Virus record (IMG/VR): IMGVR_UViG_3300027788_000040
Span: 1 to 32,890 of that record
Reading direction: 5' to 3' (one strand)
Length of the DNA: 32,890 nt
DNA from: a virus
The notes beneath the pieces are model-generated. The model was not told the DNA's origin and made no database searches. It saw nothing but the letters and a program-made list of their open reading frames with translations. Positions 1 through 32,890 of the stretch are shown in pieces; the first letter of the stretch is position 1; each line of letters starts with the position of its first letter. The translations under genes and the position numbers were made by a program.

Positions 1-63
1 AAACAGATAAAAGCTGAAAAGGCTTCTGGCGAAATCGAAGATGACGACGACCTTGACATCTAA
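1..63 (+). CDS. 20: C-terminal end of portal vertex protein gp20 (partial)
   Basis: Only the last 20 codons and the TAA stop are inside the window. The tail is acidic (EIEDDDDLDI at the C-terminus). I call it gp20, the portal through which DNA enters the head, from position: in T4-like phages gp20 sits directly before a small core protein, gp21, gp22 and gp23, the order seen here. The residues alone do not identify it. A late promoter box follows the stop at once. Confidence 0.55.
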   Translation, partial: KQIKAEKASGEIEDDDDLDI

Positions 64-68
64 AATAT

Positions 69-76
69 TATAAATA
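69..76 (+). promoter_or_regulatory. T4-type late promoter box TATAAATA
   Basis: Exact match to the T4 late -10 octamer, placed between the portal stop and the small core gene at 95. In T4 this box is read by RNA polymerase carrying gp55, which this phage encodes at 7355. It probably drives the 95-3488 head genes. Confidence 0.65.
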
Positions 77-94
77 TATACAAAGGATAAATAA

Positions 95-262
95 ATGAGT
101 ATTGAAAATTTAATAGATAATGTAAAAAATGGCGATAACAATAACGCTGGTAAACAGTTTAATAACGTTATGGCAGACAAATTATCTGCTGCTCTTGATG
201 CAAAGAAGATCGAATTAGCTTCTTCGCTACAAGACAGACAGGCCTCTAAAATAGAGGACTAA
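95..262 (+). CDS. Small prohead core protein (gp67-like), 55 aa
   Basis: ATG at 95 follows AAGGATAA and opens a 55-residue frame. The protein reads MSIENLIDNVKNGDN, then NVMADKLSAALDAKK, and ends acidic. A small protein of this size with an 'F-N-x-V-M-x-D-K-L-x-x-A-L-D-A' helix lies between portal and gp21 in many marine T4-like phages. By position it corresponds to the T4 internal core peptide gp67/gp68, which fills the prohead scaffold and is cleaved by gp21. It is followed 16 nt later by gp21. Function rests on synteny and a remembered motif, so moderately sure. Confidence 0.6.
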   Translation: MSIENLIDNVKNGDNNNAGKQFNNVMADKLSAALDAKKIELASSLQDRQASKIED

Positions 263-278
263 CAACGGAAATAAGTAA

Positions 279-932
279 ATGAAACTTATAGCAGAATATA
301 ACGACAGTAACCTAGAGGTTATTGAAGAAAAAGTTAACGGTAAGAAAACACTATGCATTGAAGGTGTTTTTATGCAAGCCGATGCGAAGAATCGTAACGG
401 TAGAGTATATGAAAAAGCTATACTTGAAAATGCAGTTAACAAATATGTAAAAGATCAGGTAAGTCAAGGTAGAGCTGTTGGGGAATTAAATCACCCTGAT
501 GGACCTACGATTAACTTAGATAAAGTTTCACATAAGATTACAGAACTCAAATTTGACGGAAGTAATGTTATAGGAAAAGCATCGATCCTTAATACCCCAA
601 TGGGCAATATCGTAACTGGTTTGTTAGAAGGTGGAGTTAAGCTTGGTGTATCAAGTCGTGGTATGGGAAGTCTTGTGCAAAAAAACGGCGCTATGTACGT
701 GAAGGATGACTTTATGTTGTCCACTGTAGATATCGTTCAGGACCCTTCAGCTCCAGAGGCATTTGTCAATGGAATTATGGAAGGTGTTGAATGGATATGG
801 GAAAATGGCGTTCTTTGTCCACAAGAAATTGAGAAAATTGAGACTGAAATAAAAGGAGCTCGAGGTATGCGTTCATCGGATATTGAGATTAAAGCTTTTA
901 AGAATTTCCTCTCTAAACTTGTAAATTCTTAA
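279..932 (+). CDS. 21: Prohead core protease gp21
   Basis: Serine protease (MEROPS S77 type) that matures the prohead by cutting scaffold and capsid precursors after (I/L)-x-E. At 217 aa it matches T4 gp21 (about 212). Visible motifs are NRNGRVY (38-44), GELNHP (68-73) with the probable catalytic His72, and GVSSRGMG (123-130) with the probable catalytic serine at 125 or 126. It sits between the small core protein and the scaffold, the standard order. No obvious promoter of its own, so it is probably read from the late box at 69. Family assignment is firm. Confidence 0.93.
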   Translation: MKLIAEYNDSNLEVIEEKVNGKKTLCIEGVFMQADAKNRNGRVYEKAILENAVNKYVKDQVSQGRAVGELNHPDGPTINLDKVSHKITELKFDGSNVIGKASILNTPMGNIVTGLLEGGVKLGVSSRGMGSLVQKNGAMYVKDDFMLSTVDIVQDPSAPEAFVNGIMEGVEWIWENGVLCPQEIEKIETEIKGARGMRSSDIEIKAFKNFLSKLVNS

Positions 933-945
933 TAGGAGAATAAAT

Positions 946-2094
946 ATGTCGAATGACAAAATGAAAAATGATTTAGTCGAAGACGTATCAGAAGTTGAAG
1001 AGCTTACTAACGAGGAGCTCGTTGAAGACGAACAAGTTCAAGACGAAGAAATCGTAGAAGCTCAGGTCAAAAGAAAAGCTGAAGAAAAGGATGAAGACGA
1101 AGAGGAAGTTAAGGAGTCTGAAGAAGACGACGAAGACGAAGAAGAAGTTAAGGAGTCTGAAGATGATGAAGACGACGAAGACAAAAAACCTGTAGTCGAA
1201 ATGCCTAAAACTAAAGCTGCTTTAATGGCATCAGTAAATGATATGTTGAAGAAATCAAATAAACTAGACGCACAAAAGATTTATGCTAGTGTTATGAAAA
1301 CCGTGGAAAGTGATCATGGTGATGACGAAGAAGAAGAGAAGCCAGTTAAGGAAGACGTAAATGTTGACCATATTGACTACTCTGAAGATTTAGAATCATT
1401 AGTGGCTGAAGAAGCTACACTATCCGATGGTTTCCAAGCAAAAGCTGGAATCATCTTTGAAGCTGCTTTAAAAACTAAAGTAGGTGCAGAGATTGACAGA
1501 TTAGAATCTGAGTACGTCGCAAACCTTGAAGAAGAAGTAACTGAAATCAAGTCAGAACTAGTAGAAAAGGTAGATTCTTACCTTAACTATGTGGTTTCTA
1601 ACTGGATGTCGGATAACGAAGTTGCAGTAACTACAGGTCTTAGGACTGAAATTGCTGAGGACTTTATGTCTTCTTTACAATCAGTGTTCAAAGAACATTA
1701 TATTGAGGTTCCAGAAGGTAAGGTAGACATGGTCGACGAACTCGCCGAACAAGTCGCTGAACTGGAAGAATCTTTAAATAAATCAACAGAAGAGAATATC
1801 AAGCTGACTGAGTCTGTTTCCGGATTGGAAAGAGCTGAGATAGTAAGAAAGGCTTCTTCTGGGCTAGCATTAACTGAAGCTGAAAAGCTTGCATCTTTGG
1901 TAGAAGATATTGATTTTGATGATGCAGATACTTTCGAAATGAAAGTAAATGTAATCAAAGAATCATACTTCAGATCTGAAGCTCAAGAATCAGAAGATGA
2001 CGCTCAAAAATTGGTTGGTACTGACTCGGTAAATGCCGATATCAGTGATGTTATGGCTAGATACACATCTGCTATTTCAAAATTTAATAAATAG
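946..2094 (+). CDS. 22: Prohead core scaffold protein gp22
   Basis: Major internal scaffold around which the capsid assembles; in T4 it is degraded by gp21 after assembly. The product is 382 aa, longer than T4 gp22 (about 269), because residues 5-80 and 120-130 are runs of Glu/Asp with Lys. The acidic part includes a 13-residue unit, EEEVKES plus an acidic tail, present twice. The remainder (about 150-350) is helical and heptad-like, with EEEVTEIKSELVEKVDSY and LAEQVAELEESLNK suggesting coiled coil. SD AATAGGAGAATAA precedes ATG 946. The call rests on composition and on lying between gp21 and gp23. Confidence 0.85.
   Translation: MSNDKMKNDLVEDVSEVEELTNEELVEDEQVQDEEIVEAQVKRKAEEKDEDEEEVKESEEDDEDEEEVKESEDDEDDEDKKPVVEMPKTKAALMASVNDMLKKSNKLDAQKIYASVMKTVESDHGDDEEEEKPVKEDVNVDHIDYSEDLESLVAEEATLSDGFQAKAGIIFEAALKTKVGAEIDRLESEYVANLEEEVTEIKSELVEKVDSYLNYVVSNWMSDNEVAVTTGLRTEIAEDFMSSLQSVFKEHYIEVPEGKVDMVDELAEQVAELEESLNKSTEENIKLTESVSGLERAEIVRKASSGLALTEAEKLASLVEDIDFDDADTFEMKVNVIKESYFRSEAQESEDDAQKLVGTDSVNADISDVMARYTSAISKFNK
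1099..1176 (+). repeat. In-frame 39-bp tandem repeat in gp22
   Basis: The DNA around 1105 and again around 1144 (offset 39 bp, 13 codons) encodes the same EEEVKESE(D/E)D unit. The second copy differs at a few bases, so the duplication is not fresh. It expands the acidic region of the scaffold. Confidence 0.6.
2086..2093 (+). promoter_or_regulatory. Possible late promoter for gp23 (AATAAATA)
   Basis: Seven of eight bases match TATAAATA. It spans the last codons and stop of gp22, 21 nt before the gp23 ATG. gp23 is normally the strongest late gene, so a dedicated promoter is expected, but one mismatch at the first position keeps this tentative. Confidence 0.35.
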
Positions 2095-2114
2095 TCTAAT
2101 AGGGGAAACTAAAA

Positions 2115-3488
2115 ATGTTTAACGCAGACAAAAACTTAATGGAAAAGTGGGCTCCGGTTCTCGAGCACGCCGATGTTCCATCAATTCAAGACAATCATAA
2201 AGCAGCAGTGACTGCTAGATTGTTAGAGAACCAAGAAATTTCAGCTCGTGAAGATGCTCTTTCAGTTCAAGGAAACTTCCTTGGTGAAGCAGCAGCCGCT
2301 AACGCAGTTGGAGCTGGTATGGGTACTACAGCCGGTAACATCAAAGGATTCGATCCAGTATTGATCTCTCTCGTAAGAAGAGCAATGCCAAATCTTATCG
2401 CTTATGATATCGCTGGTGTACAACCAATGACTGGACCTACTGGTCTTATCTTTGCTATGAAGTCAAGATATAGCACACAGGGTGGTACTGAAGCACTACA
2501 TGACGAAGCTAACGCATCGTTCTCTGGTGACAGTTCTGTTACTCAAGAAGCTGGACCTTCTGGTCTTGAAGCCGCTGTTGATGATGGAGATAATTCATTA
2601 GCAACTGGTGAAACTTCTGGTGAGATCGTTTCTGATGTCGCTGGTGGTCTTACAACTACTCAATCTGAAAGATTAGGTGTTGGCGAATCTGGTGACGGTT
2701 CTTTCGGTGAGATGGCATTCTCAATCGACAAAGCTACTGTTACTGCTAAGTCAAGAGCTCTTAAAGCTGAGTACACAATGGAACTTGCACAAGATCTTAA
2801 AGCTGTGCACGGTCTAGATGCTGAAGGCGAACTAGCTAACATCCTTTCTTCTGAAATCCTTGCGGAAATCAACAGAGAGATCGTTAGAACTGTAAACCGT
2901 AAAGCTACTCTAGGTGCTTTGCAATCAAGTGTTGCTGTTAAAGGTATCTTTAACTTGCATACTGATTCAGATGGCCGTTGGTTAGCTGAAAAAGCAAAAG
3001 GTTTGATTGTTCAAATCGAAAGAGAAGCAAACGTAATTGCTAAAGCTACAAGAAGAGGAAAAGGTAACTATGTAATCTGTTCTTCTGATGTTGCTTCAAT
3101 TTTAGCTGCTTCTGGAATGCTTGACTACAGTCCTGCACTTGCTACTAACTTGAATGTTGATGATACTGGTAATACTTTTGCTGGTGTTCTTAATGGTAAG
3201 TTCAAAGTATATGTAGATCCATATGCTGCTGGTACTAATCCTGACTACGTATGTGTCGGTTATAGAGGTAATACTCCATACGACGCAGGTCTATTCTATT
3301 GCCCATACGTTCCTTTAACTATGGTTAAAGCGATCGGCGAGAATGACTTCCAACCAAGAATCGGTTTCAAAACTAGATATGGTATGGTTGCTAACCCATT
3401 CGTAGCAACAGATGGTACAACTGGTACTGATAGAGCTAATCCTTACTTTAGAATCTTTAGAGTTGATGGAATTATGCAAAACAGCTAA
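2115..3488 (+). CDS. 23: Major capsid protein gp23
   Basis: HK97-fold hexamer-forming capsid subunit. The product is 457 aa (T4 gp23 521), the shorter form usual in marine T4-like phages. The N-terminal 58 residues are a removable arm: the gp21 cleavage motif L-x-E occurs as FLGE ending at Glu58, followed by AAAANAVGAG. Family stretches include GFDPVLISLVRRAMPNLIAYDI (75-96), QPMTGPTGLIFAMKSRY and AEYTMELAQDLKAVHGLDAE. SD AGGGGAAA lies 8 nt before ATG 2115. A strong terminator follows. Identification is secure. Confidence 0.96.
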   Translation: MFNADKNLMEKWAPVLEHADVPSIQDNHKAAVTARLLENQEISAREDALSVQGNFLGEAAAANAVGAGMGTTAGNIKGFDPVLISLVRRAMPNLIAYDIAGVQPMTGPTGLIFAMKSRYSTQGGTEALHDEANASFSGDSSVTQEAGPSGLEAAVDDGDNSLATGETSGEIVSDVAGGLTTTQSERLGVGESGDGSFGEMAFSIDKATVTAKSRALKAEYTMELAQDLKAVHGLDAEGELANILSSEILAEINREIVRTVNRKATLGALQSSVAVKGIFNLHTDSDGRWLAEKAKGLIVQIEREANVIAKATRRGKGNYVICSSDVASILAASGMLDYSPALATNLNVDDTGNTFAGVLNGKFKVYVDPYAAGTNPDYVCVGYRGNTPYDAGLFYCPYVPLTMVKAIGENDFQPRIGFKTRYGMVANPFVATDGTTGTDRANPYFRIFRVDGIMQNS

Positions 3489-3509
3489 TCTTTAATTAGG
3501 TTACAGTTT

Positions 3510-3537
3510 AAAGGGATCCTTCGGGATCCCTTTTTTT
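3510..3537 (+). terminator. Rho-independent terminator after gp23
   Basis: A 10-bp perfect stem (3510-3519 with 3524-3533) closes on a TTCG loop with a C-G closing pair, the very stable cUUCGg tetraloop. It is followed by a T run through 3537. It separates the head genes from the next late unit. Confidence 0.93.
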
Positions 3538-3542
3538 ATGCG

Positions 3543-3550
3543 TATAAATA
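3543..3550 (+). promoter_or_regulatory. T4-type late promoter box TATAAATA
   Basis: Exact late box directly after the gp23 terminator and 42 nt before ATG 3593. A 6-bp hairpin (3555-3560/3566-3571, loop ATGAT) would lie at or near the 5' end of the transcript. Confidence 0.7.
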
Positions 3551-3592
3551 GATATGTAACATGATGTTACACGACACACACACGGAGGTAAT

Positions 3593-3808
3593 ATGTCAAA
3601 CGGAAAATCAGGCTTTGAAATCAGAGCTGACTTACTAAACCAGGCTCAGGGTCTATTAGAGCAAAATATTAACAGGGAAGTTGACGCGGTGTATATGCAC
3701 AACGATAATAATCCTAATAATAAAAGGGATTATCCTTTAAAGTTGATATCTGCAGAGGAAGTAATATCTGTAGCTAAACAGCTTAACGAGTTTGTTAACG
3801 ATAAATAA
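3593..3808 (+). CDS. Conserved small late protein, 71 aa, function unknown
   Basis: Starts at ATG 3593 with a clear SD (CGGAGGTAAT). The product has an N-terminal helix (MSNGKSGFEIRADLLNQAQ), a polar middle rich in Asn/Asp and a C-terminal helix (SAEEVISVAKQLNEFVND). The 'feiRadLL...a..il' start followed by 'eeVi..A..Ln.Fv' resembles small proteins near the capsid genes of marine T4-like phages. No catalytic motif, signal peptide or membrane segment is visible. Late promoter and position suggest a virion or assembly role, but this is inference. Confidence 0.6.
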   Translation: MSNGKSGFEIRADLLNQAQGLLEQNINREVDAVYMHNDNNPNNKRDYPLKLISAEEVISVAKQLNEFVNDK

Positions 3809-3831
3809 TTAACACTCAGCATTTAGATTGG

Positions 3832-3839
3832 TATAAATA
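3832..3839 (+). promoter_or_regulatory. Late promoter box abutting a start codon (leaderless)
   Basis: Exact TATAAATA ending 5 nt before ATG 3845. T4 late transcripts start about 5-7 nt after this box, so the mRNA would begin at or next to the start codon. No SD sequence is present. Confidence 0.7.
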
Positions 3840-3844
3840 GATAT

Positions 3845-4303
3845 ATGACTACTACAAATAAGAACTTTTTGAGCCCTACGGGGTTTCAATTTAAAATCGA
3901 TTCTACTCAATATTCTAACGTTGAATATTTCTGTACATCGGTAACTATGCCCGACTTGTCTTTAGGAGAAGTTCCATCACCTTATAAAGGATCAAACCTT
4001 GCATTTACAGGTGACAGAATTAATTTTGGCGATTTAGCTATTAGGTTTAACGTTACTGAGAATATGGAAAATTATATTGAGATGTTTAACTGGATGCATA
4101 ATATAATACAACATGGGGAGAAGTTTAAATCAGACGCAACCCTTTCTATATTAAGCAGTCATAACAATGTCACTAAGGAAATAACATTTACTGATTGTTT
4201 CCCTACCAATCTATCCGCTGTTGAATTCTCAACACAACAAACTGATGTTGAATATTTACAAGCTGACGTAACACTGAAATACACTTATTTCGAAATCAAA
4301 TAA
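3845..4303 (+). CDS. Tail-tube-family virion protein (gp19/gp54-like)
   Basis: 152 aa, close to T4 gp19 (163). The start FLSPTGFQFKI...NVEYFCTSVTMPDLSLGEV, the central GDRINFGDLAIRFNVTENMENYIEMFNWM and the beta-rich C-terminus ending TLKYTYFEI fit the tail-tube/Hcp-like fold used by gp19 and by tube initiator or cap proteins. The true gp19 normally lies upstream of gp20, outside this window, so this may be a paralogue such as a baseplate-tube junction protein. Transcribed from its own leaderless late promoter. Family moderately sure; exact role not. Confidence 0.55.
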   Translation: MTTTNKNFLSPTGFQFKIDSTQYSNVEYFCTSVTMPDLSLGEVPSPYKGSNLAFTGDRINFGDLAIRFNVTENMENYIEMFNWMHNIIQHGEKFKSDATLSILSSHNNVTKEITFTDCFPTNLSAVEFSTQQTDVEYLQADVTLKYTYFEIK

Positions 4304-4307
4304 GTCA

Positions 4308-4315
4308 TATAAATA
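4308..4315 (+). promoter_or_regulatory. T4-type late promoter box for uvsY-uvsW
   Basis: Exact TATAAATA 4 nt after the stop of the tail-tube-like gene. It is followed by a structured 5' leader (hairpin at 4320-4357, triple repeat at 4352-4387) before the uvsY ATG at 4398. Confidence 0.65.
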
Positions 4316-4319
4316 AATA

Positions 4320-4357
4320 TATATTAGAATGTGTAGTAGAATGCATATTCTAATATA
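4320..4357 (+). repeat. 11-bp inverted repeat (leader hairpin) before uvsY
   Basis: 4320-4330 is perfectly complementary to 4347-4357, with a 16-nt loop. In RNA this puts a hairpin a few nucleotides from the predicted late 5' end. No T run follows, so it is not a terminator; 5' protection or translational control is possible. Confidence 0.7.
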
Positions 4358-4387
4358 CATTACAATATACATTACAATATACATTAC
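4352..4387 (+). repeat. Three perfect 12-bp tandem repeats in the uvsY leader
   Basis: AATATACATTAC occurs three times head to tail (4352, 4364, 4376), followed by a degenerate fourth copy TGGATACATTAT that runs into the uvsY ATG. The first copy overlaps the 3' arm of the hairpin. Each unit is four codons, which is why the uvsY frame stays open upstream. Confidence 0.85.
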
Positions 4388-4397
4388 TGGATACATT

Positions 4398-4844
4398 ATG
4401 AATAACCTAGAAACAATACTTGAGATGTGGAAAAAAGATTCTATTATTGACGAACTTCAATTAGACCAATCCGCCAGAGACTCAGCAAAACTTCATTCGA
4501 AGTACTTAGAACTATACTCCGTAAACAAACTTAGATTTAAAAGATTAGATCTTGAATTTAAGGTATTACTACGTGATAAATTTATGCACTATAACGGTAA
4601 GTTAAGCCAAGACGAAATGGACAAAAGGGGATGGGGATATGATCCTCTCAACGGTTTAACTGTGCTAAAAGGCGATATGGATAAATGGTATGACGCAGAT
4701 CCATTGATACAAGAGCACCAAGCAAAGATGCATTACACGCAAGAGTTGGTTGATACGTTAAAAGAAATACTAGATAACGTTAAGTGGAGACACCAAACAA
4801 TTAAAAATATTATTGAATGGAACAAATTTACAAGCGGAATGTAA
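4398..4844 (+). CDS. uvsY: Recombination mediator UvsY
   Basis: Loads UvsX recombinase onto gp32-coated single-stranded DNA. The product is 148 aa from ATG 4398 (T4 UvsY 137). It has the marine UvsY layout: LETILEMWKKDS at the start, LHSKYLELYSVNKLRFKRL, then GWGYDPLNG and a C-terminal NVKWRHQTIKNIIEWNKF helix. The frame is open back to ATG 4329, but that extension would only translate the hairpin and triple repeat (ITIYITIYIT), so I take 4398. No strong SD is visible. The stop overlaps the uvsW start (ATGTAATG). Good confidence. Confidence 0.85.
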   Translation: MNNLETILEMWKKDSIIDELQLDQSARDSAKLHSKYLELYSVNKLRFKRLDLEFKVLLRDKFMHYNGKLSQDEMDKRGWGYDPLNGLTVLKGDMDKWYDADPLIQEHQAKMHYTQELVDTLKEILDNVKWRHQTIKNIIEWNKFTSGM

Positions 4845-6352
4845 TGGAAAAATTAATCGTTAAGAAAAAGAACGAAGTATTTTTAAGTGTGGTAACTGAA
4901 CCCGGGATAGAGATGGAGTTGTCAGAACACTTTTGCTTCTACGTTCCTGGTTATAAGTTTATGCCTTCATATAAGAATAGAATGTGGGATGGCAAGATAC
5001 GACTGTACGATCTTAGAAAAAAGGTTATATACGGTGGATTGTTTAAGTATCTGAAGGAATTTGCTGATGCTAGATCCTATGAACTCATAGTTGAAGACAA
5101 TTCTATGTTTGGTAGACCTGATAGCGAAGAGGTGCACGATTTAGAAAGCTTTATGAAGGAAATCGAGCTTTCTGTTAACGGAGATGATATAACACCTAGG
5201 AACTACCAATTAGATGCGCTCTGGCATGCGTTAACATTAAAGCGATCTTTATTGCTTAGTCCTACAGCATCTGGTAAGAGTTTAATCATTTATTTAGCCG
5301 TGAGATACTATCTGGACATGTATGATGGCAATGTGCTACTCATTGTGCCTACCACATCGCTCGTAGAGCAAATGTATTCAGACTTTGATGACTATTCTAG
5401 TAAAGATACGTGGAATGCCGCGGAAAACTGCCATAAAATATACTCTGGTAAAGAAAAGTATAATATCAAACAACGGATTATTATCACCACATGGCAATCG
5501 ATTTATAAGTTGCAAAGTAACTGGTTTAAAGATTACGGCATGGTTATTGGAGATGAAGCTCATAATTTTAAAGCTAAGTCGTTAACTGCTATTTTAGAAA
5601 AGTGTGTAAACGCCCAGTACCGATTAGGAACCACAGGAACGTTAGACGGTACAGCAACACATCAGCTAGTACTAGAAGGGTTATTTGGTCCGGTTCATAA
5701 AGTAACCACGACTAAAAAACTAATGGAAGAAAAGTCATTGTCGCAATTGGATATCTTTGTATTGCTTTTAAAATATAGCGATGAACATTGTCGATTAGCG
5801 TCAAAAATGAAATACCAGGAAGAGATTGATTTTATTGTAAGATATGGGCCTAGAAATAACTTCATATCTAACTTGGCTATGGATCAATCCGGTAATACGT
5901 TAATACTATTTCAATTTGTAGAAAAGCACGGCAAACCGTTGCACAATATGCTACAAGAGAAATTTAATGAACTGCCAAGAAACACTAGGAGGTTATTCTA
6001 TGTCTCAGGTGAAACCGACGTGGATACGAGGGAAGAGATACGAGCTATTACAGAGAAGCAGGACGACGCGATTATTGTCGCTAGTATGGGCACTTTTTCT
6101 ACAGGTATTAATATTAAGCGTTTACATAATATCATATTTGCTTCACCAAGTAAATCTCAGATTAGGGTTTTGCAAAGCATCGGCCGAGGATTGAGGAAGT
6201 CTGAAGATGGTATAGATACTAAGGTATATGATATTGCTGACGACTTGCATTGGAAAACAAAAAAGAATTACACACTTGAACATGCCGCGGAGAGAATCAG
6301 AATTTATAGTAGAGAGAAATTTGACTATAAAGTTCATGATATAAATATATAA
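4844..6352 (+). CDS. uvsW: UvsW helicase
   Basis: Superfamily 2 helicase that migrates branches and unwinds D- and R-loops during recombination-dependent replication. From ATG 4844 it is 502 aa, the T4 length (503). Motifs in order: SPTASGKSL Walker A (about 140-148), GDEAHNF motif II, LGTTGTLDG motif III, LILFQFVEKHG (IV), STGINIKRL (V) and QSIGRGLRK (VI). The frame extends back to 4817, but ATG 4844 overlaps the uvsY stop (TAATG), giving coupling and the right length. The iscU-like gene begins with no gap after its stop. Confidence 0.94.
   Translation: MEKLIVKKKNEVFLSVVTEPGIEMELSEHFCFYVPGYKFMPSYKNRMWDGKIRLYDLRKKVIYGGLFKYLKEFADARSYELIVEDNSMFGRPDSEEVHDLESFMKEIELSVNGDDITPRNYQLDALWHALTLKRSLLLSPTASGKSLIIYLAVRYYLDMYDGNVLLIVPTTSLVEQMYSDFDDYSSKDTWNAAENCHKIYSGKEKYNIKQRIIITTWQSIYKLQSNWFKDYGMVIGDEAHNFKAKSLTAILEKCVNAQYRLGTTGTLDGTATHQLVLEGLFGPVHKVTTTKKLMEEKSLSQLDIFVLLLKYSDEHCRLASKMKYQEEIDFIVRYGPRNNFISNLAMDQSGNTLILFQFVEKHGKPLHNMLQEKFNELPRNTRRLFYVSGETDVDTREEIRAITEKQDDAIIVASMGTFSTGINIKRLHNIIFASPSKSQIRVLQSIGRGLRKSEDGIDTKVYDIADDLHWKTKKNYTLEHAAERIRIYSREKFDYKVHDINI
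6340..6347 (+). promoter_or_regulatory. Late promoter box abutting the iscU start (leaderless)
   Basis: Exact TATAAATA inside the end of uvsW, ending 5 nt before ATG 6353. The 17 bases from the box through ATGG are identical to those at 6779-6795. No SD is present, so a leaderless late mRNA is predicted. Confidence 0.7.
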
Positions 6353-6757
6353 ATGGCATATAGTAAAAAAGTAGTAGATAAGTTTGAGAATACTTTAAAT
6401 AATCCTCAAGCATTTAAAGTTGGAAGATTTGATCCAAAGGAATTAAACGTAGGTACTGGAATGGTTGGAGCTCCAGCATGTGGCGACGTAATGAAGCTTC
6501 AAATAAAATGTGAGCAAAAAGGTAATACTCATATTATTAAAGATGTAAAATTTAAAACTTATGGCTGCGGTTCTGCAATTGCATCATCGAGTGAGTTAGT
6601 TGAAATGCTTATGGGTAAAACCCTAGAAGAAGCTAAAGAAATTAAAAACAAGCACATAGTAGATGCTCTAGAATTGCCCCCAATAAAAATACATTGCTCT
6701 GTTCTAGCAGAAGACTCTATTAAACAGGCAATTAGAGATTTTGAATCAAAACAATAG
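6353..6757 (+). CDS. iscU: IscU-type Fe-S cluster scaffold protein
   Basis: Scaffold on which [2Fe-2S] clusters are built from IscS sulfur and then passed to targets. The product is 134 aa (bacterial IscU about 128). All ligand positions are kept: GAPACGD with Cys43 and Asp45, TYGCGSAIASSS with Cys72, and IHCS with His114-Cys115. The LPPIK motif (108-112) matches the LPPVK site that binds the HscA chaperone. A few residues are inserted near 12-24 compared with the ENPRNVGSFD segment of cellular IscU, and an extra Cys53 is present. It looks functional. The leaderless late promoter implies expression late in infection. Homology is very clear; the role in infection is unknown. Confidence 0.95.
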   Translation: MAYSKKVVDKFENTLNNPQAFKVGRFDPKELNVGTGMVGAPACGDVMKLQIKCEQKGNTHIIKDVKFKTYGCGSAIASSSELVEMLMGKTLEEAKEIKNKHIVDALELPPIKIHCSVLAEDSIKQAIRDFESKQ

Positions 6758-6778
6758 AAACTTTAAACCGGCTGAGGT

Positions 6779-6786
6779 TATAAATA
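6779..6786 (+). promoter_or_regulatory. Late promoter box abutting a start codon (leaderless)
   Basis: Exact TATAAATA ending 5 nt before ATG 6792, with the same downstream bases as the iscU promoter. A GAGGT lies upstream of the box, so it could serve as a distant SD only on read-through transcripts. Confidence 0.7.
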
Positions 6787-6791
6787 TATAA

Positions 6792-7181
6792 ATGGAATCA
6801 ATTAAAAACGTAGACATTAGACATATAAAGCTTACTAACGGTGAGAATATCATTTGTTATGTTCAGAGCTGTACCGAGAAAGCTTTTATTGTAGAACGGC
6901 CTGCGGCCGTGCAGGTTTCACCTGTAGGACTATGGACTTTTACAGACTGGTTTCCTTTCTCAGACAAGAAAGTTTATAAGATTATGAAACACTTTGTTAT
7001 AAATCATACCGAAGTGGTAAACGAAACGAAGGAGTCTTACATTAAATACTCTTTACAAGGAGAGGCTAGAAAAGACACCATATACGACACCGACTATAAT
7101 GATTTAGTTGGTGATGAACTAGATACTTCAATGGATATTGATTCATATGATCTTGATGCGAAAAGTAAGACTATTCACTAG
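6792..7181 (+). CDS. Sm-like (SH3-barrel) phage protein, 129 aa
   Basis: Not a named gene. Residues 10-75 read IKLTNGENIICYVQ, FIVERPAAVQVSP, WFPFSDKKVYKI and FVINHTEV, the pattern of small Sm-like beta barrels common in marine T4-like phages (L-x-x-G-E-x-I-I-x-x-V, then a proline-containing strand). The protein at 21117 has the same layout (LTSGEEIIGQV...FVMMILEPVDE), so the two are probable paralogues under different promoter classes. The last 45 residues are acidic and likely disordered. RNA or protein binding is possible but not shown. Confidence 0.55.
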   Translation: MESIKNVDIRHIKLTNGENIICYVQSCTEKAFIVERPAAVQVSPVGLWTFTDWFPFSDKKVYKIMKHFVINHTEVVNETKESYIKYSLQGEARKDTIYDTDYNDLVGDELDTSMDIDSYDLDAKSKTIH

Positions 7182-7225
7182 ATTACCTACTTTAGTATAC
7201 CTCCACCTCACCGGTTGACTCTTAT

Positions 7226-7254
7226 ATTATATCACACTTTTGATCATTTGTACA
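7226..7254 (-). promoter_or_regulatory. Minus-strand extended -10 promoter, antisense to the late genes
   Basis: On the - strand TGTACA (7249-7254) is followed by exactly 17 nt, ending TGA, and then TATAAT (7226-7231). This is the same TGTACA-N14-TGN-TATAAT arrangement as the + strand promoters. Transcription would start near 7219 and run leftward across the genes at 6792 and 6353. No convincing - strand ORF follows; only a GTG frame of 11 codons is seen. An antisense RNA or a relic promoter is likely. Confidence 0.7.
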
Positions 7255-7298
7255 CCTTTTTATGCAAATAAACTAAAATAAATTAATTAAAATAGTTG

Positions 7299-7327
7299 TT
7301 TACTTTTGAGGTAAACTGTGTTATAAT
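7299..7327 (+). promoter_or_regulatory. Early/middle-type promoter for gene 55
   Basis: TTTACT (7299-7304), 17 nt, TATAAT (7322-7327) with the extended -10 TGT just before it. The -35 is the weakest of the set. It drives 55-47-46. It stands back to back with the - strand promoter at 7226-7254. The stretch 7182-7354 holds these two promoters and no gene I can support. Confidence 0.75.
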
Positions 7328-7354
7328 ATACTATTATCGGGAGAAATACAATAC

Positions 7355-7930
7355 ATGACTAATAAAATCAAACCTAAGGCTAAACCGCACTATGTGAATA
7401 ACAGAGACTTCTCTAATTCTGTAGTCGATTACGTCAAAAGCGTTCACGAAGCAAAAGAGGCAGAAACTGCTGTTCCTAAAGTAACAGATTATATTGCTAC
7501 TTGTTTCATGAAAATATCAGAAGGACTGTCCCACAGACCGAACTTTGTTCGGTACACCTATCGTGAAGAGATGGTGATGGATGGTGTTGAAAACTGTTTA
7601 AGAGCAATCAATAACTATAAGATTGAGACTGCTACAAGAACGGGTAATCCTAATGCATTTTCATACTTTACTCAAATATGTTATTTTGCTTTTATCAGAA
7701 GAATAACAAAAGAGAAAAAGCAACAAGACATTAAATTTAAATTCATTGAAAAAATGGGTATTGAAGATTTTGCTCAAATGGGAATGGATGATGCAGGTGC
7801 ACAACAAACAATGCAATATGTTGATACACTTAGACAACGTATCGATCAGATCAGAACTAAGGATGATAAAATCAAAGAGTTTGCTAAGATCGAAAAAGAG
7901 AAAGAAAAACTAGAACTATTTATGGTATAA
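7355..7930 (+). CDS. 55: Late-transcription sigma factor gp55
   Basis: Phage sigma subunit that directs host RNA polymerase to TATAAATA late promoters, coupled to replication through the sliding clamp. The product is 191 aa (T4 gp55 185). The core segment AFSYFTQICYFAFIRRI (101-117) is the sigma region 2-like helix that reads the -10 element, preceded by EMVMDGVENCLRAINNY. The C-terminus ends in a hydrophobic LELFMV, where T4 gp55 carries its clamp-binding tail. It has an early-type promoter and SD GGGAGAA. The late boxes found in this window are its expected targets. gp47 starts 1 nt after the stop. Confidence 0.92.
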   Translation: MTNKIKPKAKPHYVNNRDFSNSVVDYVKSVHEAKEAETAVPKVTDYIATCFMKISEGLSHRPNFVRYTYREEMVMDGVENCLRAINNYKIETATRTGNPNAFSYFTQICYFAFIRRITKEKKQQDIKFKFIEKMGIEDFAQMGMDDAGAQQTMQYVDTLRQRIDQIRTKDDKIKEFAKIEKEKEKLELFMV

Positions 7931-7931
7931 T

Positions 7932-8993
7932 ATGAAAGTAGCAATATTGAATGATACACATTGTGGTGTAAGGAACTCGTCAGATATATTTTTAAACTAT
8001 CAAGCTAGGTTTTACGAAGAAGTATTTTTTCCGTATCTTAAAGAAAATAGTATAAATAGTATTTTACATCTAGGGGATTACTATGAGCATCGAAAGTTCG
8101 TCAACTTTAAGGCTCTCCACGCGAACCGCAAGCATTTTCTTGAGCCTATGCGTGATATGGGCATCACAATGGACATTATTCCTGGGAACCACGACGTATA
8201 TTTCAAGAACACAAACGAGTTATGTTCACTTAAGGAACTTCTTGGTTACTTCACATCCAACGTTAATATTATAATGAAGCCCACAGTCTTAGACTATGAC
8301 GGTCTAAGTGTCGCAGTTATACCATGGATTAATAATAGTAACTACCAAGAATATGTAGATTTTGCATTAAATTGTAAAGCCCCGATACTAGGTGCTCATT
8401 TAGAACTAGCAGGTTTTGAGATGATGGCCGGAATTACAAATCCACATGGTATGAACGCTGACATTTTCTCTAGGTTTGAACGGGTATTATCCGGACATTT
8501 TCATACTAGATCTAGTCAAGAGAATGTTGATTACTTAGGATCTCAATTTGAGTTTACTTGGGCAGATGTTGATGATCCGAAATACTTCCACGTGTTAGAC
8601 ACGGAAACAAGAGAAGTCACACCTATTCGCAATCCTATTACAATATTCAAAAAAATCATATACGATGATACTAAAACAGATTATAGTAACTTCGACTTTA
8701 GCGAGTGCGAACAGAAATTTATAAAGCTGATTGTGTTAAATAAAAACGATTTGTACATGTTTGATAAATTTGTCGATAAACTACAAAGCATAGACACATA
8801 CGAACTTAAAATCGCCGAAAGCTTTGAAGAGTATTTAGGCGAAAGCGTTGAAGATAGCAAAGTATCTCTTGAAGATACTACTGAGCTATTAGACTCTTAT
8901 GTTGAAGCAGTCGACACTGACTTAGACAAAGATCATTTAAAAATTGAACTGAGAAAGCTTTACACTGAAGCTCAAAACTTAGAGGTAGTATGA
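7932..8993 (+). CDS. 47: Recombination endonuclease subunit gp47 (Mre11-like)
   Basis: Metallophosphoesterase nuclease that works with gp46 in end resection and recombination-dependent replication. The product is 353 aa (T4 339). Mre11-type metal motifs: LNDTHCG (6-12), HLGDYYEHR (about 45-53), GNHDVY (about 80-85) and SGHFHTRS. The stop overlaps the gp46 start as ATGA, so the two subunits are translationally coupled. Secure identification. Confidence 0.95.
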   Translation: MKVAILNDTHCGVRNSSDIFLNYQARFYEEVFFPYLKENSINSILHLGDYYEHRKFVNFKALHANRKHFLEPMRDMGITMDIIPGNHDVYFKNTNELCSLKELLGYFTSNVNIIMKPTVLDYDGLSVAVIPWINNSNYQEYVDFALNCKAPILGAHLELAGFEMMAGITNPHGMNADIFSRFERVLSGHFHTRSSQENVDYLGSQFEFTWADVDDPKYFHVLDTETREVTPIRNPITIFKKIIYDDTKTDYSNFDFSECEQKFIKLIVLNKNDLYMFDKFVDKLQSIDTYELKIAESFEEYLGESVEDSKVSLEDTTELLDSYVEAVDTDLDKDHLKIELRKLYTEAQNLEVV

Positions 8994-10705
8994 TAAATTT
9001 TAAATCGGTTTCATGGAAGAATTTTCTTTCAACCGGAAATGATACCATAAAGGTACAATTGGATAAGACTTCATCAACACTTATAGTTGGTTCGAATGGA
9101 GCAGGAAAATCCACAATGCTGGATGCACTTTCATTTAGTTTATTTGGTAAGCCTCACAGGGATATCAAGAAAGATCAATTAATCAATAGTATTAACAAGA
9201 AAGGTACTGTGGTTGAAGTTGAGTTTAACATCGGAAATTCAGAATTTAGAATTCTACGTGCTATTAAGCCTAACAAGTTTGAGATTTGGCAAAACGGTAA
9301 TATGATTAATCAAGCAAGTAATGCTAGAGATTACCAGAAATTCTTAGAGCAAAACATCCTAAAGCTTAATCATAAATCATTCCATCAGGTTGTGGTACTA
9401 GGTAGTAGCTCGTTTATTCCCTTTATGCAATTACCTGCATGGTCACGTAGGTCTGTTATAGAAGACTTATTAGACATTAACATTTTCAGTAAGATGAATA
9501 CCTTGTTAAAAGAGCGTAATTCTAAGATTAAAGAAGAACTAAGCGAAATAAATCATTCATTAGATTTATATAAAGCTAAGATGGATACTCAGTCGAAATA
9601 TGTCAGAGACTTACAAGCCATTAATAAGGATATGATATCGTCTAAAGAAGCGTCTATTAAGTCATATGAAGATGACGTTAAAGCTTTAGTTAGCGAATCT
9701 CACGCATTAGGAAAAAACATTACCGCATTAACAGACATAGAAAGTACTAGACATGACGAGCTTTCTGAAAAAACCTCTGATATAAAATCTAGAGATATGG
9801 TGTATAAATCAAAAATCAAAGACCTAGTTAATGAAGCTAAGTTTTTTGAAGATAATGAGCATTGTCCTACATGTGATCAGGATATAGACATTTCTATTAA
9901 AGAAACTAAGTTGACTAAAATTAAAAAGGCTGCAGCAGATATTCAAAAAGGCATGAAAGATATTGCACTAGAGTGCGATACTAATGCAATATTGCTAAAG
10001 GAATGTCAGACAAGTATGAAAGGCCTATTAGATAGACAACGAAGTATCAACTCTAATAATGATAAAATTAATCTAATACAGCAAGAGATAGAAAAGATAC
10101 AGAAAGAGATCAGCACTTTATTGCAATCTTCTGGAGATATAAAAACGGCTAAAGTCGAATTAAACGATCTGAGAGATAACAAAGATATTGTCACTGAAAA
10201 GAAATTAGAATATGTAGAAGAAAGAACTTATAATGAAGTCATTGGAGAGATGCTTAAAGATACTGGTATTAAAACGAAAGTTATTAAACAGTATCTACCA
10301 GTCATGAATAGACTTATTAATCAATATTTACAAGTTTTAGATTTCTTTGTCGCATTCCATTTAGATGAAAGCTTTAACGAGACTATTAGATCTAGACATC
10401 GTGACGCATTTAATTACGCGTCATTTAGTGAAGGCGAAAAACAAAGGATTGATTTGTCTTTACTATTTACGTGGAGACAGATTGCTAAAATGAAGAATTC
10501 AGCTTCTACTAATTTACTTGTACTAGACGAAACCTTTGATTCTTCATTGGATCATGACGGTATCGACAATTTAACTAAGATTCTAAACACACTTGAAGAC
10601 GGAACTAACGTGTTTATTATATCACATAAGGGCGATATCCTAGAAAATAAGTTTAGATCTAAGATAGAATTCATCAAAGAACGCAACTTTTCGAAGATCA
10701 AATAG
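8990..10705 (+). CDS. 46: Recombination ATPase subunit gp46 (Rad50-like)
   Basis: SMC-type ATPase partner of gp47. The product is 571 aa (T4 560). Walker A GSNGAGKST (34-42), long coiled-coil arms (about 170-430) broken by a zinc hook CPTC (Cys292, Cys295), ABC signature FSEGEKQR (about 479), Walker B LLVLDE (Asp513, Glu514) and the H-loop IISHK. Nothing is missing. Coupled to gp47 by an ATGA overlap. The operon ends here, before the promoter cassette at 10721. Confidence 0.96.
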   Translation: MINFKSVSWKNFLSTGNDTIKVQLDKTSSTLIVGSNGAGKSTMLDALSFSLFGKPHRDIKKDQLINSINKKGTVVEVEFNIGNSEFRILRAIKPNKFEIWQNGNMINQASNARDYQKFLEQNILKLNHKSFHQVVVLGSSSFIPFMQLPAWSRRSVIEDLLDINIFSKMNTLLKERNSKIKEELSEINHSLDLYKAKMDTQSKYVRDLQAINKDMISSKEASIKSYEDDVKALVSESHALGKNITALTDIESTRHDELSEKTSDIKSRDMVYKSKIKDLVNEAKFFEDNEHCPTCDQDIDISIKETKLTKIKKAAADIQKGMKDIALECDTNAILLKECQTSMKGLLDRQRSINSNNDKINLIQQEIEKIQKEISTLLQSSGDIKTAKVELNDLRDNKDIVTEKKLEYVEERTYNEVIGEMLKDTGIKTKVIKQYLPVMNRLINQYLQVLDFFVAFHLDESFNETIRSRHRDAFNYASFSEGEKQRIDLSLLFTWRQIAKMKNSASTNLLVLDETFDSSLDHDGIDNLTKILNTLEDGTNVFIISHKGDILENKFRSKIEFIKERNFSKIK

Positions 10706-10720
10706 TTATAAAAAGCTAAA

Positions 10721-10821
10721 TACATATAATAAATAGATATAAAAATAGTACACTTATTTTCAAAAAAAGGTGTACAAAGCCTTAAAAGTGTGGTATAATG
10801 GTACCATATTAAAGATAAGGA
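10721..10821 (+). repeat. 101-bp perfect direct repeat, copy A (promoter cassette)
   Basis: Identical base for base to 32662-32762, 21,941 bp away. The unit starts in an AT-rich tract, contains the whole promoter and ends at the SD (GATAAGGA). The genes behind the two copies are unrelated in sequence, so the cassette was copied as a regulatory module. Confidence 0.95.
10771..10799 (+). promoter_or_regulatory. Early/middle-type promoter (TGTACA-17-TATAAT)
   Basis: TGTACA (10771-10776), 17 nt ending TGG, TATAAT (10794-10799). It lies inside repeat copy A and drives the peptidase/VWA gene at 10828. Confidence 0.85.
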
Positions 10822-10827
10822 GTTAAT

Positions 10828-12930
10828 ATGTACAACAATTCAAGTCTACCCAAATTACTGGCAAAAGAAAATATTACTATAAGACATGGTAATTACAGGA
10901 CCCCATGGTTCGATATTAAGAACCGTGTTCTAGGTCTACCTTTGTGGAAAGATATGGGTAAAGATATTTATGATCTATTTGTAGGTCACGAAGTTGGCCA
11001 TGCACTTGCAACTCCGTACGAAGGCTGGCACGATAGCCCAGAAAAATTACAAGGTTGCCCTAGATCTTACATCAACGTTATCGAAGATGCAAGAATCGAA
11101 AGAGTGATCAAAAGCACTTATCCAGGACTTGTAGGTCCTTTCAGTAGAGCTTATTCAAAGCTTTTTGACGACAATTTCTTTGGAACAGACGATTTAGATA
11201 TAACTGAACTAAGAATTATCGATAAGATTAATCTACAAGCTAAAGTCGGATCTCACGTAATCATTGAATTTAACGATGAAGAGCAAGTCTTTATGGATAG
11301 AGCAATGTTGACCGAAGATTTTCCAGAAGTACTACAACTTGTTAAAGACATAGTAGCTTATGATAAAGCTAACGAAGAGGAAGAAGAGGAAAAACCAGAT
11401 AATGCTCCTGACGAACAAGACACTCAGGACGAAGATCAAGAAGGAGATATACCGAGCTCAAACGATGATTCTGACGAATCAAGCGAACAAGACGGCGATG
11501 CTCCTTCACCTACTATCGATGATGAAGATGATGAAGACATTTCGTCATCATCAAATGGTCACGATGGAGAAGTTTCTCTTACAGACGATGCTTTTAGAAA
11601 GAACGAAGAATCTTTATTAGATATTGATGAAGATACAGGAATGCAAATTCTTACAGTCTCTGATATCAACAAAGAAGTTATGAAAAAAATCATAGTTGAT
11701 TACAAAGATCTTAAACTCGAGAGAGATAGTAGAGTTCAGCATTTGCATGAAGAGCAAGTCGAAGAATTGTCTAACGCGAATCTCGCATATCCTGCATACA
11801 TAAAAAATGTTAAAAGAAGTGTTGGAGTTGCGGTAAAAGAATTCGAAATGAGAAAAGCAGCAACACAGTGGGCAAAGGCTACAACAGCAAAAACTGGTGT
11901 AATCGATGTCAATAAGTTGTTTTCTTACAAGACTAACGAAGATATATTCAAACAAACAACTAGATTGCATGACGCACAAAGCCATGGAATGATTATGCTT
12001 ATAGACTACTCAGGATCAATGTATGATTCATTGCCTAAAGTCTTAGAACAACTAATACATTTAGTTCTGTTCTGTAAACAAGTCAATATTCCCTTTGATG
12101 TCTACGCGTTTACTACTGGAAACAGGAAGCTGAATACCTATGACTTAAAAAACCAAGGGTTATTATTTGATGGAGATCTAGATCTAGATGATTTGTCTAT
12201 GCCTTTACTGACTTCTTCAAAGCTTAAAAAAGCCGATTTTGAAGAGTCTCTGAGAGCTATTCATGCAAGAGCTACTATGTCAACCTGGGCCACTAGATCA
12301 ATGATTGGTCAATCTGAAGAGTTTGGATCAACGCCTTTGCATCAAGCGCTTGTTGTTGCTACTCATTTAATTAAAGCATTCAAGACTAAGCATCAGATCG
12401 AAAAGATGAATCTTGTAGTGTTTTCTGATGGAGATTCGAATAATCTTCAAGCCTTCTCTGATAGCAGTATTTCAGATAATAAGATACAGAATAGAGGTTC
12501 TTATAGAGGAGTTAATCTCATGGTTGACGGTAAATTACTCACTTCACCAAACAATAGGAAAGTTGTTAAAACTCTATTAGAAAATATAAGATCTAGATAC
12601 AACACTAGCTGCATCGGATTCTTTATGGCTGATGATAACAGAGCATTCAACTTTAAGATAGACGAAATCGAAGATGCTTACCGTTCAGCTTCAAGATCTG
12701 AAGCAGCAAAGGAATACAGAAAAAATAAGTGCGTCGTTAAAAAGGATGCATTAGGTTACACTGAATTCTACTTAGTTAAAGGCGGTAATAACCTTTCGAC
12801 TGACGACGATGAATTCGGAGTTAGCTCGGATCAAACAAAGAATCAAATGGCGACTGCATTTAAGAAGTACTCAAAAAGTAAGAAACAGAACAAGATTCTT
12901 ATGACTACGTTTGGGAGGATAGTAGCTTAA
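10828..12930 (+). CDS. CobT-like metallopeptidase/VWA protein, 700 aa
   Basis: Three parts are visible. The N-terminal part carries a zinc site HEVGH (54-58), with NVIEDARIE (about 83-91) as probable third-ligand region. A very acidic linker follows (about 180-260). The C-terminal VWA domain has the MIDAS motif DYSGS (Asp393, Ser395, Ser397) and a later VVFSDGDS. An acidic linker plus VWA domain paired with a CobS/MoxR AAA+ gene next door is the cobaltochelatase CobT-CobS arrangement. The HExxH site and absence of CobN here make a protein-remodelling or protease-linked role at least as likely as B12 synthesis. Domains are sure; function is open. Confidence 0.8.
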   Translation: MYNNSSLPKLLAKENITIRHGNYRTPWFDIKNRVLGLPLWKDMGKDIYDLFVGHEVGHALATPYEGWHDSPEKLQGCPRSYINVIEDARIERVIKSTYPGLVGPFSRAYSKLFDDNFFGTDDLDITELRIIDKINLQAKVGSHVIIEFNDEEQVFMDRAMLTEDFPEVLQLVKDIVAYDKANEEEEEEKPDNAPDEQDTQDEDQEGDIPSSNDDSDESSEQDGDAPSPTIDDEDDEDISSSSNGHDGEVSLTDDAFRKNEESLLDIDEDTGMQILTVSDINKEVMKKIIVDYKDLKLERDSRVQHLHEEQVEELSNANLAYPAYIKNVKRSVGVAVKEFEMRKAATQWAKATTAKTGVIDVNKLFSYKTNEDIFKQTTRLHDAQSHGMIMLIDYSGSMYDSLPKVLEQLIHLVLFCKQVNIPFDVYAFTTGNRKLNTYDLKNQGLLFDGDLDLDDLSMPLLTSSKLKKADFEESLRAIHARATMSTWATRSMIGQSEEFGSTPLHQALVVATHLIKAFKTKHQIEKMNLVVFSDGDSNNLQAFSDSSISDNKIQNRGSYRGVNLMVDGKLLTSPNNRKVVKTLLENIRSRYNTSCIGFFMADDNRAFNFKIDEIEDAYRSASRSEAAKEYRKNKCVVKKDALGYTEFYLVKGGNNLSTDDDEFGVSSDQTKNQMATAFKKYSKSKKQNKILMTTFGRIVA

Positions 12931-12954
12931 TGACCATATACAATAAACTGGTCA
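12931..12954. repeat. Inverted repeat between the VWA gene and its partner promoter
   Basis: TGACCA (12931-12936) and TGGTCA (12949-12954) form a 6-bp stem with a 12-nt loop directly after the stop codon. There is no T run. It could be a weak mRNA 3' hairpin or an operator. Confidence 0.4.
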
Positions 12955-12983
12955 AAATAAATGAAAATAAACGCAAATAAGTG

Positions 12984-13012
12984 TGTACAAACACACTAAA
13001 CTATGGTATAAT
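12984..13012 (+). promoter_or_regulatory. Early/middle-type promoter for the CobS-like gene
   Basis: TGTACA (12984-12989), 17 nt ending TGG, TATAAT (13007-13012). The -35 lies in the loop region of a small GTGTG/CACAC inverted repeat (12981-12996). Confidence 0.85.
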
Positions 13013-13046
13013 ATACATATAAACACGATTGATAAGGAACTACATT

Positions 13047-14186
13047 ATGAAAGACATGAAAATCTCAACAAAAAATCTATTACAAGAACTGGCTAAGAAT
13101 TACCCAGATCAAACAGCGTTCAGGAAGAACGTCATAGAAACCACAGCCCGAGCGATGGGTTATACTGGCAAGGACTTCTATCCTTTGCTAACAACAGACA
13201 ACAGAATTAAAATCGGAACTTACGATTTATCAGCGTTCTTACAGACCGTCGATACAACTCCAAAAGTAACCGATATCAGGGAAGCAGCTAAAATGCAATC
13301 CATTGTGAATCAAGACAAAACATTCGCAAAGGCAGATCCAACGTTTGTCCCATGGGGAGCGTTTACGGATCTTGTTAAAATGATAAAATCACAAATGTTC
13401 TATCCGGTTTACGTATCAGGATTATCCGGTAACGGTAAAACCTTTATGGTAGAACAAGCATGTTCAAAACTTAATAGGGAGTTCATACGTGTTCAAATTA
13501 ATCCAGAAACAGACGAAGATGATTTGCTTGGAGGCTTCAGGCTTATTAACGGAGAAACAGTATTCTCTAAAGGTCCTGTGCTTAAGGCGATGGAAAATGG
13601 TGCAATCTTATTGCTCGACGAAATTGATCGTGCTACAAATAAGATTATGTGTCTTCAAGGTATACTTGAAGGTAAGCCTGTTCTCGTTAAGAAAACGGGT
13701 GAAACAATCTCTCCTGCGGCTGGCTTCAACGTTATAGCCACGGCTAATACGAAAGGTAAAGGTTCTGAAGACGGTAGGTTTACTGCTGCTTCAATCATCG
13801 ATGAGGCTTTCCTAGAAAGATTCACCGTTGCGATTGATCAGAAGTTTCCATCACCTTCGATTGAAACAAAAATTCTAAACAACCATATGACAAAGTTTGG
13901 AGTTGAAGACACAGATTTTGTTGATAAACTTATTACTTGGGCTGACATCATCAGAAAAACTTTCTATGATGAAGGTGTAGATGAGGTTATTTCGACTAGA
14001 AGGTTGTGTCACATTGCTCAAACTTTCTCTATCTTTAACAATAGAGCTAAAGCGATCGACTTATGCATCGCAAGGTTTGACGAAGATACTAAGTCAGCAT
14101 TCTTAGATCTCTACAGTAAAGTTGATGCGGGTGTTATTCTCGCTGACGGTACAAATGAGACAACTCAGGAAGCTTCATATGAATAA
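13047..14186 (+). CDS. cobS: CobS/MoxR-like AAA+ ATPase
   Basis: AAA+ ATPase of the MoxR/CobS group, long annotated as cobS in marine T4-like phages. The product is 379 aa from ATG 13047. Walker A GLSGNGKT (125-132), Walker B LLLDEIDR (188-195), sensor-1 region VIATANTKGKG and a C-terminal lid helix region ISTRRLCHIAQTF. A TTG at 13029 in the same frame is possible, but ATG 13047 has SD AAGGAAC 6 nt upstream. It probably acts with the VWA protein just upstream; such pairs remodel or insert metal into partner proteins. The overlapping gene at 14179 is coupled. Confidence 0.85.
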   Translation: MKDMKISTKNLLQELAKNYPDQTAFRKNVIETTARAMGYTGKDFYPLLTTDNRIKIGTYDLSAFLQTVDTTPKVTDIREAAKMQSIVNQDKTFAKADPTFVPWGAFTDLVKMIKSQMFYPVYVSGLSGNGKTFMVEQACSKLNREFIRVQINPETDEDDLLGGFRLINGETVFSKGPVLKAMENGAILLLDEIDRATNKIMCLQGILEGKPVLVKKTGETISPAAGFNVIATANTKGKGSEDGRFTAASIIDEAFLERFTVAIDQKFPSPSIETKILNNHMTKFGVEDTDFVDKLITWADIIRKTFYDEGVDEVISTRRLCHIAQTFSIFNNRAKAIDLCIARFDEDTKSAFLDLYSKVDAGVILADGTNETTQEASYE

Positions 14187-14463
14187 ACCTGATTACAAAT
14201 TTAACGAAGGAACTCTTATCAAAGAGTTCCAAACGTACATTGATTCTACGTATGGACAACATTACGGTCAAGGCGGACTTCAGTCATCTGAAGTCATAGT
14301 CGACAGAGGACATGGCCTTGGCTTTTTCCTCGGCAACGTCGATAAGTACAATGCCCGATACGGAAAGAAAGGAACTCCAGACGATCACAGAAAAGATCTT
14401 ATGAAGGTCTTACATTACGGATTGCTTGCGCTCTATGAGCACGATCGATCAAATTCAAAATAA
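14179..14463 (+). CDS. DUF3310-type protein, 94 aa
   Basis: Starts at ATG 14179 inside the end of the CobS-like gene (8-nt overlap). The frame is open further upstream, but that part only overlaps coding sequence. Conserved features are GLGFFLGNVDKYNARYGKKG and HRKDLMKVLHYGLLALYEHD, the G-N-x-x-K-Y...R-x-G-x-K-G...D-L-x-K-x-x-H-Y pattern of DUF3310 proteins found in many phages. Biochemical role unknown; proposals of a nucleotide-related function are not established. Promoter for gp45 follows directly. Confidence 0.7.
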   Translation: MNKPDYKFNEGTLIKEFQTYIDSTYGQHYGQGGLQSSEVIVDRGHGLGFFLGNVDKYNARYGKKGTPDDHRKDLMKVLHYGLLALYEHDRSNSK

Positions 14464-14466
14464 GTA

Positions 14467-14495
14467 TGTACAAACTACTACAACTGTGTTATAAT
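14467..14495 (+). promoter_or_regulatory. Early/middle-type promoter for gene 45
   Basis: TGTACA (14467-14472), 17 nt ending TGT, TATAAT (14490-14495). It begins 4 nt after the stop of the DUF3310 gene. Confidence 0.85.
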
Positions 14496-14524
14496 ATATG
14501 TAACAAATTTAAAAAAGGTAAATT

Positions 14525-15190
14525 ATGAAAATCTCAAGTGAAACTATTAACATCCTGAAAAACTTTTCGGGTATCAACGCAAATTTAGTCTTTAAACCTG
14601 GAAAGGAACTCAAGACTATTTCTGAAGCAAAAACTATTATGGCAAATGCATCTATCCTGGAAGACTTTCCAGTTGAATTTGGTGTGTATGACCTAAACGA
14701 ATTTCTTTCGCTATTCAGTCTTATGGATGATCCAGAAGTTGACTTTAGTGATAAGTTCCTTACTATGTCTGATGGTTCTCAAAGGATTAAGTATTACTAT
14801 TCCGAGATTGAAATTCTCACACAACCTAGTAAAGATATCAACATGCCGGAATGCGAAGTTGTTTTAGATCTGTCATCTAATAATTTAGATAAGATCCGAA
14901 AAGCGGCAGCTGTTCTAGGGCATTCAGAATTAGCATTTAGTTGTCAAGGTGGAGAAGTTGCTGCGTCAGTGTTTAACGATAAAGACGCTACTGCGAACAC
15001 CTTCGACATTAGTCTAGGTACTACATCTGATTTAACATTTAACTATGTCTTTAGCATTTCTAATTTGAAAATGCTTCAAGGCGATTACAAGCTTTCGATT
15101 TCATCTAGACTTATCTCCAACTGGAGAAATGCGGATAATCCTTTAGATTATTTTATCGCATTAGAGAAATCATCAAGTTTCGGTGTATAA
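14525..15190 (+). CDS. 45: Sliding clamp gp45
   Basis: Trimeric processivity ring for gp43 and co-activator of gp55 late transcription. The product is 221 aa (T4 228). It starts MKISSETINILKNFSGINANLVFKPG, typical of the family, and shows FGVYDLNEFLSLFSL and the C-terminal IALEKSSSFGV. SD AAAGGTAA. The last codons and stop carry a late promoter box for the next gene, so clamp transcription ends where late transcription begins. The loader genes follow at 15900. Confidence 0.94.
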   Translation: MKISSETINILKNFSGINANLVFKPGKELKTISEAKTIMANASILEDFPVEFGVYDLNEFLSLFSLMDDPEVDFSDKFLTMSDGSQRIKYYYSEIEILTQPSKDINMPECEVVLDLSSNNLDKIRKAAAVLGHSELAFSCQGGEVAASVFNDKDATANTFDISLGTTSDLTFNYVFSISNLKMLQGDYKLSISSRLISNWRNADNPLDYFIALEKSSSFGV

Positions 15191-15193
15191 ATA
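15186..15193 (+). promoter_or_regulatory. T4-type late promoter box overlapping the gp45 stop
   Basis: Exact TATAAATA spanning the gp45 stop codon. It is followed by a 100-nt leader with a 5-bp hairpin (15213-15217/15224-15228) and the conserved hairpin at 15242-15261, before ATG 15297. Confidence 0.7.
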
Positions 15194-15241
15194 ACTATGC
15201 ACAGAAAAAATTCTCATTATAATATGAGGATAATAAAAGAA

Positions 15242-15261
15242 GATGCCGGATTGGCCGGGTC
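15242..15261 (+). promoter_or_regulatory. Late-leader hairpin element, copy 1
   Basis: GATGCCGGATTGGCCGGGTC. The core stem CCGG/CCGG (15246-15249 with 15255-15258) closes on the loop ATTGG, and outer G-C and A-T pairs are possible. The same element is at 17738-17757 with three differences, two of which exchange a G-C pair for A-T. Both copies lie about 35 nt before an SD-start unit. Confidence 0.65.
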
Positions 15262-15296
15262 TCTTATAATTAGTCTACTTTGCAAAGGAGAAACAA

Positions 15297-15575
15297 ATGA
15301 CTGAACTACAAGATAAAGTCCTTCCACAGGAAGGCACACAGGCGGAAGCTCCACAGCTTTCACTTCAAGACATCTCAACATTCGTACAGATTATCGATAT
15401 CTGTTCTAAAAGAGGTGGATTTGAAGGCCAGGAAATGGAGGCCATCGGGGGATTGAGAAACAGAACTGTCGCATTTTTAAATGCTGCATCTGAAGCTCAA
15501 GGAAAAGAAACTCCAGAAGGAATGGTGCCAGCAGGCTCCGATCTTCCGGAAACAGTTGAAGCAGAAGAAGCTTAA
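15297..15575 (+). CDS. Conserved acidic late protein, 92 aa, function unknown
   Basis: Strong SD AAAGGAGAAA before ATG 15297. A helical core (about 20-65: LSLQDISTFVQIIDICSKRGGFEGQEMEAIGGLRNRTVAFLNAA) is flanked by disordered, acidic, Pro/Glu-rich ends. The 'R-G-x-F-x-x-x-E-M-x-x-V/I-G-x-L' core resembles small conserved proteins near the clamp genes of marine T4-like phages. Its late promoter inside the replication module, and a leader shared with hsp20, suggest a late structural or regulatory job. No known function. Confidence 0.65.
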   Translation: MTELQDKVLPQEGTQAEAPQLSLQDISTFVQIIDICSKRGGFEGQEMEAIGGLRNRTVAFLNAASEAQGKETPEGMVPAGSDLPETVEAEEA

Positions 15576-15593
15576 ACTACCCATTAGCTTAAC

Positions 15594-15620
15594 GTGGAGG
15601 TAGCTCCTCCACACATTTTA
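15594..15620 (+). terminator. Probable terminator hairpin after the 15297 gene
   Basis: GTGGAGG (15594-15600) pairs with CCTCCAC (15606-15612) around a 5-nt loop, followed by the T-rich ACATTTTAATTTTA. It would end the late transcript of the 15297 gene, or partly attenuate read-through into the clamp-loader genes. Confidence 0.6.
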
Positions 15621-15642
15621 ATTTTATTATGAAGGATATATT

Positions 15643-15900
15643 ATGGATCGCAATGAATGTGCTCGTTTAATCGAAGCATTAAAAAGAGGAACTGTTACAG
15701 TTACCTTTCAAAAGATTGACTCAGATGAAGTACGAGTCATGCCATCAACTCTCAATACTACTGTTTTAAAAGCACACGGTGTAGAATCCGTAATCGAAAG
15801 CGTTAACCCTGAGTCTGCGCATTTGGCCGTATGGTCACTTGACAAAGAAGCATGGAGATCGTTTCGTGTAGAAACAGTTCTTGGTTGGGAGGTACTTTAA
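15643..15900 (+). CDS. SH3-barrel (DUF2693/WYL_2-type) protein, 85 aa
   Basis: ATG 15643 follows GAAGGA. The pattern ALKRGTVTVTFQKIDSDEVRVMPSTL...HLAVWSLDKEAWRSFRVETVLGWEVL matches the small SH3-like phage proteins of the DUF2693 type (K-x-G-x-V-x-V-x-F-x-K...V-W-x-x-x-x-x-x-W-R-S-F-R). Activity unknown; a nucleic acid-binding or protein-adaptor role is plausible. The stop overlaps the gp44 start (TAATG), tying it to clamp-loader expression. Confidence 0.65.
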   Translation: MDRNECARLIEALKRGTVTVTFQKIDSDEVRVMPSTLNTTVLKAHGVESVIESVNPESAHLAVWSLDKEAWRSFRVETVLGWEVL

Positions 15901-16835
15901 TGTCAGAGTTTCTTTGGGTTGAAAAATATCGTCCACAAAAAATTCAAGATTGTATTTTACCAAAACCAATCAAAAAAACGTTTGAAGATATTGTTAAAGG
16001 AGGTGACCTACACAATATGCTTCTCACCGGCACAGCCGGCCTTGGTAAAACTACAGTCGCGAAAGCTTTGTGCAACGAACTTGGCTTAGACTTTCTATTG
16101 ATCAATGGATCTGAAGAATCTGGTATTGATACATTACGTAATAAAATTAAGCAGTTTGCATCTTCTGTTTCTCTTCAAGGTGGCTACAAAGTAGTCATCT
16201 TGGATGAGGCAGATTATTTAAATGCTCAATCAACACAACCCGCATTGCGGGGGTTTATTGAAGAGTTTAGCAACAACTGCCGATTTATTTTAACATGCAA
16301 TTTTAAAAACAGGATCATTGATCCACTACATTCTCGTTGTACTACAATCGAGTTTAATGTTTCTAAGAAAGACGCAGCTCCACTTTGTGGACAATTTTTA
16401 AAGCGTTGTACTACCATCTTACAACATGAAGGTATTACATACGACGAGAAAGTTGTTGCTGAACTTATTATGAAGCACATGCCAGATTGGCGTAAAGTTC
16501 TTAACGAGCTACAACGTTACAGCAGTAGCGGCACAATTGATACTGGTATTCTTGTATCTTTATCCGAAGTTTCTCTTAATGATCTTATGATCCACTTAAA
16601 AGAAAAGAACTTTAAAGGCATGAGACAGTGGGTAAGTAACAATATTGATTCTGAACCAGCAGCAATTTATCGTAAAATTTATGATAATATGAATGACTAT
16701 ATCGATGGATCGAGTATACCACAATTAGTGCTTATACTTGCTGATTATCAATATAAGAATTCTTTTGTTGCAGATCACGAACTTAACACTGTTGCGTGTC
16801 TCACTGAAGTGATGGCTGGGGTTCGATTTAAATGA
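15900..16835 (+). CDS. 44: Clamp loader large subunit gp44
   Basis: AAA+ ATPase that opens gp45 and loads it at primer ends. The product is 311 aa from ATG 15900 (T4 319). Walker A GTAGLGKTT (44-52), Walker B LDEAD (101-105) and the Ser-Arg-Cys arginine-finger motif (145-147). The frame is open back to 15852, but ATG 15900 overlaps the previous stop and gives the family N-terminus MSEFLWVEKYRP. It ends with an ATGA overlap onto gp62. Confidence 0.95.
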   Translation: MSEFLWVEKYRPQKIQDCILPKPIKKTFEDIVKGGDLHNMLLTGTAGLGKTTVAKALCNELGLDFLLINGSEESGIDTLRNKIKQFASSVSLQGGYKVVILDEADYLNAQSTQPALRGFIEEFSNNCRFILTCNFKNRIIDPLHSRCTTIEFNVSKKDAAPLCGQFLKRCTTILQHEGITYDEKVVAELIMKHMPDWRKVLNELQRYSSSGTIDTGILVSLSEVSLNDLMIHLKEKNFKGMRQWVSNNIDSEPAAIYRKIYDNMNDYIDGSSIPQLVLILADYQYKNSFVADHELNTVACLTEVMAGVRFK

Positions 16836-17212
16836 ACCCCTTCGATTACTTAAATGCTATTAACACTAGCAAAAAAGACATAATGGTTGATGACGTTTCT
16901 GAGAAAGCGTATACACCATTTATGGTAAATCGCGGACTATCTTATTTTCCAGACACTATTCTCTACGCGAATGAGATGAATATAAATCACCACATTGATC
17001 ACCGCCTTCAATTTGATTTTTTTATAAATATAATTAGGAAGAAGAAAAGATTCTCTAAATGGGCCAAACCCATTAACATAGAGAACTTAGAATTGATAAA
17101 GGAATATTATGGATATAGTAATGAAAAAGCTAAGTCTGTATTGTCATTATTAAATAATGAGCAAATAAACGAATTGAAATTGAGGATGTACAAAGGTGGA
17201 AAACGAAAATAA
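16832..17212 (+). CDS. 62: Clamp loader small subunit gp62
   Basis: Non-ATPase partner of gp44 in the loader. At 126 aa it is shorter than T4 gp62 (187), as in marine T4-like phages. Recognised by NPFDYLNAIN at the start, EKAYTPFMVNRGLSYFPDTILYANEMN and the basic RKKKRFSKWAKP. Coupled to gp44 by ATGA at 16832. The 3' end overlaps the regA start by 17 nt. Confidence 0.88.
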   Translation: MNPFDYLNAINTSKKDIMVDDVSEKAYTPFMVNRGLSYFPDTILYANEMNINHHIDHRLQFDFFINIIRKKKRFSKWAKPINIENLELIKEYYGYSNEKAKSVLSLLNNEQINELKLRMYKGGKRK

Positions 17213-17624
17213 TATAGAGATGGTTCAGTGGACCCCGGCCTCTATGCTGGAAATCACATTAAACGAACCAGATGACTTTCTCAAAATCAGAGAAACGTTA
17301 ACTAGAATTGGAGTAGCATCTAGGAAAGATCAAAAGCTATACCAATCATGTCACATACTGCACAAACAAGGAAGATATTTCATTGTGCACTTTAAAGAAT
17401 TGTTCTTATTAGATGGTAAGCCATCGAATCTATTACTGAATGACATTCAACGCAGAAATACCATAGCAACATTACTTTCAGATTGGGGATTAGTCACATT
17501 CGTTACAGCGGATCAAGCTAAAGACATCGCGCCATTAAGGCAGATTAAAGTCATTCCTTATAAAGAAAAAAGCCAATGGCAATTATGCCCAAAATACAAT
17601 ATCGGAAACAGTAACAAAGAATGA
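17196..17624 (+). CDS. regA: Translational repressor RegA
   Basis: RNA-binding protein that blocks translation of replication genes by covering their start regions. The family body is clear: MLEITLNEPDDFLKIRETLTRIG, LYQSCHILHKQGRYFIVHFKELF, RRNTIATLLSDWGL and the ending WQLCPKYNIGN. The start is uncertain. GTG 17196 has a good SD (TGAGGA, 9 nt) and gives 142 aa. ATG 17220 is intermediate. ATG 17244 aligns with the T4 start and gives 126 aa (T4 122) but has no SD. The gp62 overlap favours coupling from 17196. Confidence 0.85.
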   Translation: MENENNIEMVQWTPASMLEITLNEPDDFLKIRETLTRIGVASRKDQKLYQSCHILHKQGRYFIVHFKELFLLDGKPSNLLLNDIQRRNTIATLLSDWGLVTFVTADQAKDIAPLRQIKVIPYKEKSQWQLCPKYNIGNSNKE

Positions 17625-17723
17625 TGAAGAAAATACACGAACTATTGAAGTGCAACAGAATACAAAATGTCTGGAGAATCTTTCAATAATTCAAAAATTT
17701 ATTTAAACCAGTGTAATAACTTG

Positions 17724-17731
17724 TATAAATA
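17724..17731 (+). promoter_or_regulatory. T4-type late promoter box for hsp20
   Basis: Exact TATAAATA 63 nt before ATG 17795. The leader contains the second copy of the conserved hairpin (17738-17757). The rest of 17625-17723 holds only a chance-sized 22-codon frame. Confidence 0.7.
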
Positions 17732-17737
17732 ATTGTG

Positions 17738-17757
17738 GATGCCGAATAGGTCGGGTC
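17738..17757 (+). promoter_or_regulatory. Late-leader hairpin element, copy 2
   Basis: GATGCCGAATAGGTCGGGTC. Stem CCGA/TCGG (17742-17745 with 17751-17754), loop ATAGG. Compared with copy 1 at 15242 the closing pair has changed from G-C to A-T on both sides, a compensatory change that argues for a real RNA structure. The predicted late 5' end is only a few nucleotides upstream. Confidence 0.65.
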
Positions 17758-17794
17758 CATATATTAACCTTGCTATATATAGGAGGAACTAAAA

Positions 17795-18250
17795 ATGGTA
17801 AGAAATACTATGAACGTACCGCGTTCACTATTTATTGGGTTTGATCCAATACTAAACGAACTTGAAAGAATCCACAATGCTGGAAGAGCTCAAGACAATT
17901 ATCCACCACATAACGTTGTAAAGGTCGATGCTGAAAATTTCAACATTGAGCTCGCCGTTGCAGGATTCGCAGATGAAGATATATCTGTAGAAGTCAAGGA
18001 TGGCATTCTTTTAGTAAAAGGTGAAAAGTCTCATGATGATGATCGCGATTATGCGCACAAAGGGATTTCATCCCGCAAATTTGAGAAGTCCTTCCGACTC
18101 TCAGAATTTGTCGTAATAGACGGGGCCGATCTTGTGAATGGAATACTTGTGGTTAAAGCCAGAGTAGAAATTCCAGAAGAAAGGCGTCCTAGGAAGATCG
18201 AAATCGGGTCTGCTGGGGCATCAAAGAAGAAGGAATTTATTCAAGAGTAA
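17795..18250 (+). CDS. Small heat-shock protein Hsp20 (IbpA-like)
   Basis: ATP-independent holdase that keeps unfolding proteins soluble. The product is 151 aa. The alpha-crystallin domain (about 38-132) contains YPPHNVVKVDAENFNIELAV, AGFADEDISVEVKDGILLVKGE, FEKSFRLSEFVV and NGILVVKARVEIPEE. A C-terminal K-I-E-I (I-x-I) motif docks oligomers. SD AGGAGGAA is strong. Hsp20 is common in marine T4-like phages and may assist late virion assembly. Driven by a late promoter whose leader shares a hairpin with the 15297 gene. Confidence 0.92.
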   Translation: MVRNTMNVPRSLFIGFDPILNELERIHNAGRAQDNYPPHNVVKVDAENFNIELAVAGFADEDISVEVKDGILLVKGEKSHDDDRDYAHKGISSRKFEKSFRLSEFVVIDGADLVNGILVVKARVEIPEERRPRKIEIGSAGASKKKEFIQE

Positions 18251-18308
18251 ATTCCGGTGAGCAGCGAAAACTCAGTGGGTTGTTTAAGCAATTTACTGGA
18301 GCTATAAA

Positions 18309-18437
18309 ATGGGTTACATACGTAAGCACAAAGATGGCATTAGGGCTGGATTCGAGTTAGTAGAAATTGTAATGTTAGGGGCGGGAATTTTATTAATTTC
18401 GCCAGTAATAATCTACTTACAGGTGAATTCGTTTTAA
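18309..18437 (+). CDS. Mini membrane protein, 42 aa
   Basis: ATG 18309 with SD GGAG 7 nt upstream opens a 42-residue frame: a basic start (MGYIRKHKDGIRAGFE) and then one hydrophobic helix (IVMLGAGILLISPVIIYL). A single-pass inner-membrane peptide is predicted. It lies between hsp20 and a terminator, so it is probably the last gene of the hsp20 late unit. No family recognised. Confidence 0.55.
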   Translation: MGYIRKHKDGIRAGFELVEIVMLGAGILLISPVIIYLQVNSF

Positions 18438-18450
18438 TGTTAAATACTGG

Positions 18451-18474
18451 ATGGGGGATTCGTCCCCCATTTTT
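18451..18474 (+). terminator. Rho-independent terminator before gene 43
   Basis: ATGGGGGA (18451-18458) pairs with TCCCCCAT (18463-18470) around a TTCG loop, followed by TTTT. It ends the hsp20 unit immediately before the DNA polymerase promoter. Confidence 0.9.
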
Positions 18475-18477
18475 ATG

Positions 18478-18506
18478 TGTACAAAGCGTGTAAACTGTGA
18501 TATAAT
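18478..18506 (+). promoter_or_regulatory. Early/middle-type promoter for gene 43
   Basis: TGTACA (18478-18483), 17 nt ending TGA, TATAAT (18501-18506). A four-codon minicistron (18529-18543, ATG ACT ATA CTA TGA) lies in the leader and its stop overlaps the gene 43 ATG. Confidence 0.85.
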
Positions 18507-18539
18507 ATACATATATTATTATTTGGTAATGACTATACT

Positions 18540-21056
18540 ATGAACATAAAATTCTACACAAACGTTTCAAGATACGGCAATTCTTTGCTATATCGTGGTT
18601 ATAAGAACGGCAAAAAAATTCAAACAAAAATAAAATACCAACCTACGTATTTTGTTAACACTCCAAAACCAACTCCTTTCAAGGCACTTGATGGAACTAA
18701 AGTATCACCGATACAATTTGATTCTATGCGTGATGCTAAGGATTGGTTACAAACAAATCAACAAACTGCTGGCCGACATATATTTGGTAATAACAAACAT
18801 ATTCCAGCATTTATTAACGACGAATTCCCTGGCGAAATCAAATTCGATCGTAATCTAATCAACGTAACAACAATCGATATTGAAGTGCAATCTGATGCAG
18901 GCTTCCCTGAACCCGAACACGCGGCACACGAAGTAACTGCGATCTGTATGAAAAATAATATCGACAATACATTCTATGTCTGGGGTCTGAAAGACTACGA
19001 CGTAACACAGACGTACATGAAAGAAAATCGTGTGATCTATGAAAAGTGCGCGTCAGAATCTGAGCTTCTATTAAGATTCATTGCGCATTGGGCTTTACCG
19101 TCACAATGTCCGGATGTAATTACTGGATGGAATTCTAGATTCTTTGATATGCCGTACCTGATAAACAGAATTATTAAAATCCACGGCGAAGAATTTGTGC
19201 GTAGATTATCTCCTTGGGGATTGATCGATAGACGTGATGTCAATACCATGCAACGTAAGCAAATGGCATACGATATTCAAGGTATCGCTCAGATGGATTA
19301 CCTTGATTTATTCCGTAAATTTGGATATTCATATGGACCTCAGGAATCGTACAAGCTAGATAATATTGCTAATGTGGTTCTTGGCGAACGTAAGCTTTCA
19401 TACGAAGAGCATGGAAACCTTCACACTCTTTACAAATTCGATCATCAAAAGTTTATCGACTACAACATTAAAGACGTAGACTTAGTAGATCGTTTCGAAG
19501 ATAAGATGGGACTTATTACATTGGCACTTACTATGGCATATCGTGGCGGTGTAAACTACAGCGACGTTATGGGAACTACTGCGATATGGGATGCTATCAT
19601 ATTTAGAAACCTGTACGCAAATAATGTAATCATTCCCTTTGCTGAAGAAAAGTTTAAATCCCCATACCCTGGCGGTTTCGTAAAAGATCCTCAAGTTGGC
19701 ATGCACGAATGGGTAGTTTCCTTTGACTTAAACTCACTGTATCCATCACTTATTATGCAATATAATATGTCTCCAGAAACTATTATTAGCGGCAAAGTCG
19801 CGAATGTTAACGTTGACAGTTTACTGACTGGAGAATTAAAACCAAGGCTTGAAGAAGGTGAATGTTGTTCTGCTTCAGGCCAATATTTTAAAACAGGCGA
19901 ACTTGGCATTCTACCAAAGATCATTAATGAAATGTACAGCGAACGTGTTATTATTAAACGTCAAATGATCACAGCTCAGAAAGAACTAGAGAAGATTGAC
20001 AAAAGCAATAAGCAAGAATTGTATCGAGTTCAACGCGATATTGCAATTGCTGAAAATCAACAAATGTCTATTAAGATTCTACTTAACTCACTTTATGGTG
20101 CTTTAGGTAATAAATACTTTAGATTCTTTGATCAACGTATTGCTGAAAGTATTACATTGTCTGGCCAGTTAACGATTCGTTGGGCAGAAGAAGCTATTAA
20201 CACATACTTACAATCGGTGCTTAAAACTAAAAAAGACTATGTTCTAGCTATCGATACAGATTCTGTGTATGTTTGCCTTGACGATCTTGTGTCTGCCGTA
20301 AATCCTATAAATCCATTAGAATTTATTGATACGGTTTGCAAGGATAAATTAGAAACTGTCTTGGAAGATAGTTATGCCAAACTGTTCGGAATCATGGGCG
20401 GTATCGAAAACCGAATGGTAATGAAGCGAGAAGCTATTGCAGATCGTGGTATCTGGACAGCAAAGAAGCGTTACATCTTAAACGTACTTGATAACGAGGG
20501 TGTACGATACGCAGAGCCTAAACTCAAAATCATGGGTATTGAGGCTATCAAATCATCAACACCAGCACCTTGTCGGGAAGCGTTAAAGCAGATCTTCAAG
20601 ACCATAATTGCTGGTTCTGAGAAAGAAGTTCAAAGCAACATAGAAACCTTTAGAACACATTTTAAAACTCTACCGCCAAACGAAATCGCATTCCCTCGAG
20701 GAATTACTAACTTGACTCAGTTTCAAGATAAACAAACGATATATCGAAAGGGCACACCGATTCATGCACGTGGCGGAATTCTATACAATAAGCTTTTAAA
20801 GGATATGTCTTTAGGACAGCAATACAACAAAATTCAAAACGGCGAAAAGATTAAGTTTATCTATTTGCGTACACCAAATCACATCAAGGAAAATGTAATA
20901 TCGTTCCTTGATTATCTTCCTGAAGAGTTTGGCCTGCATCGTTATATTGATTTTGATAAGCAATTTAATAAAACCTTCTTAGATGTTATTGATCCGATTC
21001 TATCCGCCGTAGGCTGGAACTCGAAAGAGATCGCAACACTCGAAGAATTCTTTTAA
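18540..21056 (+). CDS. 43: DNA polymerase gp43 (family B)
   Basis: Replicative polymerase with proofreading. The product is 838 aa (T4 898). The 3'-5' exonuclease has TIDIEVQS (Asp113, Glu115), GWNSRFFDMPYL and the ExoIII region YNIKDVDLVDRF. The polymerase has motif A FDLNSLYPS (Asp396), motif B KILLNSLYGALGN and motif C IDTDS (Asp572, Asp574). The C-terminus TLEEFF fits a clamp-binding tail. No recognisable SD precedes ATG 18540; a tiny upstream frame overlapping the start may couple initiation. All catalytic residues are present. Confidence 0.96.
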   Translation: MNIKFYTNVSRYGNSLLYRGYKNGKKIQTKIKYQPTYFVNTPKPTPFKALDGTKVSPIQFDSMRDAKDWLQTNQQTAGRHIFGNNKHIPAFINDEFPGEIKFDRNLINVTTIDIEVQSDAGFPEPEHAAHEVTAICMKNNIDNTFYVWGLKDYDVTQTYMKENRVIYEKCASESELLLRFIAHWALPSQCPDVITGWNSRFFDMPYLINRIIKIHGEEFVRRLSPWGLIDRRDVNTMQRKQMAYDIQGIAQMDYLDLFRKFGYSYGPQESYKLDNIANVVLGERKLSYEEHGNLHTLYKFDHQKFIDYNIKDVDLVDRFEDKMGLITLALTMAYRGGVNYSDVMGTTAIWDAIIFRNLYANNVIIPFAEEKFKSPYPGGFVKDPQVGMHEWVVSFDLNSLYPSLIMQYNMSPETIISGKVANVNVDSLLTGELKPRLEEGECCSASGQYFKTGELGILPKIINEMYSERVIIKRQMITAQKELEKIDKSNKQELYRVQRDIAIAENQQMSIKILLNSLYGALGNKYFRFFDQRIAESITLSGQLTIRWAEEAINTYLQSVLKTKKDYVLAIDTDSVYVCLDDLVSAVNPINPLEFIDTVCKDKLETVLEDSYAKLFGIMGGIENRMVMKREAIADRGIWTAKKRYILNVLDNEGVRYAEPKLKIMGIEAIKSSTPAPCREALKQIFKTIIAGSEKEVQSNIETFRTHFKTLPPNEIAFPRGITNLTQFQDKQTIYRKGTPIHARGGILYNKLLKDMSLGQQYNKIQNGEKIKFIYLRTPNHIKENVISFLDYLPEEFGLHRYIDFDKQFNKTFLDVIDPILSAVGWNSKEIATLEEFF

Positions 21057-21064
21057 AATAACTG

Positions 21065-21093
21065 TGTACATTACACGAAAAGTGTGTTATAAT
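21065..21093 (+). promoter_or_regulatory. Early/middle-type promoter for the 21117 operon
   Basis: TGTACA (21065-21070), 17 nt ending TGT, TATAAT (21088-21093). It drives 21117 to about 23505. Confidence 0.85.
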
Positions 21094-21116
21094 AGACCAC
21101 ATAACGGAGAAAAAAA

Positions 21117-21392
21117 ATGCAATTAGTAAGACTAACCTCGGGAGAGGAAATCATCGGTCAAGTCGAAGAATCAGAACACACGATCGCAATCAGCGAAGCG
21201 TATTCTATGGTATCGACTGAACCAGGTAAAATCGGATTTATTCCATTTATGGCATACGCCAAAGATGAAAGGATCGTAATTCAACGTCAGTTTGTGATGA
21301 TGATCTTAGAACCGGTAGACGAATTAGTAGATCAAATCAGATCTATGAGAAGTGGTATAGTAACACCACCTAAACAAGGAATCATAGTATAA
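21117..21392 (+). CDS. Sm-like (SH3-barrel) phage protein, 91 aa
   Basis: The whole protein is one predicted small barrel: LVRLTSGEEIIGQVEESE, AYSMVSTEPGKIGFIPFMAYAKDE and QRQFVMMILEPVDELVDQ, with a short helical tail. It has the same plan as the 129-aa protein at 6792 but lacks its acidic tail. Proteins of this type are widespread in marine T4-like phages with no proven function. SD ACGGAGAAA. The stop overlaps the next start (TAATG), so it is coupled to the MazG-like gene. Confidence 0.55.
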   Translation: MQLVRLTSGEEIIGQVEESEHTIAISEAYSMVSTEPGKIGFIPFMAYAKDERIVIQRQFVMMILEPVDELVDQIRSMRSGIVTPPKQGIIV

Positions 21393-21805
21393 TGAGTAAT
21401 AACTGGGTAGACGACATCGAAACGATGCAAGACAAATTCGGTACTTTAGACTGGATTTTTGATAACAAAAAAGATAAAGAGAAACTAAAAACTTTTTTAG
21501 AGTTTCGCATAAACTTCATACAAGAAGAACTTGACGAAACTAAAAAGGCATTTGAAACTTTAGATGGCGAAGAACTAGTAGATGGATTAATCGATCTATG
21601 TGTAGTTGCCATTGGAACTCTCGACGCATTTGGCGTAGATGCTTATAAAGCATGGGATGAAGTTCTTAAAGCTAACATGTCTAAGAAGGTCGGCATAAAA
21701 GAAGGCCGACCAAATCCACTAGGACTTCCAGATCTCATGAAACCTGAAGATTGGAAAGCTCCATCGCACGCAGGAAATCATGGTATCTTTAACGATATTC
21801 GATAG
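21392..21805 (+). CDS. MazG-like nucleotide pyrophosphohydrolase
   Basis: All-alpha NTP pyrophosphohydrolase fold. The metal-binding pattern E-x-x-E then E-x-x-D is visible as EELDE (45-49) and EELVDGLID (60-68), followed by the AFGVDAYKAWDEVLKANMSKK helix typical of MazG/phosphoribosyl-ATP-pyrophosphatase-like phage proteins. The product is 137 aa. Likely role is hydrolysis of nucleoside triphosphates, either cleaning the pool or lowering host signalling nucleotides; the substrate cannot be read from sequence. It overlaps the primase-like gene by 26 nt. Confidence 0.75.
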   Translation: MSNNWVDDIETMQDKFGTLDWIFDNKKDKEKLKTFLEFRINFIQEELDETKKAFETLDGEELVDGLIDLCVVAIGTLDAFGVDAYKAWDEVLKANMSKKVGIKEGRPNPLGLPDLMKPEDWKAPSHAGNHGIFNDIR

Positions 21806-22697
21806 TATATACGATAACAAAACCGTTAAGCGAGTTGATTATAATTCCTTTGATGATTTTGAAAAAGTGTTATACAAATTGGCAAATAGTGATAAGTATC
21901 AAAAGAAAACTGATGCTCCCTTAATATCACCAGCCACATATAAGACCGGAACTACCCGAGCTAATGCAAATGTTATTAGTTGGGGTGGTTTCGGCATTGT
22001 CGATGTAGATGATTATGAAGGTTCAATTGAAGATATTCACGAAAAGTATTCTAAATACAAATATGTTTGCTATTCTACAGCAAGCTCAACCAAGGCACAT
22101 CCAAAGTTTAGATTGGTATTTCCATTAACCGAATCAGTTCCGTCTGATAAAATTAAACACTTCTGGTTTGCTTTAAACAAAGAAATAGGAGACATCGCAG
22201 ATGCTCAAACAAAAGACCTCAGTAGAATGTATTACGTCCCCTCGCAGTATCAAGGCGGGTACAACTTTATATTCACACACGACGGATCAATCATGGATCC
22301 AAATGAGCTCATGGAAAGACACCGATACGTTGTCACAAATGAATCGTTTTTCGATAAGCTTCCAGAATCTATTAGAGCAGGACTTGTTGAACACCGAAAA
22401 GCACAACTTAACAACACTAACTTTTCATGGACTGGATATAGAGACTGCCCTTTTGTAAACAAAAAACAAGTTGAAGAATACAAGGGCATTACAGGTTCAG
22501 GATGGTATTTACAGATGTATAAAATTATGGTATCAACCGCAGGAAATGCGATGCAGCGAGGTTATCCAATCTCAGCACGCGAAGTAGCATGGATCTGTTC
22601 AGACTTAGACAATGAGACTGGTGGATGGTATGGTAAACGTGATATGACGAAAGAAGCGGAAAGAGCAATTGATTTTGTATTCCGCAATAACATATAA
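21780..22697 (+). CDS. Primase-like protein (archaeo-eukaryotic primase/PrimPol group)
   Basis: 305 aa, no T4 equivalent recognised. Residues 70-115 read GGFGIVDVDDYEG (acidic motif, Asp75/Asp77/Asp78), then CYSTASSTKAHPKFRLVFPLTE with His107 and Arg111. Later DAQTKDLSRMYYVPS (141-155) resembles the third motif of PrimPol/BT4734-type primase domains. The C-terminal half (about 215-305) is helical and could be a primase C-terminal domain. No TOPRIM gp61 primase is seen in this window, so this may be the phage primase. AGGAA lies just before ATG 21780. Confidence 0.5.
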   Translation: MVSLTIFDSIYDNKTVKRVDYNSFDDFEKVLYKLANSDKYQKKTDAPLISPATYKTGTTRANANVISWGGFGIVDVDDYEGSIEDIHEKYSKYKYVCYSTASSTKAHPKFRLVFPLTESVPSDKIKHFWFALNKEIGDIADAQTKDLSRMYYVPSQYQGGYNFIFTHDGSIMDPNELMERHRYVVTNESFFDKLPESIRAGLVEHRKAQLNNTNFSWTGYRDCPFVNKKQVEEYKGITGSGWYLQMYKIMVSTAGNAMQRGYPISAREVAWICSDLDNETGGWYGKRDMTKEAERAIDFVFRNNI

Positions 22698-22724
22698 TTA
22701 AATTTAAATTAATAGGAGAAAAAA

Positions 22725-22994
22725 ATGGGCATTAAAAAAATGTTACACAATCAGGTTCTAGTAACCTCAGTTGAACGAGAAGAAACCACTACTGGTGGAA
22801 TCATACTTACAAAAGAAATTACAAAAGGCCAAAAGCCTGCTTTAGTTTTGGCTGTTAGTACAGGCGCGGTATTAATGGTATCAACAGGAGATAGAGTATT
22901 CCTTGATTGGAGCAAATCTATGCCGGTTGATGTTGATGGCGAAGCTGCAGCAATTATCGATGTTGAACACATTAAAGCTATACTTGGGGAGTAA
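22725..22994 (+). CDS. groES: GroES-like co-chaperonin
   Basis: Lid of the GroEL folding chamber; T4 uses gp31 for capsid folding. The product is 89 aa (GroES 97). It matches GroES across its length: a start corresponding to 'lhdrVlV' (LHNQVLVTSVERE), mobile loop TTTGGIILT (21-29) with the Ile-Ile-Leu that contacts GroEL, GDRVFLDWSKSMPVDVDG and the ending IDVEHIKAILGE. SD AGGAGAAA. Probably needed to fold gp23. Clear family member; more GroES-like than gp31-like. Confidence 0.88.
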   Translation: MGIKKMLHNQVLVTSVEREETTTGGIILTKEITKGQKPALVLAVSTGAVLMVSTGDRVFLDWSKSMPVDVDGEAAAIIDVEHIKAILGE

Positions 22995-23001
22995 GCATAC
23001 A

Positions 23002-23505
23002 ATGATACACAGATCTGACATTAATGAAGAATTTAACGGTGTATATTCCGGAGTCGTGACTGAAAAGTTCATCGCACAACGAGATAAGAAAGTCGCTAAG
23101 TGCCGTGATAAAAGTGAGCTAAACAAATATCGTAGATGGGATTCAGAATTTCCGGAACACGATATGATTAACCACCGCTCAGATTTAACACTATATGAAG
23201 GATTTGAATATGATAATACACATAGCCACTTCGGTAAAATTGACTATAAGATGTTTGCAAAGGCAGGAGTTAAAATTAGTTACTATCCTCAAGAGCAAGT
23301 TCTTAAAGGCAATCTAGATTATTTCCAAATTTGGAAATGGGTTGAACCATGGGGATCACCGCTTCAAGCCGGCCGTGAATATTCCTACGAGATCTTAGGA
23401 TTAGTCGAAGCTCACAAGGCAGTTAACGCGTTGCGCATTGCTAAGTCTTACGGCGGAAACTCATTCGATGATCCAGATTATAGGTTCCCATTCCCATTAA
23501 AATAA
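23002..23505 (+). CDS. Hypothetical protein, 167 aa
   Basis: Starts at ATG 23002 (SD GGGGAG about 10 nt upstream). The frame is open to 22903, but that part overlaps groES. Aromatic and charged throughout: KYRRWDSEFPEHDMINHRSDL, YEGFEYDNTHSHFGKIDYKMFAKAG, YFQIWKWVEPWGSPLQAGREYSYEILG and a C-terminal FDDPDYRFPFP. No membrane segment or catalytic motif that I recognise. Last gene of the 21117 operon before the next promoter. Confidence 0.65.
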   Translation: MIHRSDINEEFNGVYSGVVTEKFIAQRDKKVAKCRDKSELNKYRRWDSEFPEHDMINHRSDLTLYEGFEYDNTHSHFGKIDYKMFAKAGVKISYYPQEQVLKGNLDYFQIWKWVEPWGSPLQAGREYSYEILGLVEAHKAVNALRIAKSYGGNSFDDPDYRFPFPLK

Positions 23506-23517
23506 TTAAAATAAGTG

Positions 23518-23546
23518 TGTACATAGTACTTAATATGTGTTATAAT
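23518..23546 (+). promoter_or_regulatory. Early/middle-type promoter of the DNA-modification operon
   Basis: TGTACA (23518-23523), 17 nt ending TGT, TATAAT (23541-23546). No further promoter of this class or late box is seen until 28772, so it probably drives everything from 23576 to 28799, including the tRNA. Confidence 0.85.
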
Positions 23547-23575
23547 AACCATATCAAATACAAAAAGGCATTATT

Positions 23576-23881
23576 ATGAAATTCGATGAAGGCAAAGCAC
23601 CATTAGCTTTAATACCACCAGAAGCACTATTAGAAATTGCTGAAGTATTTGGCTTTGGTGCTGAAAAGTATGGTGTTAATAATTGGCGTGATGACGGTGA
23701 TTCTACTAGTAAACTTAGAACATATTCATCAATTCAAAGACATCTTAATGCTTGGCATGCAGGCGAAGACCTAGATCCAGAATCAGGTAAAACGCATTTA
23801 TCGCATGCCGCAACACAACTAATGATCTTAATGATGCATTGTAACGAACATCCAGAACTTGACGATAGGTATAAAAAATGA
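23576..23881 (+). CDS. dATP/dGTP diphosphohydrolase-type (DUF5664-like) protein
   Basis: 101 aa. Conserved KFDEGKAPLALIPPEALLEIAEVFGFGAEKYG, NNWRDDGDSTSK, QRHLNAWHAGEDLDPESG and THLSHAATQLMILM match the family annotated as dATP/dGTP diphosphohydrolase N-terminal domain. It is probably an all-alpha nucleotide pyrophosphohydrolase acting on purine dNTPs, though the substrate is by annotation only. First gene of the operon with dCMP hydroxymethylase (ATGA overlap at 23878), so a role in shaping the dNTP pool fits. Confidence 0.75.
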   Translation: MKFDEGKAPLALIPPEALLEIAEVFGFGAEKYGVNNWRDDGDSTSKLRTYSSIQRHLNAWHAGEDLDPESGKTHLSHAATQLMILMMHCNEHPELDDRYKK

Positions 23882-24534
23882 ATAGTATAAGCAACATCCG
23901 AGGTTTATTTAAAGCCAGACTTTTAAACGAAATGTTTACCGAAGACAGAAATGGTGGTAAAACTATTGAGTTAATCGGTGCATCTTTTATTGCTGACGAA
24001 TCGGCTATTTTTGGCAAACCTAACAGAAACTATATCGAATCTGAAATAGATTGGTATGTACATCAATCTACAAATATCAATGACATTTATCGTAATGACC
24101 GTGAACCACCTGCCGCATGGAAAATGGCTGCAAACGACCATGGAGAAATTAATTCCAATTATGGTCATTTGATTTTTAGTGAAAAGTACCATAATCAGTT
24201 TGAACAAGTTGTATTAGAACTTACTAGAAACAAAGATTCACGTAGAGCTAGTATGGTATATCAAAGACCTTCCATTTGGCACGAGTGGTATGAAAATGGT
24301 AAGAATGATTTTATCTGCACAAATGCAGTCACATATTACATACGTGACGATGCGTTAGAGTGTGTAGTTCAAATGAGATCTAACGACGTGATCTTCGGTT
24401 ATCGCAATGATTATGCTTGGCAAGAATATGTGCTTGGCGAATTAGCAGATGAGCTTGGAATTGATACCGGCCAAATGCATTGGCAAGTACAAAATCTACA
24501 CGTTTACGAACGTCACTTTGATTTAGTAGTATAA
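23878..24534 (+). CDS. 42: dCMP hydroxymethylase (T4 gp42 type)
   Basis: Makes 5-hydroxymethyl-dCMP from dCMP and methylene-tetrahydrofolate, so that hmC enters phage DNA. The product is 218 aa (T4 246; the C-terminal approximately 24 residues are absent). Close to T4 gp42: KTIELIGASFIADE, GEINSNYGHLIFSE, DSRRASMVYQRPS, DFICTNAVTYYIRD and MRSNDVIFGYRNDYAW. Cys147 is the catalytic Cys. Asp178 in RNDYAW corresponds to T4 Asp179, which replaces the thymidylate-synthase Asn and selects cytosine over uracil. It is therefore unlikely to be a dUMP enzyme. Thymidylate itself comes from ThyX at 31995. Confidence 0.9.
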   Translation: MNSISNIRGLFKARLLNEMFTEDRNGGKTIELIGASFIADESAIFGKPNRNYIESEIDWYVHQSTNINDIYRNDREPPAAWKMAANDHGEINSNYGHLIFSEKYHNQFEQVVLELTRNKDSRRASMVYQRPSIWHEWYENGKNDFICTNAVTYYIRDDALECVVQMRSNDVIFGYRNDYAWQEYVLGELADELGIDTGQMHWQVQNLHVYERHFDLVV

Positions 24535-24535
24535 T

Positions 24536-24997
24536 ATGTGGGAATCAGTTAAAGTTCATAAGTGGGATAAACGATATATTGCTTTAGCCCAACACATCGC
24601 GTTGTGGTCAAAAGACCCATCTCGAAAAGTTGGAGCCATTGCTGTAGGATCTAAGGGACAAGTTTTAGCTCAAGGATACAATGGATTTCCGCGTGGAATA
24701 TCTGATGATGCTGCCATGTATGAAAACAAGGTTACTAAGTATCAACACGTTGTACATGCTGAAATGAATTGCATATATAACGCAACATATAATGGAACAT
24801 CGCTTGATGGTGCAACATTATACATACACGGATTACCAGTTTGTTCTGAATGCGCTAAGGGTATTATACAAGTTGGCGTTGAACGTGTAGTTACTAAAAC
24901 TATAGATGATTCGATGCCAGAGCGTTGGGTAGAATCTACTGAGTTAACTAAGAAAATGTTTGATGAAGCTAACATAGCATATGACTTCATAGATTAG
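24536..24997 (+). CDS. cd: dCMP deaminase
   Basis: Zinc enzyme converting dCMP to dUMP to feed thymidylate synthesis. The product is 153 aa (T4 Cd 193). Zinc and catalytic motifs are VVHAEMN (His74, Glu76) and PVCSEC (Cys103, Cys106). N-terminal ALWSKDPSRKVGAIAV and GYNGFPRG are typical. It starts 1 nt after the gene 42 stop, so the two enzymes that compete for dCMP are made together, and ThyX downstream uses the dUMP. Confidence 0.93.
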   Translation: MWESVKVHKWDKRYIALAQHIALWSKDPSRKVGAIAVGSKGQVLAQGYNGFPRGISDDAAMYENKVTKYQHVVHAEMNCIYNATYNGTSLDGATLYIHGLPVCSECAKGIIQVGVERVVTKTIDDSMPERWVESTELTKKMFDEANIAYDFID

Positions 24998-25003
24998 AAT
25001 GCA

Positions 25004-25080
25004 GCGTCCTTAGCTCAGCTGGATAGAGCAACGGCCTTCTAAGCCGTAGGTCGGAGGTTCGAATCCTCCAGGACGCGCCA
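25004..25080 (+). tRNA. tRNA-Arg (anticodon TCT), CCA encoded
   Basis: Full cloverleaf: acceptor GCGTCCT (25004-25010) with AGGACGC (25070-25076), D arm AGCTCAGCTGGATAGAGC, anticodon stem ACGGC/GCCGT with loop CTTCTAA (TCT at 25038-25040), T arm with GGTTCGAATCC, discriminator G25077 and genomic CCA 25078-25080. It reads AGA, which is the usual Arg codon in these genes. It lies inside the modification operon between dCMP deaminase and the 25097 gene. Confidence 0.97.
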
Positions 25081-25096
25081 AATTAAGGAAACAACA

Positions 25097-25330
25097 ATGG
25101 AATATATAGGTTACAAATTTAAAATGTCAGAAGATGGATTAACATTCCACGACATTAATACCGCACTAGAACCTCACCAGAGGGTAAATATAAACTCCAC
25201 ACCATTTAAGACTGGAGATACTTTTATGCTCACTACTGATGCTAACGAATGTATGCATTTTAAAAGAGTTGACATTGTAGTTGATGGTAAGGATATCAGT
25301 ATGAAGGAGCCACAAAAAAATGGCGACTAA
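25097..25330 (+). CDS. Hypothetical protein, 77 aa
   Basis: SD AAGGAAACA before ATG 25097. Short, mostly beta: MEYIGYKFKMSEDGLTFHDINTALEP, FKTGDTFMLTTDANECMHFKRVDIVVDGKD. No membrane segment or known motif. It starts right after the tRNA CCA and overlaps the next gene by 11 nt, so it is part of the same coupled series. Confidence 0.6.
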   Translation: MEYIGYKFKMSEDGLTFHDINTALEPHQRVNINSTPFKTGDTFMLTTDANECMHFKRVDIVVDGKDISMKEPQKNGD

Positions 25331-25523
25331 AAACGATATAACAGGAGATAGTATACGATCAAAGGCTTTATCTAAGCAAGGTAGAGATAATTGGGATACT
25401 ATATTCGGTAAAAAAAATCCGGTTAAGAAGAACATGGATAAATTTCATAGACCTTCTACTCATCCGGATAAGACGAAATATGAACGCACAGACAAACATA
25501 AAACACCACATAGCGATGAATAG
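25320..25523 (+). CDS. Small basic protein, 67 aa, conserved N-terminus
   Basis: Begins MATKNDITGDSIRSKALSKQ, followed by NWDTIFGKKNPVKKN. The 'A-T-K-N-D-I-T-G-D-x-I' start is one I recognise from small proteins in marine T4-like phages. The C-terminal half is Lys/His/Pro-rich and likely disordered (HRPSTHPDKTKYERTDKHKT). Function unknown. It overlaps the genes on both sides. Confidence 0.6.
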   Translation: MATKNDITGDSIRSKALSKQGRDNWDTIFGKKNPVKKNMDKFHRPSTHPDKTKYERTDKHKTPHSDE

Positions 25524-25812
25524 CATGGCAGACTTTGATCCAAAAGAAATCAAAAACAGTAAACGAATATTTAAAAGCGCAACACCGAAATACACATTAG
25601 ATTGGTATATAAAATGGGTTGCATCGGTCTTTGTTTTAAGCGCAATGTCTATTAGAGGCATTGACGGATATCAATATTACGATGTTATATTATCAGCTAT
25701 GGGCATTTCGTTGTGGTTATGGGTATCCATTCTATGGCAAGACCGAGCTCTTATTTTACTTAATGGTGTAGGCTTATTGTTTCTACTAAGGAATTTATTT
25801 ACTATACTATGA
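25516..25812 (+). CDS. Small inner-membrane protein, about 98 aa
   Basis: Starts at ATG 25516 within the end of the previous gene; the frame is open to 25480, and ATG 25525 is another possible start. A short acidic N-terminus is followed by three hydrophobic segments: YIKWVASVFVLSAMSI, VILSAMGISLWLWVSILW and ALILLNGVGLLFLLRNLF. A 'D-W-Y-I-K-W...S-M-S-I-R-G' membrane protein of this kind is conserved in marine T4-like phages. Unknown function. It ends with ATGA onto the 25809 gene. Confidence 0.65.
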   Translation: MNSMADFDPKEIKNSKRIFKSATPKYTLDWYIKWVASVFVLSAMSIRGIDGYQYYDVILSAMGISLWLWVSILWQDRALILLNGVGLLFLLRNLFTIL

Positions 25813-26984
25813 AAAAAACTGAATACTATTATGACTTCTTGAGGTACTTTGAGCTGGCAAAAGATCAGCAAATCAAGTGCAATGTTCCTAACTTTATGCC
25901 ACATCTTGAAAGCGGTATGAATGACGATCTAATGGAAAACGTAGAATTGTACGATGTAGTCGAACGTAAGTATGCAGGATTTTCTCAAATTATAAATGAC
26001 GTATTTTACGGTTGGACTGAAGAACATCCATATTGGGATAAGATGCAATCCGGACATGCAACATCACAAAGAGAGGTGATTGCTAAAAACTGGACTGGAA
26101 AAACTCATTCATTAGAAACCTGGATGTTTTTGTTTATTCTACATAGGGTGACTGGTTCGGCAATTAATTACGGAACTAAACCTTCTGGATATCATAACAC
26201 ACTATTGTTTAAGCTACACTTGGCTGAAGACATTGATGATATGAAAAAGATCATTAAAGCTGAAGGTAAATTAGGAAAACCATTTTACACTTCAATCGGA
26301 TATCAATTCCCAGCATTCCCAAAACCGACATCTGATTACAAAAAAGGTGGAGATTATTTCTTATGTGAATACGCTCCAATCCTGGCAAAAAAACTATCTC
26401 ACTTCTTGGCTACTCCAGGTAAAAAAGATCTTAGAGAAGTCGGTGAATTTATGTTAAACTGGAATGTTGAAAATGGTTTAAGACGATACGCATTTCAATA
26501 TGCAGCAGTCGTTGCCGATATAGCAGATTGGTTTCCGCATTTGGTTAACACTGAAAGCATGTTTTATTACGGAACGAATGCAGTTGAATGTATTTCGTAT
26601 TTAGGAATTAACGACAAAAAATTAAAGAAAGAAGATTTCCTAGACGAAGTTATGATGCAAATTTATAGTGACACCGGAAGTGTTCCTTATAATGCAGAAG
26701 ACGTTTGCTGTGACTATATCAGATGGGTTGAAAATTATGTTAGACCTGGCAATGACTATAATCACTTAGATTATGATAACTTGTGGTCTAGTAGCAATAT
26801 TAAAGATCATCCGAGAGGCAGACAAAAGCCAATGCTTGAGCTTGGTTTAATAGACACGTTCAACGGAATGAAATCTCACCCCTCAGATTTAAAAGTATTA
26901 AACGAAAATAATTTAACAGTTAAAGATTATAAAGCGATGGTTTCACATTTAATGATGGACAAGGATATACGAAATGCCTCATAA
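25809..26984 (+). CDS. Possible DNA-base hypermodification transferase (amino acid:DNA transferase-like), 391 aa
   Basis: All-alpha soluble protein. Conserved-looking blocks: YYDFLRYFELAKDQQ, GFSQIINDVFYGWTEEHPYWD, WMFLFILHRVTGSAINYGTKPSGYHNTLL, GKPFYTSIGYQFPAFPKP, FMLNWNVENGLRRYAFQYAAVVADIADWFP, and CCDYIRWVENYVRPG. The H-R-x-T-G-S...G-Y-x-N-T block resembles, from memory, the helical DNA-base-modifying transferases that attach amino acids to activated hydroxymethyl-pyrimidines in phage DNA. I could not check this. Support comes from context: it is coupled to a PLP enzyme and an SGNH hydrolase and shares an operon with dCMP hydroxymethylase. The gene is certain; the function is a hypothesis. 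Confidence 0.4.
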   Translation: MKKTEYYYDFLRYFELAKDQQIKCNVPNFMPHLESGMNDDLMENVELYDVVERKYAGFSQIINDVFYGWTEEHPYWDKMQSGHATSQREVIAKNWTGKTHSLETWMFLFILHRVTGSAINYGTKPSGYHNTLLFKLHLAEDIDDMKKIIKAEGKLGKPFYTSIGYQFPAFPKPTSDYKKGGDYFLCEYAPILAKKLSHFLATPGKKDLREVGEFMLNWNVENGLRRYAFQYAAVVADIADWFPHLVNTESMFYYGTNAVECISYLGINDKKLKKEDFLDEVMMQIYSDTGSVPYNAEDVCCDYIRWVENYVRPGNDYNHLDYDNLWSSSNIKDHPRGRQKPMLELGLIDTFNGMKSHPSDLKVLNENNLTVKDYKAMVSHLMMDKDIRNAS

Positions 26985-27849
26985 TAACCACATAGAAGAC
27001 GGATTTAATAAAGACATCGGTTTAATGCAACCAGAAGAAGCAAAGGAATATTACTTAGATTTAGCTAAGAATTGGGAAGATCCAAATCCAGCTCCTGTTG
27101 AAGTTATGCATGACGGTGTTCGAGTTGTTAGAGATGACTTAATTGTAGGATCTAAAACTAGAGGCGGAGATTGTTTAATAAGTACTATTAAAGAAGAGAC
27201 AATCGCGTATGTTCAACCACGAACCGGTTTAGCTGGTGTAAGTATATTGGATGCTGCTAAAAGGCACAATAAAAAAGTAAGATTGTACATGCCATCTAGT
27301 AAGAGAATATCACATCATCAAGCTTGTTGTATTGAGCAAGGAGCCGATGTTAGTTTCCATAGAATAGCAGCAATGCCAAATTTAAACAAAATAGCCTTAG
27401 AAGATGCAAGAAAAAATGGATATTATTTCGTACCATTAGGTTTAAAACATGAGATGGTTACTGCTGGAATGGTGAAGGTTGCGAGTGCCCTACGCGCACC
27501 AGACGAAGTTTATGTAGCCACTTCTACAGGTGTGTTAACCAGAGCGCTTCAGATCGCATGGCCAAATGCCAAATTTACATCTGTTGCAGTGTCTAGAAAT
27601 ATGAAAGCTGGAGAATTAGGAAGGGCTGCTGTTATAAGCGAACCTAAACAATTTATGGCTTCAGAGAAAACCGAGAATCTTCCGCCATTCCCGTGTATCA
27701 GTACGTACGACGGAAAAGCGTGGAAGTACATACCAAAAAATAGCGGACGAGATATTTTATTTTGGAATGTTGGTCCTGAACCTACATTGCATAATGAAAC
27801 ATTATATGAAACAATTGATAGTTATAGAGACTGGGATAAAAATTTATGA
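26974..27849 (+). CDS. PLP-dependent enzyme, fold type II (ACC deaminase/D-cysteine desulfhydrase-like)
   Basis: 291 aa. RVVRDDLIVGSKTRGGDCLI (50-69) matches the 'R-E-D-L...G-N-K-T-R-K' segment of ACC deaminase-like enzymes, with Lys61 as the probable Schiff-base lysine. TSTGVLTRAL is the likely phosphate-binding loop, and GVSILDAAKRHNKKVRLYMPSSKR is the cofactor-domain helix-strand. The start overlaps the previous gene by 11 nt and the stop is ATGA onto the SGNH gene. Fold II enzymes act on amino acids (beta-elimination, replacement, ring opening). Here it may trim or supply an amino acid attached to the base. Family fairly sure; substrate unknown. Confidence 0.7.
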   Translation: MPHNNHIEDGFNKDIGLMQPEEAKEYYLDLAKNWEDPNPAPVEVMHDGVRVVRDDLIVGSKTRGGDCLISTIKEETIAYVQPRTGLAGVSILDAAKRHNKKVRLYMPSSKRISHHQACCIEQGADVSFHRIAAMPNLNKIALEDARKNGYYFVPLGLKHEMVTAGMVKVASALRAPDEVYVATSTGVLTRALQIAWPNAKFTSVAVSRNMKAGELGRAAVISEPKQFMASEKTENLPPFPCISTYDGKAWKYIPKNSGRDILFWNVGPEPTLHNETLYETIDSYRDWDKNL

Positions 27850-28799
27850 TAACAGGAACATTTAATAAAATACCAAAGAAGAAAAATAGTCACGGTTTTG
27901 GCTGGGCTAGAACCTGGTCAGAAAACCTTGGAGTTGGGATTAATCACAATGGAGATTATGTCGAGGTATTGTATTTAGATCACGGAGTAAACTTCGGTGG
28001 ATCTCTAAATTTGTTTTCGGGATTCAATGATGAATTGGAAGATAGGATAAATAACTTCTTAGAAGCTAAAGTAATATATTCATTAGATATTGATATGCCA
28101 GACTATGGAGAGATGCTAAAGAAGCGCAAAGATGTAACAGATAAAGCTTGGTGCGATAAAGTGTCAGCGAAATGTAAAGGCATAAAGAGATTAAAATCTA
28201 CAGATATTGTTGACATAAAATGGTTAACAATAGGTGACTCACACACAGCAGCGTATGCAAAAGAGAATTCTCTTGTAATTAAAACCGACGGACTAACACT
28301 CAACGGCCAAATAAACACAGAGTTTGAGTATGTTATACAACACATAGAAGAATGTTTTCCAAGAGGCATTACAATGTCATTTGGAAATATTGATATTAGA
28401 CATCATGTCTGTAGACTAAAGGCTGATATAAAGCCTATGTTGAAAGCATGGAAAAAATTTGGTGATGAACTAGAGCAAAAAGGTATAAAGGTAGAGTATT
28501 CTACTCCATGGCCTATTGAGTTTGAAGAACGTAAATTACCGAAAACTGGTTATTACAAAGGCCAGGCTTTTTGGGGATCCCGAAAAGAGCGAATGCAAGT
28601 ACTATCCGAATGGATATCTTGCATGGATGAACTAGGTATGACGCGAGTCAAATATCCTGAAGAGTGGCTTACTATGGATAGTGAGCAATACGCCAAGAAC
28701 AATATGGAAAGTGTTTCATCTGTACATTTATCTCCCGAATCATATAGAAGAAAAAATTGGGGAATTAACTGTGTACAAATCACTGATTTCATGTTATAA
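27846..28799 (+). CDS. SGNH/GDSL-type hydrolase, 317 aa
   Basis: SGNH blocks: IGDSHT (129-134) with nucleophile Ser132, SFGNIDIRHH (178-187) and VHLSPESYRR with catalytic His294. The first approximately 120 residues form a separate N-terminal region with no recognised motif. Such hydrolases cleave or transfer acyl or acetyl groups. Third member of the coupled trio with the transferase-like and PLP proteins, so it may add or remove an acyl group in the same pathway. The S21 promoter (28772-28800) is embedded in its last codons. Confidence 0.7.
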   Translation: MITGTFNKIPKKKNSHGFGWARTWSENLGVGINHNGDYVEVLYLDHGVNFGGSLNLFSGFNDELEDRINNFLEAKVIYSLDIDMPDYGEMLKKRKDVTDKAWCDKVSAKCKGIKRLKSTDIVDIKWLTIGDSHTAAYAKENSLVIKTDGLTLNGQINTEFEYVIQHIEECFPRGITMSFGNIDIRHHVCRLKADIKPMLKAWKKFGDELEQKGIKVEYSTPWPIEFEERKLPKTGYYKGQAFWGSRKERMQVLSEWISCMDELGMTRVKYPEEWLTMDSEQYAKNNMESVSSVHLSPESYRRKNWGINCVQITDFML

Positions 28800-28800
28800 T
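28772..28800 (+). promoter_or_regulatory. Early/middle-type promoter for bS21-uvsX-41
   Basis: TGTACA (28772-28777), 17 nt ending TGT, TATAAT (28795-28800), lying wholly within the 3' end of the SGNH gene except the last base. It drives the bS21 gene and what follows. Confidence 0.85.
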
Positions 28801-28831
28801 ATACATATAATTAATTAAAAGAAGAGGAACT

Positions 28832-29107
28832 ATGCCAAGCATTAATTTACAAGCACAACCGCGAAAGTTTAACAAAAATCGGAAAGGTAAGAGGGACGAA
28901 CGTCCACCACAAGATATGCCGTTTGATGTCGCTTTACGCAAATTTAAAAAAGCAGTTGAAGCTGCAGGAATCTTACAAGATGTTAGACGAAAAGAGTTTT
29001 ATGAAAAACCTACGTCTAAACGTAAGCGTAAGAAGGCCGAGGCCAAAGCAAGAACTAAGAGAGAAATGCGCATGTCAGCAACCTTTCAACCTAGGAGGAA
29101 ATTCTAA
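28832..29107 (+). CDS. rpsU: Ribosomal protein bS21
   Basis: 91 aa (bacterial bS21 about 70). The core [19 protein letters not shown], then [24 protein letters not shown], is unmistakable bS21. A basic approximately 28-residue N-terminal extension ([12 protein letters not shown]) precedes it. bS21 sits at the 30S platform next to the anti-SD, so a phage copy may retune which mRNAs are initiated. Phage bS21 genes are known, notably in pelagiphages. SD AGAGGAAC and its own promoter suggest early, high expression. TAATG overlap with uvsX. Confidence 0.95.
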
Positions 29108-30162
29108 TGTCAGTAATGGATAAACTAAGAAAACAATCGAGAATTAAAAGCTCGGATATACTAGCAGATTCGGTATTTTTTAGTGAAAAAGAAATGACTG
29201 CAACAGAAGTACCAATGATAAACGTAGCTTTATCAGGAGATCCAGACGGTGGGTTAAGTCCCGGTTTGACGGTATTAGCCGGTCCTTCTAAACATTTTAA
29301 AACTTCATTTGCATTATTAATGGCAGGTGCTTACTTAAAAAAACACAGTGATGCTGTACTATTATTCTATGATTCAGAATTTGGTTCGCCACAATCATAC
29401 TTCGAATCTTTCGGTATTGATACTCAACGAGTATTACATACGCCGATCACAGATGTCGAACAACTAAAATTTGATATTGTTGGTCAATTAGAAAATCTAG
29501 ATCGTAACGATAAAGTTATTGTTGTTATAGATTCTATTGGCAACTTAGCTTCTAAGAAAGAATTAGAAGATGCGCTAAACGAAAAATCAGTAGCCGATAT
29601 GTCAAGAGCTAAAGCACTCAAGGGATTGTTCAGAATGGTCACTCCTTATCTGGCCATGAAGAATATCCCTTTGCTTGCTGTTAATCATACATATCAAGAA
29701 ATCGGATTATTTCCTAAAGCGATTGTTTCTGGCGGTACTGGCATTTATTATTCAGCAGATAATATTTGGATCATTGGAAGACAACAACAAAAAACTGGTA
29801 TGGAAATCAAAGGATATAACTTTGTAATTAACGTTGAAAAATCTAGGTTCGTAAAAGAAAAATCTAAGATTCCAATTACTGTAACATGGGAAGGTGGTAT
29901 CGCACCATATTCTGGACTACTCGATGTAGCTCTAGCTGGTGGATATGTACAAAAACCAAACGTAGGTTGGTATTGCAGAGTCGATATGGAAACCGGTGAA
30001 CTTGTTCAACCAAAGGTACGAGAAAAAGATACCTTGCAAGAAGATTTCTGGAAACCTATATTTGAAACAACTAACTTTAAAGAGTTCTTAATTGGTCATT
30101 ACCAAATAGGCCATAAACCATTATTAGACGTAGACTTAAATATCGAGCAAGAAAATGGATAG
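29107..30162 (+). CDS. uvsX: RecA-like recombinase UvsX
   Basis: Strand-exchange protein for recombination-dependent replication and repair. The product is 351 aa (T4 391). Walker A variant GPSKHFKTS (59-67), as in T4; FYDSEFGSPQSYFESFGID; Walker B VVIDSIGNLASKKE; and NHTYQEIG. Start ATG 29107 overlaps the S21 stop, so recombinase synthesis is coupled to S21. UvsY and UvsW partners are at 4398 and 4844 under late promoters. Confidence 0.95.
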   Translation: MSVMDKLRKQSRIKSSDILADSVFFSEKEMTATEVPMINVALSGDPDGGLSPGLTVLAGPSKHFKTSFALLMAGAYLKKHSDAVLLFYDSEFGSPQSYFESFGIDTQRVLHTPITDVEQLKFDIVGQLENLDRNDKVIVVIDSIGNLASKKELEDALNEKSVADMSRAKALKGLFRMVTPYLAMKNIPLLAVNHTYQEIGLFPKAIVSGGTGIYYSADNIWIIGRQQQKTGMEIKGYNFVINVEKSRFVKEKSKIPITVTWEGGIAPYSGLLDVALAGGYVQKPNVGWYCRVDMETGELVQPKVREKDTLQEDFWKPIFETTNFKEFLIGHYQIGHKPLLDVDLNIEQENG

Positions 30163-30472
30163 TCATTTTATAACTGTAGAACATCCTGAATCGGATTTTT
30201 ATGCTATACATTTAAATGATAATTCTCCTTATGAAGGAGTAAGATTTATTTATGGAACAGTTTCGATTAAAGAATCTGTTGAATTAGATATAGCGACATT
30301 ATCGTTTACGTATAACATTAACGATCCAGGTGATTTTGATCACGACACATTGAGAGAAGACGAGAAATTTAACAATTATCTCGGCGATTTATTAAAACAT
30401 ATTATTAACGAAGGGACAACATCACTTGCAGAACGAGATACCAACACACGTACTAAGCCATCTACTAAATAA
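30155..30472 (+). CDS. Conserved protein between uvsX and 41, 105 aa
   Basis: Overlaps uvsX by 8 nt and gene 41 by 47 nt. The centre (about 28-85) reads VRFIYGTVSIKE, LDIATLSFTYNINDPGDFDHDTL and FNNYLGDLLKHIINEG, a pattern I recognise from proteins at the same place in marine T4-like phages. No catalytic residues stand out. Position suggests a recombination or helicase accessory role, which is inference. Confidence 0.65.
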   Translation: MDSHFITVEHPESDFYAIHLNDNSPYEGVRFIYGTVSIKESVELDIATLSFTYNINDPGDFDHDTLREDEKFNNYLGDLLKHIINEGTTSLAERDTNTRTKPSTK

Positions 30473-31814
30473 CGAAGACTACTGCCGACGCGTAATACCG
30501 TACCTTCAGAAAGAATATTTTGAAGGTTGCCACAAAGTAGTATTCGACTTAATCGTTGGATTTGTAGCGACTCATAATAAATTACCAACAGGTAGAGTAT
30601 TAGACATTGAGCTTCAAAAAGTCTCAGCACCCGACGATATTCTAAATCAGTCTTCAATGTTAATCAACGAGATTAATACTCAAACCGATTTAGACACTGA
30701 TTACCTTATAAATGAAACTGAAAAATGGTGTAAAGACCGTGCAGTGTATATTGCTATTATGGAATCAATTGGTATTATTGACGGCAAAGACGAAGAAAAG
30801 AGCGAAGGTGCTATACCTGAAATTCTTTCTACGGCCCTCGGTGTTTCATTCGATCAAGCAATTGGTCATGATTATATTGATGATTCCGATTCTCGTTTTG
30901 ATTTTTATAATAAAACTGAAGAAAGAATACCTTGGGATCTTGATTACTTTAATAAGATTACTAAAGGCGGTATTCCAAACAAGACGCTTAATGTGTGTTT
31001 AGCTGGTACCGGTGTTGGTAAATCTTTGTTCATGTGTCATAATGCTGCGGCAGTATTACAGCAGGGCAAAAATGTTTTATACATCACAATGGAAATGGCA
31101 GAAGAAAGAATCGCTGAACGTATTGATGCGAATCTAATGGATCTACCTATTCAACAACTTGAAACGTTATCTAAGAATGTATTTGCTGAAAAGATTCAAA
31201 AGATAGCAAAAGGTACTATCGGTAAGTTACTTATTAAAGAGTATCCAACCGGTGCCGCGCATTCTGGTCACTTCAGAGCTTTATTGAATGAATTAAAGAT
31301 GAAGAAGAAGTTCGAACCACATATCATATATATAGATTACCTGAACATATGTTCATCCTCTCGGATGAAGGCTATGGGTGGAAGTATAAATAGTTACACT
31401 TACATAAAAGCTATTGCTGAAGAATTACGTGGTTTAGCAATTGAGTTTAATGTCCCAATTATGACAGCGACTCAAACAACCAGATCTGGCTTTAGTAATA
31501 CTGATGTAGGACTAGAAGATACTTCAGAGTCTTTTGGATTACCTGCCACGGCTGATTTAATGTTTGCTCTTATTGCAACAGAAGAATTGGATGAACTAAA
31601 CCAAGTTATGGTTAAACAACTTAAAAACAGATATAATGATCCGACTAAATATAAAAGATTTGTAGTCGGCATCGATCGTGCACGTATGAAACTGTACGAT
31701 GTAGAAGAATCCGCTCAGTCTGACATAATGTCGGATATGAGTATCCCCGATAAACCAATCGCAACGTGGGGAGATAGAGAAAATAAAGATACGTTTGCGG
31801 AATTCAAAGTATAG
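30426..31814 (+). CDS. 41: Replicative helicase gp41 (DnaB-like)
   Basis: Hexameric 5'-3' helicase that forms the primosome with the primase. The product is 462 aa (T4 475). Walker A AGTGVGKS (193-200), VLYITMEMAEERIAERID, Walker B IIYIDYLNIC and the C-terminal ESFGLPATADLMFALIATEE. There is no ATG at the family start: TTG 30426 gives MQNEIPTHVLSHLL, which aligns with the T4 N-terminus (EIILSHL), with AAGGG about 11 nt upstream. The gene begins 47 nt inside the preceding gene. Confidence 0.93.
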   Translation: MQNEIPTHVLSHLLNNEDYCRRVIPYLQKEYFEGCHKVVFDLIVGFVATHNKLPTGRVLDIELQKVSAPDDILNQSSMLINEINTQTDLDTDYLINETEKWCKDRAVYIAIMESIGIIDGKDEEKSEGAIPEILSTALGVSFDQAIGHDYIDDSDSRFDFYNKTEERIPWDLDYFNKITKGGIPNKTLNVCLAGTGVGKSLFMCHNAAAVLQQGKNVLYITMEMAEERIAERIDANLMDLPIQQLETLSKNVFAEKIQKIAKGTIGKLLIKEYPTGAAHSGHFRALLNELKMKKKFEPHIIYIDYLNICSSSRMKAMGGSINSYTYIKAIAEELRGLAIEFNVPIMTATQTTRSGFSNTDVGLEDTSESFGLPATADLMFALIATEELDELNQVMVKQLKNRYNDPTKYKRFVVGIDRARMKLYDVEESAQSDIMSDMSIPDKPIATWGDRENKDTFAEFKV

Positions 31815-31823
31815 GAGAAATAT

Positions 31824-31988
31824 ATGTTAAATTGGATAAAATCTAGATTAGCGGAGAGAACGTCACATGATGGTATTGCATTGATCGCAGTTTGTGGATC
31901 AGTAGTATTATTCGGAGGCTTAGCTAAGATGTTAGCTTGGGTCGGTTTGGTGTACGGAATCTACACATTAGTGAAGCAAGAGGGATAA
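31824..31988 (+). CDS. Small membrane protein, 54 aa
   Basis: ATG 31824 with SD TAGGAGAA. Basic N-terminus MLNWIKSRLAERTSHDG, then a long hydrophobic stretch (IALIAVCGSVVLFGGLAKMLAWVGLVYGIYTLV) that can make one or two helices, and a charged end KQEG. Small membrane proteins of this type occur near gp41 and thyX in marine T4-like phages. It ends 6 nt before thyX. Function unknown. Confidence 0.75.
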   Translation: MLNWIKSRLAERTSHDGIALIAVCGSVVLFGGLAKMLAWVGLVYGIYTLVKQEG

Positions 31989-31994
31989 CCAACC

Positions 31995-32654
31995 ATGTTT
32001 AAAGTTCGTGTAGTTTCATATAGTAAGCCAGCAATTGGCGTTGATTTGAAAGACGATTTGTTACAAATGGTAGCATATTGTGCCAGGGTGTCGAATCCTG
32101 GTAACCAAAATAATGAAGAGACCGCAGAGAAACTAGTTAAATATTTGATTAAACATCAGCACTGGTCGCCTCTCGAGATGGCCAGTGTCTGTATGGAAAT
32201 CGATACGACTCGGGATATCGCCCGTCAAATTCTTAGACATAGATCATTTTCTTTCCAAGAGTTTAGCCAGCGATATGCTGATCCTACTAAAGATTTAAGC
32301 TTTGTGACCAGAGATGCTAGAATGCAAGATACCACAAATCGACAAAACTCTGTTGATATCCCTATGGAAGATTCTATTCATCATATATGGGAATCATATC
32401 AAGAGGTTATTATTGAGCGATGTAAGCATGCATACGAATGGGCAATTTCTGCAGGTATCGCGAAAGAGCAGGCAAGAGCTATTCTTCCCGAAGGACTAAC
32501 AATGTCCCGCATGTATGTCAATGGAACGTTAAGATCTTGGATACATTATATCCAATTGCGATCAGCCAATGGTACTCAGCAGGAACATCAAGAAATAGCT
32601 AGGGCATGCGCCGAGGCAATATACCAAATATTTCCACTTGATGACGTTATATAA
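31995..32654 (+). CDS. thyX: Flavin-dependent thymidylate synthase ThyX
   Basis: Makes dTMP from dUMP using FAD, NADPH and methylene-tetrahydrofolate. The product is 219 aa. The ThyX signature RHRSFSFQEFSQR (81-93) is intact, followed by EQARAILPEGLTMSRMYVNGTLRSWIHYIQLR with the substrate-binding residues. It complements dCMP deaminase. Together with gene 42 it means the phage makes both dTMP and hydroxymethyl-dCMP. No SD is obvious (AACCAACC before ATG); coupling from the 31824 gene is likely. Confidence 0.95.
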   Translation: MFKVRVVSYSKPAIGVDLKDDLLQMVAYCARVSNPGNQNNEETAEKLVKYLIKHQHWSPLEMASVCMEIDTTRDIARQILRHRSFSFQEFSQRYADPTKDLSFVTRDARMQDTTNRQNSVDIPMEDSIHHIWESYQEVIIERCKHAYEWAISAGIAKEQARAILPEGLTMSRMYVNGTLRSWIHYIQLRSANGTQQEHQEIARACAEAIYQIFPLDDVI

Positions 32655-32661
32655 ACACAAT

Positions 32662-32762
32662 TACATATAATAAATAGATATAAAAATAGTACACTTATTT
32701 TCAAAAAAAGGTGTACAAAGCCTTAAAAGTGTGGTATAATGGTACCATATTAAAGATAAGGA
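32662..32762 (+). repeat. 101-bp perfect direct repeat, copy B (promoter cassette)
   Basis: Identical to 10721-10821. The flanks differ at once on both sides, so the boundaries are sharp. It contains the promoter at 32712-32740 and the start of the SD. Confidence 0.95.
32712..32740 (+). promoter_or_regulatory. Early/middle-type promoter in repeat copy B
   Basis: TGTACA (32712-32717), 17 nt ending TGG, TATAAT (32735-32740). It drives the partial gene at 32771. Confidence 0.85.
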
Positions 32763-32770
32763 ACTATATT

Positions 32771-32890
32771 ATGAATCAACTAATTGAACAAACCAACGAA
32801 CTTCTAACCACTATGTCTAATGACTTAGAACAATGGTACTCACGCAGTGAGTTCTGTACTGATGAGCAGTATATAAAAGACAGAATGGAA
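32771..32890 (+). CDS. N-terminal part of an unknown protein (runs off the window)
   Basis: ATG 32771 with SD AAGGAAC about 6 nt upstream, the same leader (AAGGAACTAYATT) as the CobS-like gene. The 40 visible codons are open to the edge: MNQLIEQTNELLTTMSNDLE, then QWYSRSEFCTDEQYIKDRME, helical and polar. No family recognised from this fragment. Not similar to the protein behind repeat copy A. Confidence 0.65.
   Translation, partial: MNQLIEQTNELLTTMSNDLEQWYSRSEFCTDEQYIKDRME

Follow-up and report, generated by a model that had tools for sequence, protein, structure and literature searches.

A candidate hydroxymethylcytosine-hypermodification unit in a marine T4-like phage

Organization of the locus

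The window (the whole stretch of DNA that we analysed) is a 32,890-base fragment of a marine T4-like phage, the capsid protein of which is closest, at about 58%, to those of Methylophilales phage Melnitz and Pelagibacter phage HTVC008M. An initial annotation had proposed that the segment from 23518 to 28799 specifies hypermodification of hydroxymethylcytosine (hmC), and all of the open reading frames that it named are present at the positions it gave. The features of this segment and its borders are as follows.

23518..23546, + strand: predicted promoter, TGTACA-N14-TGTTATAAT (extended -10), 30 bases 5' of the first gene; motif enriched in the window
23576..23881, + strand: nucleotide phosphohydrolase, dATP/dGTP diphosphohydrolase-type (PF18909, Pfam E 2.3e-30; PHROG 801)
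23878..24534, + strand: dCMP hydroxymethylase (HMase), T4 gp42 type (PDB 1b49, E 2.7e-59; Asp178, Cys147)
24536..24997, + strand: dCMP deaminase (PF00383, E 9.9e-20)
25004..25080, + strand: tRNA-Arg (anticodon TCT), within the unit (ARAGORN)
25097..25812, + strand: three small ORFs, 25097-25330, 25320-25523 (DUF7230) and 25480-25812 (DUF6552), domains by Pfam
25809..26984, + strand: TRA, all-alpha amino acid:DNA transferase-like, 391 aa (AlphaFold model; best solved match 8z2n)
26974..27849, + strand: PLP enzyme, fold-type II, in the same family as phage M6 gp52, phrog_7093 (profile, BLASTP, hhalign)
27846..28799, + strand: SGNH/GDSL-fold protein, its N-terminal domain weakly T4 beta-glucosyltransferase-like (model, alignment, hhalign)
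28772..28800, + strand: second predicted promoter copy, 5' of a ribosomal-S21-like gene and UvsX (motif scan; kept in relatives)

Generic sigma-70-like sites occur in the window at the level of chance (28 found, 30.9 expected). The specific motif TGTACA-N14-TGnTATAAT, allowing up to 3 mismatches, is found at 12 sites where 2.85 are expected, a number that none of 100 shuffles reached, and the sites at 23518 and 28772 are among them. Both of these positions are kept in seven relatives (L001, L002, L007, L061, L011, L012 and L015), with no copy between them. These observations agree with the single promoter proposed earlier, and indicate from the sequence that the genes from the phosphohydrolase to the SGNH protein form one promoter-bounded unit, of which the copy at 28772 marks the downstream boundary. 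The description of the genes as an overlapping chain was correct in part: we observed overlaps of 4, 4, 11 and 4 bases at 23878, 25809, 26974 and 27846, respectively, but the chain is not overlapping throughout, because the deaminase gene is followed by a 99-base gap that holds the tRNA gene. The small ORFs, which are absent from many relatives, probably lie outside the chemistry of the unit.

A hydroxymethylase of the dCMP-selecting type

T4 gp42 was the closest match of the window HMase, over residues 14-217. Cys147 is the catalytic residue, and Asp178 occupies the position of Asn177 in E. coli thymidylate synthase (TS). The Asp and the catalytic Cys were each present in 86/86 distinct cassette-adjacent HMases, whereas the hydroxymethylases of M6 and ViI, which are the dUMP-type enzymes of 5-hmdU systems, have Asn at the same position. 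An Asp at TS position 177 selects dCMP, and in virome data the Asp at this selecting position tracks modified cytosine (PMC8670742). Assignment of the gene to the T4-type dCMP hydroxymethylases was thus borne out by the gp42 match and by both residues, and the neighbouring nucleotide hydrolase and dCMP deaminase were recovered with the Pfam profiles listed above. Possibly, the phosphohydrolase clears dCTP. The dNMP kinase of T4 (PF21448) found no match in eight related contigs.

A PLP enzyme and a TRA-like fold are both known from hydroxymethyluracil (hmU) phages, and one could suppose that the HMase is in effect a thymidylate/dUMP enzyme in an ordinary hmU/thymidine hypermodification unit. 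We regard this as scarcely credible, given Asp rather than Asn in all 86 enzymes, the closeness to T4 gp42, and the fact that the window encodes its own ThyX.

The presence of an HMase is not in itself specific evidence for the proposed function, because HMases are so common in T4-like phages. In a UvsX-centred control, an HMase was found at 6/6 TRA-positive and 20/26 TRA-negative loci (Fisher p 0.56), and we dropped co-occurrence with HMase as strong evidence after this control within the T4-like group. On the question raised earlier, whether the three genes downstream track with gene 42, TRA was seen only with the Asp (dCMP) type wherever an HMase could be found, and co-occurrence as such is uninformative among T4-like phages.

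The TRA, PLP and SGNH proteins

The AlphaFold model of TRA (pLDDT 70.6) found its best solved structural match, the top row of the VIA-align comparison, in 8z2n, with a Z of 10.3 over 211 residues. This structure is PaMx11 gp46 (PUGT), a 5-PmdU glycinyltransferase that is only 5% identical to TRA and some 100 residues shorter. For a helical fold, such a Z is modest. Among the viral models in BFVD, TRA matched ones that carry the name amino acid:DNA transferase (ADDT) at E 4e-32 and 6e-5, and Foldseek gave no significant match to the model in the PDB. By sequence, the Pfam ADDT profile (PF18724) detected 0/15 TRA proteins at E<=1, Pfam and PHROG searches gave nothing significant and a PDB sequence search nothing useful, and hhalign comparisons of TRA with ADDT and with HMUDK_hel were not significant. 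An extra gene of relatives, X, aligned with TRA at only P 0.006, and likewise yielded nothing useful in Pfam, PHROG and PDB sequence searches. In the aggregate, TRA seems to resemble the amino acid:DNA transferases in its predicted fold and not by Pfam profile.

The protein encoded at 26974, described earlier as PLP fold II, is indeed PALP-like in Pfam, and belongs to phrog_7093 (8.6e-38), the family that includes M6 gp52 (2.2e-159). Direct comparison with gp52 gave 5e-8 by BLASTP and a probability of 100% by hhalign. The GxK61xR motif is invariant among 13 relatives, and K61 is presumed, by virtue of this fold-II motif, to be the PLP lysine. Matches to EvgA were judged to be chance. Within the hmU hypermodification cluster of M6, gp52 has gp51, an amino acid:DNA transferase, on one side and a radical-SAM gene on the other, with 5-hmdU kinase genes adjoining. 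The ViI genome gave no match to the family.

The SGNH model (pLDDT 73.7), for which the input alignment consisted of the window and viral-contig sequences only, aligned across residues 122-306 with dozens of GDSL esterases (Z 9-11). In 15 aligned proteins S132 (of GDS), G154/G180, N181 and H294 are invariant; none has the Asp of a DxxH motif three residues before the His, and all have Glu288, six residues before it. The model and alignment thus support an SGNH fold, as the initial annotation had it, and its catalytic residues. The N-terminal domain aligned with the T4 beta-glucosyltransferase (BGT) at P 3.8e-5 by hhalign, as compared with P 0.0094 for the best of 60 shuffles. A member of the same SGNH family, ORF233c of Aeromonas phage 44RR (31% identity), also comes from a phage with an Asp-type gp42; unlike the window protein, it is fused to a helical domain, which is of the HMUDK_hel type and not TRA, and it is not accompanied by a phrog_7093-type PLP enzyme. 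That SGNH is exclusive to TRA was ruled out by seven UvsX loci in which it has a different partner.

TRA and SGNH occurred together at 71/71 sufficiently flanked loci (47 found via TRA and 24 via SGNH, the sets being redundant), and PLP was added at 64 of the 71. The cassettes with TRA relatives in uncultured viral contigs show several, shuffled gene orders. By these comparisons the TRA-PLP-SGNH trio is a real conserved module, to which PLP is not essential, since some cassettes lack it. The initial annotation had named homologues of the trio being common in phages with no hydroxymethylase as a point that would count against it. TRA kept to Asp-type HMases as described, but four shorter TRA contigs showed no HMase at all. 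The PLP family is also present in hmU phages of the M6 type, the hydroxymethylase of M6 itself having Asn, and SGNH occurs without TRA in inositol-type cassettes.

The gene order in T4 is 42 - b-gt - uvsX, and in T4-like phages the trio occupies the beta-gt position. The window thus resembles T4 in hydroxymethylase type, in the slot before uvsX and, weakly, in the BGT-like N-domain of SGNH, and differs in that the slot holds TRA-PLP-SGNH and no glucosyltransferase. As stated earlier, no glycosyltransferase was recognised in the window. Since the window is a fragment, such an enzyme could lie elsewhere, and the HMase might make hmC that stays plain or is glucosylated from outside the fragment, the trio being unrelated or in decay. 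This is very improbable in our judgment: no T4-type alpha-GT was found in ten large related contigs (the control being silent), a BGT search of related contigs gave only weak matches below cut-off, the placeable ones falling inside SGNH genes, and the active-site residues are invariant.

Also improbable, to a lesser degree, is that the trio acts on a surface polymer, host metabolite or virion component and adjoins the HMase only through a shared block of replication-type genes. Many SGNH proteins are polymer or carbohydrate esterases, HMase co-occurrence is uninformative as noted, and in one lineage a glycosyltransferase and a UDP-galactopyranose mutase adjoin the cassette; against these points are the beta-gt position, the M6-type PLP enzyme, the ADDT-like fold, the BGT-like domain and a promoter type common to replication genes.

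A proposed pathway on hydroxymethylcytosine

We consider that the unit is probably a cytosine (hmC) version of M6-type DNA hypermodification, with a rough probability of 0.58. Like the M6 5-NedU pathway, it combines a phrog_7093 PLP enzyme and an adjoining all-alpha transferase gene with a thymidylate-synthase-family hydroxymethylase in the phage. The differences are that the base is hmU in M6 and predicted to be hmC here, that TRA gives no match to the ADDT profile, and that the window cassette has SGNH instead of an HMUDK kinase, HMUDK_hel or radical-SAM gene recognisable by sequence. No relatives of the HMUDK kinase or radical-SAM gene were seen in the cassette loci, and HMUDK (PF18748) found no match above cut-off in 12 related contigs, all of them fragments (M6 scored 1.1e-19). 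P-loop matches to HMUDK turned out to be zeta-toxin-like or APS-kinase-like kinases, and a P-loop kinase directly within the cassette was seen in L289 only.

In the pathway that we propose, the phosphohydrolase, dCMP hydroxymethylase and deaminase would reshape the nucleotide pool such that replication incorporates 5-hydroxymethyl-dC in place of dC. Once the DNA has been copied, the hydroxymethyl of its hmC residues would be activated and then displaced by TRA, which would install a small amine or an amino acid. In the next step, the attached amino acid would be trimmed by the M6-type PLP enzyme, most likely via decarboxylation, which is not assured because known fold-II PLP enzymes mostly carry out beta-eliminations or replacements. 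SGNH might acylate the hmC hydroxyl to form a leaving group, or it might work on the side chain, taking off or adding an acyl group. In M6, making the hydroxyl a leaving group is the job of a DNA kinase, and SGNH may replace the kinase not found here. The pathway would yield a cytosine of the aminoalkyl type that protects against restriction.

A more specific, kinase-free route, which we offer tentatively and think rather unlikely in its full detail, has SGNH holding hmC-DNA through its BGT-like domain and making acyloxymethyl-cytosine, which a TRA- or Y-type helical transferase would displace with an amino acid for decarboxylation by PLP; this outline would be common to several cassettes in the HMase-UvsX slot.

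It is also possible, though we hold it to be unlikely, that hmC-DNA is hypermodified by other chemistry, in which the group that SGNH and TRA transfer to hmC is an acyl, a polyol or a carbamoyl-like one, and PLP, without acting on DNA, serves just to produce a free amino acid or amine as the donor. SGNH and TRA do co-occur where PLP is absent (e.g., L277, L287, L302), and in cassettes with a myo-inositol-phosphate-synthase-like gene SGNH is found with a different helical protein (L328, L334). Moreover, carbamoylation of 5hmC is a known non-sugar modification, described through MetaGPA in systems of uncultured phages that also pair an Asp-type HMase with an hmC-modifying enzyme; those systems have carbamoyltransferase domains, where the window has ADDT-like, PLP and SGNH proteins (PMC8670742). 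The M6-type reading is favoured over this alternative by the PLP family, which is the one that M6-type clusters carry next to their amino acid:DNA transferase genes, and by the TRA fold, which is nearest to a glycinyltransferase. The original idea of an hmC hypermodification that combines a PLP enzyme with transferase-like and SGNH proteins thus gains from these two features and from the beta-gt position, and its chemistry stays conditional.

To our knowledge, amino-acid hypermodification of DNA is known only on hydroxymethyl-uracil. Relatives of TRA occur in at least 450 stretches of uncultured viral contigs, from which the module appears to be common in uncultured aquatic-type phages, and it has probably been overlooked because, despite this, 50,697 phage records contain no TRA relative. 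The interval between HMase and UvsX has the look of a plug-in position for pathways that decorate hmC, and further pathways should therefore be easy to find there. If our reading is correct, the unit would add a class of cytosine bases and would armour phage DNA chemically in a new way, with bearing on restriction evasion, modification-dependent restriction and enzymatic tools for the epigenome.

The promoter-bounded unit and its genes

The 32,890-base virus record derives from a T4-like phage (capsid protein ~58% to the nearest, those of Methylophilales phage Melnitz and Pelagibacter phage HTVC008M). All of the genes that the initial annotation had named between 23518 and 28799 were found in place, with overlaps of 4-11 bases at the last three, which encode an all-alpha transferase-like protein (TRA), a fold-type II PLP protein (PLP) and an SGNH protein (SGNH). 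Features are as follows.

23576, phosphohydrolase
23878, dCMP hydroxymethylase
24536, dCMP deaminase
25004-25080, tRNA-Arg, within the unit
between the deaminase and TRA, three small ORFs
25809, TRA
26974, PLP
27846, SGNH
7226, 10771, 12984, 14467, 18478, 21065, 23518, 28772 and 32712, copies of a phage-specific extended -10 promoter, ahead of replication and metabolism gene blocks

Generic sigma-70 matches in the window were no more numerous than expected by chance. The motif TGTACA-N14-TGnTATAAT, counted at ≤3 mismatches, occurred 12 times against 2.85 expected (0 of 100 shuffles had as many), and the majority of its copies lie ~25-35 bases 5' of a gene, those for polymerase, the clamp, the unit (23518) and S21-like/UvsX (28772) included. 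The unit thus has a promoter type in common with replication genes. Since the copies at 23518 and 28772 are kept in seven relatives with none between them, the unit is bounded by conserved promoters, and the single promoter proposed for the gene chain is borne out. The phage-encoded ribosomal protein S21-like gene (28832-29107) lies directly 5' of UvsX.

The hydroxymethylase and its neighbourhood

As had been claimed, the hydroxymethylase is of the T4 type: it matches T4 gp42 at E 2.7e-59 and has Asp in place of E. coli thymidylate synthase Asn177. This Asp and the catalytic Cys were observed in 86/86 distinct hydroxymethylases adjoining cassettes (TRA, PLP and SGNH sets), whereas Asn occupies this site in the enzymes of the 5-hydroxymethyluracil (hmU) pathways in M6 and ViI. 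Asp177 tracks modified cytosine in a virome association study (PMC8670742). Because the window also encodes ThyX (31995-32654), dTMP synthesis is independent of the hydroxymethylase. In one lineage without an adjacent hydroxymethylase, a distant thymidylate-synthase-family enzyme, also with Asp, is located elsewhere on a 256-kb contig; none was seen in four shorter contigs of that lineage. A cytidylyltransferase-like gene is often near the hydroxymethylase, in trio-less intervals too (L011:7601-8014, L277:6847-7320, L194:6899-7315).

T4 has the gene order 42, b-gt, uvsX. In marine T4-like phages the same interval holds TRA-PLP-SGNH, an inositol-phosphate-synthase-like set with a protein Y and SGNH, or sugar-type sets, these latter names being read from sequence with no family search behind them. 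This position in itself suggests decoration of 5-hydroxymethylcytosine (hmC). At loci L328, L334, L347 and L379 the interval encodes myo-inositol-1-phosphate-synthase-like, HAD-like, ~355-aa HMUDK_hel-related, SGNH and C5-methylase-like proteins, a cassette that may put inositol on hmC.

The trio as a module

A search with TRA gave 65 viral loci initially (13 TRA groups at 85% identity), and a profile search at least 458 stretches; TRA had no relatives among 50,697 phage records, and metagenome-assembled bacterial genomes yielded just four. Among loci with ≥4 kb on either side, the 47 centred on TRA contained SGNH in 47, PLP in 43, the hydroxymethylase in 38 and a gene X in 31, and the 24 centred on SGNH contained TRA in 24, PLP in 21 and the hydroxymethylase in 21; the two sets share loci and do not represent independent genomes. 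Gene orders included TRA-PLP-SGNH, SGNH-PLP-TRA, PLP-SGNH-TRA, SGNH-X-PLP-TRA, TRA-X-SGNH-PLP and SGNH-TRA without PLP. The trio is a mobile module, and the keeping of the same company while the order is shuffled argues for a joint function.

The association of the trio with gene 42 in these counts is weakened as an argument by a control in which loci were picked by UvsX instead of by trio genes: the hydroxymethylase was present in 6/6 TRA-positive and 20/26 TRA-negative loci (Fisher p 0.56). Its company is the rule within T4-like phages and is therefore not specific evidence there. Seven TRA-negative UvsX loci had SGNH with another partner.

Gene X encodes a conserved ~330-aa protein that matched no known family; most cassettes have it placed between the TRA and PLP genes (L020:3483-4490 and a further 50 loci), but it is absent from the window. 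Five cassette groups encode, just 5' of TRA, a small protein with a weak resemblance to uracil-DNA glycosylase (E 0.0023; L051:7598-8014, L032:3439-3864), and several cassettes have a C5 cytosine-methylase-like protein directly after SGNH (L037:6507-7730, L194:12354-13562).

Putative functions of the trio

The structure check proposed for TRA pointed in two directions. The top solved match of the TRA model (pLDDT 70.6) was the PaMx11 5-PmdU glycinyltransferase (Z 10.3, 211 residues), a homologue of M6 gp51, followed by queuine-salvage and DNA-glycosylase folds at 8; among viral models, the name amino acid:DNA transferase (ADDT) is carried by the one closest to TRA (61% identity) and by a remote one (E 6e-5). 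However, Pfam ADDT matched 0/15 TRA members and Foldseek gave no significant PDB match, so we term TRA ADDT-like by predicted fold, and not a member of PF18724.

PLP belongs to phrog_7093 (8.6e-38), as does M6 gp52 (2.2e-159); the two align at 24% identity (BLASTP E 5e-8; hhalign probability 100%), and K61, presumed to be the PLP lysine, is invariant. The PLP step in M6 is a decarboxylation of an attached amino acid. M6 gp52 adjoins gp51 (ADDT, PF18724), a radical-SAM gene and 5-hmdU kinase genes. In M6 and ViI, hmU is hypermodified via a 5hmdU DNA kinase and amine transferases (PMC6449724). The PLP family also occurs inside or beside genes annotated as ParB-like or DNA methylase (L069, Erythrobacter phage R6L; L070, Microcystis phage Mae-JY30).

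In the likeliest course, hmdCTP would be built into DNA, hmC would then be activated, TRA would attach an amino acid and PLP would trim it, with an acyl step by SGNH. No 5-hmdU-type kinase was found in the cassettes; a P-loop kinase was seen beside a cassette only at L289 (8955-10483), next to a thymidylate synthase relative reading GFPLDIA, with a second kinase copy elsewhere on the contig. Possibly, SGNH is the activator in place of a kinase, since it stays with TRA even where PLP is lost. Nowhere in the literature searched, outside which lie the key 5-hmdU pathway papers, was cytosine described as a base for amino-acid hypermodification.

Over residues 122-306, the SGNH model (pLDDT 73.7) aligned with many GDSL esterases (Z 9-11). 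Ser132, Gly180-Asn181 and His294 do not vary even in proteins of only ~25% identity, and the alignment lacks the usual Asp of DxxH. The N-terminal part is weakly like T4 beta-glucosyltransferase (hhalign P 3.8e-5; the best among 60 shuffled controls reached 0.0094); the Pfam model of that enzyme gave below-cut-off matches in four contigs, and the three placed on gene maps were all inside SGNH genes. In Aeromonas phage 44RR, which has an Asp-type gp42, SGNH carries a fused second domain related (hhalign 5.6e-40) to protein Y, SGNH's partner in inositol-type cassettes, and Y in turn matches HMUDK_hel (P 1.5e-5). Taken together, these relationships indicate that, in hmC-type phages, SGNH repeatedly has a helical protein of the hypermodification type as its partner. 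The 44RR fusion, ORF233c (L067:5992-8379), joins SGNH to a helical HMUDK_hel-type domain; its phage is in culture, encodes a dCMP hydroxymethylase and offers a testable laboratory model.
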